Source: Limnohabitans sp. (GTDB lineage: Bacteria; Pseudomonadota; Gammaproteobacteria; Burkholderiales; Burkholderiaceae_C). From it: a DNA stretch of 64,000 bases. This document shows, piece by piece, positions 1-64,000 of the stretch; positions within the stretch are counted from its first letter, which is position 1; the number at the start of each line of letters is the position of its first letter. The notes below the pieces were generated by a model, which saw only the letters and a list, made by a program, of their open reading frames with translations, was not told the origin of the DNA and did no database searches. The stretch covers positions 124,001 through 188,000 of the forward strand of contig NZ_JAOASQ010000023.1 of assembly GCF_030158565.1 (NCBI RefSeq). The letters are read 5' to 3'. The position numbers and the translations under genes were made by a program.

Positions 1-432
1 GATGGGCAAGCGGATCGTGTAACGGCTGAACGTGAGCAAAGAAGTGCGCTCGCCTTTGATCAACTCAACCGGGACAGGTTCAAGCCGCCAAGCGCCATCC
101 TTGGCTACAGGGTAATGCGCAAAAGGTGTTGAGCGGGAGGGGTCGACATAGATGTCCACCATCTCCACGTTCTTGATGTGCCGGAAAATCTCCAGCTGCT
201 TTTGCGCACCGGCATGGTCATCAAAACGAACGGCTGCAGCATTGCTCTCGGCGGCCAGCTCGGCCAAACTTTTGGCGGCCGCTTGCGTGGCTTGCAAGGT
301 TTGGCTGGCCTGCCAAAGCAATGTGACCGCAAAAAACAGCGGCAATACACACCAAATCCCCAGCGCCAAGATGTGGTTGAGCTTCTGCCGCATGGGCAGA
401 CGCAAAAGTCTCTCTCGACGCCAAAAATTCAT
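1..432 (-). CDS. Membrane sensor protein with CHASE8-like periplasmic region (N-terminal part only; C-terminus off the left edge)
   Basis: Reading revcomp from ATG at 432 gives MNFWRRERLLRLPMRQKLNHILALGIWCVLPLFFAVTLLWQASQTLQATQAAAKSLAELAAESNAAAVRFDDHAGAQKQLEIFRHIKNVEMVDIYVD..., a TM segment followed by a CHASE8-like pattern, directly downstream of a YfiR-like gene. Confidence 0.65.
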   Translation of the reverse strand, partial: MNFWRRERLLRLPMRQKLNHILALGIWCVLPLFFAVTLLWQASQTLQATQAAAKSLAELAAESNAAAVRFDDHAGAQKQLEIFRHIKNVEMVDIYVDPSRSTPFAHYPVAKDGAWRLEPVPVELIKGERTSLLTFSRYTIRLPI

Positions 433-454
433 GCGTAATACTGTACGAAATTTT

Positions 455-1015
455 TTACCGGATCACGGCCCTGGCCAATTTCAGCATTTGACTGCTGGCT
501 TTGATGTTGGATTTTTGCAAGTTCAGCAAGTTCACGTCGAACTCCACACGGTCATCACTGAAAATCAGTGACAAGTGTGCCCCCAAGTCCATGGCCTGGC
601 GAGCATCACTGACCAATAAAACTTGGGAATTGCCCAGTTGGCGCGCGGCAGCAGACAAAAGACGTGCGTCGCTCTCACCGATAAAAGCCATGGCGCAATC
701 CTTGATCTGGTCCATGGGTACATCCTTGCGAACCAGGATTTCCCGGCCCTGCGCCATGCGGCGGTTCAAACTGAGCATGGCCCCATTGAGGTCATCTTTG
801 CCCATCACACAAAGGCGGATGGCCTTGTCATCGGTGCCCGACATTTCCACAAACTTGGCGAAGTTATACACATACGCTGCCTTGATGCGGTCGGCCGTTT
901 GCATATCAGGTTGAGCGCTCACGGTCAGCGCGAAAGTACCGATCAGGCCGCAAAGACTGCGCGCCAGAAAGCGTACGGCTGTCAACAAGAATTGAAGGTG
1001 CATGTTCATGGTCAT
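455..1015 (-). CDS. YfiR family protein (DUF4154)
   Basis: Signal-peptide-like N-terminus and the ADRIKAAYVYNFAKFVEM motif typical of DUF4154/YfiR; ATG at 1015 overlaps the end of the upstream TonB receptor. Confidence 0.85.
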   Translation of the reverse strand: MTMNMHLQFLLTAVRFLARSLCGLIGTFALTVSAQPDMQTADRIKAAYVYNFAKFVEMSGTDDKAIRLCVMGKDDLNGAMLSLNRRMAQGREILVRKDVPMDQIKDCAMAFIGESDARLLSAAARQLGNSQVLLVSDARQAMDLGAHLSLIFSDDRVEFDVNLLNLQKSNIKASSQMLKLARAVIR

Positions 1016-1020
1016 GTCCT

Positions 1021-3225
1021 TCAAAAACGTGTCACAGCTTGAACCAACGCACTGCGCTGCACGTCATAGGTGCGCGTCGTGGGCAAGATGCTCATGAATT
1101 CCGTGTGGCGATCCTTGAGCAAATTGCGCCCCGATATCGACAACTCGGTGTTGCGATTGACTTGCCAGGCCAAGCGCATGTCCAGCCCGGTGTAGGGCGC
1201 AATCCGCACTTGCTCGAGTGAGTTGATCGTGTAGAAAGCCGTTTCCGATTGGTATCGCAATCGAACATCGAGATTCAGGTCATGCGCCAGACTGAAATTG
1301 TTGTTCAGCGAGATTTGGTGTCGAGGTGAGCCATTTTCATGTGCGATCTTCTGGTAATCACCCAAGTCGTCTCCGGTGGTGGTTCCTTTGATCCGCAAAT
1401 GGCTGTAAGCAGATTGCAGCTTCCACCAAGAATAAGGGTGCCACTCCAGAGACACTTCACCGCCCCAAGAACGGACTTTGTCCAAATTGGTGTTGTAGCC
1501 CGACAGGGTGAAGTAACAAGCGCTTGGTCTGGATTGGTCATAGCATGCGATGGCTTGCTGTACATCCAAAGGCGAGATGGGATTGGCCGCCATGCGGCCA
1601 CCGCGCAGGTTGCTGTAATCGGTCAGGAACAGCGATGAATCGATGCTCAAGAAATTGGAAAATTGTTTTCGCCAGCCTGCCTCCAGACTGATGGCCTTTT
1701 CCGCGTGCACTGACGCATTGGCCAGTGGCGAGACCTGCGTCAATGCCGTCAGCATGTTGGCCGGCAAGTTCAGTCCTGTGATCGCATTCAGATTGGCTGC
1801 ATCTTGCGCGCTGATGTCGATCGTCGACATGCTTTCCGTGCGCCTTGGCGAGCGAACTGATCGCGACAAAGCACCCCAATAAGCTTCATTCTGGCTTGGC
1901 GTGTAAAGCACACGTGCATTGGGTTGCACATTGAAGCCGGTCAAGCCGTCTTTCTCGAATTTGGAGCCCAGGATCAACTTGAAGCGTTCAGGCACCAGCG
2001 TGATTTCATCGTGAACGAATGCGCTGTAACTGACCCGCTGGTCTTTGCCATAGCTCAGGTAATAAGGTGATGCCGGCAAGATCAGTTCATCGCGGGTATG
2101 CCGCAAATTCAGGCCCCAGATGAAGTCATGAGACTCATACAGCTTGCGCTGCTGAAAATCAACATCGAAATCGGTTTTGACACCGCCCATGGACATGAGC
2201 GCAGGCACCAGGCCCAGTGGCATGGTCGATGAACTGGCCCCCGACCCCCAGACCCCTTTGTGCATGGTGCTTTCGTGGTCGAGAGAAGCTTGCAGCACAT
2301 TCTCGGCGCCATCGGCGGTCTTCCAGTTGTAGCGGCCTTGCAGTGAGCCGCCCTGGTCATTGGCAGACAGGAGTGCATCCCTGGAGTACGGCGTTGCTGC
2401 ATCACTGAAACCCAATACCGATGGGGTCACCCAGCCTTCTTTGGATCGGTGCTGATACAGCTCAGCTTTGATGCTGAGTTGGCCGCTTTCGACTTGCGGC
2501 TCTAACTTCAGACCCACCCGCTGCTGACTCGACCCGTCTGGAGAGACCAAGCCGGAATTTCGCTCCAGTGCGCCCCCCATCAAGCCGACCTTGCCATAAA
2601 CCTTGTAATGACCACCTTGCTCCAGCACACCGGCATAACGCAAAGAAGTCGATGCCAAGTCACCTGTGCCTAAGGTCGCGCTGAGCAATCCGCCCTGACT
2701 GGACGCAGCCGAGCGCGTGACGATGTTGATCACGCCATTCATGGCATTGGTGCCCCACAGGGCCGCTCCAGGGCCGCGGATGACCTCAATGCGCTCGATG
2801 TCTTCCATGACGATGTCTTGTGTTTCCCACAAGACACCCGAAAACAGTGGCGAATAAACGCTGCGCCCATCGACTTGGACCAGCAACTTGCCCGAGAAAC
2901 GTTCGTTGAATCCCCGTGAACTGACCGCCCAACTGCCGCGACTGATCTGCGCCACATTGAGCCCAGGCACCTGACGCAAGGCCTCGGGAATGGACTGCGC
3001 CCCCGAACGGCGAATTTCCTCCGCCGAAATGACATACGCGGCAGCGGCCATATCGGCCACACGCTGCTCTTTTCTGGACATCGACATCAGGCGGTAATCC
3101 ACCAGCTCTTCAAGCGACATGTCCAGAAACTCGTTGCTCGCCGCCGAGGCAACTGTGGCCTGAACAGCCAACGACAGAAGTGACCATCGCCAGAATGGCG
3201 TGCCACTTTTCCTTTTTTGAATCAT
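1021..3225 (-). CDS. TonB-dependent receptor
   Basis: Plug-domain motifs (IPEALRQVPGLNVAQ, IERIEVIRGPGAALWGTNAMNGVINIVTR) and C-terminal beta-barrel ending in aromatic F. Confidence 0.93.
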   Translation of the reverse strand: MIQKRKSGTPFWRWSLLSLAVQATVASAASNEFLDMSLEELVDYRLMSMSRKEQRVADMAAAAYVISAEEIRRSGAQSIPEALRQVPGLNVAQISRGSWAVSSRGFNERFSGKLLVQVDGRSVYSPLFSGVLWETQDIVMEDIERIEVIRGPGAALWGTNAMNGVINIVTRSAASSQGGLLSATLGTGDLASTSLRYAGVLEQGGHYKVYGKVGLMGGALERNSGLVSPDGSSQQRVGLKLEPQVESGQLSIKAELYQHRSKEGWVTPSVLGFSDAATPYSRDALLSANDQGGSLQGRYNWKTADGAENVLQASLDHESTMHKGVWGSGASSSTMPLGLVPALMSMGGVKTDFDVDFQQRKLYESHDFIWGLNLRHTRDELILPASPYYLSYGKDQRVSYSAFVHDEITLVPERFKLILGSKFEKDGLTGFNVQPNARVLYTPSQNEAYWGALSRSVRSPRRTESMSTIDISAQDAANLNAITGLNLPANMLTALTQVSPLANASVHAEKAISLEAGWRKQFSNFLSIDSSLFLTDYSNLRGGRMAANPISPLDVQQAIACYDQSRPSACYFTLSGYNTNLDKVRSWGGEVSLEWHPYSWWKLQSAYSHLRIKGTTTGDDLGDYQKIAHENGSPRHQISLNNNFSLAHDLNLDVRLRYQSETAFYTINSLEQVRIAPYTGLDMRLAWQVNRNTELSISGRNLLKDRHTEFMSILPTTRTYDVQRSALVQAVTRF

Positions 3226-3414
3226 CAACAGCTCCCTGCGGGGTTTTGGGCCTGACCCATATCAATCATTAGATTTTACATTTGTAGATTTTTAAGTGCA
3301 TAAAGGAATCTAAAAACTGATCAATTCAACAAATTTAATTCATCACAACTTTGCAATGTTCAGAGTCATCCGTGGCCGATGCTGCAAGCAGCAAGGACCG
3401 CTACACTGGCCCGC

Positions 3415-3885
3415 ATGGAACTTTGGCTCACTCAACTCCTGCAATGGCTGGCGCTGCCTGAATTCGGTCTGAGCACCGTGTTTGTCGTATCTTTCATCTC
3501 AGCCACGCTGCTGCCGATGGGGTCTGAGCCTGCGGTCTTTGGGCTGATCAAGCTCAACCCCGACTTGTTCTGGTCGGCCATCGCCGTGGCCACTGTCGGT
3601 AACACCTTGGGCGGCATGTTCAGTTGGTGGATGGGCTGGGGCTCGCGCAAGGTGTCCAAACGCTGGAGCAACTCGGCTCAGCATGTCAGGGCGCTGGCGT
3701 GGCTGGAAAAATTGGGGCCCAAGGCCTGCCTGCTGTCTTGGCTGCCCGGGGTGGGCGATCCCTTGTGTGCGGTGGCTGGCTGGCTGCAGATGCCTTTGTG
3801 GCCCTGCACGCTGTACATGGCCATTGGCAAATTCGCGCGTTACTTAACGATGACCGCGGGCCTGCTCTGGGTGTTTCCTGGTTAA
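3415..3885 (+). CDS. YqaA family / DedA-like inner membrane protein
   Basis: MELWLTQLLQWLALPEFGLSTVFVVSFISATLLPMGSEPAVFGLI...GNTLGGMFSWWMGWG resembles YqaA/SNARE-associated family. Confidence 0.8.
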   Translation: MELWLTQLLQWLALPEFGLSTVFVVSFISATLLPMGSEPAVFGLIKLNPDLFWSAIAVATVGNTLGGMFSWWMGWGSRKVSKRWSNSAQHVRALAWLEKLGPKACLLSWLPGVGDPLCAVAGWLQMPLWPCTLYMAIGKFARYLTMTAGLLWVFPG

Positions 3886-3951
3886 AGCCAAAACCCACTT
3901 CATCAGTCGGATTTCTATTGACCCGCATGGCGACAATGCAAATAATGGTCA

Positions 3952-3973
3952 AACGTTTCAATATTGAAACGTT
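3952..3973. promoter_or_regulatory. 22-bp perfect palindrome (AACGTTTCAATATTGAAACGTT), putative operator
   Basis: Read directly; lies 19 bp upstream of the ATG of the VOC gene. Confidence 0.7.
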
Positions 3974-3989
3974 GTTTTACTAAAGAAAC
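3974..3989. promoter_or_regulatory. Second operator-like half-palindrome GTTTTACTAAAGAAAC
   Basis: Matches 15/16 the element GTTTCACTAAAGAAAC at 19883-19898. Confidence 0.55.
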
Positions 3990-3991
3990 AA

Positions 3992-4957
3992 ATGAGCGTT
4001 CTCGGTATTGACGAAATCACCTTCGGGGCCCAAGACGTTGGCCGTTGCAAGCAATTCTTTCTGGACTGGGGCTTATCCCTGGTCGAAGAAACGCCTGCAC
4101 GCCTTGTCTTTGCTTCACTCAATGGCTGCCGCGTGATCGTGGCGCACTCTGATACACCCGGCCTGCCGCCTGGGGTCGAGGCCGACCCGACCTTGCGCGA
4201 AGTCGTTTGGGGCGTAGCCTCCGAAGAAGACATGGTGCGCTATGCAGCAGCCTTGCAAACACAACCAGGCTTTGTGCAGCAAGACCAGCGCATCGGTTGT
4301 ACGGACCCCAGCGGTTTGGCCGTGCGGCTACAAATCAGTCAGAAAAAGACGCTGGACCTCGATTGCGCTCAACTCAACACCTGGTCAGCCCGCCCCCGCG
4401 TCAACCAGCCCAGCCAAGCCTATGACCGCGCCCAACCCATTGAAGTTGGGCATGTGGTGTTCTTCGTCAAAGAGCTCGAAAAGGTGTCGCAGTTTTACCA
4501 AACCCTCTTGGGCTTTGTCGTGTCAGACAAGTACCCCGATCGCGGTCACTTTCTGCGTTGCGCTGCACGTGGCGGTCACCACGACCTTTTCCTTCTTCAA
4601 CTGCCTGAGGCGCGCAATGGCTTGAACCATGTGGCCTTCACGGTGCGCGATGTGCACGAAGTCTTTGGTGGCGGCTTGCACATGTCGCGCTGTGGCTGGG
4701 ACACCGAACTGGGCCCTGGACGGCACCCGATTTCTTCTGCCATCTTCTGGTACTTCGTGAGCCCCGCTGGAGCCTTGGTCGAGTACTACACCGACGAGGA
4801 CGAGCTGACCGAAGACTGGCAGCCGCGCGAATTCACGCCAGGGCCGACGGTGTTTGCCGAATGGGCCATCAAAGGCGGTATCGATGGACAAACACGACGC
4901 CAAAAAGATGCAGACGCACCCAGTGGACGCTTCATGACCGACAAACCCAAGGCCTGA
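3992..4957 (+). CDS. Two-domain VOC family protein (extradiol-dioxygenase-like)
   Basis: Tandem glyoxalase/bleomycin-type domains (GIDEITFGAQDVGRCKQFF..., VGHVVFFVKELEKVSQFYQTLLGFVVSDKY...NHVAFTVRDVHEV...VEYYTDEDE). Confidence 0.85.
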   Translation: MSVLGIDEITFGAQDVGRCKQFFLDWGLSLVEETPARLVFASLNGCRVIVAHSDTPGLPPGVEADPTLREVVWGVASEEDMVRYAAALQTQPGFVQQDQRIGCTDPSGLAVRLQISQKKTLDLDCAQLNTWSARPRVNQPSQAYDRAQPIEVGHVVFFVKELEKVSQFYQTLLGFVVSDKYPDRGHFLRCAARGGHHDLFLLQLPEARNGLNHVAFTVRDVHEVFGGGLHMSRCGWDTELGPGRHPISSAIFWYFVSPAGALVEYYTDEDELTEDWQPREFTPGPTVFAEWAIKGGIDGQTRRQKDADAPSGRFMTDKPKA

Positions 4958-4996
4958 ACAGCGCCGCCTTCAATTCAGCCAACCGGAGTTTCTTGC

Positions 4997-5230
4997 ATGT
5001 CACACCACCCTGCTGCCCTTTACAACGACACACACCAGGCCCGCTCTAAGGCCCCCACCAGCTATGAGAGCTTGCTGGGCGACGCCATCGAGCGCGCTTT
5101 TGGCAGCGGCATTCATGACCTGGACGCGCTGGTGCAGTACCTGAACACCGCAGGCCCTTCGGGCCCAAACGGCCAAGCCTGGACAGCCGAAACCTATCAG
5201 CAAGAGATGGCCCGCCTGGCCGCCGCCTGA
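4997..5230 (+). CDS. Small (77 aa) conserved-looking protein, possibly recombinase-like HTH fold
   Basis: MSHHPAALYNDTHQARSKAPTSYESLLGDAIERAFGSGIHDLDALVQYLNTAGPSGPNGQAWTAETYQQEMARLAAA; located between VOC and Rieske genes on the same strand. Confidence 0.7.
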   Translation: MSHHPAALYNDTHQARSKAPTSYESLLGDAIERAFGSGIHDLDALVQYLNTAGPSGPNGQAWTAETYQQEMARLAAA

Positions 5231-5250
5231 AGCAAAACCGAAGGAAGATC

Positions 5251-6282
5251 ATGAACGCCCAAGTCATCAACGTTCAGCTGGACCCCGTCGACGCCGCGCT
5301 TGAAGTGGGTTTGAAAGACCTGTGGTTTCCGGTGTGCCCCTCCGGCTTTGTCAAAGAAAACCCGATTTCCCTGCGCCGACTGGGCTACAAAATCGTGCTG
5401 TGGCGCGATGCCACAGGTCAAGTCCACGCGCTGGAAGACCATTGCCCGCACCGGGGTGCTCCGCTGTCGCTGGGCGTCATCCTGGGTGACCGCATCGCCT
5501 GTCCGTACCACGGTGTGGAAGTGCGCCACGACGGCACCGTGATGCGCGTGCCCGGCAGCCCGGGTTGCAAGCTCGAAGGCTCACGCCCCACCCGCAGTTT
5601 CCACACCGCAGAATCGAATGGCGCGATCTTCTTGTACAACGCCAGCAACCCGGCACTCGACGAAGCGCCACCGCTGCGCCTGCCCGAACAACTGACCTCG
5701 CCCGAGTGGTCGTCTTTCCTGTGCTACACCGAATGGGGTGGCGACTACCGCTATGTGATCGACAACGTGATGGACCCCATGCACGGGGCCTACCTGCACA
5801 AGCAGTCGCACACCATGGCCGAAGGCGACATGACCGCCGAGTTCCAGATCCGTGAACTCGACAACGGCTTCATCTTCGAAAAGAAGCACCAGCGCGATGT
5901 GAACTTTGACTGGACCGAATGGCTGGACACCGGCATCCACCTGATGCGGCTGGAAATCCCCTACCCCAAGACCGGCGGGCCTGGCGGCAACTTCACCATC
6001 ATCGGCAGCTACACCCCGATCACCAACCGCGTCGCAGGGGTCTTCCACTGGCGCTGCCGCAAGGTGGACGGTTGGCAACGCGACACCTGGCGCTTCCTTT
6101 ACAAAAACCGCCTGGAGCAGCGCCACTGGAACGTGTTGGAGCAAGACCGCGTGGCCGTCGAAAACATGGAGCCCGACGCCAACAAGCGCGAGCACCTCTA
6201 TGCCCACGACATGGGCATCGTGCGACTGCGCCGCCACCTGCGCAAACTGGCCACTGAACAACTGGCCCCAAACGCCGCCTGA
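5251..6282 (+). CDS. Rieske 2Fe-2S aromatic ring-hydroxylating oxygenase, alpha subunit
   Basis: Rieske motif DHCPHRGAPLSLG...CPYHGVEV; catalytic domain DNVMDPMHGAYLH. Confidence 0.92.
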   Translation: MNAQVINVQLDPVDAALEVGLKDLWFPVCPSGFVKENPISLRRLGYKIVLWRDATGQVHALEDHCPHRGAPLSLGVILGDRIACPYHGVEVRHDGTVMRVPGSPGCKLEGSRPTRSFHTAESNGAIFLYNASNPALDEAPPLRLPEQLTSPEWSSFLCYTEWGGDYRYVIDNVMDPMHGAYLHKQSHTMAEGDMTAEFQIRELDNGFIFEKKHQRDVNFDWTEWLDTGIHLMRLEIPYPKTGGPGGNFTIIGSYTPITNRVAGVFHWRCRKVDGWQRDTWRFLYKNRLEQRHWNVLEQDRVAVENMEPDANKREHLYAHDMGIVRLRRHLRKLATEQLAPNAA

Positions 6283-6283
6283 C

Positions 6284-7240
6284 ATGAGCACCTTGAAGGT
6301 ATGGGTCCACACCCTGCGTCACCAAGCGCAAGACATCATCAGCGTCGAGCTTCGCCCCATGCCGGGTGAAACCTTGCCTGCATTCGAGGCCGGCGCCCAC
6401 ATTGACCTGCATCTGCCCGGCGGCCTGGTGCGCAGCTACTCTTTGGCCAATGACAGCAGCGAACACCACCGGTACCTGCTGGGCGTGCTGAAAGACAAAA
6501 CCAGCCGGGGCGGTTCGCGCGCCGTCCACGAACAATTGCGCGTGGGCATGGCGCTCACCATCGGTGCCCCGCGCAACCATTTCCCTTTGCATGAAGAGGC
6601 CACGCATTCGGTGCTGATCGCAGGCGGCATCGGCATCACCCCCATCCTGAGCATGGCCCGGCGCTTGCAAGCACTGGGTCGTTCTTTTGAGGTGATCTAT
6701 CTGGCGCGTTCGCGCTCAGCGGCCGCTTTCACCGAAGACCTGCATGCGCTGAACTGCGCCATGCACTGGCACTTTGACGACGAAGCCGGGGGACCCGCCG
6801 ACTTGCATGCTTTGCTGCAAGCTCGGGGTGGGCAAAGCGACACCCACTTTTATGCCTGCGGCCCGGCTGTGATGCTGGATGCATTTGAAAAAATCTGTGC
6901 CGAGTTGGGCCACGACCACGCCCACATCGAACGCTTTGCGGCGGTTGAAATCAAAGCCGCCACCGATGCCCGCAGCGTCTTCACCGTGGAGCTGCGCCGA
7001 AGCGGCAAGACCTTTGACGTCACCCCCGACACCACACTGCACCAACAGCTGATCGCCACCAAAGCCAATGTGCCCTTCAGCTGCGAAGAAGGCATTTGCG
7101 GCTCTTGCGAAACGCGGGTGCTCGAAGGCACGCCCGATCACCGTGACATGGTGCTGAGTTCAGCCGAACACGCATCCAACCAAGTCATGATGGTCTGCGT
7201 GTCGGGCTGCAAGAGCGAACGGCTGGTGCTCGACCTCTGA
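6284..7240 (+). CDS. PDR/VanB family oxidoreductase (flavin/2Fe-2S reductase)
   Basis: RSYSLAND, GGIGITPILSMARRL, and C-terminal CEEGICGSCETRVLEG plant-type ferredoxin motif. Confidence 0.9.
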   Translation: MSTLKVWVHTLRHQAQDIISVELRPMPGETLPAFEAGAHIDLHLPGGLVRSYSLANDSSEHHRYLLGVLKDKTSRGGSRAVHEQLRVGMALTIGAPRNHFPLHEEATHSVLIAGGIGITPILSMARRLQALGRSFEVIYLARSRSAAAFTEDLHALNCAMHWHFDDEAGGPADLHALLQARGGQSDTHFYACGPAVMLDAFEKICAELGHDHAHIERFAAVEIKAATDARSVFTVELRRSGKTFDVTPDTTLHQQLIATKANVPFSCEEGICGSCETRVLEGTPDHRDMVLSSAEHASNQVMMVCVSGCKSERLVLDL

Positions 7241-7250
7241 AGCGCCAGCG

Positions 7251-8396
7251 TCAAGCTTGCAGTGGCACAGCCCAGGCGTCGTAGCCATACACGCCATCGG
7301 CATTGCCTTGGGTCTTCAGCCACTGGTTGCCGCGTGAGCCGATCTGGATTTCAGCGGTACGCGCTTGGCGTGCTGCGGCATAGCGCTGCAACGCCGCTGC
7401 CACATCGCTCACTTGCTGGACCTGCGACAGGCAACGCGCCACGACCACGCCGTCTTCGATGGCCATGCCGGCACCTTGCGCCATGAAAGGCAGCATCGGG
7501 TGGCAGGCATCGCCCAGCAAACTCACACGCCCCACCGACCATTGCGGCAACGGCTCGCGCTCGTACAAGGCACTTTTCAGCACGCTCTCACAGGCATCCA
7601 GCAAAGCACGGGCATCGGGGTGGTAGTCGCGGTAGAAACTGCGCAGCTCGTTCACATCGCCCGGACTGGTCCAGGATTCTTCGTGCCAGGAGTCCTGTCC
7701 GGTGGTGGCAAAGATGAAGGTGTCACGCCCCCGGTTCAGCGGAAAGGTCACGATCTGGCTTTGCGGGTTGGGGCCCCACCACTTGGTGAAGGCTTCAATC
7801 TCGGGCACTTGGCGCACCTTGTCGGTGGGCACCACGGCACGAAACGACACCACACCGGTAAAGCGTGGCTGCTCTTCGCCAAACAAAGCCGTGCGCACTT
7901 TGGAGTGGATGCCGTCAGCCCCCAGTACCACATCGTGCAGGACTTGCTGGCCATCCTCGAACGACAAACTCACGCCCGTATCGCTTTGGGTCAGGGTGCG
8001 CAGGCGTTTGGAAAACAGCACGCTCTCGGCTGGCACGGCGTTGGCCATGGCCGCCAGCACGTCCGCCCGGTGAATGGTCAGCTGCGGCGCGCCATAGCGC
8101 TGCTCGGCCGTGTCGCCCATGGGCAGACGAGAAGTCTCCAGCCCCGTGTCCCAGTCGCGGCTGATGCGAAAGGTGGGCCGCGCCCCACTGGCGCGAATGC
8201 CTTGTGCCACCGCCTCACCCAAGCCGTCGAGCGCACGCACTGCATTGGGCGTGAGGTTGATGTCGGCCCCCACGCGCATGAACTGCGCGGCCTGCTCGTA
8301 AACGGTGACCGTGTGGCCCTGTGCGCGCAAGGCGATGGCCGCGGTCAAACCGCCAATGCCTGCGCCCACGATGGCGATGTTCAAAGAAAGCGTCAT
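7251..8396 (-). CDS. FAD-dependent monooxygenase (salicylate hydroxylase-like)
   Basis: GAGIGGLTAAIALRAQGHTVTVYEQA, LLGDACHPMLPFMAQGAGMAIEDGVVVARCL. Confidence 0.9.
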   Translation of the reverse strand: MTLSLNIAIVGAGIGGLTAAIALRAQGHTVTVYEQAAQFMRVGADINLTPNAVRALDGLGEAVAQGIRASGARPTFRISRDWDTGLETSRLPMGDTAEQRYGAPQLTIHRADVLAAMANAVPAESVLFSKRLRTLTQSDTGVSLSFEDGQQVLHDVVLGADGIHSKVRTALFGEEQPRFTGVVSFRAVVPTDKVRQVPEIEAFTKWWGPNPQSQIVTFPLNRGRDTFIFATTGQDSWHEESWTSPGDVNELRSFYRDYHPDARALLDACESVLKSALYEREPLPQWSVGRVSLLGDACHPMLPFMAQGAGMAIEDGVVVARCLSQVQQVSDVAAALQRYAAARQARTAEIQIGSRGNQWLKTQGNADGVYGYDAWAVPLQA

Positions 8397-8441
8397 GTGC
8401 CAAGTCCTGAAAACGAATGAAAAGAAAACCTCGCTGAGCGC

Positions 8442-9221
8442 TCAGAAGACGCCCGGGAACGAGCCACCGTCAAGCAAAATATTCTGGCCATTGATGTAAC
8501 CGGCGTGCACGCTGCACAGGTACGCGCAGGTGTTGCCCAATTCATCGGGTTGACCAAAACGGTGTGCCGGATGCTTGGCCAAGCGTGCTGCAATGGCTTG
8601 CTCAGTGCTGATGCCCTGGCGTGCTGCCTGCGCTGCAAAATTGCCCGCCAGTCGGGCGGTGTCAAACGTGCCGGGCAAAAGGTTGTTGATGGTCACGCCT
8701 TGGGCCACCGTGGTGCGTGCCAGGCCCGCCACAAAACCGGTGAGCCCGCTGCGCGCACCATTGGACAGGCCCAAGCCATCGACAGGCGACTTGACGGCGC
8801 TCGAGGTGATGTTGACGATGCGCCCAAAACCGCGCGCCATCATGCCGTCCACCGTGGCCTTGATCAGCGCAATGGGGGCCAACATGTTGGCGTCCAGCGC
8901 CCGCACCCAGGTGTCTCGGTCCCACTGCCGGAAATCGCCCGGTGGCGGCCCACCGGCATTGGTGACCACGATGTCAAAGTCTTGATGCGTCGCAAAAATG
9001 CGTGCACGGCCTTCGTCGCTCGTCACATCGGCGGCCACACACTGCACCGCACCACCGCCCCAGCCGCGCAAACGCTCAGCCGCGGCCAGCAAGGGGGCCT
9101 CGGTGCGCGCCACGATCAGCACATCCACGCCTTCACGCACCAGTGCCTGCGCACAGGCATAGCCCAGCCCAGCGCTGGCACCGCAGACCAAAGCTTTTTT
9201 CCCGGCAATACCCAAGTCCAT
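8442..9221 (-). CDS. SDR family oxidoreductase
   Basis: KALVCGASAGLGYACAQALVREG, VTNAGGPPPG, ...GQNILLDGGSFPGVF. Confidence 0.9.
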   Translation of the reverse strand: MDLGIAGKKALVCGASAGLGYACAQALVREGVDVLIVARTEAPLLAAAERLRGWGGGAVQCVAADVTSDEGRARIFATHQDFDIVVTNAGGPPPGDFRQWDRDTWVRALDANMLAPIALIKATVDGMMARGFGRIVNITSSAVKSPVDGLGLSNGARSGLTGFVAGLARTTVAQGVTINNLLPGTFDTARLAGNFAAQAARQGISTEQAIAARLAKHPAHRFGQPDELGNTCAYLCSVHAGYINGQNILLDGGSFPGVF

Positions 9222-9232
9222 GAATCAATCCC

Positions 9233-10189
9233 TCATTCGGCCACGATGCCACGGGCCTTGATGATGCGCGCCCAGGTTTGGGTTTCGGCCTTGATGTGGG
9301 CGGCAAACTCGGCAGGCTTTTGCGTGGCATCGCTCAGGCCCTGGGCGCGCAGTTGCTCACGCACGGCAGGCTGGGCCAAAATTTCTGCGGCATCTTTGGC
9401 CAGTTGTTCAGCCAGCGCAGCAGGCGTGCCCGCCGGGGCCAACAAGCCATACCAGGAGGTGACCACCACGCCGCTGACGCCCTGCTCGGCCAGGGTCGGA
9501 ATTTCTGGCGCCACCGAGGTGCGTGCCGTGTCTGTCAGGCCCAGGGCCAGCAATTTGCCGCTCTTGATGTGGGCCAAGGTGGCGGGCAAGTTGCTGAACA
9601 TCAGGGGCACGGTGCCGCCCAACACATCGTTGAGCGCAGGCCCGGTGCCTTTGTAGGGCACATGCAGCAAATCGGTCTCGGTCTGTTGCTTGAACAATTC
9701 ACCGGCCAAATGCAAACCACTGCCAATGCCCGGCGAGGCATACGACAAACTGCCCGGCCGCGCCTTGGCCTGCGCCAACAAGTCGCGCACGCTGCCCAAT
9801 TTGGTTTGCGCATTCGCCACCAGCACGTTCGGAGCCTTGGCCAACATGGTGATGGGCACAAAGTCGCGCTCGATGTTGAACGGGAAATTGGGCATCAGTG
9901 TCGGGTTGATGGTCAGGTTGCCTGCAGGCACCACCAGCAGCGTCTTGCCGTCGGGCTTGGCGCGCTTGACCTTGTCGATGCCCAGATTGCCAGCCGCACC
10001 AGGCAGGTTCTCGACCACCGCCGTGAGGCCGGTTTTCTTTTGCAGACCATCGGCCAGGATGCGCGAGAGCACATCGACCGGACCGCCAGGTGGAAACGGG
10101 GCGACGATGGTCATGCGCTCTTGCGCACTGGCTGACATGGCCACCAGGCACACGGCGACGCCGACCGCTTTCAAAAACCATTTTTTCAT
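9233..10189 (-). CDS. Bug/TctC family tripartite tricarboxylate transporter substrate-binding protein
   Basis: MKKWFLKAVGVAVCLVAMSASAQERMTIVAPFPPGGPVDVLSRILADGLQKKTG...VENLPGAAGNLG. Confidence 0.92.
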   Translation of the reverse strand: MKKWFLKAVGVAVCLVAMSASAQERMTIVAPFPPGGPVDVLSRILADGLQKKTGLTAVVENLPGAAGNLGIDKVKRAKPDGKTLLVVPAGNLTINPTLMPNFPFNIERDFVPITMLAKAPNVLVANAQTKLGSVRDLLAQAKARPGSLSYASPGIGSGLHLAGELFKQQTETDLLHVPYKGTGPALNDVLGGTVPLMFSNLPATLAHIKSGKLLALGLTDTARTSVAPEIPTLAEQGVSGVVVTSWYGLLAPAGTPAALAEQLAKDAAEILAQPAVREQLRAQGLSDATQKPAEFAAHIKAETQTWARIIKARGIVAE

Positions 10190-11658
10190 GACAAGGCCCA
10201 AGGCATGGGGGCATCGTTCATGCCCCAGTAGAAACTCTTTTGCGTGGTGTATTCCAAAATACCCTGACGCCCTTTTTCGCGGCCCGTGCCGCTGAGCTTG
10301 ACGCCCCCAAACGGCGTGCTCACCGAAAACAACTTGTAGGTGTTGACCCACACGGTGCCCGTCTGCAAGGCCCGGCCGATGCGCCAGGCGGCTTTGTAGT
10401 CACGTGTCCAGATGCCCGAGGCCAGGCCGTAATCGTTGTCGTTGCACTGCGCGATCAGGTCGGCCTCATCGGACCAGGGCAGCAGCGCCAGCACCGGTCC
10501 AAAAATCTCCTCACGGCACATGCGCGCGGTGTTGGGCAAGCCTTCGATCACCGTGGGTTGGTAGTAACTGCCCTGGTCGTAATACCCCCCTTGGGGGCGT
10601 GCCCCGCCACACAAGACCCGGCCGCCTTCGTCGCGGCCCAGTTGCACATAGCGTTCCACCGAATCGCGGTGGCCCCGGTTAACCAGCGGGCCCATGTGGG
10701 TCGTCTCCAGTGCCGGATCGGCGACACGCAAACCCTTCACGGCAGCCAGCAGGCGCGACTTGAATGCCTCATAGACCGCGGCATGCACAAAGGCCCGCGA
10801 GCCTGCAATGCAGGACTCGCCCGAGGAACTGAAGATGCCGTAAATCACGCCCGCCACCGCGTGGTCCAAGTCAGCATCCGCACACACAATGGTCGGCGAT
10901 TTGCCGCCCAGCTCCAGCGAGGTCGGCATCAGCTTGTCAGCCGCCAGCCGCTGAATGCCCATGCCGACATTCGTGCCACCCGTGAAAGCGATGCGTTTGA
11001 CCAGCGGGTGGCGCACCAGCGCATCGCCCACCACCGAGCCCTTGCCGGGCAACACGCTGACGATGCCGTCGGGCACGCCCGACTGCTGTGCAATGCGGGC
11101 CAGCTCGATGGCCATGCGCGGCGTGATTTCGGCCGGTTTGATGACGATGGCGCAACCGGCTGCCAGCGCCGGGGCCATTTTCTGGGCCTCGCTGGCGATC
11201 GGTGAATTCCAGGGCGTGATGGCCCCCACCACACCCAGCGGCTCGTGCACACTCATCGTCAAATAATCACCCCGAGTGGGCGTGACCGCGTCTTCCCAGG
11301 TCTCGGCAGCGGCTGCAAAAAACTGGAAGGTGCCCGCCGCGCTGGCCACCAGCGCCCGACATTCCTTGATGGGTTTGCCGTTGTCCAGGCGCTGCAGTTG
11401 CGCCAGGCTTTCGGCTTGCTCACGAATACCTTGCGCGATGCGGTGCAACACACCGGCGCGTTCATGCGGCATGCGCATGGCCCAAGCCGGTTGCAAGCGG
11501 GCCTTTTCGGCCGCTTGCACGGCTTCGTCCACATCGGCCACGGTGGCGGCATGCAGCTGGGCGACCACCGATCCGTCGTGCGGGTATTCGGTGGTGTAAG
11601 ACGGCCCCGAGGCATCACGCCAGCGACCGGCAAGCAAAGTCTGGATGTGTTCTGTCAT
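10186..11658 (-). CDS. Aldehyde dehydrogenase
   Basis: ITPWNSPIASEAQKMAPALAAGC, LELGGKSPTIVCADADLD, SSSGESCIAGSR. Confidence 0.93.
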   Translation of the reverse strand: MTEHIQTLLAGRWRDASGPSYTTEYPHDGSVVAQLHAATVADVDEAVQAAEKARLQPAWAMRMPHERAGVLHRIAQGIREQAESLAQLQRLDNGKPIKECRALVASAAGTFQFFAAAAETWEDAVTPTRGDYLTMSVHEPLGVVGAITPWNSPIASEAQKMAPALAAGCAIVIKPAEITPRMAIELARIAQQSGVPDGIVSVLPGKGSVVGDALVRHPLVKRIAFTGGTNVGMGIQRLAADKLMPTSLELGGKSPTIVCADADLDHAVAGVIYGIFSSSGESCIAGSRAFVHAAVYEAFKSRLLAAVKGLRVADPALETTHMGPLVNRGHRDSVERYVQLGRDEGGRVLCGGARPQGGYYDQGSYYQPTVIEGLPNTARMCREEIFGPVLALLPWSDEADLIAQCNDNDYGLASGIWTRDYKAAWRIGRALQTGTVWVNTYKLFSVSTPFGGVKLSGTGREKGRQGILEYTTQKSFYWGMNDAPMPWALS

Positions 11659-11670
11659 GGCGGTTCCGGG

Positions 11671-12465
11671 TCAAATCGTCACGCTGGCCGTGCGGTTGTG
11701 CAAAAAGCGCAAGGCCGACAGCACCGTGAGCGCCGAGGTTTTGGGGTTGTCGGCCAAGGGCTTGCCACACATGCGCACCTGCATCTCGCCAAAGGCACCG
11801 TGGGCTTCGATCTCGTGGATGTTTTCGGTCACGGTCGGGTCCGCGATCAGGCGCACCTGCGTGTGGTCCAGCCCCAGACCTGCCAGCGACAAAGTGGCCG
11901 CCACGTTGGCATTCTTGGGGTACAGCCGCGCCGCTTCGCGGGCCGTGGCCTGCAAAATCACCGTGGGTTCAGTCAGGGTGTCGAGGTTCACCACCTGCTC
12001 GGCCGGTGAGCCGCGCCAGCCCGAAGGCGGCTTGCGGCCAATGTAAGTCACACTGTCCAGCCCGGCCTGGCGCGCTGCGGCCAGCGCATCGATGCCGCCA
12101 ATGGCCCCGGCCAGCAAATGCAGCTGCGTGCCGCCTTGCTCAGCCGCAGCCTGCAATTGCTCGGGCAGACCGGGTGCAGACATCGCGCCGATCGACAAAA
12201 CCGCACATTCGACGCCGCGCTGCAAAGCGGGCAAAATGTGGGCCGTCAAGGCCGTGTGCCCCGCGCACTCGAGCACCAATGGCGTACCGTGCGGGACCTG
12301 GTGCGTGACCGTCACGCCCGCCCCCAGCTCAGCCTGCAAAGCGGCCGCTTTGCCCTCAGACACCACAATGTGCGTGATGCGCACGCCTGCATGCCCTTGC
12401 ATGCGCTGGTAGACCGAGCGGCCAATGGCCCCAAATCCGATGAGGGTGAGTTCCTGGGTGCGCAT
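11671..12465 (-). CDS. Aspartate dehydrogenase-like protein (NadX family)
   Basis: MRTQELTLIGFGAIGRSVYQRMQ..., AGAIGGIDALAAARQAGLDSVTYIGRKPPSGWRGSPAEQ...NANVAATLSLAGLGLDHTQVRLIADPTVTENIHEIEAHGAFGEM. Confidence 0.87.
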   Translation of the reverse strand: MRTQELTLIGFGAIGRSVYQRMQGHAGVRITHIVVSEGKAAALQAELGAGVTVTHQVPHGTPLVLECAGHTALTAHILPALQRGVECAVLSIGAMSAPGLPEQLQAAAEQGGTQLHLLAGAIGGIDALAAARQAGLDSVTYIGRKPPSGWRGSPAEQVVNLDTLTEPTVILQATAREAARLYPKNANVAATLSLAGLGLDHTQVRLIADPTVTENIHEIEAHGAFGEMQVRMCGKPLADNPKTSALTVLSALRFLHNRTASVTI

Positions 12466-12468
12466 GGC

Positions 12469-14133
12469 TCAATCCGTCTTCTTGGGCGGACCGGCAAACT
12501 TGACCGGGAAAGCCCCCCAAGCGGCCATGTCCACCTCGACCACCACCGGGCCGGGTGTTTGCAGAGCCTGGCGCAACACGCTTTCCGTCTGCGCCGGGTC
12601 GCTGAGCTTGTGATGCGTCACCTGCAAGCTGGCGCAAAACTGCGCGAAGTCGGGGTTGTGCAGCTCCACATAGCAATGGCGGCTGCCGTACACCGCATCC
12701 TGAATGTTCCTGATCACGCCATAGCGGCTGTCGTTCATCAGCAGCACCAGCATGTCGGCGCGCTCTTGCGCTGCACAGGCGAGCTCGCCCACGTTGAGCA
12801 TAAAGCCGCCATCGCCCGCCATCACCACCGTCTTGCGGCCCAAAGCGTGTTCCTGGTTGGCCAGCGCCACGCCAATGCCCATGGCCAGACCTTGACCGAT
12901 GCCGCCCCCCAACGCATGCACACCGGCACGCGGATGGTCCAGCAACGGTGCGCGGTTGCCCCACATGGTGTTGGACAAAGTGATGTCACGCACCCACCAC
13001 AGGGCTTTGCCTGCCGTGGCTTGCAAGGTGTTCTTGAGCTTGACGTAAGGGCCCAAAGTGCTGTCCACCAGCACCTCGGCTTGGCGACGGGTGTTTTGCA
13101 GATCGGTCAGGAACGCCGGATCGGTCTGCATGCGCCCTTGCAGCGCATCGGCCAGGGCGTTCAGGGTCAGGGCGGCATCGCCTTGCACAAAGTATTCGCT
13201 GTCGTAGGCCCGGTTTTGGGTCAGCGCGTTGGCATCGATGCGAAAACGGTGTGCGGGCAATTGCAGCTTGTACGTCAGGGTCTCGTTGCTGCGCAGGCGT
13301 GAGCCCACCACCAGCAAGGCATCAACCGACTGGTAAAAGGCCTCGCTGGGTTTTTGTAAGTTGTACGAGCCCAGGCTGGCCGGGTGGTCTTCGGCCAACA
13401 CGCCGCGCCCCTGCACCGAGGTGACCACACCCCAACCCATGGCCACCAGCCTCTGCACGGCAGCGCTTGCGCCCCGGGCTCCACCGCCCAGCCACAGCAA
13501 AGGGCGTTTTTTGCTGGCCAGTTGCTCAGCCAGCGCCTGCACCGCCTCAGGCGACGGGGCCAGTGGGGCCACAGGCAAAGGCATCAGGTCAGCGGGCAAA
13601 GGCAGGCGCATGGCCTGTACATCGATCGGAATTTCGATGCTCACCGGGCCGCAGGGTGGCGTGAAAGCCAAACGCACGGCCTCGCGCAAAGTGGCCAGCG
13701 CGGTCTCTGGGTTGCGGATGCGAAACGCCTCCTTGCCCACAGACTTGAGCATGGCCAGCTGCGCCGGATGCTCGTGGATGAAACCCAGATCGCGGTCAAT
13801 AAACTCCGACTCGATCTGACCGGTCAGGTGCAACATCGGCGTGCCTGCCGTGATGGCCTCGACCATGGCCCCCGCCGCATTGCCGCAACCGGTGCCGGTG
13901 CTGGTCACGCACACACCCAGCACGCCGCTGACGCGGGCGGCTGCATCGGCCATGTTGCAGGCCCCGGCTTCGCCGCGGGCCGACACAAAACGGATCTGCC
14001 CGCGCGTGTGGAAAGCGTCCAGGATCGGCATGTTGTGGATGGAGATCACGCCATAGGCGGTCTTGACCTGGCATGCTTCCAGGAATCGGGCGATCAGTTC
14101 GCCCACGGTGATGGTGACAGGGGATGTGTTCAT
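12469..14133 (-). CDS. Thiamine pyrophosphate-dependent enzyme (acetolactate synthase/benzoylformate decarboxylase-like)
   Basis: MNTSPVTITVGELIARFLEACQVKTAYGVISIHNMPILDAF...; TPP-binding GDGGFMLNVGELACAAQE...LLMNDSRYGVIRNIQD. Confidence 0.9.
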   Translation of the reverse strand: MNTSPVTITVGELIARFLEACQVKTAYGVISIHNMPILDAFHTRGQIRFVSARGEAGACNMADAAARVSGVLGVCVTSTGTGCGNAAGAMVEAITAGTPMLHLTGQIESEFIDRDLGFIHEHPAQLAMLKSVGKEAFRIRNPETALATLREAVRLAFTPPCGPVSIEIPIDVQAMRLPLPADLMPLPVAPLAPSPEAVQALAEQLASKKRPLLWLGGGARGASAAVQRLVAMGWGVVTSVQGRGVLAEDHPASLGSYNLQKPSEAFYQSVDALLVVGSRLRSNETLTYKLQLPAHRFRIDANALTQNRAYDSEYFVQGDAALTLNALADALQGRMQTDPAFLTDLQNTRRQAEVLVDSTLGPYVKLKNTLQATAGKALWWVRDITLSNTMWGNRAPLLDHPRAGVHALGGGIGQGLAMGIGVALANQEHALGRKTVVMAGDGGFMLNVGELACAAQERADMLVLLMNDSRYGVIRNIQDAVYGSRHCYVELHNPDFAQFCASLQVTHHKLSDPAQTESVLRQALQTPGPVVVEVDMAAWGAFPVKFAGPPKKTD

Positions 14134-14960
14134 GCGGATTTCTTGTCCTTGGTTTTGGCTGGCCAGCCGCCACGTTGCGGCAGATGGCTCAAGCGTTCGG
14201 TCATCTGGGCTGCCGCCGCCATGACCATGTCGACCAGCGGCATCAGGGCCTCGTCTTCGATGCGCTGTGAGGGCACCGAAATGCTGATGGCGCAAGCGAC
14301 ACGGCCTTGTTCATTGAAGACGGGTGCGGCAATGGTGGAGATGCCAGTTTCGTAGCCGCCCATGCTCACGCCATAGCCACGCTCGCGGTCCTGATCGATC
14401 AGGGCTTTGAGGTCTTTGAGTGTGGTGGGCGTCTTGGGGGTGTAGGCGGGCAACACCGATTCGGGGTACAGGGCAGACAACTCTTTCAGATCTATGTCCG
14501 ACAGCAAACTGCGGCCCAGCACCGTGGCGTGCGCGGGCAAACGCGCACCCACCTGGATGGAGTGGAACATGGCGTTGCCACCGGCGGCCTTGGCGATGAA
14601 CACCACATCGCGGGCATCGCGCACCACCACATGGGCCGAGAAGCCGCAGCGGTCACGCAACTCCTCGATCACGGGACGCCCCACCTCGGTCAACTCCATC
14701 GAAGCCAACAACTCAAAACCCAATCGCAGCACCGACAAACCCAGCTTGTAACTCACGCCGTCAGGACAGCGCTCCAGAAACCCGCTTTGCTCCAGCGTGA
14801 ACAGCATGCGAAACACCGAGGCCCTGGGCAAGCCCATGCGGCGCGAGAGTTCAGCCCCGCTGAGTTCGCGCTCATCGCGGTTGAATTGCATCAGCAACTG
14901 CAGGCCGCGTGCGAGGCCGGGCACGGTGTAACGGTCTTCGTTGGGGTTCTTGTCGGTCAT
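14130..14960 (-). CDS. IclR family transcriptional regulator
   Basis: VPGLARGLQLLMQFNRDERELSGAELSRRMGLPRASVFRMLFTLEQSGFLER HTH; C-terminal IclR effector domain with GYGVSMGGYETGISTIAAPVF. Confidence 0.92.
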   Translation of the reverse strand: MTDKNPNEDRYTVPGLARGLQLLMQFNRDERELSGAELSRRMGLPRASVFRMLFTLEQSGFLERCPDGVSYKLGLSVLRLGFELLASMELTEVGRPVIEELRDRCGFSAHVVVRDARDVVFIAKAAGGNAMFHSIQVGARLPAHATVLGRSLLSDIDLKELSALYPESVLPAYTPKTPTTLKDLKALIDQDRERGYGVSMGGYETGISTIAAPVFNEQGRVACAISISVPSQRIEDEALMPLVDMVMAAAAQMTERLSHLPQRGGWPAKTKDKKSA

Positions 14961-14969
14961 AGGTTCACT

Positions 14970-15809
14970 TCAGGCCAGCGCTGGCAGGCCCAGCAAGGGG
15001 TTCACGACAGCCGCTGCCTCCAGCGGGCAGGCATGGCCCACCGGCCCCAGGCTGATGCGCTCATGCGCCACATCCAGCGCCAGCGCATGGCACGCGGCGG
15101 GCGTGGTGACGGTGTCTTCGTCTCCGCTGGCAATGGCCAAGGGACCGGTCCAGGTTTTCAGATCCTGCGCGAGTCGGCCTTGGCCCAGCATCTGCACCGC
15201 CTGGGTGTAGCCCGCCGGGTCAATTTGGGCCATGGTCTCGCGCACGGCCTCTTGCAGCGCAGGGGCCGCCTGTGGCGACAGCATGGCTGCACTCCGGGCA
15301 TTGGCCATGCCGATGGGGCCCAGTTGCTGCAAGTTGGACAGACGGCCTTGGACCACACGTGCGCGCTCTGCATCGGGTGCATCGCCGTAGCCTCTGGCGG
15401 GTGCCAGCAGCAGCAAACGGCTCACGCGGTTAGGCTGCAAGCGGGCGGCGCTGGCCGCCATCAAAGCCCCGAGCGAGTGACCTGCGAGCACCACCGGCTG
15501 CGTGACGTACAAGGCATCCAGCCAAGCCCACAAGCGTTCGGCATAGTCTTGGGCGTGCGGCTCAGCCATAGGCAAGTGGCTGCTGCGGCCATAGCCCGGT
15601 GCATCCCAGGCCAAGACGCGCACATCGTGCCTGCCCACAGCCGCACCCAGCTGGTAAGCCCAGCTGGCCGAGGCTGAACCAATGCCATGCAGCAGCACAT
15701 GCGTGACCTGTGGCCCCGCACCGGCACTGCGAAACTGGATCGGCCCAAGTGGCGTGTCCACCAGGGACCGCACCACCCCCGACAAAGCGTCTTGAGGACT
15801 CAGTGGCAT
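14970..15809 (-). CDS. Alpha/beta fold hydrolase
   Basis: VTHVLLHGIGSASASWAYQLGA...VLAGHSLGALMAASAARLQP...GPVGHACPLEAAAVVN. Confidence 0.9.
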   Translation of the reverse strand: MPLSPQDALSGVVRSLVDTPLGPIQFRSAGAGPQVTHVLLHGIGSASASWAYQLGAAVGRHDVRVLAWDAPGYGRSSHLPMAEPHAQDYAERLWAWLDALYVTQPVVLAGHSLGALMAASAARLQPNRVSRLLLLAPARGYGDAPDAERARVVQGRLSNLQQLGPIGMANARSAAMLSPQAAPALQEAVRETMAQIDPAGYTQAVQMLGQGRLAQDLKTWTGPLAIASGDEDTVTTPAACHALALDVAHERISLGPVGHACPLEAAAVVNPLLGLPALA

Positions 15810-15810
15810 G

Positions 15811-16416
15811 TCAGCGCTTGATTTTGGCCAAGGGGGAATCGGGTGGGTACACCGGCGTGATCGGCTTGGGCGCGCCCAACATCACGCACATCAGGGCGTC
15901 TTCGTCACCGATGTTTTGTTCTTCGCGGTAAACGCCAGGCGGCACCGAGATCAGGTCACGTTCGCCCAGCGTGGCTTCCCAGCGCTGGCCGTCTTTTTCG
16001 CAAACGACCTTCATGGCCCCGCGCAGAACAAAGAAGATCTCCTCCACGTCGTAATGGATGTGCGATGGGCCAATGCCGCCGGCAGGAATCACCATGGTCG
16101 AAAACGTGAAGTGGGCCGACGGCACGGTGTTGCCATCCTTGTCCACGCCTGTGCCGCCCGTGCCCACGTAGCGCATCTGGGCGCGGCGGTATTTGGGGTC
16201 AAAGTCGGCCTGGAACTTGAGCGCATCCCAGTCGTAACGGCGTGTGGACTTGCGGGCCACTCGGCTTTCCATCCAATCGTCAAAACTCTGTCCGTTTTTT
16301 TGCAGCATGCTGGCCTGGATCGCCATCTCGGGCGGAATCTGCGGATTGAGCAAACCGTTTTCGTTGAAATGGGGCTGGTTGGCAGCCTCCAGAACTTTCT
16401 TGCTGTGCGCGTCCAT
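15811..16416 (-). CDS. Cupin domain-containing protein
   Basis: IPAGGIGPSHIHYDVEEIFFVLRGAMKVVCEKDGQ...GERDLISVPPGVYREEQNIG. Confidence 0.88.
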   Translation of the reverse strand: MDAHSKKVLEAANQPHFNENGLLNPQIPPEMAIQASMLQKNGQSFDDWMESRVARKSTRRYDWDALKFQADFDPKYRRAQMRYVGTGGTGVDKDGNTVPSAHFTFSTMVIPAGGIGPSHIHYDVEEIFFVLRGAMKVVCEKDGQRWEATLGERDLISVPPGVYREEQNIGDEDALMCVMLGAPKPITPVYPPDSPLAKIKR

Positions 16417-16430
16417 GGTTTTTCCTTCGT

Positions 16431-17180
16431 TCAATGCATGACAAAGCCGCCGTTGACCGGCAGCAACTGGCCCGTGATGAAACCGCTGCCCTGCGTCAGC
16501 AGGAACAGGGCCGCAGCGTTCACGTCATCGGGCATCTGCGGGCGCTGGATGGCCCGCCCGTTCAGGTAATGGTCGTGCCGATCTTGCGGCACATATTCGG
16601 TGGCCTCCACCAAGGTCAGACCCGGGGCGATGGCGTTCACAGTGATGGATTCGGCCCCCAGCTCACGGGCCATCGAACGGGTCATGGCGATGACCGCACC
16701 TTTGCTGGCGGCATACGCCATCAACCGGGGCGCACCCCACAAGGCGGTGTCCGATGCCAGATTCACCACGCGGCCCCGCCCGCTGGCAGCCAGGTGCGGC
16801 CGAGCGGCTTTGGTCACCAGCCAGGTGCCGCGCACGTTCACATCCATCACGCGGTCCCACATGTCCAGCGCCAGCTCGTCCATCGTCTTGCCGCCCGAGT
16901 TGGTGATGGCGGCGTTGTTGATCAAGCCGGTCAAGCCGCCCATCGCTTGCGCCGCGGCGTCTACCCCCGACTGGATGCTCACAGGGTCCAGCAACTCCAG
17001 CGGCACATAGCGTGCAGCAGCCCCCAGTTCGGCGGCGAGCGCTTGCCCGCGTTCGTGCAAGACATCGCTGATCACCACTTGCGCACCAGCAGCCACCAGG
17101 GCGCGGACAAAGCTCTCGCCCAGGCCCCGAGCCGAGCCGGTGACCAGCACTTTGCTGCCTTGCAGATTGATTTCTTGCAT
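16431..17180 (-). CDS. SDR family oxidoreductase
   Basis: KVLVTGSARGLGESFVRALVAAG, LINNAAITNSGG, YAASKGAVIAMTRSMAREL. Confidence 0.92.
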   Translation of the reverse strand: MQEINLQGSKVLVTGSARGLGESFVRALVAAGAQVVISDVLHERGQALAAELGAAARYVPLELLDPVSIQSGVDAAAQAMGGLTGLINNAAITNSGGKTMDELALDMWDRVMDVNVRGTWLVTKAARPHLAASGRGRVVNLASDTALWGAPRLMAYAASKGAVIAMTRSMARELGAESITVNAIAPGLTLVEATEYVPQDRHDHYLNGRAIQRPQMPDDVNAAALFLLTQGSGFITGQLLPVNGGFVMH

Positions 17181-17194
17181 CTTCCAGCTTTCTC

Positions 17195-17974
17195 TCAGGC
17201 GCCCGGCCTTTGCGCATTGACGAGGTAATGCAGCACACGCTTTTCAGCGAGGACCACGGCGTAATAAGCCAGGATGCCAATCACGGTGAGCGCACCGATG
17301 ATGACAAATACCCCAGAGGTGTTGCCCTGCCCTTCAAAGAAGACCAGCAAATAGCCCAGCCCCATGTTGCCCCCGACCAGCTCGCCGACCACCACGCCAA
17401 TCACCGCCAGCGTGCTGGCGATGCGCAGGCCAGAAAACAAGGGCGGCAAGGTGGTCGGAAACTCGACCATGCGAAACACCTGGAAACGCGTGGCCGAAAA
17501 CGAACGGGCCAAGTTGATCAGATCGCCATCCATGGCGCGCATGGCCGACAACACGTTGATCAGCACCGGGAAAAACACGATCAACACCGCCACCAAAATC
17601 TTGGGGTAAATCGTGTAGCCCAGCCACATCACAAACAAGGGCGCAAAGGCCACCTTGGGGGCAATTTGCAAAGCCAGCAAATACGGCGACAAGATCGCCT
17701 CGACCCGGGGCGAGATGCCCAGCGCATACCCGATGACCGCACCCAGCGCCGACCCCAGCACAAAGCCAATGACCACCTCAGAAGCCGTGATGCCGGCATG
17801 CCACAGCAAGCGTTCAGCATCCCAGATGCGTGCGCCTTCGGCCATCACCTGGCTGAAGGGGGGCAGCACAAATTGGGGCACGCCCAGCCAGCCAGGCAGG
17901 TACTCCCACATCAGCAGGAACACCACCAGCACCGCCAGGCTCCAAGCCGAGGTCGTCAGTTTTTCTTGGGACAT
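17195..17974 (-). CDS. ABC transporter permease (NitT/TauT/SsuC type)
   Basis: Multi-TM; MWLGYTIYPKILVAVLIVFFPVLINVLSAMRAMDGDLINLARSFSATRFQVFRMVEFPTTLPPLFSGLRIASTLAVIGVVVGE. Confidence 0.92.
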   Translation of the reverse strand: MSQEKLTTSAWSLAVLVVFLLMWEYLPGWLGVPQFVLPPFSQVMAEGARIWDAERLLWHAGITASEVVIGFVLGSALGAVIGYALGISPRVEAILSPYLLALQIAPKVAFAPLFVMWLGYTIYPKILVAVLIVFFPVLINVLSAMRAMDGDLINLARSFSATRFQVFRMVEFPTTLPPLFSGLRIASTLAVIGVVVGELVGGNMGLGYLLVFFEGQGNTSGVFVIIGALTVIGILAYYAVVLAEKRVLHYLVNAQRPGA

Positions 17975-18025
17975 GTGTTTGTCGGTCAATGCGTTGTCAA
18001 GTTGTCGCTCTGCTTATTTCGCGGC

Positions 18026-19027
18026 TTATTTGCCTGTGACAAATTGGTTGGTGTACAGGTCTTTGAGTGGCGTTTCCTTGGGTACAACCGCATTGCTCAC
18101 ATAAAACTTCTGCAGTTCGCCCAAGCGAGCCTCGTCCATTTGGCCGAGCACCTTTTGGTTGGAGTACACGTACTTGTTGTACATCTCGAAAACGTTTTGA
18201 ATGCCAGCTTCCTTGCCTTTGTGCGCAGGCACATGCTGCACATAAGCGGCGGCAGCCTCTTTGGGGTTGGCCATGATGTCTTTCATGCCCTTGAGCGTGG
18301 CACGCACCAGCTTTTGAATCAGCTGCGGATTTTTCTGAATGGTCTCATCAGACGCCAAGATGGCTTGCGCCATGCTTTTGAAATACACATCGGCCGGCAA
18401 GATGTCGACCTGCGCGCCAGCGTCCATGGCGCTCGCAGTCCAGTCGGGCACACCGGCCATGGCCACGGCCTTTTTGGCGGCAAACTGCTGCCACACACCG
18501 GCTGGGCCTGCGGCCTGGATGTTCACATCGTTCTTGGTCAGACCGACTTTGCTGAGCATGCCCAGCAAGGCGTAGTAAGTGGTGTCGGTGTAAGAGATGA
18601 CCGTGACGGTTTTGCCTTTGAGCTCGCGTGGGCTTTCGATTCGCTCATCTTTGTGGCTGACCATCTGCGTCAGCGAGCCCGCGCCCAAGACCGCCACCGC
18701 CTTGATCGGGATGCCCTGCGAACGCGCAATGATGGGGGTATCGCCAATCGCACCGCCGATGACCGCATTGCCCGCACCGACTTGCTTGGCCACGTCCACA
18801 CCACCGCGTGCGGCGACAAACTTCACATCCAGACCCTCGGCTTTGTAATAACCCTTGGCTTGCGCCAGCATCCAGGGGCCAAAAGCCGGCAGTGTGCCGG
18901 GCGCAGGCAAAAGGTAAGTAACTTCTTGCAAAGGCGCTTGTGCCACGGCCGGCAAAGTCACTGAAAGCGCAGCGGCCATCAAACTGGCACAGGTCAGGCG
19001 TTTGCCGATGAAAGATGCTTTTGTCAT
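18026..19027 (-). CDS. ABC transporter substrate-binding protein (NitT/TauT type)
   Basis: Signal peptide, then QEVTYLLPAPGTLPAFGPWMLAQAKGYYKAEGLDVKFVAARGGVDVAKQVGAGNAVIGGA. Confidence 0.9.
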   Translation of the reverse strand: MTKASFIGKRLTCASLMAAALSVTLPAVAQAPLQEVTYLLPAPGTLPAFGPWMLAQAKGYYKAEGLDVKFVAARGGVDVAKQVGAGNAVIGGAIGDTPIIARSQGIPIKAVAVLGAGSLTQMVSHKDERIESPRELKGKTVTVISYTDTTYYALLGMLSKVGLTKNDVNIQAAGPAGVWQQFAAKKAVAMAGVPDWTASAMDAGAQVDILPADVYFKSMAQAILASDETIQKNPQLIQKLVRATLKGMKDIMANPKEAAAAYVQHVPAHKGKEAGIQNVFEMYNKYVYSNQKVLGQMDEARLGELQKFYVSNAVVPKETPLKDLYTNQFVTGK

Positions 19028-19068
19028 ACGTGTCTCCATGGATATCAAGGGGTTAAAACAAACAGGAC

Positions 19069-19875
19069 TCAATGCACATCGGCTTGACTGTCCAACTTCA
19101 ACAACGCCATCAACCGACTCACATAGTCAGCCAATTGCGGATGTTTTCGGCGCTGCATCGGATTGGACCGATCGGGCAGATCCACCAAAATCTCTTCAAT
19201 GATGGTGCCCGGACGCTCGCTCATGACCAAGATCCGGTCAGACAGCGCAACGGCCTCTGCCAAATCGTGCGTGATGAAGACCACGGTCTTGCGCTCGCGT
19301 TGCACGGTTTGGGCCAGGTCCTGCTGCAAGATCATTTTGGTCTGCGCATCCAGGGCAGAAAACGGCTCGTCCATCAGCAACACCAAAGGATCGACCGCCA
19401 AGGTCCTCGCCATGGCGGCGCGTTGGCGCATGCCGCCAGACAATTGATTGGGGTAATGCGCAGCAAAACCCTTGAGGTGGCATTGCACAATCAAACGCTC
19501 CGAGATGGCTTGTCGCTCTGCCGCCTTGACGCCACGCAGCTCCAGCCCGAACTCCACGTTTTGGGCAATGGTGCGCCAGGGCATGAGCAGGTCTTTTTGC
19601 AGCATGAACGCCACATGCTTGTTGGGGCCAGACACCACTTCGCCATTGACTTTGACGGTGCCTGCAGAGGGTTTGGACAAACCCGCGCCCATGTTGAGCA
19701 AGGTGCTTTTGCCGCAGCCCGAAGGGCCAATGATGGAGACCACCTCGCCCTCAGCGATTCGGAAATGGATGTCACGCGCAGCCAAGACCTCGGCCGACTT
19801 GCCGCGCGCTGCAAAACGTTTTTCCACCCCGATGAATTCAATCGCTGGGGTTGCTGAATCCGGTGTCGTGCCCAT
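19069..19875 (-). CDS. ABC transporter ATP-binding protein (NitT/TauT type)
   Basis: IIGPSGCGKSTLLNMGAGL, LSGGMRQRAAMARTLAVDPLVLLMDEPFSALDAQTK, VFITHDLAEAVALSDRILVM. Confidence 0.95.
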   Translation of the reverse strand: MGTTPDSATPAIEFIGVEKRFAARGKSAEVLAARDIHFRIAEGEVVSIIGPSGCGKSTLLNMGAGLSKPSAGTVKVNGEVVSGPNKHVAFMLQKDLLMPWRTIAQNVEFGLELRGVKAAERQAISERLIVQCHLKGFAAHYPNQLSGGMRQRAAMARTLAVDPLVLLMDEPFSALDAQTKMILQQDLAQTVQRERKTVVFITHDLAEAVALSDRILVMSERPGTIIEEILVDLPDRSNPMQRRKHPQLADYVSRLMALLKLDSQADVH

Positions 19876-19882
19876 GTCAATT

Positions 19883-19898
19883 GTTTCACTAAAGAAAC
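19883..19898. promoter_or_regulatory. Operator-like element GTTTCACTAAAGAAAC upstream of the ABC transporter operon
   Basis: GTTTC-N6-GAAAC architecture shared with 3955-3970 and 3974-3989 at the opposite end of the island. Confidence 0.6.
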
Positions 19899-19977
19899 GT
19901 TGATTTATTACAGAATCAATCCTACCTTGTCCGAGCCGTTTGGCAAAGCCCTATCAAAACAATCAACTAAATAAAAA

Positions 19978-20014
19978 GCGAAAAAAAAACCTGACGCACA
20001 TGACGCGCTTCAGG
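19978..20014 (-). terminator. Putative intrinsic terminator of ychF
   Basis: Minus-strand CCTGAAGCGCGTCATGTGCGTCAGG followed by TTTTTTTTT. Confidence 0.6.
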
Positions 20015-20049
20015 CTCTCAAACAGCGCCCTAGAACAGGGCGGGTCAAA

Positions 20050-21141
20050 TCAGGAGCTGAACAGGAAGTTCATCACGTCGCCGTCCTTGACCACGTATTC
20101 CTTGCCTTCGGCGCGCATCTTGCCCGCGTCTTTGGCGCCTTGCTCGCCCTTGAAGGCGATGAAGTCGTCAAACGCGATGGTCTGGGCACGGATGTAGCCC
20201 TTCTCAAAGTCCGTGTGGATCACGCCAGCCGCTTGCGGGCCCGTATCGCCCACATGGATGGTCCAGGCGCGCACTTCTTTCACACCAGCGGTGAAATAGG
20301 TTTGCAGGCCCAGCAAGGTGTAGGCAGAACGGATCAGGCGGTTCAGGCCGGGCTCTTCCTGGCCCAATTCCTTCAAGAATTCCAGGCGGTCGGCATCGTC
20401 CATCTCGGACAACTCGGCCTCAATCTTGGCGCAAATGGCCACCACAGGCGCATTTTGCTTGGCGGCAAAAGCCTTCAAGCGGTCGAGGAAGGGGTTGTTC
20501 TCGAAGCCGTCTTCCGACACGTTGGCCACGAACATGGCGGGCTTGGCCGTGATGAAGAAGAACTGCTTGAGTTCGGCGCGCTCTTCCTTGCTGAAGTCGA
20601 TGGTGCGCACCGGCTGGGTGTCGTTCAGGGCCGCTTGGCACTTTTCAAGGATCGCCATTTGCTTGACGGCTTCCTTGTCGCCGGAGCGGGCGATTTTGCT
20701 CACGCGGTGGATGGCTTTTTCGGCAGCGGCCAGGTCGGCCAGGCACAGCTCGGTCTGGATGACTTCGATGTCGGCAATCGGGTCCACCTTGTTGGCCACG
20801 TGGATGACGTTGTCGTCTTCAAAGCAGCGCACCACGTTGACGATGGCGTCGGTTTCGCGGATGTGGGCCAAAAACTTGTTGCCCAGGCCTTCGCCCGTGC
20901 TGGCCCCGGCCACCAAGCCGGCGATGTCCACAAACTCCACAATCGCGGGCACGATGCGCTCGGGCGTGATGATTTCGGCCAACTGCTGCAAACGCGGATC
21001 GGGCACCTCGACCACGCCCGTGTTGGGCTCGATCGTGCAAAAGGGGTAATTCTCAGCCGCAATGCCGGCTTTGGTCAGGGCGTTGAAAAGGGTGGATTTG
21101 CCAACGTTGGGCAAACCCACGATGCCGCATTTGAGGCTCAT
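20050..21141 (-). CDS. ychF: Redox-regulated ATPase / ribosome-binding GTPase-family protein YchF
   Basis: [51 protein letters not shown]...; C-terminal [16 protein letters not shown]...[14 protein letters not shown]. Confidence 0.97.
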
Positions 21142-21298
21142 GGAAGGCTTTCGGTGATTCGGGAGACAACCGATGATTTTAACGGCTGGGACTGCCGCCC
21201 CTGGCCCCATTGCGGCTTGAATGCAAAAGACCCGCGCAGCCTGAGGTGCCAAGGGCCTGCCGGCTCGCCGGGCCGAGTCCGCCACCTACAATGCAGCC

Positions 21299-22459
21299 AT
21301 GGCAAACCAACCCGATATTTGCATCCGAGGCGCCGGCATTGTGGGCCGCACTTTGGCCCTGTTGCTGGCCCGCGAACGGCTGCGCGTGGCGCTGGTCGAG
21401 GCGCCCGCTCCGGCCTGCGGCCCCGATGTGCGGGCCTACTCGCTCAACAGCGCAGCGCAGCGCATGCTGCAAGACCTGCGCTGCTGGCCAGACGCTCCGG
21501 CGGTCACCCCGGTGCACCAGATGCAGGTCTTTGGCGACCAGGGCGGCGAGTTGACCTTTGGCGCCCAGGCCATGGGCGCAGGTGAGCTCAACTGGATGGT
21601 GGACGTGCCCGTGCTCGAAGCGCGTCTGGCCGCTGCTGTGCAGTTTCAACCCCAGATCGAAGTAGTGCAGGCCCCCGTCGCCGCGCCGCTCACGGTGATT
21701 TGCGAAGGCCGCGCCAGCCAAACGCGTGCCGAGCTGGGCGTGGCGTTTGACATCACCGCCTACGAACAACACGCGGTCGCCACCCGCTTGCGCTGCGAAC
21801 TGCCCCACGGCGGCGTGGCCCGGCAATGGTTCACCTGGGGTCAGGTGCCAGGCCGGTCCGAAGCCCAGGCCGAGATTTTGGCGCTGCTGCCACTGGGCGG
21901 CGAAGGCGGCCACGAAGTGGCGCTGGTGTGGTCCGTCCACCCCTTGCGGGTGCCCCAGCTGATGGGCCTGAGCGCCGAAGACTTTGCCAGCGAACTCGGC
22001 CAAGCATGCCGCATGGCCCTTGGCCACATGACGCTGAGCGCTGAACGAGCGGTCTGGCCCTTGCAACTGGCCCGTGCCTCGCGCTGGATTGGCGAGATGC
22101 CCGGCACCACGAAACAGGCATTTGCCCTGGCCGGTGATGCGGCCCACGCCATGCACCCGCTGGCAGGCCAAGGCCTGAACGTGGGCCTGGCCGATGTGGC
22201 CGAGCTGGTGCGCGTGATCCAGGCCAAAGAATTCTGGCGCCCTTTGCACGACAGCAAGCTGCTGCGCCGCTACGAACGCGCCCGCCAAGCCGATGTGCAA
22301 GCCATGGGCTTTGTCACCGATGGCCTGCAGCGCCTGTTTGCACAGCCCGGCCCGGTCTGGCAAAACCTGCGCAACTGGGGCATGCGCGGCTTTGACCGAA
22401 GCGGCCCTTTGAAAAACTGGATGACCCGCCAGGCCATGGGGCAAGACGCTGCCGCCTGA
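21299..22459 (+). CDS. FAD-dependent monooxygenase, UbiH/UbiF/Coq6 family
   Basis: DICIRGAGIVGRTLALLLARERLRVALVE; LAGDAAHAMHPLAGQGLNVGLADVAELVRVI. Confidence 0.88.
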   Translation: MANQPDICIRGAGIVGRTLALLLARERLRVALVEAPAPACGPDVRAYSLNSAAQRMLQDLRCWPDAPAVTPVHQMQVFGDQGGELTFGAQAMGAGELNWMVDVPVLEARLAAAVQFQPQIEVVQAPVAAPLTVICEGRASQTRAELGVAFDITAYEQHAVATRLRCELPHGGVARQWFTWGQVPGRSEAQAEILALLPLGGEGGHEVALVWSVHPLRVPQLMGLSAEDFASELGQACRMALGHMTLSAERAVWPLQLARASRWIGEMPGTTKQAFALAGDAAHAMHPLAGQGLNVGLADVAELVRVIQAKEFWRPLHDSKLLRRYERARQADVQAMGFVTDGLQRLFAQPGPVWQNLRNWGMRGFDRSGPLKNWMTRQAMGQDAAA

Positions 22460-22497
22460 GCATCTGCTACCGAACACCGACACCGAAAGAGAGCCAC

Positions 22498-23205
22498 ATG
22501 AAGTTTGTACGCCCCTTGCTGATCGCACTCCTGACACTGGCCATCAGCCCGGTCTTTGCGCAAGAAACCACCATCCGCAAAAGCCTGAGCGAGCGCCTGC
22601 CCAATTTGCCCAAGATCGACGAGATCAGCAAAACCCCCATGAACGGCCTGTACGAAGTGCGCATGGGCAGCGACATCATGTACAGCGATGCCGACGGCAG
22701 TTTTCTGATCCAGGGCACGCTGATCGATGTCAAACAGCGTCGCAACCTGACCGAAGAACGCATGGAGAAACTCTCGGCCATCGCGTTTGACCAACTGCCC
22801 TTGAAAAACGCCTTCACCCAAGTGCGTGGCAACGGCAAGCGCAAACTGGTCGTGTTTGCCGATCCGAACTGCGGTTACTGCAAGCGCTTTGAAAAAGACC
22901 TGCAAAAACTCGACAACGTGACGATCCACCACCTGCTGTACCCCATCCTGGGTGAAGACTCGAAAGCCAAGTCGCGCAACATCTGGTGCGCCAAAGACAA
23001 GGCCAAGACCTGGAACGACTGGATGCTCAATGGCACAGCACCTGCAGCGGCCAGCTGCGACACAGCACCCTTGGATGCCAACGTCGAATTCGGCAAAAAG
23101 TACCGCATCACCGGCACCCCCACCTTGTTCTTTGCCGATGGCACCCGCGTGCCCGGTGCTGTGCCCCTGGCCCAAGTCGAAAAACTCCTGGCTGACATCA
23201 AATGA
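22498..23205 (+). CDS. dsbC: DsbC family thiol:disulfide interchange protein
   Basis: Signal peptide; VVFADPNCGYCKRFEKDLQKLDNVTIHHLLYPIL...ITGTPTLFFADGTRVPG. Confidence 0.92.
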   Translation: MKFVRPLLIALLTLAISPVFAQETTIRKSLSERLPNLPKIDEISKTPMNGLYEVRMGSDIMYSDADGSFLIQGTLIDVKQRRNLTEERMEKLSAIAFDQLPLKNAFTQVRGNGKRKLVVFADPNCGYCKRFEKDLQKLDNVTIHHLLYPILGEDSKAKSRNIWCAKDKAKTWNDWMLNGTAPAAASCDTAPLDANVEFGKKYRITGTPTLFFADGTRVPGAVPLAQVEKLLADIK

Positions 23206-23660
23206 ACCACCTCAAGCACCCCGAAGACCCCACCTGGCGCCTGATCCGTCGTCTGGGTTTTGCAGGCCTGATCCCCTTTGTTTTTCTAGCCCTGTGCCTG
23301 TGGCTAGTGGGTCCTGATTTGCACCCCTATGTGGCGCTGGCCATGCAAGGCTATGGCGCGGTGATCGTGTCGTTTCTGGGCGGCATCCATTGGGGCGTGG
23401 GCTTTCGCAATGCGTTGATCGCACCCGAAGCACCGCGCATCCATTTCACCTGGGGCGTGGCCCCCTCCATCCTCGCCTGGGTGGGCGTGATGATGCCCGC
23501 CTTTGCCGGCTTGCCGCTGCTGGGTTTTGTGCTGATCGGCTGCTACGTGATGGACCGCCGCACCTGGCCTGCCGCAGGCCTGGCGCCCTGGCTGCCCATG
23601 CGCTTGCAGTTGACCGTCGTCTCGGCCCTCAGTTGTTTCCTGGCTGCGGGTGCGACCTGA
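23202..23660 (+). CDS. DUF3429 family membrane protein
   Basis: LGFAGLIPFVFLALCLWL...ALAMQGYGAVIVSFLGGIHWGVGF...WGVAPSILAWVG; ATGA overlap with dsbC. Confidence 0.82.
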   Translation: MNHLKHPEDPTWRLIRRLGFAGLIPFVFLALCLWLVGPDLHPYVALAMQGYGAVIVSFLGGIHWGVGFRNALIAPEAPRIHFTWGVAPSILAWVGVMMPAFAGLPLLGFVLIGCYVMDRRTWPAAGLAPWLPMRLQLTVVSALSCFLAAGAT

Positions 23661-23663
23661 TCC

Positions 23664-25433
23664 ATGGCCCATACACCCCTCCACTACACCGTCGAAGCGG
23701 TCGACCTGAACGCGCACCTGTTTCGCGTCACACTCACCATCGACCAAGCTGCTGCACTGCAAACCGTGTCACTGCCGGTGTGGATTCCCGGCAGTTATCT
23801 GGTGCGCGAGTTTTCCAAAAACCTGCAGAACCTGAGCGCCAAACAAGGCCGTCGCCAAGCTGCCCTGGTGCAACAAGACAAATGCACTTGGCAAATCACT
23901 TGCCGCGCAGGTGAACCTCTGGTGCTGCGCTACGAGGTCTATGCCTTCGACAACTCGGTGCGCACCGCCTGGCTGGACAGCCAACGCGGCTTTTTCAACG
24001 GCACCAGCTTGTGCTTGCGGGTGCATGGCCAAGAAGCACAAGCGCACCACGTGCAGCTCTTGCCCGTCAAAGGCGAAGCCCAGTGGCAAGCGGCCACCGG
24101 CCTGACACCGGTCAAGGTCGACAAACGCGGCTTCGGGCTTTACACCGCCGCCGACTACGACGAACTGGTCGACTGCCCGGTGGAGCTGGGCGCTTTCTGG
24201 TCGGGCAGCTTCAACGCTTGCGGCATACCGCACCGCTTTGTGGTGGTGGGTGCCCTGCCATCGTTTGACGGCGACCGCTTGCTGGCCGACACGCAAAAAA
24301 TCTGCGAAACCGAAATCCGCTTTTGGCACGGCCAAGGCAAATCGGCCGGGCAAAAAGCCCCCTACAAAAATTACCTGTTCATGCTGAACGCCGTGCACGA
24401 CGGCTATGGTGGACTGGAGCACCGCAACAGCACCGCGCTGATCTGCAACCGTGCCGACCTGCCCCGTCAAAGCGGCCCCCGCAGCAGCGAGGGCTACACC
24501 ACGCTGCTGGGCCTGATCAGCCACGAATACTTCCACACCTGGAACGTCAAGCAACTGCGCCCGGATGCGTTTGCGCGCTACGACTACACACAAGAAAACT
24601 ACACCCAGCTGCTGTGGTTCTTTGAAGGCTTCACCAGCTACTACGACGACCTGCTGTTGCGTCGCGCAGGGCTGATCGACGATGCCGCTTACATCCAATT
24701 GGTGAACAAAACCATCACCCAAGTGCAGCAAACGCCAGGCCGCCATGTGCAGACCGTGGCCCAGGCCAGTGCCGACGCCTGGGTGAAGTACTACCGCCAG
24801 GACGAAAACACCCTCAACGCCACCGTGAGCTACTACACCAAGGGGGCGCTGGTGGCCCTGTGCCTGGACCTGTCTTTGCGCCAGGAAGGCCAAGGCCACA
24901 CGCTCGACGATGTGATGCGAGGCCTGTACAAGCGCTGCAAAGCCGGACCCATGCGCGAGCAAGACCTGCTGGACGAACTGCAAGCCCAGACCGGCCGCAG
25001 CTGGCAAGCCGAAATCGCCGCCTGGGTGCACGCCACCGCCGAATTGCCTTTGGCGCCACTGCTCAAAGGCCAGGGCGTCCAGATCCATGTGGAGACCGGC
25101 AGCTTTGCCGACCGCCTGGGCCTGCGCCACACCGACAGCGCCAGCGGCGTGCAGATCAAAGCGGTGCAACGCGGCAGCGCCGCCGAACAGGCGGGCCTGG
25201 CCGCCCATGACGAATGGCTGGGCATGGACGTCGGCGCCAAAGGCCAGGGCGGCAGCTGGCGCATTGCCAAACTCGCCGAAGTGCCCGAACTGCTGGGCAA
25301 AGAACGCCAACTCACCGCACTGGTCTCGCGCGATCGGCAACTGCTTCGCCTGCCGCTCACAGTGCCGCAGCAAAGTTCGGTCTGGCGACTCGAAATGGCC
25401 AAAGACCGCACCAGCCCTTGGCCGGCAGCCTGA
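23664..25433 (+). CDS. M61 family metallopeptidase with C-terminal PDZ domain
   Basis: LLGLISHEYFHTWNVKQLRPDAF (HEXXH) and ENYTQLLWFFEGFTSYYDDLLLRRAGL; HYTVEAVDLNAHLFRVTLTI N-terminus. Confidence 0.93.
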   Translation: MAHTPLHYTVEAVDLNAHLFRVTLTIDQAAALQTVSLPVWIPGSYLVREFSKNLQNLSAKQGRRQAALVQQDKCTWQITCRAGEPLVLRYEVYAFDNSVRTAWLDSQRGFFNGTSLCLRVHGQEAQAHHVQLLPVKGEAQWQAATGLTPVKVDKRGFGLYTAADYDELVDCPVELGAFWSGSFNACGIPHRFVVVGALPSFDGDRLLADTQKICETEIRFWHGQGKSAGQKAPYKNYLFMLNAVHDGYGGLEHRNSTALICNRADLPRQSGPRSSEGYTTLLGLISHEYFHTWNVKQLRPDAFARYDYTQENYTQLLWFFEGFTSYYDDLLLRRAGLIDDAAYIQLVNKTITQVQQTPGRHVQTVAQASADAWVKYYRQDENTLNATVSYYTKGALVALCLDLSLRQEGQGHTLDDVMRGLYKRCKAGPMREQDLLDELQAQTGRSWQAEIAAWVHATAELPLAPLLKGQGVQIHVETGSFADRLGLRHTDSASGVQIKAVQRGSAAEQAGLAAHDEWLGMDVGAKGQGGSWRIAKLAEVPELLGKERQLTALVSRDRQLLRLPLTVPQQSSVWRLEMAKDRTSPWPAA

Positions 25434-25444
25434 AAGGCATCTCG

Positions 25445-26422
25445 ATGTTCCGTGCATTTTTTGGCCACAAACGCTGGTGGGTCTGGGCCTGGTTGGGCAG
25501 CGCCTTGATCTTGCTGGGCACCTGGTACAAGGTGCAACTGAGCGTGCAGATCAACGACTGGTTTGGCGCGTTCTACGACTCGGTGCAAAAGGCCCTGAGC
25601 CAACCCGGCTCCATCACCGAAGCGCGCTACCTGGGCTTGTTGCTGAGCTTCTTCCAGATCGCTGGCATTTTTGTGCTGGTGGCCGTGCTGCAAGAGTTTT
25701 TCGCCAAGCACTTCGTGTTCCGCTGGCGCACCGCCATGAACGACTTTTATGTCGCGCATTGGTCACGGCTGCGCCAGATCGAAGGCGCCTCACAGCGCGT
25801 GCAAGAAGACACGATGCGCTTTGCACGCCTGATGGAAACACTGGGCCTGGGCCTGATGGACAGCCTGCTGACCTTGATGGCCTTTCTGCCCATCTTGTGG
25901 ACACTGTCCGAGAAAGTCACGGCCTTGCCCTGGATCGGCCCGGTGTCTCATTCTCTGGTCTATGTGGCTTTGCTGTTCGCGATATTTGGCACCGTGCTGC
26001 TGGCCGGTGTGGGCGGTAAATTGCCCGGTCTGGAATACGCCAACCAACGCGTGGAAGCGGCTTACCGCAAGGAACTTGTGATGGGCGAAGACGACCCACT
26101 GCGCGCCGCGCCGCCCACACTCAAGGCCTTGTTCACCGCCGTGCGCACCAACCATTTTCGCATGTACTTTCACTACATGTATTTCGATGCCGCCAAATGG
26201 AGCTACCTGCAAGCGGGCGTGCTGGTGCCCTACTTCGCGCTGGCGCCCAGCATCGTGGCGGGCGCTTTCACGTTGGGTGTGATGGAGCAGATTGCCCGTG
26301 CGTTTTCGCAAGTGCAAGAGTCCTTCCAGTACCTGGTGCGCAGCTGGTCCAGCATCGTGGAGCTGGTCTCGGTGTTCAAGCGCTTGCGGGCGTTTGAAAA
26401 AACGCTGCAAGACACCCCATGA
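25445..26422 (+). CDS. SbmA/BacA-like family transporter
   Basis: FFGHKRWWVWAWLGSALILLGTWYKVQLSVQINDWFGAFYDSVQKAL...SIVAGAFTLGVMEQIARAFSQVQESFQYLVRSWSSIVELVSVFKRLRAFE. Confidence 0.87.
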   Translation: MFRAFFGHKRWWVWAWLGSALILLGTWYKVQLSVQINDWFGAFYDSVQKALSQPGSITEARYLGLLLSFFQIAGIFVLVAVLQEFFAKHFVFRWRTAMNDFYVAHWSRLRQIEGASQRVQEDTMRFARLMETLGLGLMDSLLTLMAFLPILWTLSEKVTALPWIGPVSHSLVYVALLFAIFGTVLLAGVGGKLPGLEYANQRVEAAYRKELVMGEDDPLRAAPPTLKALFTAVRTNHFRMYFHYMYFDAAKWSYLQAGVLVPYFALAPSIVAGAFTLGVMEQIARAFSQVQESFQYLVRSWSSIVELVSVFKRLRAFEKTLQDTP

Positions 26423-26458
26423 AAAAACCCCGACCGGCTGGGCCGATCGGGGTTTTTC
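26422..26458. terminator. Bidirectional intrinsic terminator
   Basis: AAAAAACCCCGACCGGCTGGGCCGATCGGGGTTTTTC hairpin between convergent genes. Confidence 0.85.
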
Positions 26459-26485
26459 TTGGAGCGCGGCCCTGACGGGTACGCT

Positions 26486-27787
26486 TCACTTGCCGCGCAA
26501 ATCCACCACGCGTTTGGCCTTGCCCTGGCTGCGCTCCACGCCGCCTTCGGCCTTGAGCTCGATCGCCACGCTGGAGCCAATGTAGACCTTGATTTCGTGC
26601 TGCAGCATCTTGGCCGCAGCGCGGGCTTCGATGCTGTCAGGTGACACGCCCGGCTTGGTCTCGATGACGACTTTCAAATCGTCCATCGGGCCTTCGCGCG
26701 TGAGCACGCATTGGTAGTGCGGCGCCAGCTCGGCGCGCTTCAAGATCAGCTCTTCGATCTGGCTGGGGAACACGTTCACGCCACGGATGATCATCATGTC
26801 GTCGCTGCGGCCGGTGATCTTTTCCATGCGGCGCATGGTGCGGGCCGTGCCGGGCAGCAAGCGCGTCAGGTCGCGCGTGCGGTAGCGGATGATGGGCAGC
26901 GCTTCTTTGGTGAGGCTGGTGAACACCAGCTCACCCATCTCGCCGTCGGCCACGGGCTCGCCGGTTTCGGGGTTGATGATCTCGGGGTAGAAATGGTCTT
27001 CCCAGATGGTCGGACCATCTTTGGTTTCGATGCACTCGCTGGCCACGCCCGGGCCCATGACTTCGGACAAGCCATAAATGTCCACCGCGTCAATCGCCAT
27101 GCGTTTTTCGATGGCGGCGCGCATGTCGTTGGTCCAAGGCTCAGCGCCGAAGATGCCGATGCGCAGCGAGCTGCTCTTGGGGTCGATGCCCTGACGCTCG
27201 AACTCGTCGGCAATGGCCAGCATGTAGCTGGGCGTGACCATGATGATGTTGGACTTGAAGTCCTGGATCAGCTGCACCTGGCGCTCGGTTTGGCCGCCGC
27301 CAAAGGGCACGACCGTAAGGCCCAGTTTTTCTGCGCCATAGTGAGCGCCCATGCCGCCGGTGAACAGGCCATAGCCGTAGCTCACATGCACCATGTCACC
27401 GGGCTTGGCACCGCCTGCGCGGATGCTGCGGGCCACCACGGTGGACCAGGTGTCGATGTCCTTGAGGGTGTAGCCCACCACCGTGGGTTTGCCAGTGGTG
27501 CCGCTGGACGCGTGGATGCGGGCGCAGTTTTCACGCGGCACGGCAAACATGCCAAAGGGGTAGCTGTCGCGCAGGTCCGACTTGGTGGTGAAGGGGAACT
27601 TGGCGATGTCGGCCAGGCTCTTGCAGTCGTCGGGGTGCACGCCTGCGGCATCAAACTTGGCGCGGTACACGGGCGAGTTGGCATAGGCGTGCTGCAGGGT
27701 TTGTTGCAAACGCTTGAGCTGCAGGCTGCGCAGCTCGTCGATGCTGGCCTTTTCAATCGGCTCCAGGGGGAAGGCTTTTTCAGTCAT
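26486..27787 (-). CDS. paaK: Phenylacetate-CoA ligase
   Basis: IHASSGTTGKPTVVGYT; YGYGLFTGGMGAHYGAEKLG; RSDDMMIIRGVNVFPSQIE. Confidence 0.95.
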   Translation of the reverse strand: MTEKAFPLEPIEKASIDELRSLQLKRLQQTLQHAYANSPVYRAKFDAAGVHPDDCKSLADIAKFPFTTKSDLRDSYPFGMFAVPRENCARIHASSGTTGKPTVVGYTLKDIDTWSTVVARSIRAGGAKPGDMVHVSYGYGLFTGGMGAHYGAEKLGLTVVPFGGGQTERQVQLIQDFKSNIIMVTPSYMLAIADEFERQGIDPKSSSLRIGIFGAEPWTNDMRAAIEKRMAIDAVDIYGLSEVMGPGVASECIETKDGPTIWEDHFYPEIINPETGEPVADGEMGELVFTSLTKEALPIIRYRTRDLTRLLPGTARTMRRMEKITGRSDDMMIIRGVNVFPSQIEELILKRAELAPHYQCVLTREGPMDDLKVVIETKPGVSPDSIEARAAAKMLQHEIKVYIGSSVAIELKAEGGVERSQGKAKRVVDLRGK

Positions 27788-27870
27788 GGGTGACTCCGAA
27801 TTCAAAAATCAAAGGGTTGGCCGTGTGCAATGCGCGTTGAAGACATGGATTCCCGCGTGCGCGGGAATGA

Positions 27871-27910
27871 CAAAAAATCGCGATCTTGAACAAAAAATCG
27901 CGGTCTTGAA
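27871..27910. repeat. 20-bp tandem duplication CAAAAAATCGCG(A/G)TCTTGAA x2, next to a TGGATTCCCGC...GCGGGAATGAC hairpin repeat
   Basis: Units at 27871-27890 and 27891-27910 differ by one base; hairpin repeat at 27845-27871. Confidence 0.85.
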
Positions 27911-27937
27911 TGAACAGCGCGGGATGACATTGGGGGC

Positions 27938-28372
27938 TTATTCCGGTATGACCGTGCCCGGAATCTGCGCACTCTTGCCACGGAACATGGCGATCACTTC
28001 GCCGTTCTGGTTAGTGACTTTCATGTCGTAAATGCCGTGGCGACCGCTCAGGGTCTGCTCGATGCCTTCGCAAGTCAGCACATCGCCGAGCTTACCGGGC
28101 TTCAAAAACTCAATGCTGCAGCCGGCAGCCACCGCGTTCTTGTTGTAGCTGTTGCAGGCAAAGGCAAAGGTCGAGTCGGCCAGCGTGAAGATGAAACCGC
28201 CGTGGCAAATTTGGTGACCGTTCAGGTGCAGCGCTTTGACCTCCATGCGGATCACGGCGCGGCCCGGCTCGCAGGCCAGCAGCTGCATGCCCATGGTGTC
28301 TTTGGAGGCCACGTCCACGGCGAACATGGTTTCGCCCACTTGGCGGGCGAGGGTTTTCGGGTCGCTCATCAT
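27938..28372 (-). CDS. paaI: Hydroxyphenylacetyl-CoA thioesterase PaaI
   Basis: HLNGHQICHGGFIFTLADSTFAFACNSYNKNAVAAGCSIEFLKPGKLGDVL hotdog fold. Confidence 0.93.
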   Translation of the reverse strand: MMSDPKTLARQVGETMFAVDVASKDTMGMQLLACEPGRAVIRMEVKALHLNGHQICHGGFIFTLADSTFAFACNSYNKNAVAAGCSIEFLKPGKLGDVLTCEGIEQTLSGRHGIYDMKVTNQNGEVIAMFRGKSAQIPGTVIPE

Positions 28373-28382
28373 TCGCCTTTGA

Positions 28383-29186
28383 TCATTCGCCAGTGAACAG
28401 CGGTGCGCGCTTTTGCAAAAAGGCGTTCACGCCTTCCATGTAGTCGTGCGTTTTGCCCAGAGCCGATTGCGTGTCACGCTCGACATTCAGGTGCGCGTCC
28501 AGCGAGCGTGTGCCCGCGTCGCGCAACAGGTGGCGGGTGGCGACCAGCGCCTTGGTCGGCATCACGGCCAGTTTGTCGGCCAGCGCCAGCGCAGCGGCCA
28601 CGCAGTCCTCGGCCACATCCCAGATCAGGCCCCACTCCTTGGCCTTGTCGGCGCTCAGCTTGTCACCCGTCATGGCCAGCGCCATGGCGCGGGGCAGGCC
28701 CAAGCGCTCCACCAGCAGCCAACTGCCACCCGCGTCCGGAATCAGGCCGATCTTGCTGAAGGCCTGCACAAAACTGGCCGTGGGCGCGGCGATCGCGATG
28801 TCGCAGGCCATGGCCACCGAGGCGCCTGCGCCAGCCGCCACGCCGTTGACGGCGCAGATCACGGGCATGCGCAGCGATTGCAGGCGGCGCGTGGTCGGGT
28901 TGAAAGCATCGTGGATGACCGGACCGGGGTCGGCGCGCTCCAGCAAGCCGGGGCCGGGGGTGAAATCGAGTTCGGACAAATCCAGACCGGCACAAAAGCC
29001 GCGGCCCGCACCGGTCAACACCAAGGCGCGCACAGCCGGATTGGCTTCGGCCTGGTCCAGCGCGGTCCACAGGCTCTGGTGCATTTCGCGGGTGAAACTG
29101 TTGAGGGCTTGCGGGCGATTGAGGGTGACCAGCGCCACGGCGCCTCGCACTTCGTACAACACCGACGGGATCACGGATTCGGTCAT
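28383..29186 (-). CDS. paaG: 2-(1,2-epoxy-1,2-dihydrophenyl)acetyl-CoA isomerase (crotonase family)
   Basis: VALVTLNRPQALNSFTREMHQSLW; GAGRGFCAGLDLSELDFTPGPGLLERADPGPVIHDAFNPTTRRLQSLRMPVICAVNGVAAGAGAS; adjacent to paaI/paaK. Confidence 0.9.
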   Translation of the reverse strand: MTESVIPSVLYEVRGAVALVTLNRPQALNSFTREMHQSLWTALDQAEANPAVRALVLTGAGRGFCAGLDLSELDFTPGPGLLERADPGPVIHDAFNPTTRRLQSLRMPVICAVNGVAAGAGASVAMACDIAIAAPTASFVQAFSKIGLIPDAGGSWLLVERLGLPRAMALAMTGDKLSADKAKEWGLIWDVAEDCVAAALALADKLAVMPTKALVATRHLLRDAGTRSLDAHLNVERDTQSALGKTHDYMEGVNAFLQKRAPLFTGE

Positions 29187-29214
29187 GGAATTTCTCCTTA
29201 GCCTGCGAATTTAC

Positions 29215-29242
29215 CATTAACCGACCGATCGGTTGGTTAATG
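29215..29242. promoter_or_regulatory. 28-bp near-perfect palindrome CATTAACCGACCGATCGGTTGGTTAATG, TetR-type (PaaR-like) operator candidate
   Basis: Arms match 13/14; upstream of paaG and of the divergent enoyl-CoA hydratase. Confidence 0.75.
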
Positions 29243-29357
29243 TTTTCCCCTAGTGAACCCAGCGCCTTCGACCTTCGCTGCGCCCGGATTGACAGACTGG
29301 CGGCAGCTGCCTTGGTTATAGTGGCCCTTGCAATTCACATCCCTTTTGGAGAAGTCC

Positions 29358-30137
29358 TTGAGCTACGAAACCATCGAAGTCCGCACCGAAGGCGGCAAAG
29401 TCGGCATCATCACCCTCAACCGCCCCAAGGCCCTGAACGCGCTGAACAGCCAGCTCATGGATGAGCTGGGCGCCGCCCTGAAGGCCTTTGACGCCGACGA
29501 AGCGATTGGCTGCATGGTCATCACCGGCAGCGAAAAAGCCTTTGCCGCCGGCGCCGACATCTCGGCCATGGCCAAGTACAACTTCCACGAGGTCTACAAA
29601 AACGACTTCATCACCCGCAACTGGGAAACCATCCGCACGGTTCGCAAACCCGTGATCGCCGCGGTGGCCGGTTTTGCCCTGGGTGGCGGCTGCGAGCTGG
29701 CCATGATGTGCGACTTCATCATCGCCGCCGACAACGCCAAGTTCGGCCAACCTGAAATCAAGATCGGCATCATCCCCGGCGCGGGCGGCACGCAGCGCCT
29801 GCCCCGTGCCATGGGCAAATCCAAAGCGATGGACCTGGTGCTCACAGGCCGCATGATGGACGCCGCCGAGGCCGAGCGCGGTGGCCTGGTCAGCCGCGTG
29901 GTGCCGCTGGACAAGCTGATGGACGAAGCCCTGGGCGCCGCCCTGATGATCTGCGGCTACGGCCAGCTGGCCACCATGGCCGCCAAGGAAAGTGTGAACC
30001 GCGCCTTTGAAAGCGGCCTGAGCGACGGCGTGATGTTCGAGCGCCGCCTGTTCCACGGCCTGTTTGCCACCGCCGACCAAAAAGAAGGCATGGACGCCTT
30101 CCTGAACAAGCGTGCACCGAACTTTGTGAACGGCTAA
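29358..30137 (+). CDS. Enoyl-CoA hydratase (crotonase family); probable TTG start
   Basis: [37 protein letters not shown]...[11 protein letters not shown]...[57 protein letters not shown] precedes TTG at 29358. Confidence 0.92.
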
Positions 30138-30144
30138 AGCTGGA

Positions 30145-30166
30145 GGGGCCCTGAACACAGGGCCCC
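30145..30166. terminator. GC-rich hairpin GGGGCCCTGAACACAGGGCCCC after enoyl-CoA hydratase
   Basis: Perfect inverted repeat arms. Confidence 0.5.
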
Positions 30167-30171
30167 AAAGC

Positions 30172-30203
30172 AAAAAACCCCAACTCGTTGGAGTTGGGGT
30201 TTT
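30172..30203. terminator. Bidirectional intrinsic terminator between enoyl-CoA hydratase and tRNA-Met
   Basis: AAAAAACCCCAACTCGTTGGAGTTGGGGTTTT hairpin with A/T tracts. Confidence 0.85.
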
Positions 30204-30208
30204 GTACT

Positions 30209-30285
30209 TGGTGGTGGTACCGGGATTTGAACCTGGGACATCAGCATTATGAATGCTGCGCTCTAACCAGCTGAGCTATACCACC
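30209..30285 (-). tRNA. tRNA-Met (CAT anticodon), CCA encoded
   Basis: Minus strand GGTGGTATAGCTCAGCTGGTTAGAGCGCAGCATTCATAATGCTGATGTCCCAGGTTCAAATCCCGGTACCACCACCA folds as a 77-nt cloverleaf; tRNA-Ile2 (lysidine CAT) not formally excluded. Confidence 0.92.
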
Positions 30286-30397
30286 GAAAACCAGATGCTT
30301 CAAAACAAGCTGTTTTTCAGCGAACGACTTGCGCCGTCAAGCCAAAAATTATACACAAGATTTGGCTGTTTCTTGAATTTCACCAACAATCAGGCCC

Positions 30398-31216
30398 ATG
30401 AACCAAGCCCACACCCTGTCTGCCCACACCGCCGAACAAGCCGCCCAGGTGATCTGGTCGCACTGGCAATCTGGCCAGGTCCTGAGCGCCCTGCCCGAGG
30501 CCTGCCGCCCCCAGACCGCCGAGCAAGGCTATGCCGTTCAGGCGCAATTGCCCGGCGTGGCTGGCCGCTCGGTGGTGGGCTGGAAGATCGCGGCCACCAG
30601 CACCAATGGCCAGGCCCACATCAATGTGGGCGGCCCTTTGGCTGGCCGCTTGCTGTCGGGCCAGGTGTTTGAGAGCGGCGCCAGCGTGCCCTCGGCGGGC
30701 AACCGCATGCGGGTGGCCGAGCCGGAGTTTGCCTTTGCCATGGGGCAAGACCTGCCGCCGCAAAGCGCGCCTTACACCCAGGACCAAGTCATGGCGGCCG
30801 TGGCCACGCTGCACCCGGCCATCGAAGTGCCCGACTCGCGCATGGAACCCTTCACCGCCGCAGGCCAAGCGCAGCTGCTGGCCGACAACGCCTGTGCCCG
30901 GCACTTTGTGCTGGGCCCGGCTGCGCCCGATCTGTGGCGCACATTCGATTTGAGCACCTACCCCGTGCACGCCCATGTGGCGCACGGTGCCCAGACGCGC
31001 TACACCCGCGAAGGCACAGGCGGCAATGTGCTGGGCGACCCGCGCATCGCGCTGACCTGGCTGGCCAACCAGTTGTCGAGCCTGGGCATCACTTTGCAAA
31101 AGGGCCAGGTGGTGACCACTGGCACCTGCATGGTGCCGCTGGAGATCGAGCCTGGTGACACCGCCACCGCCGATTACGGTGCGCTGGGACGGGTCAGCAT
31201 GACTTTTTCAAATTGA
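30398..31216 (+). CDS. 2-keto-4-pentenoate hydratase family protein (FAH superfamily)
   Basis: VVGWKIAATSTNGQAHINVGGPLAGRLLSGQV...RVAEPEFAFAMGQDLPP...LHPAIEVPDSR. Confidence 0.88.
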   Translation: MNQAHTLSAHTAEQAAQVIWSHWQSGQVLSALPEACRPQTAEQGYAVQAQLPGVAGRSVVGWKIAATSTNGQAHINVGGPLAGRLLSGQVFESGASVPSAGNRMRVAEPEFAFAMGQDLPPQSAPYTQDQVMAAVATLHPAIEVPDSRMEPFTAAGQAQLLADNACARHFVLGPAAPDLWRTFDLSTYPVHAHVAHGAQTRYTREGTGGNVLGDPRIALTWLANQLSSLGITLQKGQVVTTGTCMVPLEIEPGDTATADYGALGRVSMTFSN

Positions 31217-31244
31217 GATAGGCGCCAAGCGGCGAGCGATGCGC

Positions 31245-32435
31245 TCATGCGGCTTGGCGCGGCGCTCGCTGGCTCCAAAACAAGACCGTGCCGCTGACGC
31301 AGGCCATGACCATCAGGCCCACAAAGCCGGCGCGGTAAGTGCCAAACAAGCCCGACAAAGCACCAAACATGGGCGGCCCGACGACCACGCCCAAAAACGT
31401 GAAGGCCAAGGTCCCGCCGGTGGCCATGCTGGCCATGCCGGGCGGCGCACGGCGCGCCACTTCGGCCAGGTAAACCCCGTTCCAGCCAATGGCCGAAGCG
31501 CCAAAGGCCACCAGGATCGCCGCCACCACGCTCTGTGGCGTCTGGGCCGTCAAGAAGGCCGAGGCCAAGGCCCCCAGCGCCATCATGCTGGCCAAGAGCA
31601 GCAACATGCGCCGGGCACCCAGCCAGCGATCGGCCACATAACCCCAAGCGATGCGCCCGCCAATGCCCCCCATTTGGGTCACCGACAAAGCCAGGCCCGC
31701 CGCCACCAGACCATAAGACAGGTCGTCGTGCAAAAACGTCACCAGGTAGGTGGTCAACGACAGCTGCACCATGGAAAACATGAAGGAGCAAGACGCCATG
31801 GTGAGCAAGGCCCGGTGCGCCATCACCAAGCGGATGGGCTGGATCAGGCTGCTCCAGCGCACCGTGGCCTCGGGGCGGCGGTCACTGTCCAGCTCGGCCC
31901 GCAAAGCTTGCGCCAGCCAGGCGCACAACACGCACACCAGCGCCACAGCGGCCAGGCTCGCTTGCCAGTTCATGACCCACAGCAAAGGCGGCACGATGGC
32001 TCCCGCCAGCATGCTGCCCAAAGGCACACCGGTCTGCTTGAGCGAGAACACCAGGGACATCTGGTCTTTGGGCGTGGTGCGGGCCAACAAGTGCGAACTG
32101 GCCGGGGTGATCGGGCCATACCCCAGGCCAATCAACACGGCGCCCAGCGCCATGGCGGGAAACCAGGGCACCGCACACAAGAGCAAACCCAGTGCACACA
32201 ACAACAAGCCCCATTGGCTCACACGGATGGCCCCCAGCCTGGCGACCGTGGCGCCCCCCAGCAAAGTGGCCACCATCGCCCCCGCATAGGTCACCGAAAC
32301 ATAGAGCCCCACCAGCGCAGGCGACACCTGCAGGGCCTGCGCCACGACCGGGGCCATCACCGGCAATGTGAGCAAGGCCATGGCCACCATGGCCTGGATC
32401 ACCAAGGTCAGCAACAAAGGCCACCAGTTTTTCAA
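31245..32435 (-). CDS. MFS transporter
   Basis: ~12 hydrophobic segments; ALTLPVMAPVVAQALQVSPALVGLYVSVTYAGAMVATLLGGATVARLGAIRVSQWG. Confidence 0.92.
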   Translation of the reverse strand: MKNWWPLLLTLVIQAMVAMALLTLPVMAPVVAQALQVSPALVGLYVSVTYAGAMVATLLGGATVARLGAIRVSQWGLLLCALGLLLCAVPWFPAMALGAVLIGLGYGPITPASSHLLARTTPKDQMSLVFSLKQTGVPLGSMLAGAIVPPLLWVMNWQASLAAVALVCVLCAWLAQALRAELDSDRRPEATVRWSSLIQPIRLVMAHRALLTMASCSFMFSMVQLSLTTYLVTFLHDDLSYGLVAAGLALSVTQMGGIGGRIAWGYVADRWLGARRMLLLLASMMALGALASAFLTAQTPQSVVAAILVAFGASAIGWNGVYLAEVARRAPPGMASMATGGTLAFTFLGVVVGPPMFGALSGLFGTYRAGFVGLMVMACVSGTVLFWSQRAPRQAA

Positions 32436-32492
32436 GACCCCGACTCCAACACCCCTGAGGCGCTCACCCCATGACCTGTGCGCGTGCTCAAC

Positions 32493-33470
32493 TCAGTTGG
32501 CCTTCACACCGGCTTTGACCAGCAGGCCGCCCAAGGTGTCGATCTCATTTTTCAAATGCGCACGCAAAGCCTCGGGGCGCGCCAAATCGGCACTCACCGC
32601 CGAGATGCCCATGGCCTCCAGGCGCTGGCGCACATCCGGGTCGGTGACCGATTTTTGCAAGGCCGAAGTCAACTTCTCCAGCACGGGCTTGGGCGTGCCT
32701 TTGGGCGCGTACAAGCCAAAAGAGATGTTGATCTCAAAGCCTTCCACACCCGCTTCCGAAATTGCGGGCACATCGGGCAATTGCGGCAAACGGGTTTTGC
32801 CTGCGGACGCCATGGCCTTGATCTTGCCCGTCTTCACTGGCGGCACGGTGCCCGAGGTCTGGTCGCACAGCACATCGACCTGGCCGCCCATGAGGTCCGT
32901 CAAAGCCGGGCCCGTGCCTTTGTAAGGGATCTCATTGAGCTTCACATTCAGGGCGTTCATCATCATCAAGCCGCACAGGTGCGAAGCCGAGCCCACACCC
33001 GCATGGGCCAGGCTGACCTTGGGGCCATTGGCTTTGAGGTGATCGACAAACTCCTGCAGGTTCTTGGCCGGAAAATCGTTGCGCGTGGCGATCAGCATCG
33101 GGCCACTGGTGGCGCGGCCAATCGGCTCGAAATCGTCCACCGGGTGGTAAGGCAAGCTCTTGTACATGGCCGTGTTGGTCGCATGGCTCACATGGATCAT
33201 CAGCAAGGTGTAGCCATCGGGTTTGGCGCGGGCCACCTTGGCGGTGCCGATCGAGCCCGAAGCACCTGCGGTGTTGTCCACCACGATCTGCTGACCCAAA
33301 TGCTTTTGCATGGCCCCGGCAAACACGCGGGTGATGGTGTCGCCCGGGCCGCCTGCGGCATAGGGCATGACCATGGTGAGTGCGCGGTTAGGGAAATCTT
33401 GGGCAAACGACTGGACAGCACTCACAGCCAGCAACAAAGCCCCGGCTGTGCGGATGAAGCGATGGGTCAT
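32493..33470 (-). CDS. Bug/TctC family substrate-binding protein
   Basis: MTHRFIRTAGALLLAVSAVQSFAQDFPNRALTMVMPYAAGGPGDTITRVFAGAMQKHLGQQIVVDNTAGASGSIG. Confidence 0.93.
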   Translation of the reverse strand: MTHRFIRTAGALLLAVSAVQSFAQDFPNRALTMVMPYAAGGPGDTITRVFAGAMQKHLGQQIVVDNTAGASGSIGTAKVARAKPDGYTLLMIHVSHATNTAMYKSLPYHPVDDFEPIGRATSGPMLIATRNDFPAKNLQEFVDHLKANGPKVSLAHAGVGSASHLCGLMMMNALNVKLNEIPYKGTGPALTDLMGGQVDVLCDQTSGTVPPVKTGKIKAMASAGKTRLPQLPDVPAISEAGVEGFEINISFGLYAPKGTPKPVLEKLTSALQKSVTDPDVRQRLEAMGISAVSADLARPEALRAHLKNEIDTLGGLLVKAGVKAN

Positions 33471-33511
33471 GAAAGTCTCCTTGTATATTTTCAAATGCGC
33501 AGTGTGGCCGA

Positions 33512-34102
33512 TCAAGCCAGCAAACGCTGGCGAATGTCCAGTGGGCTCAGCACCTGCAGGGGTTCTGCACCCCCACCCGGAATGCCCACTTGCGTGGCAT
33601 TCAGCAGCATGGACACCATCACATAAGTGCCTGACAACACGGTCAAGTCCACCACCGCCTGCTCGCCCATTTGGCTCACGGCCTCTTGCCACAGGGCATC
33701 GGGCACGCGATGGTTCAAGGACAGCTGAACGCAGTAGTCATACACCAACCGCTCATCGGCTTGCATGTTGGCGGGGCGCTGGCATTGCTGCAGGTCACGC
33801 ATCACCGCATCCGACAAGCCCGCTTTTCGGGCAATGGGCTCGTGCGCCCACCATTCGTATTGCGCATTCGCGATGCGCGCCTGGATCAGGATGGCGAACT
33901 CGTTGAGGCGTTTGTTGACCGATGTCCTGAAACGCAGGTAATCCAGAAAATCAAAGGCCCGCCGCGCCATGTCTGGGCTGCGCAGCAAAGCGTTGTAGGG
34001 GCCGCCCAGTGCGGCACTGGAGACCTTGAGGATGTCGTCCGCCAAAGGACGCACCGCCTCAGGCAAAGACGCGTAGCTGATCTGTTCGAATCGTTCGGTC
34101 AT
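33512..34102 (-). CDS. Carboxymuconolactone decarboxylase family protein
   Basis: LNEFAILIQARIANAQYEWWAHEPIARKAGLSDAVMRDLQ...VDLTVLSGTYVMVSMLLNATQV. Confidence 0.87.
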   Translation of the reverse strand: MTERFEQISYASLPEAVRPLADDILKVSSAALGGPYNALLRSPDMARRAFDFLDYLRFRTSVNKRLNEFAILIQARIANAQYEWWAHEPIARKAGLSDAVMRDLQQCQRPANMQADERLVYDYCVQLSLNHRVPDALWQEAVSQMGEQAVVDLTVLSGTYVMVSMLLNATQVGIPGGGAEPLQVLSPLDIRQRLLA

Positions 34103-34375
34103 GGTGTCCCCAAAACTTGAGCTGCACAAGGCGTGCGAGGCCTGCACGCGAGAGGGGCAAAGGTAACAACAAGGCACTGCCCCCACAGTCGCCCATATGA
34201 CTGGCATGGGGCACGGCGCGCCCCGACTTGGCGACAGCGCCGTCAAAGCTGTGCATCTGAAGGGCCACCTGCACCAGCAACGCGCACCCAGAGCCGTTTC
34301 CGGCGCCTCTTGGCTGGCACACGGTTTGCAGTGTCCACAGCGGGGTCAACTGGCCCCGCTCATAAGGAGTACTGC

Positions 34376-34798
34376 ATGTTGGACAAAACCGGAACCCTGT
34401 TCTCACACGTCAAACCCGCCGACAAAGACTATGTCAGCGGCGGTCTGCGTGATTTCTTTTTGTACCGCGATTTAGGGATAGCCGAGGCCACCCACGGTCA
34501 AGTGATCGCGCACCTGGTCAAGGCGAATATGGCGCCCGAAAAAGGCACCGGCTGGCACCGCCACGAGGCGGACTTCCAGATCGTCATCATGGTCAAGGGC
34601 TGGGCCAAGTTCATGTACGAAGACAAAGTCACCCTGGTCGAGGCCGGTGACTGCGTACACCAGCGCCCGGGCATTCGCCACTACCTGTTCGACTACTCGC
34701 CCGACATGGAGTACCTGGAGATCGTCTCGCCTGCGGACTTCAAAACCATCGAGGTCGATCCCGTGTGCGAGATCCCGGCACCCACGCCCTGGAACTGA
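34376..34798 (+). CDS. Cupin domain-containing protein
   Basis: TGWHRHEADFQIVIMVKGWAKFMYEDKVTLVEAGDCVHQRPGIRH; AAGGAG ribosome-binding site upstream. Confidence 0.88.
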   Translation: MLDKTGTLFSHVKPADKDYVSGGLRDFFLYRDLGIAEATHGQVIAHLVKANMAPEKGTGWHRHEADFQIVIMVKGWAKFMYEDKVTLVEAGDCVHQRPGIRHYLFDYSPDMEYLEIVSPADFKTIEVDPVCEIPAPTPWN

Positions 34799-34802
34799 TG
34801 CG

Positions 34803-34829
34803 TTCAGGCCCGCTGCATGCGGGCCTGAA
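34803..34829. terminator. Strong hairpin TTCAGGCCCGCTGCATGCGGGCCTGAA between convergent genes
   Basis: Perfect stem; short tail so rho-independent activity is uncertain. Confidence 0.6.
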
Positions 34830-34846
34830 GGGTGCTCAAAGCATTC

Positions 34847-35503
34847 TCAAAACTCGGCGTCGAGCTCGTCGATTTCATCGGGTTCGCTCTGCGCGGCAGC
34901 CACCCACTCCTGCATGGCAGGCAAGGCCATGATGGTTTGGCAGTAGGCTTGGCAAGCCTCATCGAGCAACACATCGTAGGTCAAAAAGCGCGTGACCACC
35001 GGCGCAAACATGGCATCGGCCAGACAAGGCTTCTTGCCATACAGGTAAGGGCCACCGTGGGCCTGCAAGCACTCCTGCCAGATGCTCACGATGCGGTCGA
35101 TGTCGCTTTGCGCACGCGACCACAGCTTGAAGCCCGGGAAGTGCGCCTTGATGTTCATGGGCAAGGACGCGCGCAGCGCGGTGAAGCCCGAATGCATCTC
35201 GCCGCAAATGGCGCGGCAATGCGTGCGGGCTTCCAACTCCGCGGGCAACAAACCGGCTCGCGGCTTGATCTCGTGCAAGTACTCGCCAATGGCCAGCGTG
35301 TCCCAAACATGAATGCCGTTGTGCGCCAAAGCGGGCACGCGCATCGAGGCCGACAAAAGCAAGATCTCGGCTTTCATGCCCGGGTCATCGGGCGAGATGA
35401 TGTGCTCCTCGAAGTCGAGCTTGACCAGCTTGGCCATGAGCCAGCCGCGCAAGGCCCAGGCACCGTAGTTCTTGCTGCTGATGGTGAGGACAGTTTTCGT
35501 CAT
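34847..35503 (-). CDS. Glutathione S-transferase family protein
   Basis: LTISSKNYGAWALRGWLMAKLVKLDFEEHIISP...ASMRVPALAHNGIHVWDTLAIGEYLHEIKP. Confidence 0.92.
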   Translation of the reverse strand: MTKTVLTISSKNYGAWALRGWLMAKLVKLDFEEHIISPDDPGMKAEILLLSASMRVPALAHNGIHVWDTLAIGEYLHEIKPRAGLLPAELEARTHCRAICGEMHSGFTALRASLPMNIKAHFPGFKLWSRAQSDIDRIVSIWQECLQAHGGPYLYGKKPCLADAMFAPVVTRFLTYDVLLDEACQAYCQTIMALPAMQEWVAAAQSEPDEIDELDAEF

Positions 35504-35634
35504 GGGATTCTCCTGTGTCAGCCAATGACGCAAGGGCCGTGCCAAATCTGCAGCGCTTTTCAGCACCATGCCAGTGCACCACATCTGGCCCGCAACTTGC
35601 GTGAGGTCAAGCACCTCCTCCAACAAAGTCCGAC

Positions 35635-36855
35635 ATGCTGTACCAGGCCTACCAACTCCAGTCCGACTTCGCGTCACCGCTTCGCCTGATGGCCCAGCAC
35701 CTGAGCAGCGCGCTGTGGATGCAAGACACCGATCGCAGCGTGCTGCGCAAAATGTCCGCCGCCTGCGATGTGCTTTCGCGCATGCGACTGACACACACCC
35801 GACCGGCCTACGGCATCGACCGCATGCAGTCGGCAGGGCAAAGCTGGGGCATCCAGGAGGAGACCGTCCTGAGCCTGCCCTTTGGTTCCTTGCTGCACTT
35901 CAAGAAAGTGGGCGACGCCAACGCACCCGAGCAGCCCCCCGTCTTGCTGGCCGCCCCCCTGTCGGGCCACTTCGCCACCTTGCTGCGCGAGACGGTGCGC
36001 ACCTTGCTGCAAGACCACGACGTCTACATCACCGACTGGCACAACGCCCGCGATGTGGGCCTGTGGCACGGCGGCTTCGGGCTGGACGACTACATCAGCT
36101 ACCTGATGCAGTTTTCGCAAACCATCGGCCCGGGCGTGCACATGGTGGCGGTGTGCCAGCCCTGTGTGGCGGCATTGGCGGCCACAGCCTTGCTGGCCGA
36201 AGATGGAGACCCGGCGCAACCGCGCAGCCTGACCTTGATGGCCGGGCCGGTCGATTGCCGCGTCAACCCGACGGGCGTGAACGAGTTGGCCGTGAGCCAG
36301 CCGATTGAATGGTTCGAGAAAAACCTGATCAGCCATGTGCCGCTGCCGCACCCGGGCTTCATGCGGCGCGTGTACCCCGGCTTTGTGCAGCTGAGCGCCT
36401 TCATGAGCATGAACCTGGAACGCCACAAGGACGCGTTCAAAAACATTTACCGCCATCTGGATGAAGGGCGTGTCGAAGAAGCTCAAGCGATTCAGAAGTT
36501 CTACGACGAGTACCTGGCGGTGAACGATTTACCGGCCGAGTTCTACCTGGAGACGGTGCGCAAAGTGTTCCAGACCTACGACCTGCCGCGCGGTCAATTG
36601 ACCTGGAAAGACCGCACCGTGAACCCCGCCGCCATTCGGCGCACCGCCCTCATGACGGTAGAGGGCGAGCGCGACGACATCTGCTCGGTCGGCCAGACCG
36701 TGGCTGCACAAGACCTGTGCACCGGCATCAAGCCCTATTTGAAAACGCACCACATCCAGACGGGCGTGGGCCACTACGGCGTCTTCAGTGGCCGCAAGTG
36801 GAACGAGCAGATTTACCCCCGGGTGCGTGACGCGATCCACGCCAGCCTGGGCTGA
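35635..36855 (+). CDS. phaZ: Intracellular polyhydroxyalkanoate depolymerase
   Basis: MLYQAYQLQSDFASPLRLMAQ...VLLAAPLSGHFATLLRETVRTLLQDHDVYITDWHNARDV...GRKWNEQIYPRVRDAI. Confidence 0.92.
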   Translation: MLYQAYQLQSDFASPLRLMAQHLSSALWMQDTDRSVLRKMSAACDVLSRMRLTHTRPAYGIDRMQSAGQSWGIQEETVLSLPFGSLLHFKKVGDANAPEQPPVLLAAPLSGHFATLLRETVRTLLQDHDVYITDWHNARDVGLWHGGFGLDDYISYLMQFSQTIGPGVHMVAVCQPCVAALAATALLAEDGDPAQPRSLTLMAGPVDCRVNPTGVNELAVSQPIEWFEKNLISHVPLPHPGFMRRVYPGFVQLSAFMSMNLERHKDAFKNIYRHLDEGRVEEAQAIQKFYDEYLAVNDLPAEFYLETVRKVFQTYDLPRGQLTWKDRTVNPAAIRRTALMTVEGERDDICSVGQTVAAQDLCTGIKPYLKTHHIQTGVGHYGVFSGRKWNEQIYPRVRDAIHASLG

Positions 36856-36875
36856 ACGGGACCACGCCCCCGGCG

Positions 36876-37432
36876 TCAAACGATCTTGACGCTCAGGTTG
36901 GGAAAGCCATCGACGTGCATCTCGATCACGTCGCCGGGGAAAATTTCGAAGGCTTCAGACAGTTGCGCGATCTGCTCGGCCACCGACCAGATCATCTGGT
37001 TCAGGTTGGCGCTTTGCTTGGTCACGCCATTGACCTTGAGCCAGATGCTGCCTTGCTCAAAGTGGCCTGACTGCGCCACCTTGCGGATCGCGCCAATCGG
37101 AGCCGATTGGTCAAAGCTCTTGCCGATCTACCTGGGCTTTTTTCTGGTCGCCCATGCCGCGTTGCAAATCGCGCCGCGTCATGCCCAGCACCGCCACCAA
37201 CTCGGCCTCGCAGTGGTAGTTCTTGGTCAGCGGTGGATAGGGGTGATCGGCCACCGTGCCCGCCTTCACGTACTGGATGGCATCGGTGGGTTTTTGGAAA
37301 AAGTACGGTGGCTCGCGCGTGGGGTCCGAGCCCATCTCACGCGCATGGGCCGCATAGTTGCGCCCGATGCAATAGACGCGCCACACCGGTGGTGACGAGG
37401 GCGGTACTTTGGAAGGAATGACGACGGTCCAT
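36876..37432 (-). pseudogene. Decayed fumarylacetoacetate hydrolase (FAH) family gene
   Basis: Fragments in different frames: [15 protein letters not shown] / [32 protein letters not shown]...[21 protein letters not shown] / [34 protein letters not shown]...; frame break at the A-run near 37140, TAG in the alternate frame, apparent internal deletions. Confidence 0.85.
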
Positions 37433-37469
37433 GCTCGTCTCCTCGTATTTCAGACAGATCTGTTTGGAT

Positions 37470-38339
37470 TCACGCTTCATAACGCTGCCCCAATGCCAGC
37501 AAAGCGGGTGTCTCAATGACGGCATTCAGGCCATCGAAATCGAGCATCTTTTCTTGCCAGGGCCGCGTGGTCTGGTGGTTGTGCAAGCTGGCGTAATAGC
37601 CTTGCAGTGTGTGCAACACCGCCCGCGCCGTGCCGCCGGGGAAGATTACGATTTTGAAACCCCGCTCGCCCAACTCGGCCGCGCTTTGCACCGGCGTCTT
37701 GCCGCCTTCGACCATGTTGGCCAGCAGCGGCACACGGTTTGCAAATTGCGCACAGGCGCGGTTCATCTGCTCGTCGGACCGCAGGGCTTCAATGAACAGG
37801 GCATCGACGCCACATTCCAGGTAGCGCTCGGCCCGCTCCAGCGCGGCATCCAGGCCTTCCACCGCCACCGCATCGGTGCGCGCCAGGATCAGTGTGTTTT
37901 GGTTGTGGCGGGCGTCCAGTGCGGCGCGCAACTTGCCCTGCATCTCGGCCACCGGCACCACGCCTTTGCCGTCCAGATGACCGCAGCGTTTGGGGAATGT
38001 CTGGTCTTCGATCTGGATCATCGCAGCGCCAGCGCGCTCGAAATCGCGCACCGTGCGCTGGGTGTTGAGCGCGTTGCCAAAACCGGTGTCGGCATCCACG
38101 ATGACCGGAATGTTCACCCGGTCGGTGATGTGGGCCAGCGTCTGCGCCACTTCGGTGGCGGTGGTCAGGCCAATGTCCGAGCGGCCCAGGCGGGTGTAAG
38201 CGATCGATGCGCCCGACAAATACAGCGCCTCAAAACCTGCCTGTTGCGCCACCAGTGCGGTGAGCGCGTCGTAAACGCCGGGGGCCAGCAGGGGCTGGGG
38301 TTGTTGCAGGCGCTGGGCCAAAGTGGCTTTCTGGCTCAT
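37470..38339 (-). CDS. Isocitrate lyase/PEP mutase family protein (2-methylisocitrate/dimethylmalate lyase-like)
   Basis: LLAPGVYDALTALVAQQAGFEALYLSGASIAYTRLGRSDIG...VIVDADTGFGNALN...IQIEDQTFPKRCGHLDGKGVVP. Confidence 0.92.
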   Translation of the reverse strand: MSQKATLAQRLQQPQPLLAPGVYDALTALVAQQAGFEALYLSGASIAYTRLGRSDIGLTTATEVAQTLAHITDRVNIPVIVDADTGFGNALNTQRTVRDFERAGAAMIQIEDQTFPKRCGHLDGKGVVPVAEMQGKLRAALDARHNQNTLILARTDAVAVEGLDAALERAERYLECGVDALFIEALRSDEQMNRACAQFANRVPLLANMVEGGKTPVQSAAELGERGFKIVIFPGGTARAVLHTLQGYYASLHNHQTTRPWQEKMLDFDGLNAVIETPALLALGQRYEA

Positions 38340-39736
38340 GGCGTGTCCTTCAAAAGTTGTTGTGCGGTGTGTGCGGCGATGTGGCCACCCGCGATGGCGC
38401 TGAGCAAGCCGTTGCCCGACAAATAACCCCAGACCGCTTGGCCCGACACGCCCCGCGCTGCGCCGCCTGCCGCCAGCAGGTTGGGCAAAGGGGTGCCGTC
38501 TTGGCGCAGCACGCGAGTCTGTGCATCGATGTCCAGGCCACCTTGGGTGTGGAACAAGGCACCGGTGACTTTGATGGCATGAAACGGCGCTTGCAGTGCG
38601 CGTTGGAAACTGCGGCCAGTCACCGGGTCGGTGCCGGGCTGCACTGCATTCAAAGTGGCTTGCAGGGCTCCGTGCGGGCAACCGATCAGTTGCGCCAGTG
38701 CATTCGCGTCTGCCGCATGCTGCACCGCGCCCGCGCCTTGCGCAGACACAAAGTCCGGAAACCCTTGCGCAAAGGCCAGCAGCGCATCGTCAAACACATT
38801 CCAGGCCACACCGCCCGGCTGCGCCAGCACATGCACTGCAGCCTCCGAGTAACCCTGGGTCTCATCATGAAAGCGCTGGCCTTGGGCGTTGATTTGCACG
38901 CCGCCTTCCATCATCAGCGCCCACGATATCAAAGCGCCTTGTGGCACAGCCCATGAGCCATGGCCCTGGTAAGCGCCCAAATCGGCCAAGCGAGCGCCCA
39001 GCTGTTGGCCCCAGGCGATGGCGCTGCCGTCGTTGCCCACATGGCCTGCATAGGTGGCCTCGGCCATTTCGGGCAACAGGTCTTTGACCATGGCCGTGGC
39101 CCCGCCAAAACCGTTGCAAGCCAGCAGCACCGCATCGCAGCGGAGCCGCTCGGTCTGGCCATCAGGCCGCACAAAACCCACGCCTTGGATGCGCTGCGCC
39201 TCATCGGCCCACAGCTCGGTCACTTGCGCTTGCGTGAGCACCACCACGCCAGCCGCATCGGCTGCGGCTTGCAGGCGGCTCATCAAACCGGCCCCGGTTT
39301 TTTCGGGCACGGCGTGCATGCGGTGGGCGCTGTGGCCGGGGTACAAAAAGTTGTCCAGCACTTGCCAGGGCAGGCCGTGATGCTCGGCCAGTGCGTCCAT
39401 GGCTGGGCCGATGTTCTGGGCGTAGGCCTGCACCAGGTGCGGCGCGGCTTGGCCATGGGCCTTGGCCTGGATGTCGGCGGCAAAAGCTTCCACACTGTCG
39501 GTGATGCCTTGCGTCTGTTGCACTTGTGTGCAGGGTGCCGGGATGAAGCCCGAAGACAAAGCCGTAGAACCTGCGGCAAACGCATCACGCTCCAACACCA
39601 CGCACTCCACACCCATGCGGTGCAAGGCCAGCGCAGCCGTCAAGCCGCAAGCGCCTGCGCCCACAATCACCACCGGCGTGTGGTCTTCAGCCAGCAATTC
39701 AGAAGCAGGACAAATGTGTGCCGGCGAGGCGGTCAT
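38336..39736 (-). CDS. FAD-dependent oxidoreductase (fumarate reductase flavoprotein/tricarballylate dehydrogenase-like)
   Basis: PVVIVGAGACGLTAALALHRMGVECVVLERD...; VTGALFHTQGGLDIDAQTRVLRQDGTPLPNLLAAGGAARGVSG. Confidence 0.88.
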   Translation of the reverse strand: MTASPAHICPASELLAEDHTPVVIVGAGACGLTAALALHRMGVECVVLERDAFAAGSTALSSGFIPAPCTQVQQTQGITDSVEAFAADIQAKAHGQAAPHLVQAYAQNIGPAMDALAEHHGLPWQVLDNFLYPGHSAHRMHAVPEKTGAGLMSRLQAAADAAGVVVLTQAQVTELWADEAQRIQGVGFVRPDGQTERLRCDAVLLACNGFGGATAMVKDLLPEMAEATYAGHVGNDGSAIAWGQQLGARLADLGAYQGHGSWAVPQGALISWALMMEGGVQINAQGQRFHDETQGYSEAAVHVLAQPGGVAWNVFDDALLAFAQGFPDFVSAQGAGAVQHAADANALAQLIGCPHGALQATLNAVQPGTDPVTGRSFQRALQAPFHAIKVTGALFHTQGGLDIDAQTRVLRQDGTPLPNLLAAGGAARGVSGQAVWGYLSGNGLLSAIAGGHIAAHTAQQLLKDTP

Positions 39737-39740
39737 GGCT

Positions 39741-40343
39741 TCAGCCCAGTTGTTTCAAGAAAGTGGCGCTGTCCATCACCTCAGCCACCGAAGCCATGTC
39801 GGCCAGCGCGGCCTGGTGCGCGGCGTCACTGAAGGCGGCGCAACCGTCCGACAAAACAATGACGTGGTAGTCACGCACATGCGCATCGCGCACCGTGCTG
39901 GCGACACCGCCGTTGGTCACGATGCCGCAGACCACCAGCGTGTCGATGCCCGATTTTTTGAGCACCCAGTCGAGTTGCGTGTTGAAGAAGGCCGAATACG
40001 CCACCTTGAACACCGACACATCGACCAGCGGGGCCAACACATCCACATTGGCCTGCCCCCGGCTGCCGGGTGCAAAGTCACCCTTGCGCAAAAACGGGCG
40101 GCGCTCTTTCAGGTGCGCCGAGATCATGGGCTCGCCCTGCGCATCGGGCCAGAGGGTGAACAGGCTGGCCGTGACCAAGCCACCTCGCCCTTTGATGGCG
40201 CGCGCCACCGGGGCCATGCGCTCAGGCAGCTTGACGGCTTCGGCGCTCAGGGTGTTGCCCCGGGCATAGGCCCCGTCGGGGGCCAAAAAATCATTTTGCA
40301 GGTCGACGATGACCATGCCCAGTTTGGCGTTCTTCAGGTTCAT
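39741..40343 (-). CDS. Isochorismatase-like cysteine hydrolase (N-carbamoyl/maleamate amidohydrolase-type)
   Basis: KLGMVIVDLQNDFLAPDGAYAR...DTLVVCGIVTNGGVASTVRDAHVRDYHVIVLSDGCAAF. Confidence 0.88.
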   Translation of the reverse strand: MNLKNAKLGMVIVDLQNDFLAPDGAYARGNTLSAEAVKLPERMAPVARAIKGRGGLVTASLFTLWPDAQGEPMISAHLKERRPFLRKGDFAPGSRGQANVDVLAPLVDVSVFKVAYSAFFNTQLDWVLKKSGIDTLVVCGIVTNGGVASTVRDAHVRDYHVIVLSDGCAAFSDAAHQAALADMASVAEVMDSATFLKQLG

Positions 40344-42412
40344 GCGTTACGCTCCACCAGCAGGTTGCCCAGTTTGTCGACCCGACCTTCAAAGCCCGGC
40401 TCCAGCCACACTGTCGTATCGGGCTGCTCCAAAATTGCCGGGCCTTGCACCACGGTGCCCACGGGCAGGCTCAAACGCTCGTAGCGCTGGGCTGTCCACC
40501 ATTGGCCCTGGTGGTAAACCTGTTGCTCACCCACCGGGGTGGTGCTGCCTTCGCCTTGTGGGGCCAGCACCGCCAAATCGAACTTGGGACGACGCCCAAT
40601 CCGGGCATAGCGCAGGTTCATCACGCGGATCACCGGGCCTTGCAGCACGCGGCCAAAGGCGTGCTGGTAAGCCGACTCAAACGCCGCCAGCAATCCTGCG
40701 GCGTTCAACTGATCGCGCTTCACAGGCACTTGCAGCGTGTGGGTCTGGCCCATGTAAAGCATGTCAAAGCTGATGACTTCGTCCACCTGCACGAAGTTCA
40801 CACCGGCAGAATCGAGGCGCAGCTGGCAAGCTTCGGCCAGGCTGTCCACCCGCTGCAGCAAAGCAGGCCAGGCCACATCGGCCAAAGCCACGTTCAGGGT
40901 CTGCACCGCGTCGTGGCGCATGTCGGCCATCACGCAGCCCAGGGCCGACGTCACGCCCGGGTAACGCGGCACGATGCCGGTGGTCACGCCCACCTCGCGC
41001 ATCATGGCGCACACATGCAGGCCGCCGCCGCCGCCAAACGGCATGTAGGCGAACTGGCGTGGATCGTGCCCGCGCTCGATCGACACCACGCGGATCGCGC
41101 CCGCCATGCGGGCATTGGCCACCGTCAAAATCGCCTCGGCCGCGGCCAAGGCCGTCAGGCCCAAAGGCTCGGCCACATGCTGGGCAATGGCTTTCTCGGA
41201 CAAGCCCGAATCGAGCTTTTGCAACAAGCCACCGCCCAAAGGCCGGTCGGCCGCGATGCGGCCCAGCAGCACATTGGCGTCGGTCACCGTAGGACGGGTG
41301 TTGCCACGGCCATAACAGGCCGGGCCGGGGATGCTGCCGGCCGACTCGGGGCCAACCTGCAACATGCCGCCCGCATCGACCGAAGCAATCGAGCCGCCAC
41401 CGGCACCGATGGTCTCGATCTGGATCATGGGCGAGCGCACCACCAAGCCAAACTCGATGGACGTTTGTGCAGCGAGGGCCGCTTCGCCACCGGCCACCAG
41501 CGACACGTCAAACGAGGTGCCGCCAATGTCGCCCGTGATGACATTCTCAAAACCCGAAGCGCGGGCGATTTCGGCGCAGGCCATCACGCCCGCAGCGGGA
41601 CCTGACAGCGCGGTGCGCACCGGCACATCACAAGCGGTCTGGCGTGACATCACACCGCCATTGCTTTGCACGATCAGCAATTCGCCGCCAAAACCCTGGG
41701 CACGCAAATCGCCATCCAGCCGCTGCAAATAGCTGCCCACCACAGGCTGCAAGGCGGCATTCAGCGTGGCCGTTGAGCAGCGCTCGAACTCGCGGATCTC
41801 GGGCAGCACTTCGCTGGCCGCCGTCACATAGCTGTTGGGCCAGATCTCGCGCACGGCGGCCACGGCCGCTTGTTCGTTGCCGGGGTTGGCATAGGCGTGC
41901 ACAAAGAACACGCACACCGCCTCGCAGCCTTCGGCCAGCAGGGCGTGTGCCTGTGCGCGGACCTGGTCCAGATCGACCGGCGTGTGCAATTGGCCATCGG
42001 CCAGCACACGCTCGTCCACTTCCAGACGCCAGGCGCGGGGCACCACCGGGGTGTAGCTGCCGCGCAGGCCCCAGGTTTGTGGGCGGTCGCGGCGGCGCAT
42101 CTCCAGCACATCGCGAAAACCCCGTGTGGTGATGATGCCGGTGCGGGCGATCTTGCGCTCCAGCAAGGCGTTGGTGCCCACGGTCGTGCCGTGCACGATG
42201 GTGGCGATGTCTTTGGCGCCTTCTGCACCGGTGACCCCGGTCACTTTGGCGATGCCGTTCATGAAGCCCCGGGCTTCTTCACCCCGGGTCGAGGGCACTT
42301 TGACGATGCGGGCCTGGCCGGTTTTTTCGTCCAGCACAAACAGGTCGGTGAACGTTCCGCCCACGTCCACGCCGACCACCCAATGCGGTTGATTCACAGA
42401 CTGCTCGCTCAT
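40340..42412 (-). CDS. Hydantoinase/oxoprolinase family protein, HyuA subunit
   Basis: VGVDVGGTFTDLFVLDEKTG...ATIVHGTTVGTNALLERK...TGDIGGTSFDVSLV. Confidence 0.95.
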   Translation of the reverse strand: MSEQSVNQPHWVVGVDVGGTFTDLFVLDEKTGQARIVKVPSTRGEEARGFMNGIAKVTGVTGAEGAKDIATIVHGTTVGTNALLERKIARTGIITTRGFRDVLEMRRRDRPQTWGLRGSYTPVVPRAWRLEVDERVLADGQLHTPVDLDQVRAQAHALLAEGCEAVCVFFVHAYANPGNEQAAVAAVREIWPNSYVTAASEVLPEIREFERCSTATLNAALQPVVGSYLQRLDGDLRAQGFGGELLIVQSNGGVMSRQTACDVPVRTALSGPAAGVMACAEIARASGFENVITGDIGGTSFDVSLVAGGEAALAAQTSIEFGLVVRSPMIQIETIGAGGGSIASVDAGGMLQVGPESAGSIPGPACYGRGNTRPTVTDANVLLGRIAADRPLGGGLLQKLDSGLSEKAIAQHVAEPLGLTALAAAEAILTVANARMAGAIRVVSIERGHDPRQFAYMPFGGGGGLHVCAMMREVGVTTGIVPRYPGVTSALGCVMADMRHDAVQTLNVALADVAWPALLQRVDSLAEACQLRLDSAGVNFVQVDEVISFDMLYMGQTHTLQVPVKRDQLNAAGLLAAFESAYQHAFGRVLQGPVIRVMNLRYARIGRRPKFDLAVLAPQGEGSTTPVGEQQVYHQGQWWTAQRYERLSLPVGTVVQGPAILEQPDTTVWLEPGFEGRVDKLGNLLVERNA

Positions 42413-44124
42413 GCTTGTTCCTTGGTGTAACCGAGTGCCGCGTCATTGGCGCGGTCTTTTTCAGTGCGCTCAGCGGGCTCACCCCAGCCGCCGCCGCCAG
42501 GCGTTTGCAGGCGCACGCGGTCGCCTTTTTTCAAATGGATGCCGAGCATCTTGGAGACCATCGGCGGGGTCTTCCACTCGCCGTTTTGGCAATACTCAAA
42601 CACGTTGGGCAAAGCAGGTTGGCCGCCGTGGATGCCTTTGGGGGCGGACTTGCCGCGCTCGCCAAAGATGAAGGCTTCGGCGCTGTCTTCGAGCAATTCG
42701 ATCTCATAAATCGCGCCCAGGCCGCCCCGGTGCTGGCCATCGCCGCCCGAGCCGGGGCGCAAGGCCCACTGGGTGAAGCGCACCGGGTAGGCCGCTTCCA
42801 GAATTTCCATGGGCGGGATGGTGGCGGTCGAGATCGGCGCATTGCCGTGCGACAGGCCATCGCCATCCGAATGGCCGCCGTGCCCGCCACCAAAAAAGCT
42901 GAACATCACCCAGCGCTGGCCTTTGCGTTTGTCGTCGGTGCGGTGCCCGGCAATCGACAAGGCGTTGATGGTGCCGTAGGCATGGGCCACCGCCCGCTGC
43001 GGATCGGCCAGGGCCGTGGCGCTGAAGATCACGTCGATCATGCGCAAAATCGTTTCGGTGTAACCACCCACCGGACGGGGCCGCGACGCGCTGATCACCA
43101 GACCATCTGGAATGATGAAGTCCACCGCATCCAGCACACCCGCGTTGGCGGGCACATCGGGGAACACATGCTTCAAAGCCACATAACAAGCGGCCACGGC
43201 TGTGGCGCGTGAGATGTTCACCGGCCCGGCGCACTGCGCCGAGGTGCGGGAAAAGTCCAGGGTCAAGCGGTCCCCGGCCACGGTCATGTCGAGCGCAATC
43301 GTCAGCAACTCGTCTTTCACGCCGTCGTTGTCGAGCACGTCTTCAAAGCTGTAACGGCCATCGGGCAAGCTGCCGATGTGCGAGCGCATCAGGCGCACGG
43401 CACGGGTGCGCAGCTCCACCAGGGCCTGCGCCACTTTGGCGTCGCCGTATTCGTCGAGCAAGCCGTCCAGGCGACGCGCACCCAATTCAAGCGCGGCCAG
43501 CTGGCCGTTCAGGTCGCCCCACAGGCTGTCGGGCAGGCGGGTGTTGGCGCGCAAGATGGCCAGCACATCGTCGTCGAGCACGCCGCCGCGCAAAATGCGC
43601 ACCGGCGGGATCTGCACCGCTTCTTGCCAGCACTCGGTCGCGGCAGGGTTGTAGTTGCCGGGCACCGCACCACCCACGTCATGCCAGTGTGCGGCCGAGG
43701 CCAAAAAGCAATACAGCTGGCCGTTGCGAAAGCAGGGCTTGACCAGCTTGAAGTCGTTGGCGTGTGTGCCGCCTTCGTAGGGGTCGTTGAACAGCCACAC
43801 ATCGCCCGGCTGCATGCCGCCGCGCTCAGCCGCCACGCGCATGGCGGCGCGCACGGCAAAAGCCATGGCCCCAACAAACACGGGCAGGCCTGACTTGCCC
43901 TGGATCAAGGTGTCACCTGTGATGGCGTCGTACAGGCCGTGGCAAGCGTCGTGCGCCTCGGCAATGATGGGGTTGAAGGCGCTGCGGTAGAGCGTCGCGT
44001 CCATCTCGTCGGCGATTTGTTCGAGCCGGCCGCGCAGCACGGCCAAAGTCACCGGATCCATCACGGGGTCCATGACCGGATCCATCCCAGCGGGTGTTTG
44101 AGAAGCTGAAACCATCGGGTTCAT
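42409..44124 (-). CDS. Hydantoinase B/oxoprolinase family protein, HyuB subunit
   Basis: DPVTLAVLRGRLEQIADEMDATLYRSAFNPIIAEAHDACHGLYD...VWLFNDPYEGGTHANDFKLVKP. Confidence 0.95.
   Translation of the reverse strand: MNPMVSASQTPAGMDPVMDPVMDPVTLAVLRGRLEQIADEMDATLYRSAFNPIIAEAHDACHGLYDAITGDTLIQGKSGLPVFVGAMAFAVRAAMRVAAERGGMQPGDVWLFNDPYEGGTHANDFKLVKPCFRNGQLYCFLASAAHWHDVGGAVPGNYNPAATECWQEAVQIPPVRILRGGVLDDDVLAILRANTRLPDSLWGDLNGQLAALELGARRLDGLLDEYGDAKVAQALVELRTRAVRLMRSHIGSLPDGRYSFEDVLDNDGVKDELLTIALDMTVAGDRLTLDFSRTSAQCAGPVNISRATAVAACYVALKHVFPDVPANAGVLDAVDFIIPDGLVISASRPRPVGGYTETILRMIDVIFSATALADPQRAVAHAYGTINALSIAGHRTDDKRKGQRWVMFSFFGGGHGGHSDGDGLSHGNAPISTATIPPMEILEAAYPVRFTQWALRPGSGGDGQHRGGLGAIYEIELLEDSAEAFIFGERGKSAPKGIHGGQPALPNVFEYCQNGEWKTPPMVSKMLGIHLKKGDRVRLQTPGGGGWGEPAERTEKDRANDAALGYTKEQA
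44051..44085. repeat. In-frame 12-bp near-tandem repeat encoding MDPV x3 at the HyuB N-terminus
   Basis: Minus-strand ATGGATCCGGTCATGGACCCCGTGATGGATCCGGT. Confidence 0.9.
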
Positions 44125-44624
44125 CCTTGTTTTCTATTCTTGAGCAGGGGCAGCAAACCGCCTGCATCGACCATGTCCATCAAAAAACCGGGGATGGCCG
44201 CGCAAGCCAAAACCTGGCCGTTGGCACGGATCACCTGCGGGGTGTCGCCTTCAAAATGCAAGGCCACGCGCTCGCCCTCTTCGATCTTGTCGGCCTCGGG
44301 GCAAGTCAAGAGCAACAAGCCCAAGTTGAAAGCGTTGCGGAAATACAGGCCGCTGTACGACGGCGCGATCACCGCTGCCAAGCCCAAATGCCGCAGCACA
44401 CCGGCCGCCTGCTCACGCGATGAGCCGATGCCAAAGTTGGCACCAGCCACCAGCACATCGCCCGCTTGCACACCCGAGGCGAAGTCGGCACGCACCGCCT
44501 CCAGGCAATGCCAGCCAATCACCTCCAGGCCGTGCTTCATGTAGGCGCCTGGCGCCAGGGCATCGGTGTCCACATCGGCGCCAACGCGCCAAACTCTTGC
44601 GTTCTTGAAACTGCGCGTATTCAT
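44121..44624 (-). CDS. 3-isopropylmalate dehydratase small subunit-like (LeuD/DmdB-type)
   Basis: GADVDTDALAPGAYMK...VLVAGANFGIGSSREQAAGVLRHLGLAAVIAPSYSGLYFRNAFNLGLLLL. Confidence 0.9.
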   Translation of the reverse strand: MNTRSFKNARVWRVGADVDTDALAPGAYMKHGLEVIGWHCLEAVRADFASGVQAGDVLVAGANFGIGSSREQAAGVLRHLGLAAVIAPSYSGLYFRNAFNLGLLLLTCPEADKIEEGERVALHFEGDTPQVIRANGQVLACAAIPGFLMDMVDAGGLLPLLKNRKQG

Positions 44625-45907
44625 GCCAGCACCTCGCGTGCATCGCTGATGCGCCCGCGCAAAGCCGAAGCCGCCACGGTGTAGGGCGAGGCCAAATACA
44701 CGTTCACGCTGGCCGGGCCCATGCGGCCTTTGAAGTTGCGGGCGGTGCTCGAAATCACGGTGGCCCCTTCCGGGAAAGTCGCGCCGTAACCGGCGCAAGC
44801 GCCGCAACTGTTGGGCAAGATGGTGGCGCCTGCGTCCTGCAGGATCTGCATCACGCCTTCTTGCGTGGCCTGCGCTTGCTCGCGGGCGCTGGCCGGCGCC
44901 ACCATGAGCTGCACGCCAGCGGCCACGCGCTGGCCCTTGAGCACCTGCGCGGCGGCGCGCAGGTCTTCGAGCTTGGCCCCGGTGCAGGCACCGATGTAGG
45001 CAATGCTGGGCACCACGTCGGCAAACTCGGCCACATCGCGCGTGTTGGCCGGGCTGTGCGGCGCGGCCACTTGCGGGCTCAGGCGCGAGGCGTCAAACAT
45101 GTGTTGCTCGTACTCTGCGTCTTCGTCGGTGAACCACTGCTCGGCACCGCTGAGTTTGTCTTGCGACACCCCAATCGATTTCAGGTGCGCCAGAGTCGTG
45201 GCATCGGCCGCGATCAAGCCCGCTTGTGCGCCCATCTCGGCGCTCATGTTGGACATCGTCATGCGCTCGGCCATGGACAAGGCCTGCACGGCAGCGCCTG
45301 CAAACTCCACCGCCTGGTATTGGCCGCCGTTCATGCCAAAGCGGGCAATCATGTGCAGCATCATGTCTTTGGCCGACACACCCGCTTGCAAGCGGCCATG
45401 CCAGTGCATGCGCAAGGTGCGCGGCACCTGCACCCAAATCTGGCCGGTCACGCACACGCCCAGCATCTCGGTGGCGCCAATGCCGAACATGTAGCAGCCA
45501 AACGCGCCGCCCGTGGGCGAATGCGAGTCGCCGCCCACGCAAAACATGCCGGGCTTCAAATGGCCCCGTTCGGGCAAAACCACATGGCAGATGCCTTCGC
45601 TGTCGATCACATTCGGCAGCTGCCATTGTTTGGCGGTGTCGCGGGTGATCTGGATGATTTTTTGCGCGTCAGCGTCTTGTGCGGGCACATAGTGGTCCAG
45701 CACCAGCACCACTTTGTTTTTGTCCCAGATCTCGGCGCCCAGTTCATCGAGCATGGGTTTCAAGCGCCGGGGGCCGGACGAGTCGTGGAACATGGCCAAG
45801 TCCACGTTGCAGGTCACCACCTCGCCCACGGCGACATGGGTGCGGCCAGCAGCGCGGGCAATCAGTTTTTGTGCCAAGGTTTGAGGCATGGTTTCGCTCG
45901 TGCTCAT
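44621..45907 (-). CDS. Aconitase/3-isopropylmalate dehydratase large subunit-like (LeuC/DmdA-type)
   Basis: TLAQKLIARAAGRTHVAVGEVVTCNVDLAMFHD...GMFCVGGDSHSPTGGAFGCYMFGIGATEM...AYIGACTGAKLEDLRAAAQVLKG...LPNSCGACAGYGATFPEGATVISSTARNFKGRMG. Confidence 0.93.
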   Translation of the reverse strand: MSTSETMPQTLAQKLIARAAGRTHVAVGEVVTCNVDLAMFHDSSGPRRLKPMLDELGAEIWDKNKVVLVLDHYVPAQDADAQKIIQITRDTAKQWQLPNVIDSEGICHVVLPERGHLKPGMFCVGGDSHSPTGGAFGCYMFGIGATEMLGVCVTGQIWVQVPRTLRMHWHGRLQAGVSAKDMMLHMIARFGMNGGQYQAVEFAGAAVQALSMAERMTMSNMSAEMGAQAGLIAADATTLAHLKSIGVSQDKLSGAEQWFTDEDAEYEQHMFDASRLSPQVAAPHSPANTRDVAEFADVVPSIAYIGACTGAKLEDLRAAAQVLKGQRVAAGVQLMVAPASAREQAQATQEGVMQILQDAGATILPNSCGACAGYGATFPEGATVISSTARNFKGRMGPASVNVYLASPYTVAASALRGRISDAREVLA

Positions 45908-45915
45908 TCAGCGCC

Positions 45916-46626
45916 TCACATGCCCAAATAGGCTTGCCGCAAAGTGTCGCTGGCCAACAGGTCGGCGGGCGTTCCCGCAAAACGGATCGTGCCGTTTTCC
46001 ATCACATACGCGCGGTCGGCAATGTCCAGCGATTGGCCCACGTTTTGCTCGACCAGCAAGACCGCCAGGCCCGTGCTGCGCAGCTGCGCGATCAGCGCGA
46101 ACATCTCTTCAACCAAAAGCGGCGACAAACCCAGCGAAGGCTCGTCCAGGATCAACAAACGCGGCTCGGCCATGAGGCCTCGGCCAATGGCCAGCATCTG
46201 CTGCTCGCCACCGCTCAAAGTGCCTGCCAGTTGCGTCACACGTTCCTTCAAGCGCGGGAAGGTCTCGTACACCTTGTCCAGGTTTTGTGAGCGGCGCTCG
46301 CGGCCCCGGGTGAAGGCGCCCAGCTCCAGGTTTTCATGCACGCTCAGGTTGGGGAAGACCTTGCGGCCTTCGGGCACCTGGATCAAACCATGCGTCACCA
46401 CCTCGCGCGAATGCATGCCGGTGATGTCCTGCCCATCGAACTGCACCTGCCCGGCACGCGTGGCCACCAGGCCACTCAAGGTCAGGTTAAGCGTGGTCTT
46501 GCCTGCACCGTTGCTGCCCAAGAGCGCCACCGTCTCGCCGGGCATGACCTGCAGGTCCACACCGCGCAAAACCTCGACCGCACCGTAGCCCGACTTCAGG
46601 CCTTGCACATTCAACAAAGCGCTCAT
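45916..46626 (-). CDS. ABC transporter ATP-binding protein, LivF-type
   Basis: GYGAVEVLRGVDLQVMPGETVALLGSNGAGKTT...LSGGEQQMLAIGRGLMAEPRLLILDEPSLGLSP. Confidence 0.95.
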   Translation of the reverse strand: MSALLNVQGLKSGYGAVEVLRGVDLQVMPGETVALLGSNGAGKTTLNLTLSGLVATRAGQVQFDGQDITGMHSREVVTHGLIQVPEGRKVFPNLSVHENLELGAFTRGRERRSQNLDKVYETFPRLKERVTQLAGTLSGGEQQMLAIGRGLMAEPRLLILDEPSLGLSPLLVEEMFALIAQLRSTGLAVLLVEQNVGQSLDIADRAYVMENGTIRFAGTPADLLASDTLRQAYLGM

Positions 46627-47399
46627 GCCTGGGCCTCCTTGGCGGCCAGCGCTTTGGCCGCGTTCTTTTGCAAACGCTCGGCGGTACCGTGGCCCAGATA
46701 GGCCTCGACCACAGCTTTGTTGTTCGTCACCTCGGCGGGCGTGCCGTGGGCAATCAATTGCCCTTGGGCCAACACCCAGACCTCTTGCGCCAGGCTCATC
46801 ACGGCTTGCATGACGTGCTCGATCATCAAGACCGTCACGCCGCTTTTGGCAATGCTTTGCACCACCGGAATCATCTCGGCAATCTCTTGCGGGTTCAGGC
46901 CCGCCAACACCTCGTCCAGCAGCAAAAGGCGCGGGCGCGTGGCCAGCGCACGCGCCAGCTCCAGGCGCTTGCGGCCGGCCACGGTGAGGTCACTGGCCAA
47001 TTTGTCCAGCTGCGGCGTCAGGCCCACCTGCTGCGCCACCGACTCGGCAAACTCCAGCGCTTGCGCACGACCGGGCAGGTGCAGATGCGCACCGACCGCG
47101 ATGTTTTCACGCACCGTCTGTGCGGCAAAAGGCTGCACGATCTGGAAGGTGCGGGTCAGGCCCATGCGGGCGTTCAGGTGAGGGGCTTGGCCGGTGATGT
47201 CTTGCCCGGCAAACACCACACGACCGGTGTCGGGCTTGAGGAAGCCGGACATGAGCGCAAACAAGGTGGTCTTGCCCGCGCCGTTGGGGCCGATCAGGGC
47301 GCTGAGACGCCCTTCGGTCACCGACAGGCTGACGTTTTGCACGGCTTTGAGGCCACCAAAGGATTTGCCCACGCCGTCGATTTGCATCAGCGTGCTCAT
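46623..47399 (-). CDS. ABC transporter ATP-binding protein, LivG-type
   Basis: VGKSFGGLKAVQNVSLSVTEGRLSALIGPNGAGKTTLFALMSGF...LTRTFQIVQPFAAQTVRENIAVG. Confidence 0.95.
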   Translation of the reverse strand: MSTLMQIDGVGKSFGGLKAVQNVSLSVTEGRLSALIGPNGAGKTTLFALMSGFLKPDTGRVVFAGQDITGQAPHLNARMGLTRTFQIVQPFAAQTVRENIAVGAHLHLPGRAQALEFAESVAQQVGLTPQLDKLASDLTVAGRKRLELARALATRPRLLLLDEVLAGLNPQEIAEMIPVVQSIAKSGVTVLMIEHVMQAVMSLAQEVWVLAQGQLIAHGTPAEVTNNKAVVEAYLGHGTAERLQKNAAKALAAKEAQA

Positions 47400-48388
47400 G
47401 ATTGGCCTCCGTGTTTTTCGCCTTCAGAGGGCTTGTGGCCGCGCAGCCACTGCAGCGGTGTGATGGTGCCCAGGCCAGCAATACCGCGTGGCAAGAACAT
47501 CACAATGCCGATCAACACCACACCGTAAATGACCATGTTGATGCCCGGCAACTGGCCGAACAAATTGCGCGTGAGGTCAGCCAGGATGTGCAGGCTGACA
47601 GCCCCCAAGAGCGGCCCCCACAAGGTGCCCAAGCCACCCACGATCGCGCCCACCAAAGCCTCCACAGACGTGTGCGAGCCAAAGGCGATGCCCGGGTCGA
47701 TGTACTGGAAGACCTGCACATAAAAGGCGCCACCTGCGCCCATCAGGCCACCCGACAAAATGGTGGCAACCAGCTTGACGCGCAAAGGGTTCACACCCAC
47801 AGCGCGGGCTGCGTCTTCGTTGTCGCGCACCGCTTGCAGATAAGCGCCAAAGCGCGAAGCCTTGAGCCAGGCCGTGACGCACAGCGCCAGCGTGACCAGC
47901 CCCAGCATGAGCCAGATGAACCCGGCCCGGCTGGCAAACTGCATGTTGGCGGCCGACTCCTGGAGCGGCAGCATCAGGCCGACACCTGCGCCGGTGAAAG
48001 GCACCGAGGTGGCCACGATGCGGAACACCTCGGCAAAAGCCAGGGTGACCAGCGCAAAGTACGAACCCTTGAGGCCGTAGCGGAACGAGGCCGCCCCCAC
48101 AAAAGCACCCACACCGGCGGCAAAGGCCATGGCCAGCGGCAAAGCCACCCAGGGGCTCAGGCCCCACTGCATTTGCGCAATGGCCTGCACATAAGCGCCG
48201 GTGCCAAAAAACAGCGCATGGCCAAATGAAAACTGACCGCCAAAACCGCCCAGCACGTTCCAGGCTTGCGAGAGCAAACAGGCATACAAAGACGTCATGA
48301 CAAAGTTGAGCATCACGCCCGAATCGGTGAACAAGGGCACTGCCGCCACCAGCACCACAAACAGCGCGATGTTGCGAAAGTCTTTCAT
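47396..48388 (-). CDS. Branched-chain amino acid-type ABC permease, LivM-type
   Basis: AWNVLGGFGGQFSFGHALFFGTGAYVQAI...LAFAEVFRIVATSVPFTGAGVGLMLP...LGTLWGPLLGA. Confidence 0.94.
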   Translation of the reverse strand: MKDFRNIALFVVLVAAVPLFTDSGVMLNFVMTSLYACLLSQAWNVLGGFGGQFSFGHALFFGTGAYVQAIAQMQWGLSPWVALPLAMAFAAGVGAFVGAASFRYGLKGSYFALVTLAFAEVFRIVATSVPFTGAGVGLMLPLQESAANMQFASRAGFIWLMLGLVTLALCVTAWLKASRFGAYLQAVRDNEDAARAVGVNPLRVKLVATILSGGLMGAGGAFYVQVFQYIDPGIAFGSHTSVEALVGAIVGGLGTLWGPLLGAVSLHILADLTRNLFGQLPGINMVIYGVVLIGIVMFLPRGIAGLGTITPLQWLRGHKPSEGEKHGGQS

Positions 48389-49257
48389 GCCTTCGCTCCA
48401 AAAAATCCTTGCGGCCTGAGCAAAAGCACCGCAATAAAAATCACAAAAATACCCACCTGACCCAGCGATTCACCCAGCAGCAAACCGCCCAGCGATTCGA
48501 CAACGCCGATCAACAAACCGCCCAGCAATGCCCCGGCAAAACTGCCCATGCCGCCCAGCACCACGATGGTGAAGGCCACCAGCACAAAGCCATTGCCCAC
48601 CTGTGGGTTGACGTAATAAGCCGGCATCAAAAAGCAAGCTGCGGCCCCCAAACTGGCCAGGCCCAAGCCAAAGCACATCGCGTAGACATGGTCCACATCG
48701 ATGCCCATCAAACGGGCACCTTGTTTTTCTTTGGACACCGCGCGGATGGCGCGACCCAGGTCGGTCTTTTGCACGATGAGCAACAACGCGGCCGACACCA
48801 CCAAGGCCCCACCAAACGCCACCAACTTGGGCAGCGCGATGAAGGCCGGGCCGATCTCGACCGTGCTCAGGGTGTAAGCGGTTTCAATGGTTCGGGTGTC
48901 GGATTTGAAAAACAGCAAAGCCAGGTTTTCCAGCACGATGGACAGGCCCAGCGTGACCAGCAGAATGTTTTCGTCTTTGCCATGGCTGGCGCGGTTGATG
49001 ACACCGCGCTGCAGCGCATAGCCCAGAACGAACATGGCCGGCACCATGATGGGCAAGGCCAGGTAAGGATCGATCCCGAGCTTTTCCTTGAGCATGTACA
49101 CACCGTACAGCGCCACCATCAAGGCCGCGCCATGCGCGAAATTGATGATGTGCAGCACGCCATAAATCAGCGTCAGGCCCAGCGCAATCAGCGCATACAC
49201 GGCACCGGTGGTGATGCCGTTGAGCACTGACGGAAACAGGATGTTCAAGTCAAGCAT
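48385..49257 (-). CDS. Branched-chain amino acid-type ABC permease, LivH-type
   Basis: NGITTGAVYALIALGLTLIYGVLHIINFAHGAALMVALYGVYML...GGMGSFAGALLGGLLIGVVESL. Confidence 0.95.
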   Translation of the reverse strand: MLDLNILFPSVLNGITTGAVYALIALGLTLIYGVLHIINFAHGAALMVALYGVYMLKEKLGIDPYLALPIMVPAMFVLGYALQRGVINRASHGKDENILLVTLGLSIVLENLALLFFKSDTRTIETAYTLSTVEIGPAFIALPKLVAFGGALVVSAALLLIVQKTDLGRAIRAVSKEKQGARLMGIDVDHVYAMCFGLGLASLGAAACFLMPAYYVNPQVGNGFVLVAFTIVVLGGMGSFAGALLGGLLIGVVESLGGLLLGESLGQVGIFVIFIAVLLLRPQGFFGAKA

Positions 49258-49283
49258 CGGGAGTCTTTCAGTTCAATGCCAGA

Positions 49284-50486
49284 TCAGCCCTTGAGCGGGA
49301 AGACCGGCTCGACTTCGCGGTAGTCGCGCGGCACGATCACCTTGATGTCGCCTTTGGTGACCTGGGTCATCAAAGGCTGTGCGCCCATGTTCTGACCGTT
49401 CACAAACTGTGTAGGACCGTAGGGCATGATGTGGTTGGCGAACTTGCTGGAAGCCAGCGCGTCGATGATGGCGGCGCGGTCTGGCGACTTGGCGCGCTCG
49501 ATCGCATCGGCCAGCAGCATCATGGCGGTGTAGGTCATGAAGACTTCATAGCTGAAGAACTGGCCTTGGGCTTCCACACGTTTTTTGAGTTCGGCAGAGC
49601 GCTTGTCCTTGGGGTTGAACCAATGGTTGCAATCGATGATGCCGTTGGCCGCCTCAGGGAATTCCTTGACGAACTTGTAGCTTGACGCCGCGCCACCGAG
49701 CACCGAATAGATGGCCTTGGGTGTGATTTTTTGCTGCTGCAAAGTGCGCACCAGCAAGGCGTATTCGTTGTAGTAGTTGGCAGGGATCAAGATGTCGGGG
49801 TTGACCTGCTTGATGCGCAGCGCGATGTTGTTGAAGTCACGCGTGGGGTTGGCGTGCTTGATGATCTCTTTGACTTCGTAGCCGTAGCCGGGCAGCTCTT
49901 TGGCCAGCAAGTTGGCGGTGCCCGTGCCGAATAGCGACTCTTCGTGCACGATCATCACGGTGCGGGCGGGCTTGCCAGCGGCGGTGTTCAAAACATGCAA
50001 GCTGGACACGGCCACTTCGGCGCACTTTTTGTAGCCAGGGCCAAAGCGGAAGGTGTTTTTCAGGCCACGCTCGACGATCTGGTCGGCCACGCCGACGTCG
50101 ACCACATGGGGCAGGTTGTACTTGGCTGCGGCTTGGGTAGTGGCCAGGCAAATGGCGGAGGCAAAAGCACCGACGACGGCGCTCACACCGGCTTCGTTCA
50201 TCTTCTCGATTTCGGCAATGCCTGCTTGCGGGTTGGACTGTGCATCGCCCAGCATCGCCTCAATCTTGGCGCCGCCCAGCGACTTGATGCCACCGGCCTT
50301 GTTGATGTCTTCGATCGCCATCTGCGCGCCCAGGCGGCACTGCTGGCCCGAGTAAGCCAGGGCACCCGTGACAGGGTGCAACACACCGATCTTGATGGGT
50401 TTGGGTTGTGCCCCCCCCACCAACGGAAACGCGAGTGCCGAGGCCGCAGCAGCGGACTGGCCCATGAAATGGCGACGTGTGGTCAT
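49284..50486 (-). CDS. ABC transporter substrate-binding protein, LivK/amide-type
   Basis: Tat-like N-terminus MTTRRHFMGQSAAAASALAFPLVGGAQPKPIKIGVLHPVTGALAYSGQQCRLGAQMAIEDINKAGGIKSLGGAKIEAMLGDAQSNPQAGIAE. Confidence 0.94.
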   Translation of the reverse strand: MTTRRHFMGQSAAAASALAFPLVGGAQPKPIKIGVLHPVTGALAYSGQQCRLGAQMAIEDINKAGGIKSLGGAKIEAMLGDAQSNPQAGIAEIEKMNEAGVSAVVGAFASAICLATTQAAAKYNLPHVVDVGVADQIVERGLKNTFRFGPGYKKCAEVAVSSLHVLNTAAGKPARTVMIVHEESLFGTGTANLLAKELPGYGYEVKEIIKHANPTRDFNNIALRIKQVNPDILIPANYYNEYALLVRTLQQQKITPKAIYSVLGGAASSYKFVKEFPEAANGIIDCNHWFNPKDKRSAELKKRVEAQGQFFSYEVFMTYTAMMLLADAIERAKSPDRAAIIDALASSKFANHIMPYGPTQFVNGQNMGAQPLMTQVTKGDIKVIVPRDYREVEPVFPLKG

Positions 50487-50508
50487 GGAAACATCCTTTT
50501 CGTGAAGG

Positions 50509-51312
50509 TCAATGAAAGTTGGCGGACAGCTCTTGGCTTACCCACACCTTGGCATCGATGCTGCCAACGCGGGACAACTGCATCTGGTATTCGTACCGGT
50601 CCGGTCGGTACAAGCCATGCAGCCATTGGACGGGACGGTCGTCCTCGTCATAAATCAAACGCCGCACCGCCAGCAAGGCCGATCCGACGGACACATCCAG
50701 GTGCTGGGCCATGCCCACATCGGCCAAGCGGGCCGAAATGGTTTGCTCAGCACGCCCCACCTTGACGCCCGACTCTTCGAGCAGCACCAAGATGGGCTTT
50801 TGCATCAATTCACGTTTGCCAAAGCCCGCCGAGATCGACTCGGGCACCCAGGTGGTGATGTGCGAGAGCGGCCCTTCGGGCGTGCTGCGCACACGTTCGG
50901 CTTTTTGCACGGTGACACCGGCTTGCAGCTGCAAGGCGGCGGCCACATCCACCGGCGCACGCATGCGCTCGACCGACAAGACCTTGACCTTGGTGCGCAG
51001 ACCCATGGTGACCAGGTTCTCCAGCAGGCCCGTCAGGCGCGCCTGCTGGCCGGTGGCCATGGTGGCCGCTTGCATCTGCACTTCATTGGCCCGCGCTTGC
51101 ACTGGGCGGGTGCCGCGACCGGGCTCACGGCTGATCAGGCCTTCTTGCGCCAACTGCGACAACGCTCGGCGCACCGTGACACGGGCCACGCCGAACTGGC
51201 CCATCAAGGCCATCTCGCCGGGCAAACCGGCATCAAAACGGCCTTCGCGCAATTGCTCGCGCAGCACCAGATAAATCTGGTGGTACTTCGGCAAAGGGAG
51301 ATTGGGGTTCAT
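50509..51312 (-). CDS. GntR family transcriptional regulator with UTRA domain
   Basis: YHQIYLVLREQLREGRFDAGLPGEMALMGQFGVARVTVRRALSQLAQEGLISREPGRGT; UTRA-type C-terminus. Confidence 0.95.
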   Translation of the reverse strand: MNPNLPLPKYHQIYLVLREQLREGRFDAGLPGEMALMGQFGVARVTVRRALSQLAQEGLISREPGRGTRPVQARANEVQMQAATMATGQQARLTGLLENLVTMGLRTKVKVLSVERMRAPVDVAAALQLQAGVTVQKAERVRSTPEGPLSHITTWVPESISAGFGKRELMQKPILVLLEESGVKVGRAEQTISARLADVGMAQHLDVSVGSALLAVRRLIYDEDDRPVQWLHGLYRPDRYEYQMQLSRVGSIDAKVWVSQELSANFH

Positions 51313-51335
51313 GGCAGCTATCGTTGATCAGTCCT

Positions 51336-51379
51336 AATGTCCTGTCAATAGAACAATCAGGTTCTATCCATAGGACATT
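51336..51379. promoter_or_regulatory. Long interrupted inverted repeat AATGTCCTgtcAATAGAAC-aatcag-GTTCTATccatAGGACATT, candidate GntR operator
   Basis: 19-nt arms match 16/19 around a 6-nt spacer; 24 bp upstream of gntR-like ATG and in the divergent region with gnd. Confidence 0.75.
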
Positions 51380-51508
51380 TGATTGGGGATTTCCCGTAGC
51401 CTTGATCTGGTGCATGGATGGGGAGCCCCTCTGAGCTGTTGCAAAATCGGTGCCTGAAACCCGATGAACTTTCTACATCGGGCTGAGTACATTTCTTCAA
51501 AGAAACAC

Positions 51509-52918
51509 ATGCAAGCAAGCGATATCGGCCTGGTGGGCCTGGGCGTGATGGGTGAAAACCTGGCCCTGAATCTGGAACGCAACGGTTTTGTCGTCAGCGG
51601 TTTTGACCTGGACGCGGCCCGACGCCAAAGCTTCACCCAGCGCACCCAAGGCCTGAAGGCCCAGACCACCGAGTCATTGGCCCAGCTGGTGGCCAGCTTG
51701 CAAGTGCCGCGCCGCGTGTGGCTGATGGTGCCCGCAGGCGCGCCGGTGGATGCGGTGCTGGCCGAGCTGCGCCCCCTGCTGGCGGCGGGTGACGTGATCA
51801 TCGACGGCGGCAACACCTTGTTCACCGACACCCAGCGGCGCATCGCAGCGCTGGATGGCTCGGGCATCTTGTATGTGGGCGCTGGCGTGAGCGGCGGCGA
51901 AGAAGGCGCCCTGCGCGGCCCCGCGCTCATGCCCGGTGGCTCGCCCGAAGCTTGGCCGCTGGTCAAACCCCTGCTGCAAGCCATTGCCGCCAAGGCCGAC
52001 GACGGCCAGCCCTGCTGCGACTGGATGGGCCACGGCGGTGCCGGTCACTTTGTGAAGATGGTGCACAACGGCATCGAATACGCCGACATGCAAATGATCT
52101 GCGAAGCCTATTGGCTGATGCAGCAATGCCTGGGCATGAGCGCCGCCGAGATGAGCCCGGTGTTCAGCCACTGGAACGAAGGCGAGCTGGGCAGCTACCT
52201 GATCGGCATCACCGCCGACATCCTGAAGCAAACCGACCCCGACACCGGCGACGCCTTGGTCAACATGATCCTGGACACCGCCGAGCAAAAAGGCACCGGC
52301 AAATGGACCAGCCAGATCGCGCTGGACATGGGCGTGACCGCGCCCACGATTGCCGACGCGGTGTTTGCCCGCACCGTGAGCGCCATCCAGCCCGAGCGCG
52401 TGGCGGCGTCCAAAATCTTGAAAGGCCCTGCGCCCAAGGTGAGCGGCGAGCGCGAAGATATCCTGCCCAAGATCCAACGCGCCTTGCTGGCCGCCAAGCT
52501 CTGCGCCTATGCGCAAGGCTTTGCGCTGCTCAAAGCCGCGGACCGCGAACACCAGTGGGAACTGCCCATGGCCAAGGTGGCCTCGGTCTGGCGCGCAGGC
52601 TGCATCATCCGCGCCCACCTGCTCGAAGACATGCGCCGCGCCTTTGCCGCCCACAACGATCTGCCCAACTTGTTGATCGACGAACACTTTGCCCGCGTCA
52701 TGGCCGACTGCGAACAAGACCTGCGCGAAGTGGTGGCCATGGCCGCTCTGAACGGCGTGGCCGTACCCGCCTTCATGAGCGCCCTGTCGTATTACGACGC
52801 CTACCGATCCGCCCGCCTGCCCGCCAACTTGCTGCAAGCCCAGCGCGACTACTTTGGCGCACACACCTACCAGCGCACCGACAAGCCCGGCAAGTTCCAC
52901 ACCCGCTGGGGCGCGTGA
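51509..52918 (+). CDS. gnd: 6-phosphogluconate dehydrogenase (decarboxylating)
   Basis: IGLVGLGVMGENLALNLERNGFVVSGFD...YVGAGVSGGEEGALRGPALMPGGS...GHGGAGHFVKMVHNGIEYADMQMICEAY. Confidence 0.97.
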   Translation: MQASDIGLVGLGVMGENLALNLERNGFVVSGFDLDAARRQSFTQRTQGLKAQTTESLAQLVASLQVPRRVWLMVPAGAPVDAVLAELRPLLAAGDVIIDGGNTLFTDTQRRIAALDGSGILYVGAGVSGGEEGALRGPALMPGGSPEAWPLVKPLLQAIAAKADDGQPCCDWMGHGGAGHFVKMVHNGIEYADMQMICEAYWLMQQCLGMSAAEMSPVFSHWNEGELGSYLIGITADILKQTDPDTGDALVNMILDTAEQKGTGKWTSQIALDMGVTAPTIADAVFARTVSAIQPERVAASKILKGPAPKVSGEREDILPKIQRALLAAKLCAYAQGFALLKAADREHQWELPMAKVASVWRAGCIIRAHLLEDMRRAFAAHNDLPNLLIDEHFARVMADCEQDLREVVAMAALNGVAVPAFMSALSYYDAYRSARLPANLLQAQRDYFGAHTYQRTDKPGKFHTRWGA

Positions 52919-52974
52919 ACAAGGCTTCTCTCACCCCAAGTCCTTTGTCACCCCGCGCCCTTCAGTCACCCCGG

Positions 52975-53043
52975 GCGCCTCTGTGATGTCACCCCGGGCA
53001 CCTCTGCGATGTCACCCCAAGCGCCTCTGTGATGTCACCCCGG
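52975..53043. repeat. Three 23-bp tandem repeats (GCRCCTCTGYGATGTCACCCCRR)
   Basis: Units 52975-52997, 52998-53020, 53021-53043 read directly. Confidence 0.9.
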
Positions 53044-53135
53044 GCTTGACCCGGGGTCCATGCCAGCTCACATCTCATCTCGGGCAACTCCATTTCACCC
53101 CCGCCCCATCCGATGTCATCCCAGCCCCATCTAAT

Positions 53136-53202
53136 GTCACCCCGGGCTTGACCCGGGGTCCAAAACCCACAGGCATGGATCCCGGGTCAAGCCCGGGATG
53201 AC
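53136..53202. repeat. Inverted pair of REP-like elements GTCAYCCCGGGCTTGACCCGGGRTCC
   Basis: 26-bp arms 53136-53161 and 53177-53202 with two mismatches; a further direct copy at about 53034-53059. Confidence 0.9.
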
Positions 53203-53240
53203 CAGAAATCAGGGATGACAAATATGGACAAGCCAGCCCA

Positions 53241-54812
53241 TCAGGCGTAGCGCAGACGCAAGTCGCGCTTGAGCAGCTTGCCACTGGGGTTCTTGGGCAG
53301 CGCATCGGTGAAGACCACGCGCTTGGGTGTCTTGAAACCCGCCATGTGCTGGGCGCAGTGCGCGATCACCGCTGCTTCATCGAGCGTCTGCCCGACTTTG
53401 ACCACGATCACCGCCGTCACGGCCTCCACCCACTTGGGGTCTGGCAAGCCGATCACCGCCACTTCGCTCACCTGCGGCAGGCGGTAGATCATTTCTTCCA
53501 CCTCGCGGCTGGCCACGTTTTCGCCGCCGGACTTGATCATGTCCTTCTTGCGGTCCACCACGGTGATGTAGCCCTCTTCGTCGATGATGCCGAGGTCCCC
53601 GCTGTGGAACCAATCGCCCTCAAAAGAAGCTTTGGTTCGTTCGTCATCGTGGAAGTAGCCCAGCATCAAATGCGGCGAGCGGTGCACGATCTCGCCCACC
53701 TCGCCCACGGCCACGTCCTGCATGTCGTCGTTGACCACACGGGTCTCGACGTTGCGCACGGCCTTGCCGCAGGAGCCGGGTTTGCGCAACTGGTCTTCGG
53801 GGGCCAGCATGGTGGCCAGGGGCGCGATTTCGGTTTGGCCATACAGGTTCCACAAGCGCACCTTGGGCAGGCGCGAGGCCAGCTCTTTGAGCACCTCCAC
53901 CGGCATGATGGACGCGCCGTAGTAGCCCTTGGCCAGCTGGGCGAGCTTGTCGGCATCCAGCAGCGGCGAGCGCAGCAAGGCAATCCACACCGTAGGCGGC
54001 GCAAAGAAGCTGGTGATGCCAAACTTCTCGATCATGGGCAGCAGGTTGTCGGGCGTGGGCTTGGACGTGATGACGTTGGTGCTGCCCATGTAAATGGCCG
54101 GGCCAAAAAACACATCGAGCTGGGCGCAGTGGTACAGCGGCAGCGCGTGCAGGGCCACATCGGCCTCGGCGATCTCGGCGTCGATCACGCAGCTGACGTA
54201 CTGCCACAGCACCGCATCGTGCGTGAGCTGTGCGCCTTTGGGCGAGGACTCGGTGCCACTGGTGTAGACAATTTGCGCCACGTCGTAGCTGCCCAAACGC
54301 AAATCGGGCAAGGGGTCGGTGCAAGCGGCCAACACGTCAAAGCTGTGCATGCCGGCCACGGGCTGGCTCGGGTCTTCGGACGGCAACCAGATGAACTGCT
54401 CAACTTTCGTGTCCAGCTTGCTGGCGGCCTGCGCCAGCTCTGCCAAGCCGCTGTCGGTGGCCAGGGTTTTGGCACCCGCATGCCGCAGGATGTAAGCCAC
54501 CTCGTCGGCCTTGAGCATGAAGTTGATCGGCACCATGACCGCGCCCCGGCGGGCCAGCGCAAAGCGCAGCGCCGCAAAACCGTGCGAGTTGCGGGCCAAC
54601 ACCGCCACCTTGTCGCCCTCGGCCACGCCGATGCTGGCCAGGCCCGCGGCCAAGCGCGTCACCAGCGCATCGAACTCGGCATAGGTCCAGGTGGTGCTGC
54701 CACACACGATGCCGGTCTTGGCGGGCAGGCGGATCGCGGTGCGGCGCAGGGCATCGGCGATGGTCTGGCGGCGGACGGCGGGGTGAATGGCAGTTTGGGG
54801 GGCGTGGGACAT
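53241..54812 (-). CDS. AMP-binding acyl-CoA synthetase
   Basis: [23 protein letters not shown]...[16 protein letters not shown]...[38 protein letters not shown]. Confidence 0.94.
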
Positions 54813-54833
54813 GGTGCGGGCTCCTGCATCGAT

Positions 54834-55454
54834 ATGATCGGAAGATTGAACACCAGACCCGCGAGAATTCCATTGGCACTACCCCCAGCATCCCCCCGAA
54901 AACTGTCACATACGCGAACCGTCGTTTACAGCGGCTATGACCGCGAAGACGGCCTGTGGGACATCGAAGCCGAACTGACCGACGTGAAAACCTTTGGCTT
55001 CAGCGTGCCCAACGAGCGCCCCTTCCCTGCCAATGAACCGATCCACGGCCTGAAGATCCGCGTCACGCTGAACAACAAAATGGTCATCCAGGACATCGTC
55101 ACCGCCATGGACGACATCCCCCACCCCGAGTGCGCGGGCGCACCCCACGGCATGCACCGACTGATCGGCCAGACCATGGGCCCGGGCTGGCGCAAAGTCA
55201 TCAACGAACACGTGGGCGGCACCGAAGGCTGCACCCACCTGCGCGAGCTGCTCTTCAACATGGCGACCGCCGCCTACCAAACCCTGCCCGCCGGCCAATG
55301 GCACCGCCGCGAAGTGGCCGGCGAGCCCCAACCCGAAATCACCAAGCCGCCCTACCACCTGGGCCAATGCCACAGCTGGGCCTTTGACAGCCCGACGGTG
55401 CAGAGGGCTTATCCGATGTTTTTCAAGCCGAAGGCGTCATCAATCGATGTGTAA
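54834..55454 (+). CDS. DUF2889 family protein
   Basis: YSGYDREDGLWDIEAELTDVKTFGF...EPIHGLKIRVTLNNKMVIQDIVTAMDDIPHPECAGA; N-terminal start uncertain. Confidence 0.8.
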   Translation: MIGRLNTRPARIPLALPPASPRKLSHTRTVVYSGYDREDGLWDIEAELTDVKTFGFSVPNERPFPANEPIHGLKIRVTLNNKMVIQDIVTAMDDIPHPECAGAPHGMHRLIGQTMGPGWRKVINEHVGGTEGCTHLRELLFNMATAAYQTLPAGQWHRREVAGEPQPEITKPPYHLGQCHSWAFDSPTVQRAYPMFFKPKASSIDV

Positions 55455-55645
55455 TCAATAACGCAGAAGACACCAACCAAAAAACTATACAACCGATGGG
55501 CTCAAAGGAGCTTGGTCATTAGGCGCTAGTTGATTAATCTCTATCTTCTCAAGGCTGTGCCAATTCCAAGATCGAAATAACAACCAACGCCAACCCGTGA
55601 CGACCAACCCTCACCAAATTTCCTCTTTGAGGGCAAACATGAAGG

Positions 55646-55969
55646 CTAAGGCTTAGTCTCTTCGATAAGACTCTGCACTGGATTGCTGTCACCGACGCAT
55701 ACCAGCTTCCAGCGCTGATAGACACCACTGGGTGTTGTTCGAATGACTTCAACAATGGTTATTCCAGCGGAATCAAATACATTATTTTTCGAGTAGGTAC
55801 CAGTAAATTGACGGACTCCCACTTTAAAAATATCCTCAGATTTACTCATACATTGCTGGGCCATATGGTGCTGATTGAAATCAGATTTGACCCATAAATC
55901 TAAAACCATCTTGCCCGCAAACGGCAGCACCAAGATCCCAACAATAGCGATTACCAATTTTCGAAACAT
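55646..55969 (-). CDS. Hypothetical protein with N-terminal membrane/signal segment
   Basis: MFRKLVIAIVGILVLPFAGKMVLDLWVKSDFNQHHMAQQCMSKSEDIFKVGVRQFTGTYSKNN...; in an AT-rich intergenic stretch. Confidence 0.6.
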   Translation of the reverse strand: MFRKLVIAIVGILVLPFAGKMVLDLWVKSDFNQHHMAQQCMSKSEDIFKVGVRQFTGTYSKNNVFDSAGITIVEVIRTTPSGVYQRWKLVCVGDSNPVQSLIEETKP

Positions 55970-56189
55970 AAAACTCTTTTTCTAATTAAAAATTTTAAAA
56001 AACCGATCATACTAAAGTGAAAAGTGGCACCCCATCGGTCAACTTCAGTGTTTTATTTACATCACTACCAACTGGATTTTTTTGCTTCTGATCACGAGTG
56101 TGCACAGAAGTGCATTCGCTAAGTGCCTGCGATAATCCTCACTCCCAGCGCCCAAAGCGCTTCCCCCCAACAGCCTCTGGATCTACACC

Positions 56190-56276
56190 ATGAACCGCTG
56201 CACTCTGGCCCTTCGCGGGCGTGCTTTGCTTTGCCTTGACTTCATCACCTCCCTGAACGCCGTGGAGGCCGCATGA
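56190..56276 (+). CDS. Possible 28-aa leader ORF translationally coupled to miaB
   Basis: ATG at 56190 reads [28 protein letters not shown] with its TGA (56274-56276) overlapping the miaB ATG (56273-56275). Confidence 0.4.
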
Positions 56277-57610
56277 GCAAGAAGGTCTTCATCAAAACAT
56301 TTGGCTGCCAGATGAACGAGTACGACTCGGACAAGATGGCCGATGTGCTGGGCGCGGCCCAGGGCTATGAGCCCACGCAGGACGTGGACGAGGCCGATCT
56401 GATTTTGTTCAACACCTGTTCGGTGCGCGAAAAGGCGCAAGAAAAGGTCTTCAGCGATCTGGGCCGCGTGCAGCACCTGAAAGCCAAGGGCGTGCTGATT
56501 GGCGTGGGCGGCTGTGTGGCCAGCCAGGAAGGCGCTGAGATCATCAAGCGTGCGCCGTATGTGGACGTGGTGTTTGGCCCGCAGACCCTGCACCGCCTGC
56601 CCGAGATGCTGGCCGAACGCGAGCGCAAGCAGCGCCCGCAAGTGGACATCAGCTTCCCCGAGATTGAAAAGTTCGACCACCTGCCACCCGCCAAGGTGGA
56701 AGGCGCCACCGCCTTTGTGTCGATCATGGAAGGTTGCAGCAAGTATTGCAGCTACTGCGTGGTGCCCTACACCCGGGGTGAAGAAGTGTCGCGGCCCTTT
56801 GACGATGTGCTGGTCGAGGTGGCGGGGCTGGCCGCGCAGGGCGTGAAAGAGATCACGCTGCTGGGCCAGAACGTGAACGCTTACCGGGGCAAGATGGGCG
56901 GCACCTCAGACATTGCCGACTTTGCGCTGCTGCTGGAATACGTGGCCGACATGCCGGGCATCGAGCGCATCCGCTACGTGACCAGCCACCCCAACGAGTT
57001 CACCCAGCGCCTGATCGACGCTTACGAGAAGATTCCCAAACTGGTGAGCCACTTGCACCTGCCGGTACAGCACGGCTCGGACCGCATCTTGATGGCCATG
57101 AAGCGCGGCTACACCGCCATGGAATACAAGAGCACGATCCGCAAGCTGCGGGCGATCCGCCCCGACATGTCGCTCAGCAGCGATTTCATCGTGGGCTTCC
57201 CCGGCGAGACCGAGGACGACTTCAACAAGATGATGAAGCTGATCACCGATGTGGGCTTTGACACGAGTTTTAGCTTCATTTTCAGTCCCCGCCCTGGCAC
57301 ACCTGCGGCCAACCTGCACGACGACACGCCGCACGACGTGAAGCTGCGCCGCCTGCACCACCTGCAAGCGACCATCGAAGAAAACGTGCAGCGCATTGGC
57401 GAGAGCCGCGTGGGCACGGTGCAACGCATTTTGGTGGAGCGCCCTTCACGCAAGGACGCGACCGAGCTGGCCGGCCGCACCGAGTGCAACCGGGTGGTCA
57501 ACTTCCCCGGCGGCCCGAACATGGATCGCCTGATCGGTCAGATGGCCGATGTGCGCATCACGCAAGGCCTGTCGCACTCGTTGCGCGGGGAGTTGGTGAT
57601 CCGCGATTGA
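56273..57610 (+). CDS. miaB: tRNA-2-methylthio-N6-dimethylallyladenosine synthase MiaB
   Basis: [23 protein letters not shown]...[28 protein letters not shown] (radical SAM CxxxCxxC). Confidence 0.97.
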
Positions 57611-57653
57611 TGCAGCCGTCATGTCGGGGCTGAAGCCGCCGACCTACGGAAGA

Positions 57654-58049
57654 TCAGGAGTCGCGGCCGACTTCGCGGATGTAGCGGCGGTAGTCGCCAT
57701 GCGAGATGGGTGTGCAGCCATTGGTCGGGCGGTTGTACACATAGGTCTGCACGGGCTGACCTTGCAGCGGGCCGCTGAGCACAGTCACTTCTTCGCGCCA
57801 GTATTGCGAGGCGGCGCGGTCGCCGGGCACCATGTCTTCGACCACATCCAACCGGGCCAGGTGCGCGTCATCGACTTCATAGACTTCGCCTGAAACCACC
57901 CCATCGCCCAGCAGCAGGCCGGGGTAGCGGCCCAGATCGACCAAGCGGCCGGGCACTTGGGCAGCGCCCGTGAAGCGGGCGCCATGCATTTCGGCCTCCA
58001 GGCGCAGGCCGGGCATCAAGGTGCCGTAGATGAAAAGAGCGTGTGACAT
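57654..58049 (-). CDS. Gamma-glutamylcyclotransferase / AIG2-like family protein
   Basis: MSHALFIYGTLMPGLRLEAEMHGARFTGAAQVPGRLVDLGRYPGLLLGDGVVSGEVYEVDDAHLARLDVVED. Confidence 0.88.
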   Translation of the reverse strand: MSHALFIYGTLMPGLRLEAEMHGARFTGAAQVPGRLVDLGRYPGLLLGDGVVSGEVYEVDDAHLARLDVVEDMVPGDRAASQYWREEVTVLSGPLQGQPVQTYVYNRPTNGCTPISHGDYRRYIREVGRDS

Positions 58050-58244
58050 GCGCTGAATTTTGCGCCAACACAGCCCACACAACCTGCCTCGAAATTGACA
58101 CGCATCAAGCCCCAGCCACCGTGTCGCCTGTTGGCAGGCCGCGCACACACAGCCGTTTAAACTGATTGGCAAGAGACTGGCCTGTCCCGCCACAGGGACG
58201 AGTACACAACAAAGGCAGACACAAGGCGCAAGCCAGAGGTGCAG

Positions 58245-59636
58245 ATGAAAGCAGAACAAAACGAACTCATCACCCGCATTGGCCCGGGCACGCCCTGCGG
58301 TGCGGTGATGCGCCACTATTGGCAGCCCGTGGCCCTGGTGGATGAATTCAACCCCGCGCTCGACCCGCGCATGGCGATTCGCCCCGTCAAAGCCGTGCGC
58401 ATTCTGGGCCAAGACCTGGTGCTGTTTCGCAACGCGCAGGGCGACTATGGTTTGCTCGACCGTGACTGCCCACACCGAGGGGCCGATTTGGCTTTTGGCC
58501 GCAACGAAGGCGATGGCCTGCGCTGCCCTTTTCATGGCTGGAAGTTTGACGTCACAGGCCAGTGCATCGAAACGCCCGCCGAGCCGACCGGCAGCACCTT
58601 GTGCAAGCGTGTGCGCCAGCGCAGCTACCCGATCATCGAGCGCAGCGGCATTGTGTTTGGCTGGTTCGGCCCCGAAGGCCAGACGCCACCACCGCTGCCC
58701 GGCATTGACGCCTTCAGCGCTCCGGCCACCCATACCTTTGCCTTCAAAGGGCTGTGGCATTGCAATTGGCTGCAAGCGTTTGAGGTGGGCATTGACCCCG
58801 CGCATGCCTCGTATCTGCACCGCTTTTTCAATGACGAGTCGCTCGAAGGCAGCTATGGCCGCCAGTTCCGGGGCGCGAGCGCGGGCGATGTGGAAGGTGA
58901 GCGCTGGCCCATGACGCGGGTGATGCGCGAGCTGGACCAGCCCGAGATCTCGTTTGAGCCCACCGATGCGGGCCTGCGTCTGACGGCCCTGCGCCCGATC
59001 AACGAGGCGCTCACCCATGTGCGGGTGACCAACGCGCTGTTCCCGCACACCTTTGTGATTCCGCTGTCAGAGACCATGACCATCACGCAGATGCATGTGC
59101 CGGTGGACGACACGCACACCTATTGGTATTCGGTGTTCACCAGCTTTGACGGGCCGGTGGACAAAGAGGCCATGCGTAACCAACGCCTGCCCTCGGTCAC
59201 CCTGCCTGACTACATCCCCAAAGCGGGCAAGCACAACCACTGGGGCTTCAACCCCGAAGAGCAAATGAGCCGCACCTACCTGGGCATGGGCGAAGACGAC
59301 ATCAACGTCCACGACCAGTGGGCCTGCGAAAGCATGGGCGCGATCCAGGACCGCACCCGCGAACACCTGGGCACCAGCGACAAGGTCATCATGGCCAACC
59401 GCCGCCTCTTGCTCAAAGCCATCGAGACGGTGCAGGCCGGGGGCTTGCCGCCCGGCTTTGCGCAGGGCGCCGTGGCCAGCCAGCGCATCGGCCCCGACAC
59501 GGTGGACGGCATCGCGCCCAGCGGGCAATGGCCGCAGTGGTGGCGCGAGGCCTGCGATGCCAAACGCAGCGGCGCACCGTGGGATGCCGCCCTGCCAGGC
59601 CATGCGCCCACTCCAGCCGACACGAGCGCGGCATGA
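58245..59636 (+). CDS. Rieske 2Fe-2S oxygenase (phthalate dioxygenase-like alpha subunit)
   Basis: MKAEQNELITRIGPGTPCGAVMRHYWQPVALVDEF...DRDCPHRGADLAFGRNEGDGLRCPFHGWKFD...GIDPAHASYLHRFF. Confidence 0.93.
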   Translation: MKAEQNELITRIGPGTPCGAVMRHYWQPVALVDEFNPALDPRMAIRPVKAVRILGQDLVLFRNAQGDYGLLDRDCPHRGADLAFGRNEGDGLRCPFHGWKFDVTGQCIETPAEPTGSTLCKRVRQRSYPIIERSGIVFGWFGPEGQTPPPLPGIDAFSAPATHTFAFKGLWHCNWLQAFEVGIDPAHASYLHRFFNDESLEGSYGRQFRGASAGDVEGERWPMTRVMRELDQPEISFEPTDAGLRLTALRPINEALTHVRVTNALFPHTFVIPLSETMTITQMHVPVDDTHTYWYSVFTSFDGPVDKEAMRNQRLPSVTLPDYIPKAGKHNHWGFNPEEQMSRTYLGMGEDDINVHDQWACESMGAIQDRTREHLGTSDKVIMANRRLLLKAIETVQAGGLPPGFAQGAVASQRIGPDTVDGIAPSGQWPQWWREACDAKRSGAPWDAALPGHAPTPADTSAA

Positions 59637-61114
59637 GCTTCGCTGAACGCTGCGGCCTGCACAGCCCCGAACGCCAAGCGGCTTGCGATCAACTGATTCG
59701 GCAGGTCGAGGCCTCGGGCATCGAGCTGATCCGCCTGGGCTGGTGTGACCTGCATGGCGTGGTGCGCGGCAAGACCCTCGTGGCCTCGCAACTGCGCCAG
59801 GCGCTGGCCAACGGCATCGGCATGGTCAGCACCTTGCTGCTCAAAGACAGCTCGGACCGCACCGCCTTCAAGGTGTTCGAGTCGGGCATCGAAGAGACCC
59901 TGCCCGGCTTTGCCGGGGCCAGCAATTTCACGCTCATGCCCGACCCGGCCAGCTGGCATGTGCTGCCCTGGACCGAGAAAACCGGCTGGCTGCAGTGCCA
60001 GCCTTACATGGCCGATGGCGGCATCGTGCCGCTGGACTCACGGCATGTGCTGCAGCAGGCCGTGCAGCGCCTGGCCGAGCGCGGCTGGCAGATGCGCTGC
60101 GGGCTCGAAATCGAGTTCCACATCTACCGCCTCAAAGACCCGCTGCACGGGCACGACCTGGACCCGGAGCGCGCAGGCTGGCCCGGCCCCGCGCCCGAAG
60201 TCAGCCTGATCCACCCGGGCTTCAACCTGCTGACCGAGGCCTGGTTTGACCGGGCCGAGGAGCCGCTGCGCATCGTGCAGCGCACCGCGCAGGCGCTGGG
60301 CCTGCCGCTGATTTCGCTCGAAATTGAACTCGGCCCCAGCCAGGTCGAAGCGGTGTTTGACGTGAGCGATGTGCTGACGGCTGCCGACAACATGGTGCTG
60401 TTTCGCAATGCCACGCGCCAAGCCCTGCGCCGCGCCGGGTACCACGCCACCTTCATGTGCCGCCCGCCGTTTGAACACATCATGTCGAGCGGCTGGCACC
60501 TGCACCAATCGGTCTGCGAGTTGACCACGGGGCGCAATGTGTTCATGCGCGAGGCTGCCACACCGGGTGTCGGTGCGCTGGATGCGCGGCAGGTGCTGAG
60601 CGATGCGGGTGCTGGCTGGCTAGCCGGTTTGTTGGCGCATGCTCCGGCGCTCACGGCTCTGTGCACGTCCACCAGCAATGGCTATGGGCGCTTTCGGCCC
60701 AACGCCATGGCGCCGCAGTCCATCTTGTGGGGCCGCGACAACCGGGGCGCCATGCTGCGCGTGATCGGCGCACCCGGCGACAAGGCCACCCGCATTGAAA
60801 ACCGATTGGGCGAGCCTGCGGCCAACCCTTACCTGTACATGGCCTCGCAAATCCACGCGGGGCTCGATGGCGTAGACGCATTGCTGCAAGCGCCTGAAGC
60901 CACTGAAACGCCTTATGCACCGGGGGCTGCCTCCATCCCCACGTCTTTGGCCGATGCAGTGCAGGCGCTGCAGCAAGATGCAGCCTTGCGCCAGTCGCTC
61001 GGCGAATCCTTTGTGGGCTACTACAGCACCATCAAGCGGGCCGAGCACCAACGATTGGCCCAAGCTGAAGATGCGACGGAGTTTCACAAGCGTGAATACT
61101 TCGGCCGAATTTAA
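59633..61114 (+). CDS. Glutamine synthetase family protein (possible gamma-glutamylamide synthetase)
   Basis: IELIRLGWCDLHGVVRGKTLVASQL...CGLEIEFHIYRLKD...SGWHLHQSV...RFRPNAMAPQSILWGRDNRGAMLRVIGAPGDKATRIENRLGEPAANPYLYMASQI; ATGA overlap with the Rieske gene. Confidence 0.92.
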   Translation: MSFAERCGLHSPERQAACDQLIRQVEASGIELIRLGWCDLHGVVRGKTLVASQLRQALANGIGMVSTLLLKDSSDRTAFKVFESGIEETLPGFAGASNFTLMPDPASWHVLPWTEKTGWLQCQPYMADGGIVPLDSRHVLQQAVQRLAERGWQMRCGLEIEFHIYRLKDPLHGHDLDPERAGWPGPAPEVSLIHPGFNLLTEAWFDRAEEPLRIVQRTAQALGLPLISLEIELGPSQVEAVFDVSDVLTAADNMVLFRNATRQALRRAGYHATFMCRPPFEHIMSSGWHLHQSVCELTTGRNVFMREAATPGVGALDARQVLSDAGAGWLAGLLAHAPALTALCTSTSNGYGRFRPNAMAPQSILWGRDNRGAMLRVIGAPGDKATRIENRLGEPAANPYLYMASQIHAGLDGVDALLQAPEATETPYAPGAASIPTSLADAVQALQQDAALRQSLGESFVGYYSTIKRAEHQRLAQAEDATEFHKREYFGRI

Positions 61115-61150
61115 CAACCCCTAGAAAGCGCGTTTGAGCGCGATGCACTG

Positions 61151-61480
61151 ATGATCACGATCCACCTGCAACCCCACGACCCGACCCAAGCCGCGCACAG
61201 CCTGCAAGTGCAGCCCGGCCAAAGCCTGATGCAAGCGGCCGTCGATGCCAATTTGGACGGCATCCAGGCCGATTGCGGCGGGCTGCTGACCTGCGCCACC
61301 TGCCATGTGGTGGTTCAAGCGGATTGGCTGTCCAAGCTCCCGAACATGAGCAGTGACGAAGACGGCATGCTAGCCTTCACCGCTCAGGCGCGGGAGCCAG
61401 GCAGCCGCCTGTCGTGCCAGATCATGCTGAGCGAAGAACTGGATGGCCTGCAGGTGACGCTGCCCACCAGCCAGTATTGA
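61151..61480 (+). CDS. 2Fe-2S ferredoxin
   Basis: ADCGGLLTCATCHVVVQADW...SRLSCQIML: adrenodoxin-type Cx5Cx2C...C. Confidence 0.92.
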   Translation: MITIHLQPHDPTQAAHSLQVQPGQSLMQAAVDANLDGIQADCGGLLTCATCHVVVQADWLSKLPNMSSDEDGMLAFTAQAREPGSRLSCQIMLSEELDGLQVTLPTSQY

Positions 61481-61481
61481 A

Positions 61482-62867
61482 TCAGCGCGGCATGCCGGGG
61501 AAGCCCCCGCCGCCGCCCATCATGCCTTTCATGGCCCCCATGCGCTTCATCATTTTCATGAGGCCGCCGCCCTGCATCTTTTTCATCATGTCCTGCATTT
61601 GCTCAAACTCTTTGAGCATGCGGTTGACATCGTGCACCTGAACACCGGCACCGGCGGCGATGCGGCGCTTGCGCGTGGCCTTGATCAGCTCGGGCTTGCT
61701 GCGCTCTTTGGGCGTCATGCTGTGGATGATGCCTTGCTTGCGGGCGATGTCTTTTTCGACCTTGTCCATGTCCATCGCGCCAGCCTTGGCGGTCAGCTGG
61801 CTGGGCAGTTTGTCCATCAGGCTGGACAGGCCGCCCATTTGTTTCATCTGCTGGATCTGGGCCAAAAAGTCGTTCAGGTCAAAGCCGCCACCGCTCTTGA
61901 CCTTGGCGGCCAGCTTTTGCGCGGCCTCCATGTCCACACCGGCGGTGACTTGCTCGACCAGCGCGACGATGTCGCCCATGCCCAAGATGCGGCCCGCGTG
62001 GCGCTCGGCATCGAACACTTCCAGGCCGTCGATCTTCTCGCTGATACCGGCAAACTTGATGGGCGCGCCGGTGATCTGGCGCACCGACAAGGCCGCACCA
62101 CCGCGTGAGTCGCCATCGAGCTTGGTCAGCACAATGCCGGTCAGCGGCAGCGCTTCGCTGAAAGCCTTGGCGGTGTTGGCCGCGTCCTGGCCCTGCATGG
62201 CATCGACCACGAACAGGGTTTCCACAGGTTTCAGTTCAGCGTGCAGGCCCTTGATCTCACTCATCAGGACTTCGTCAATCGCCAGGCGACCAGCGGTGTC
62301 GACCAGCAGCACATCAAAGAAGTGCTTGCGGGCGTAGTCGATGGCGGCGCGAGCGATGTCGATCGGCTTTTGATCGGGCGAGCTGGGGAACCATTCGGCA
62401 CCGGCTTGGGCGGTGACGGTTTTGAGCTGTTCGATGGCGGCGGGGCGGTACACGTCGCCCGAGACCGTGAGCACTTTCTTCTTGCGCTTTTCAATCAGGT
62501 GCTTGGCCAGCTTGGCGGTGGTGGTGGTTTTACCGGCACCTTGCAAACCGGCCATCAGGATCACAGCCGGCGGCTGCGCAGCCAGGTTGATGTCGGCCAC
62601 GCCTTCGCCCATTGTGGCGGCCAGCTCACGGTTGACCACGCCCACCAGGGCCTGGCCGGGTTTGAGCGAGCCCATGACCTCTTGACCCAGGGCTTTTTCT
62701 TTCACACGGGCGATGAAGTCGCGCACCACCGGCAGCGCCACATCGGCCTCCAGAAAGGCCATGCGCACCTCGCGCAGCATGTCGGCCACGTTCGATTCGG
62801 TGATGCGGGCCTGTCCGCTGATGGTTTTGACGAGGCGGGAAAGTTTGTCGGTCAGGGCGGAGGCCAT
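61482..62867 (-). CDS. ffh: Signal recognition particle protein Ffh
   Basis: MASALTDKLSRLVKTISGQARITESNVADMLREVRMAFLEADVALPVV...GLQGAGKTTTTAKLAKHL...; Met-rich C-terminus MMKKMQGGGLMKMMKRMG. Confidence 0.98.
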   Translation of the reverse strand: MASALTDKLSRLVKTISGQARITESNVADMLREVRMAFLEADVALPVVRDFIARVKEKALGQEVMGSLKPGQALVGVVNRELAATMGEGVADINLAAQPPAVILMAGLQGAGKTTTTAKLAKHLIEKRKKKVLTVSGDVYRPAAIEQLKTVTAQAGAEWFPSSPDQKPIDIARAAIDYARKHFFDVLLVDTAGRLAIDEVLMSEIKGLHAELKPVETLFVVDAMQGQDAANTAKAFSEALPLTGIVLTKLDGDSRGGAALSVRQITGAPIKFAGISEKIDGLEVFDAERHAGRILGMGDIVALVEQVTAGVDMEAAQKLAAKVKSGGGFDLNDFLAQIQQMKQMGGLSSLMDKLPSQLTAKAGAMDMDKVEKDIARKQGIIHSMTPKERSKPELIKATRKRRIAAGAGVQVHDVNRMLKEFEQMQDMMKKMQGGGLMKMMKRMGAMKGMMGGGGGFPGMPR

Positions 62868-62946
62868 GCGTGCGAATCCAGAAATAACCGGTCCAGCGGG
62901 GTGGTGTAGCCCCTGTGGCTGCACCTGAAAGGCTAAACTCGGACCC

Positions 62947-63750
62947 ATGATTTTAGCGAGTCCCCCATTCTGGATGCACCCCGCCGCCGCAGTGGCCGCG
63001 CTGGCCTATGGCTTGGCAGCGGTGACCGGTGCGCGCATGAGCGAAGTCAACGCACGCCGTCTGCTGGGGCTGGCTTGGGCTGCGCACGCGCTGGCCTTGC
63101 TGGGTTTGCTGGCGGGGCCGGTGCGCTTTGGCTTTGCGCCGGCCATGTCCGTCACCGCTTGGCTGGTGGTCACCGCTTATGTGGTGGAGCGGCAGATTTT
63201 CCCGCAGCTCAAGGCCCGCTGGGCCATGGGTGGCCTGGGGGCTGTGGCGGTGGCGATGGCTTGGTTGTTTCCGGGCACCTTGTTGCATGCGCAAGCTTCG
63301 GCCTGGTTACCACTGCATTGGGCGCTGGGCCTGTCGGCCTATGGCCTGTTTGGCGCGGCCGTGATTCACGCCTGGATGATGACGCGCACCGAGCGCAACA
63401 TCCGCTTGGGCCAAGAAGCCGACAGTGGCTTGCCCCTGCTGACCCTAGAAAAACTCACCTTCCGTTTTGTGGCGGCGGGCTTCATGCTGCTCACGGCCAC
63501 CTTGGTGGCTGGTGCCTTGTTTGGTGAAACCCTCTATGGCCAGGACCGGGGCCAATGGCGCTGGGACCACAAGACGATTTTTGCCTTGCTGTCTTGGCTA
63601 ACCTTTGCGGTACTGCTGGTCGGGCGCAGCCAGTGGGGCTGGCGCGGCCGCCGCGCGGTGCGGGTTCTTTATATGGGTGCGGGTTTGCTGCTGCTGTCTT
63701 ATGCAGGCTCGCGTTTTGTTTTGGAAGTCTTGCTGGGGCGTGCGGGATGA
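62947..63750 (+). CDS. Cytochrome c assembly family protein (CcsA/YpjD-like)
   Basis: HWALGLSAYGLFGAAVIHAWMMTRTERNIRL...LFGETLYGQDRGQWRWDHKTIFALLSWLTFAVLLVGRSQWGWRGRRAVRVLYMG. Confidence 0.87.
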   Translation: MILASPPFWMHPAAAVAALAYGLAAVTGARMSEVNARRLLGLAWAAHALALLGLLAGPVRFGFAPAMSVTAWLVVTAYVVERQIFPQLKARWAMGGLGAVAVAMAWLFPGTLLHAQASAWLPLHWALGLSAYGLFGAAVIHAWMMTRTERNIRLGQEADSGLPLLTLEKLTFRFVAAGFMLLTATLVAGALFGETLYGQDRGQWRWDHKTIFALLSWLTFAVLLVGRSQWGWRGRRAVRVLYMGAGLLLLSYAGSRFVLEVLLGRAG

Positions 63751-63980
63751 AATTTCTGTTTCTGTTGCTGGTGGCCTTGGTCGTGATTTGGGCGGTCAAG
63801 CGCTCCCGAGTGAAGCCCCCGGCAGGATCGGCCCAAGCTCAATCGTCCTCGCCCACCGAGATGGTGGCCTGCGCGCACTGCGGCATTCACCTGCCGCGCG
63901 CTGAGGCGGTGTCGGGTCAAAAGGGCTTGTACTGCAGCACCGAGCACCGCAGCGCTGCGCAAGACAGCAACCCCGCCTGA
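63747..63980 (+). CDS. PP0621 family protein (small, TM plus CxxC-type C-terminus)
   Basis: MKFLFLLLVALVVIWAVKRSR...MVACAHCGIHLPRAEAVSGQKGLYCSTEHRSAA; ATGA overlap with the preceding gene. Confidence 0.85.
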   Translation: MKFLFLLLVALVVIWAVKRSRVKPPAGSAQAQSSSPTEMVACAHCGIHLPRAEAVSGQKGLYCSTEHRSAAQDSNPA

Positions 63981-64000
63981 CCTCTGCCGAAGTTTTGCGC

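Follow-up and report, generated by a model that had tools for sequence, protein, structure and literature searches.

The sad operon of Hydrogenophaga PBC encodes an oxygenase (sadA), a glutamine synthetase (sadB) and a ferredoxin that serve as a 4-aminobenzenesulfonate 3,4-dioxygenase, the product of which is 4-sulfocatechol (PMC5632844). The PBC proteins SadA, SadB and SadD have the accessions WP_009515254, WP_009515256 and WP_009515258 (PMC5632844). The operon was present in all Hydrogenophaga genomes compared in that study, and a natural substrate of similar structure was suggested for it (PMC5632844). Glutamine synthetase (GS) genes adjoin related oxygenases in Novosphingobium as well, where the question of the natural substrate was likewise raised (PMC3704786). 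The GS-like ligases as a group take isopropylamine-, aniline- and naphthylamine-type amines, and in NpaA1, the enzyme of this group that glutamylates 1-naphthylamine, an extra N-terminal loop lines the amine pocket (PMC11335346).

Here we analyzed three genes within a 64,000-nucleotide stretch of a Limnohabitans genome (the window), which had been read from the sequence as a possible gamma-glutamylation-gated oxygenase operon. The window probably carries a sad-type operon, made up of putative orthologues of sadA, sadB and sadD, the products of which would glutamylate and then dioxygenate an acid-bearing aromatic amine.

Gene arrangement and genomic setting

The three open reading frames and their Pfam matches (LigXa_C and Rieske, Gln-synt_C, and Fer2, all above cut-off) agree with the tightly spaced three-gene set on the forward strand described in the sequence-only reading (Table 1). 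The genes for the Rieske protein (463 aa) and the GS-like protein (493 aa) overlap by the ATGA at 59633-59636, and the gene for the ferredoxin (109 aa) begins 36 bp past the GS-like stop codon. An alpha-only Rieske gene directly followed by GS-like and [2Fe-2S] ferredoxin genes constitutes a sad-type arrangement. Neither a reductase nor a GATase-type amidohydrolase was found among the neighbors of the operon, as had been noted, and no beta subunit gene was found near it, which sets the locus apart from the aniline dioxygenase (atd/tdn/npa) type.

The architecture is already known as the sad operon, which the sequence-only reading had missed. The idea of a glutamylation-gated oxygenase is upheld by the family placement and active site of the GS-like protein, but not as a new gating scheme, because the arrangement has already been described (PMC5632844, PMC3704786). 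That the three proteins are orthologous to PBC SadA, SadB and SadD is suggested by the architecture, the clade and the genus-wide conservation of the genes. Each of 11 genomes (Hydrogenophaga or close relatives, and Tepidicella among them) harbors one Rieske homologue at 71-78% identity, with a second homologue at 60% in one of them, as would be expected if these genes were sad.

The operon is located between miaB/GGACT and ffh, in a genome record of 3.05 Mb comprising 75 contigs and estimated as 92% complete. The nearest named homologous loci belong to Limnohabitans genomes, with GS identities of 88-91%. A sigma-70 consensus scan of the intergenic region 5' of the operon (58050-58244) returned no promoter-like sites. 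No support was found for a connection with the genes at 46-55 kb (Liv transporter, UTRA-GntR and FadD/DUF2889), since sites devoid of the operon retain them; compared with the transporter of the Polaromonas JS666 operon, the best Liv match, that of one ATPase, reaches 44%, and the substrate-binding protein has no match there.

Table 1. Features of the operon and its immediate upstream flank, in window coordinates.
Feature	Position	Strand	Basis
SadA-like Rieske non-haem iron oxygenase, alpha-only, phthalate/isophthalate dioxygenase fold	58245..59636	+	Pfam LigXa_C and Rieske; nearest structures; intact motifs
SadB-like GS-like ligase (predicted gamma-glutamyl aromatic-amine synthetase)	59633..61114	+	NpaA1 8wwu match, fold, tree, residues
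Loop codons T67-T77 with K71-D72...R76, predicted anion-recognition element	59831..59863	+	Alignments; K-D kept in homologues
SadD-like putidaredoxin/adrenodoxin-type [2Fe-2S] ferredoxin	61151..61480	+	Fer2; PDB matches including putidaredoxin-type ferredoxins
Divergent intergenic region 5' of the operon, presumed promoter region	58050..58244	.	Sequence
Flanking GGACT/AIG2-like gamma-glutamylamine cyclotransferase-family gene, outside the operon	57654..58049	-	PF06094

Family placement and active sites of the encoded proteins

Judged by its sequence, the GS-like protein is not GlnA and belongs with the GoaS-type aromatic-amine ligases (NpaA1, AtdA1, TdnQ). Its best PDB match is NpaA1 (8wwu, 349 bits, the next GS reaching 144 bits), which is also the best fold match (TM 0.87-0.90) for a structural model predicted from an alignment of the homologous loci exclusive of plasmid homologues. 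Against the GlnA model TIGR00653 the protein scores 191.9 bits, below the curated cut-off of 429.15, and it falls far under the curated cut-offs for GMAS and gamma-glutamylputrescine synthetase. Clustering with canonical GlnA had been named beforehand as the outcome that would speak against a gamma-glutamylating role; in the inferred tree, the protein groups instead with NpaA1/TdnQ, away from GlnA, GMAS and PuuA (SH-aLRT 99), the places of GlnA and PuuA themselves being unsure because of their long branches. All metal, ATP and glutamate residues (E129, E131, E212, E220, H269, R321, R339, R344, E357 and R359, Salmonella numbering) are retained. When the ammonia-binding site was checked for loss of its residues, the equivalents of S53, Y179 and E327 were found to be replaced by I, L and M. 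The protein also carries the extra N-terminal loop ('motif 15') that is missing from GlnA and GMAS. Tree placement and ammonium-site loss both support the proposal that an amine is glutamylated and then oxidized, with homology suggesting that glutamylation would come first.

The amine-entry loop provides an indication of substrate charge. Aniline and naphthylamine ligases have a Phe at the position of NpaA1 F75, where it helps grip the aromatic amine. When read off the alignment to NpaA1, this position at the pocket corresponds to K71 in the window protein, followed by D72 and R76. The K-D pair is found in 24 of 24 Rieske-linked GS proteins aligned, versus none of eight aniline-type or other GS-like proteins, and is kept in every full-length GS homologue of a set of 80 named homologous loci; the signature of the Rieske-linked GS subfamily can be written as a Lys-Asp...Arg/Lys loop. 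With its basic pair K71/R76 the loop points to a substrate that bears a carboxylate or sulfonate, so that the signature as a whole suggests an anionic aniline. The substrate, previously given as an amine or aromatic amine, is more narrowly described as an acid-bearing aromatic amine. The loop may also be a sequence mark that tells ligases acting on acid-bearing anilines apart from those acting on neutral anilines, which would be useful for annotating genes now labelled glutamine synthetase.

The nearest structures to the Rieske protein, by sequence and by fold, are those of isophthalate dioxygenase (9ina) and phthalate dioxygenase (7fjl/7v25). These relatives are alpha-only, in keeping with the single-component phthalate-type alpha subunit that had been proposed, and they act on aromatic acids, which fits an anionic substrate. 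Both the Rieske cluster ligands (C75-x-H77 / C94-x2-H97) and the iron site (D184-x2-H187-x4-H192 and D357, the latter invariant across homologues) are intact. The protein belongs to a separate Rieske branch, in which plasmid relatives show at least 46% identity if GS-linked and around 35% for the rest. In the ferredoxin, the cluster cysteines C42-x5-C48-x2-C51 and C89 are all intact, and its gene is present 3' of GS in 57 loci of the 80-locus set. The adrenodoxin-type assignment of this protein holds, but the ferredoxin does not stand in for a two-subunit oxygenase; it presumably passes electrons to the oxygenase, which consists of an alpha component only. A dedicated reductase elsewhere in the genus was searched for among 20 Limnohabitans genomes as a rhodocoxin-type PF14759 protein and rejected, with no match in any of them.

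Conservation, empty sites and neighboring genes

The Rieske gene lies immediately 5' of GS in 79 of the 80 named homologous loci, the contig of the 80th beginning inside the GS gene. Among a draw of 301 genomes from the family of the window, the Rieske subfamily was identified in 63 other genomes, the GS subfamily in 65 and both in 62, and in 61 of these 62 the two genes adjoin each other in the order seen in the window, spaced by -24 to 144 bp. The linkage of Rieske and GS genes exceeds chance. Their pairwise divergences are correlated (r = 0.79; 0 of 1000 permutations), although host kinship alone would partly give such a correlation. The operon is present in 64 of the 301 sampled family genomes, or about one fifth, and hence a sad-type operon is probably an ordinary environmental trait. 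A divergent GntR regulator resembling that of JS666 accompanies 32 loci, none of them among the miaB-ffh loci typical of Limnohabitans.

Six Limnohabitans genomes keep the order miaB, GGACT, ffh but lack the operon between the last two genes, which are close together in the junctions that were read. These six empty sites mark the operon as an accessory cassette at this position, either gained or cleanly lost. GGACT-family enzymes free amines from gamma-glutamylamines, and the GGACT gene lies divergently, 195 bp upstream of the operon; it could be taken for the missing deglutamylase of the system. This is extremely improbable, since all six operon-less genomes retain the gene at the same place, the operon-bearing genomes G001 and G008 have no GGACT match, and outside Limnohabitans the upstream neighbor of the operon is usually a different gene. 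We accordingly rejected it as a dedicated deglutamylase and, given its retention at the empty sites, regard it as a gene of the neighborhood and not of the operon.

Genes adjoining the operon in other genomes bear on the substrate. Genes for a nitroreductase and for a 4-hydroxylaminobenzoate lyase (PF16155, 9e-64) lie near the operon in M. nodulans; in Caballeronia a gene annotated as DUF4863, the same family as 4-hydroxylaminobenzoate lyase, and nitroreductase pieces are near it, and in Palleronia the nearby genes are those for protocatechuate (pca). Novosphingobium resinovorum SA1, which degrades sulfanilate (PMC6167471, PMC5632844), has its Rieske-GS pair beside a maleylacetate reductase gene. 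Plasmid relatives carry an additional gene for a FAD ferredoxin reductase, and some also one for a GATase-type hydrolase. Downstream of the operon in Polaromonas, Ramlibacter and Caenimonas lie genes for 3-hydroxybenzoate 6-hydroxylase and gentisate dioxygenase, with examples of each exceeding curated cut-offs. The presence of 3-hydroxybenzoate 6-hydroxylase and gentisate 1,2-dioxygenase beside many Comamonadaceae copies fits a conversion of 4-aminobenzoate to protocatechuate less simply. The 3-aminobenzoate mab cluster of Comamonas QT12 was considered and dismissed, GS and Rieske genes being unmentioned in its paper. Taken together, the neighboring genes point to aminobenzoates or aminobenzenesulfonates as likely substrates. 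Within Limnohabitans a gentisate link was rejected, no gentisate dioxygenase scoring over the curated cut-off, and LigB-family (protocatechuate-type) dioxygenases were found in all 20 genomes tested, a combination that favors protocatechuate in this genus. By analogy with these loci, the natural substrate is most likely an aminobenzoate, for instance 4-aminobenzoate.

Proposed route, alternatives and relation to described systems

In the proposed route the GS-like protein would couple L-glutamate, at the expense of ATP, to the amino group of an aromatic amine that also bears an acid group. This amine would most plausibly be an aminobenzoate, for example 4-aminobenzoate; the xenobiotic known as a substrate in this family is 4-aminobenzenesulfonate. 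The alpha-only Rieske protein would then dioxygenate the ring of the resulting gamma-glutamyl conjugate, at the amine-bearing carbon and the one beside it, fed with electrons by the ferredoxin, whose reductase would be encoded elsewhere. The dioxygenated product would collapse to a catechol (protocatechuate in the case of 4-aminobenzoate), and nitrogen would leave as glutamine, or as glutamate and ammonia. More generally, and with a confidence that falls slightly short of even, the widespread chromosomal sad-type operons may be natural aminobenzoate catabolic operons that work glutamylation-first on anionic anilines recognized through the K-D...R/K loop. If so, the sulfonate activity of strain PBC would be a side activity, and the natural-substrate question raised in PMC3704786 and PMC5632844 would be answered. 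Loop and neighborhood evidence together define a concrete substrate class for sad-type oxygenases that can be put to the test.

The order of the two reactions could be reversed, with the Rieske protein oxidizing the free amine and the GS-like protein moving the amino group to glutamate after ring hydroxylation, a role that deletion and transposon work had suggested for SadB, according to PMC3704786. We find this quite unlikely, in that AtdA1 and NpaA1 glutamylate the free amine, which the dioxygenase cannot use directly (PMC11335346, PMC4539516), and that the window protein retains the full ATP, glutamate and metal site together with the extra amine-pocket loop. An aliphatic or neutral aromatic amine (isopropylamine, aniline, naphthylamine) would be a substrate of the sort accepted by GS-like ligases as a group (PMC11335346), but there seems little chance that it is the substrate here: K71 replaces the F75 of aniline and naphthylamine ligases, the Rieske protein that accompanies it belongs to the phthalate/isophthalate type instead of the two-subunit aniline type, and the neighbors elsewhere are hydroxylated-benzoate genes.

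Those same neighbors might instead indicate a route ending in gentisate, whereby an aminobenzoate (e.g. 2- or 3-aminobenzoate) would be hydroxylated towards 2,5-dihydroxybenzoate. In Polaromonas, Ramlibacter and Caenimonas the operon adjoins gentisate 1,2-dioxygenase (17 loci), a FAH-family hydrolase (28 loci) and 3-hydroxybenzoate 6-hydroxylase, and in Hydrogenophaga FAH follows the ferredoxin. The gentisate genes, however, begin behind a divergent MarR gene and may form a separate operon, the sad system yields 4-sulfocatechol, and the dioxygenase complement of Limnohabitans described above runs against this route, which we consider unlikely. Dioxygenation of a glutamylated aminobenzoate to a catechol is the reading that we prefer.

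The sad operon of Hydrogenophaga intermedia PBC and the window operon share an alpha-only Rieske gene, a GS-like gene and a ferredoxin gene in one operon with no two-subunit oxygenase, and the reductase is encoded apart from the operon in strain PBC, as is presumed for the window operon. Gan et al. in 2012 reportedly isolated sadC separately, and deletion of sadB is said to have abolished activity in E. coli. The window differs in its Limnohabitans-like host, its miaB/GGACT-ffh site and the lack of 4-sulfocatechol genes nearby, and its substrate is probably, by analogy, a natural carboxylate analogue. The atd/tdn/npa systems, which couple glutamylation to Rieske oxygenation, have ligases (AtdA1, TdnQ, NpaA1) of the same wider GS-like clade, with the same catalytic residues and N-terminal pocket loop. 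Their operons, unlike the window, encode alpha and beta oxygenase subunits and a GATase, their Rieske alpha subunits are less than 35% identical to that of the window and only over short stretches, and their loop has Phe in place of Lys-Asp...Arg, their substrates being neutral anilines.

The isophthalate and phthalate dioxygenases (Comamonas testosteroni KF1; 9ina, 7fjl) provide the nearest solved Rieske fold and are likewise alpha-only, but they share about 30% identity with the window protein and use unconjugated dicarboxylates, with no GS-like partner. Plasmid operons of Polaromonas JS666, Cupriavidus, Caballeronia, Methylobacterium and N. resinovorum SA1 (Rieske 57-59% and GS 43-48% identical to the window proteins) have the same loop signature and, in most cases, the same ferredoxin family. 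The window operon has no counterpart of the additional FAD ferredoxin reductase that most of them encode, nor of the GATase/C26 hydrolase, transporters and regulator that several of them carry. What the present analysis adds to the sad operon as described is its status as an accessory cassette, the loop signature, the neighboring genes elsewhere that favor an aminobenzoate as substrate and a flanking GGACT gene that is unlinked to the operon.

Canonical glutamine synthetase in the source genome

Canonical GlnA was not found in the genome from which the window comes (92% complete), and the sole Gln-synt_C match there is the GS-like gene of the operon. GlnA is present in relatives of this genome; its absence here is probably due to a gap in the assembly, given the incompleteness of the latter.

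Other genes in the window

The window encodes another Rieske oxygenase, which is unrelated to that of the operon (24-28% to sad-type proteins), as well as a single run of genes that includes hydantoinase A and B. The DUF2889 gene, located near miaB, is kept across Limnohabitans both with and without the operon.

Features in the window and in homologous loci (L handles; coordinates within each locus)
Feature	Location	Remark
Rieske oxygenase	window 5251-6282	
Hydantoinase A + B, aconitase-family, Liv-type ABC transporter, UTRA-GntR regulator	window 40340-51312	single run of genes
DUF2889	window 54873-55454	
Small CHMI-family protein	L021 10427-10780	directly after GS-like gene
Small CHMI-family protein	L022 10572-10913	directly after GS-like gene
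Small CHMI-family protein	L024 10365-10703	directly after GS-like gene

Variation among homologous loci

In Palleronia and Pseudooceanicola (L021, L024), the related Rieske gene is matched in two pieces spanning adjoining annotated ORFs, and the GS-like gene is not adjacent to it. Three alphaproteobacterial versions (L021, L022, L024) carry a small CHMI-family protein gene at the position occupied by the ferredoxin gene in the others. Downstream of the ferredoxin gene, 20 Comamonadaceae loci (within L058-L102) encode a small ABM-domain protein after the operon.
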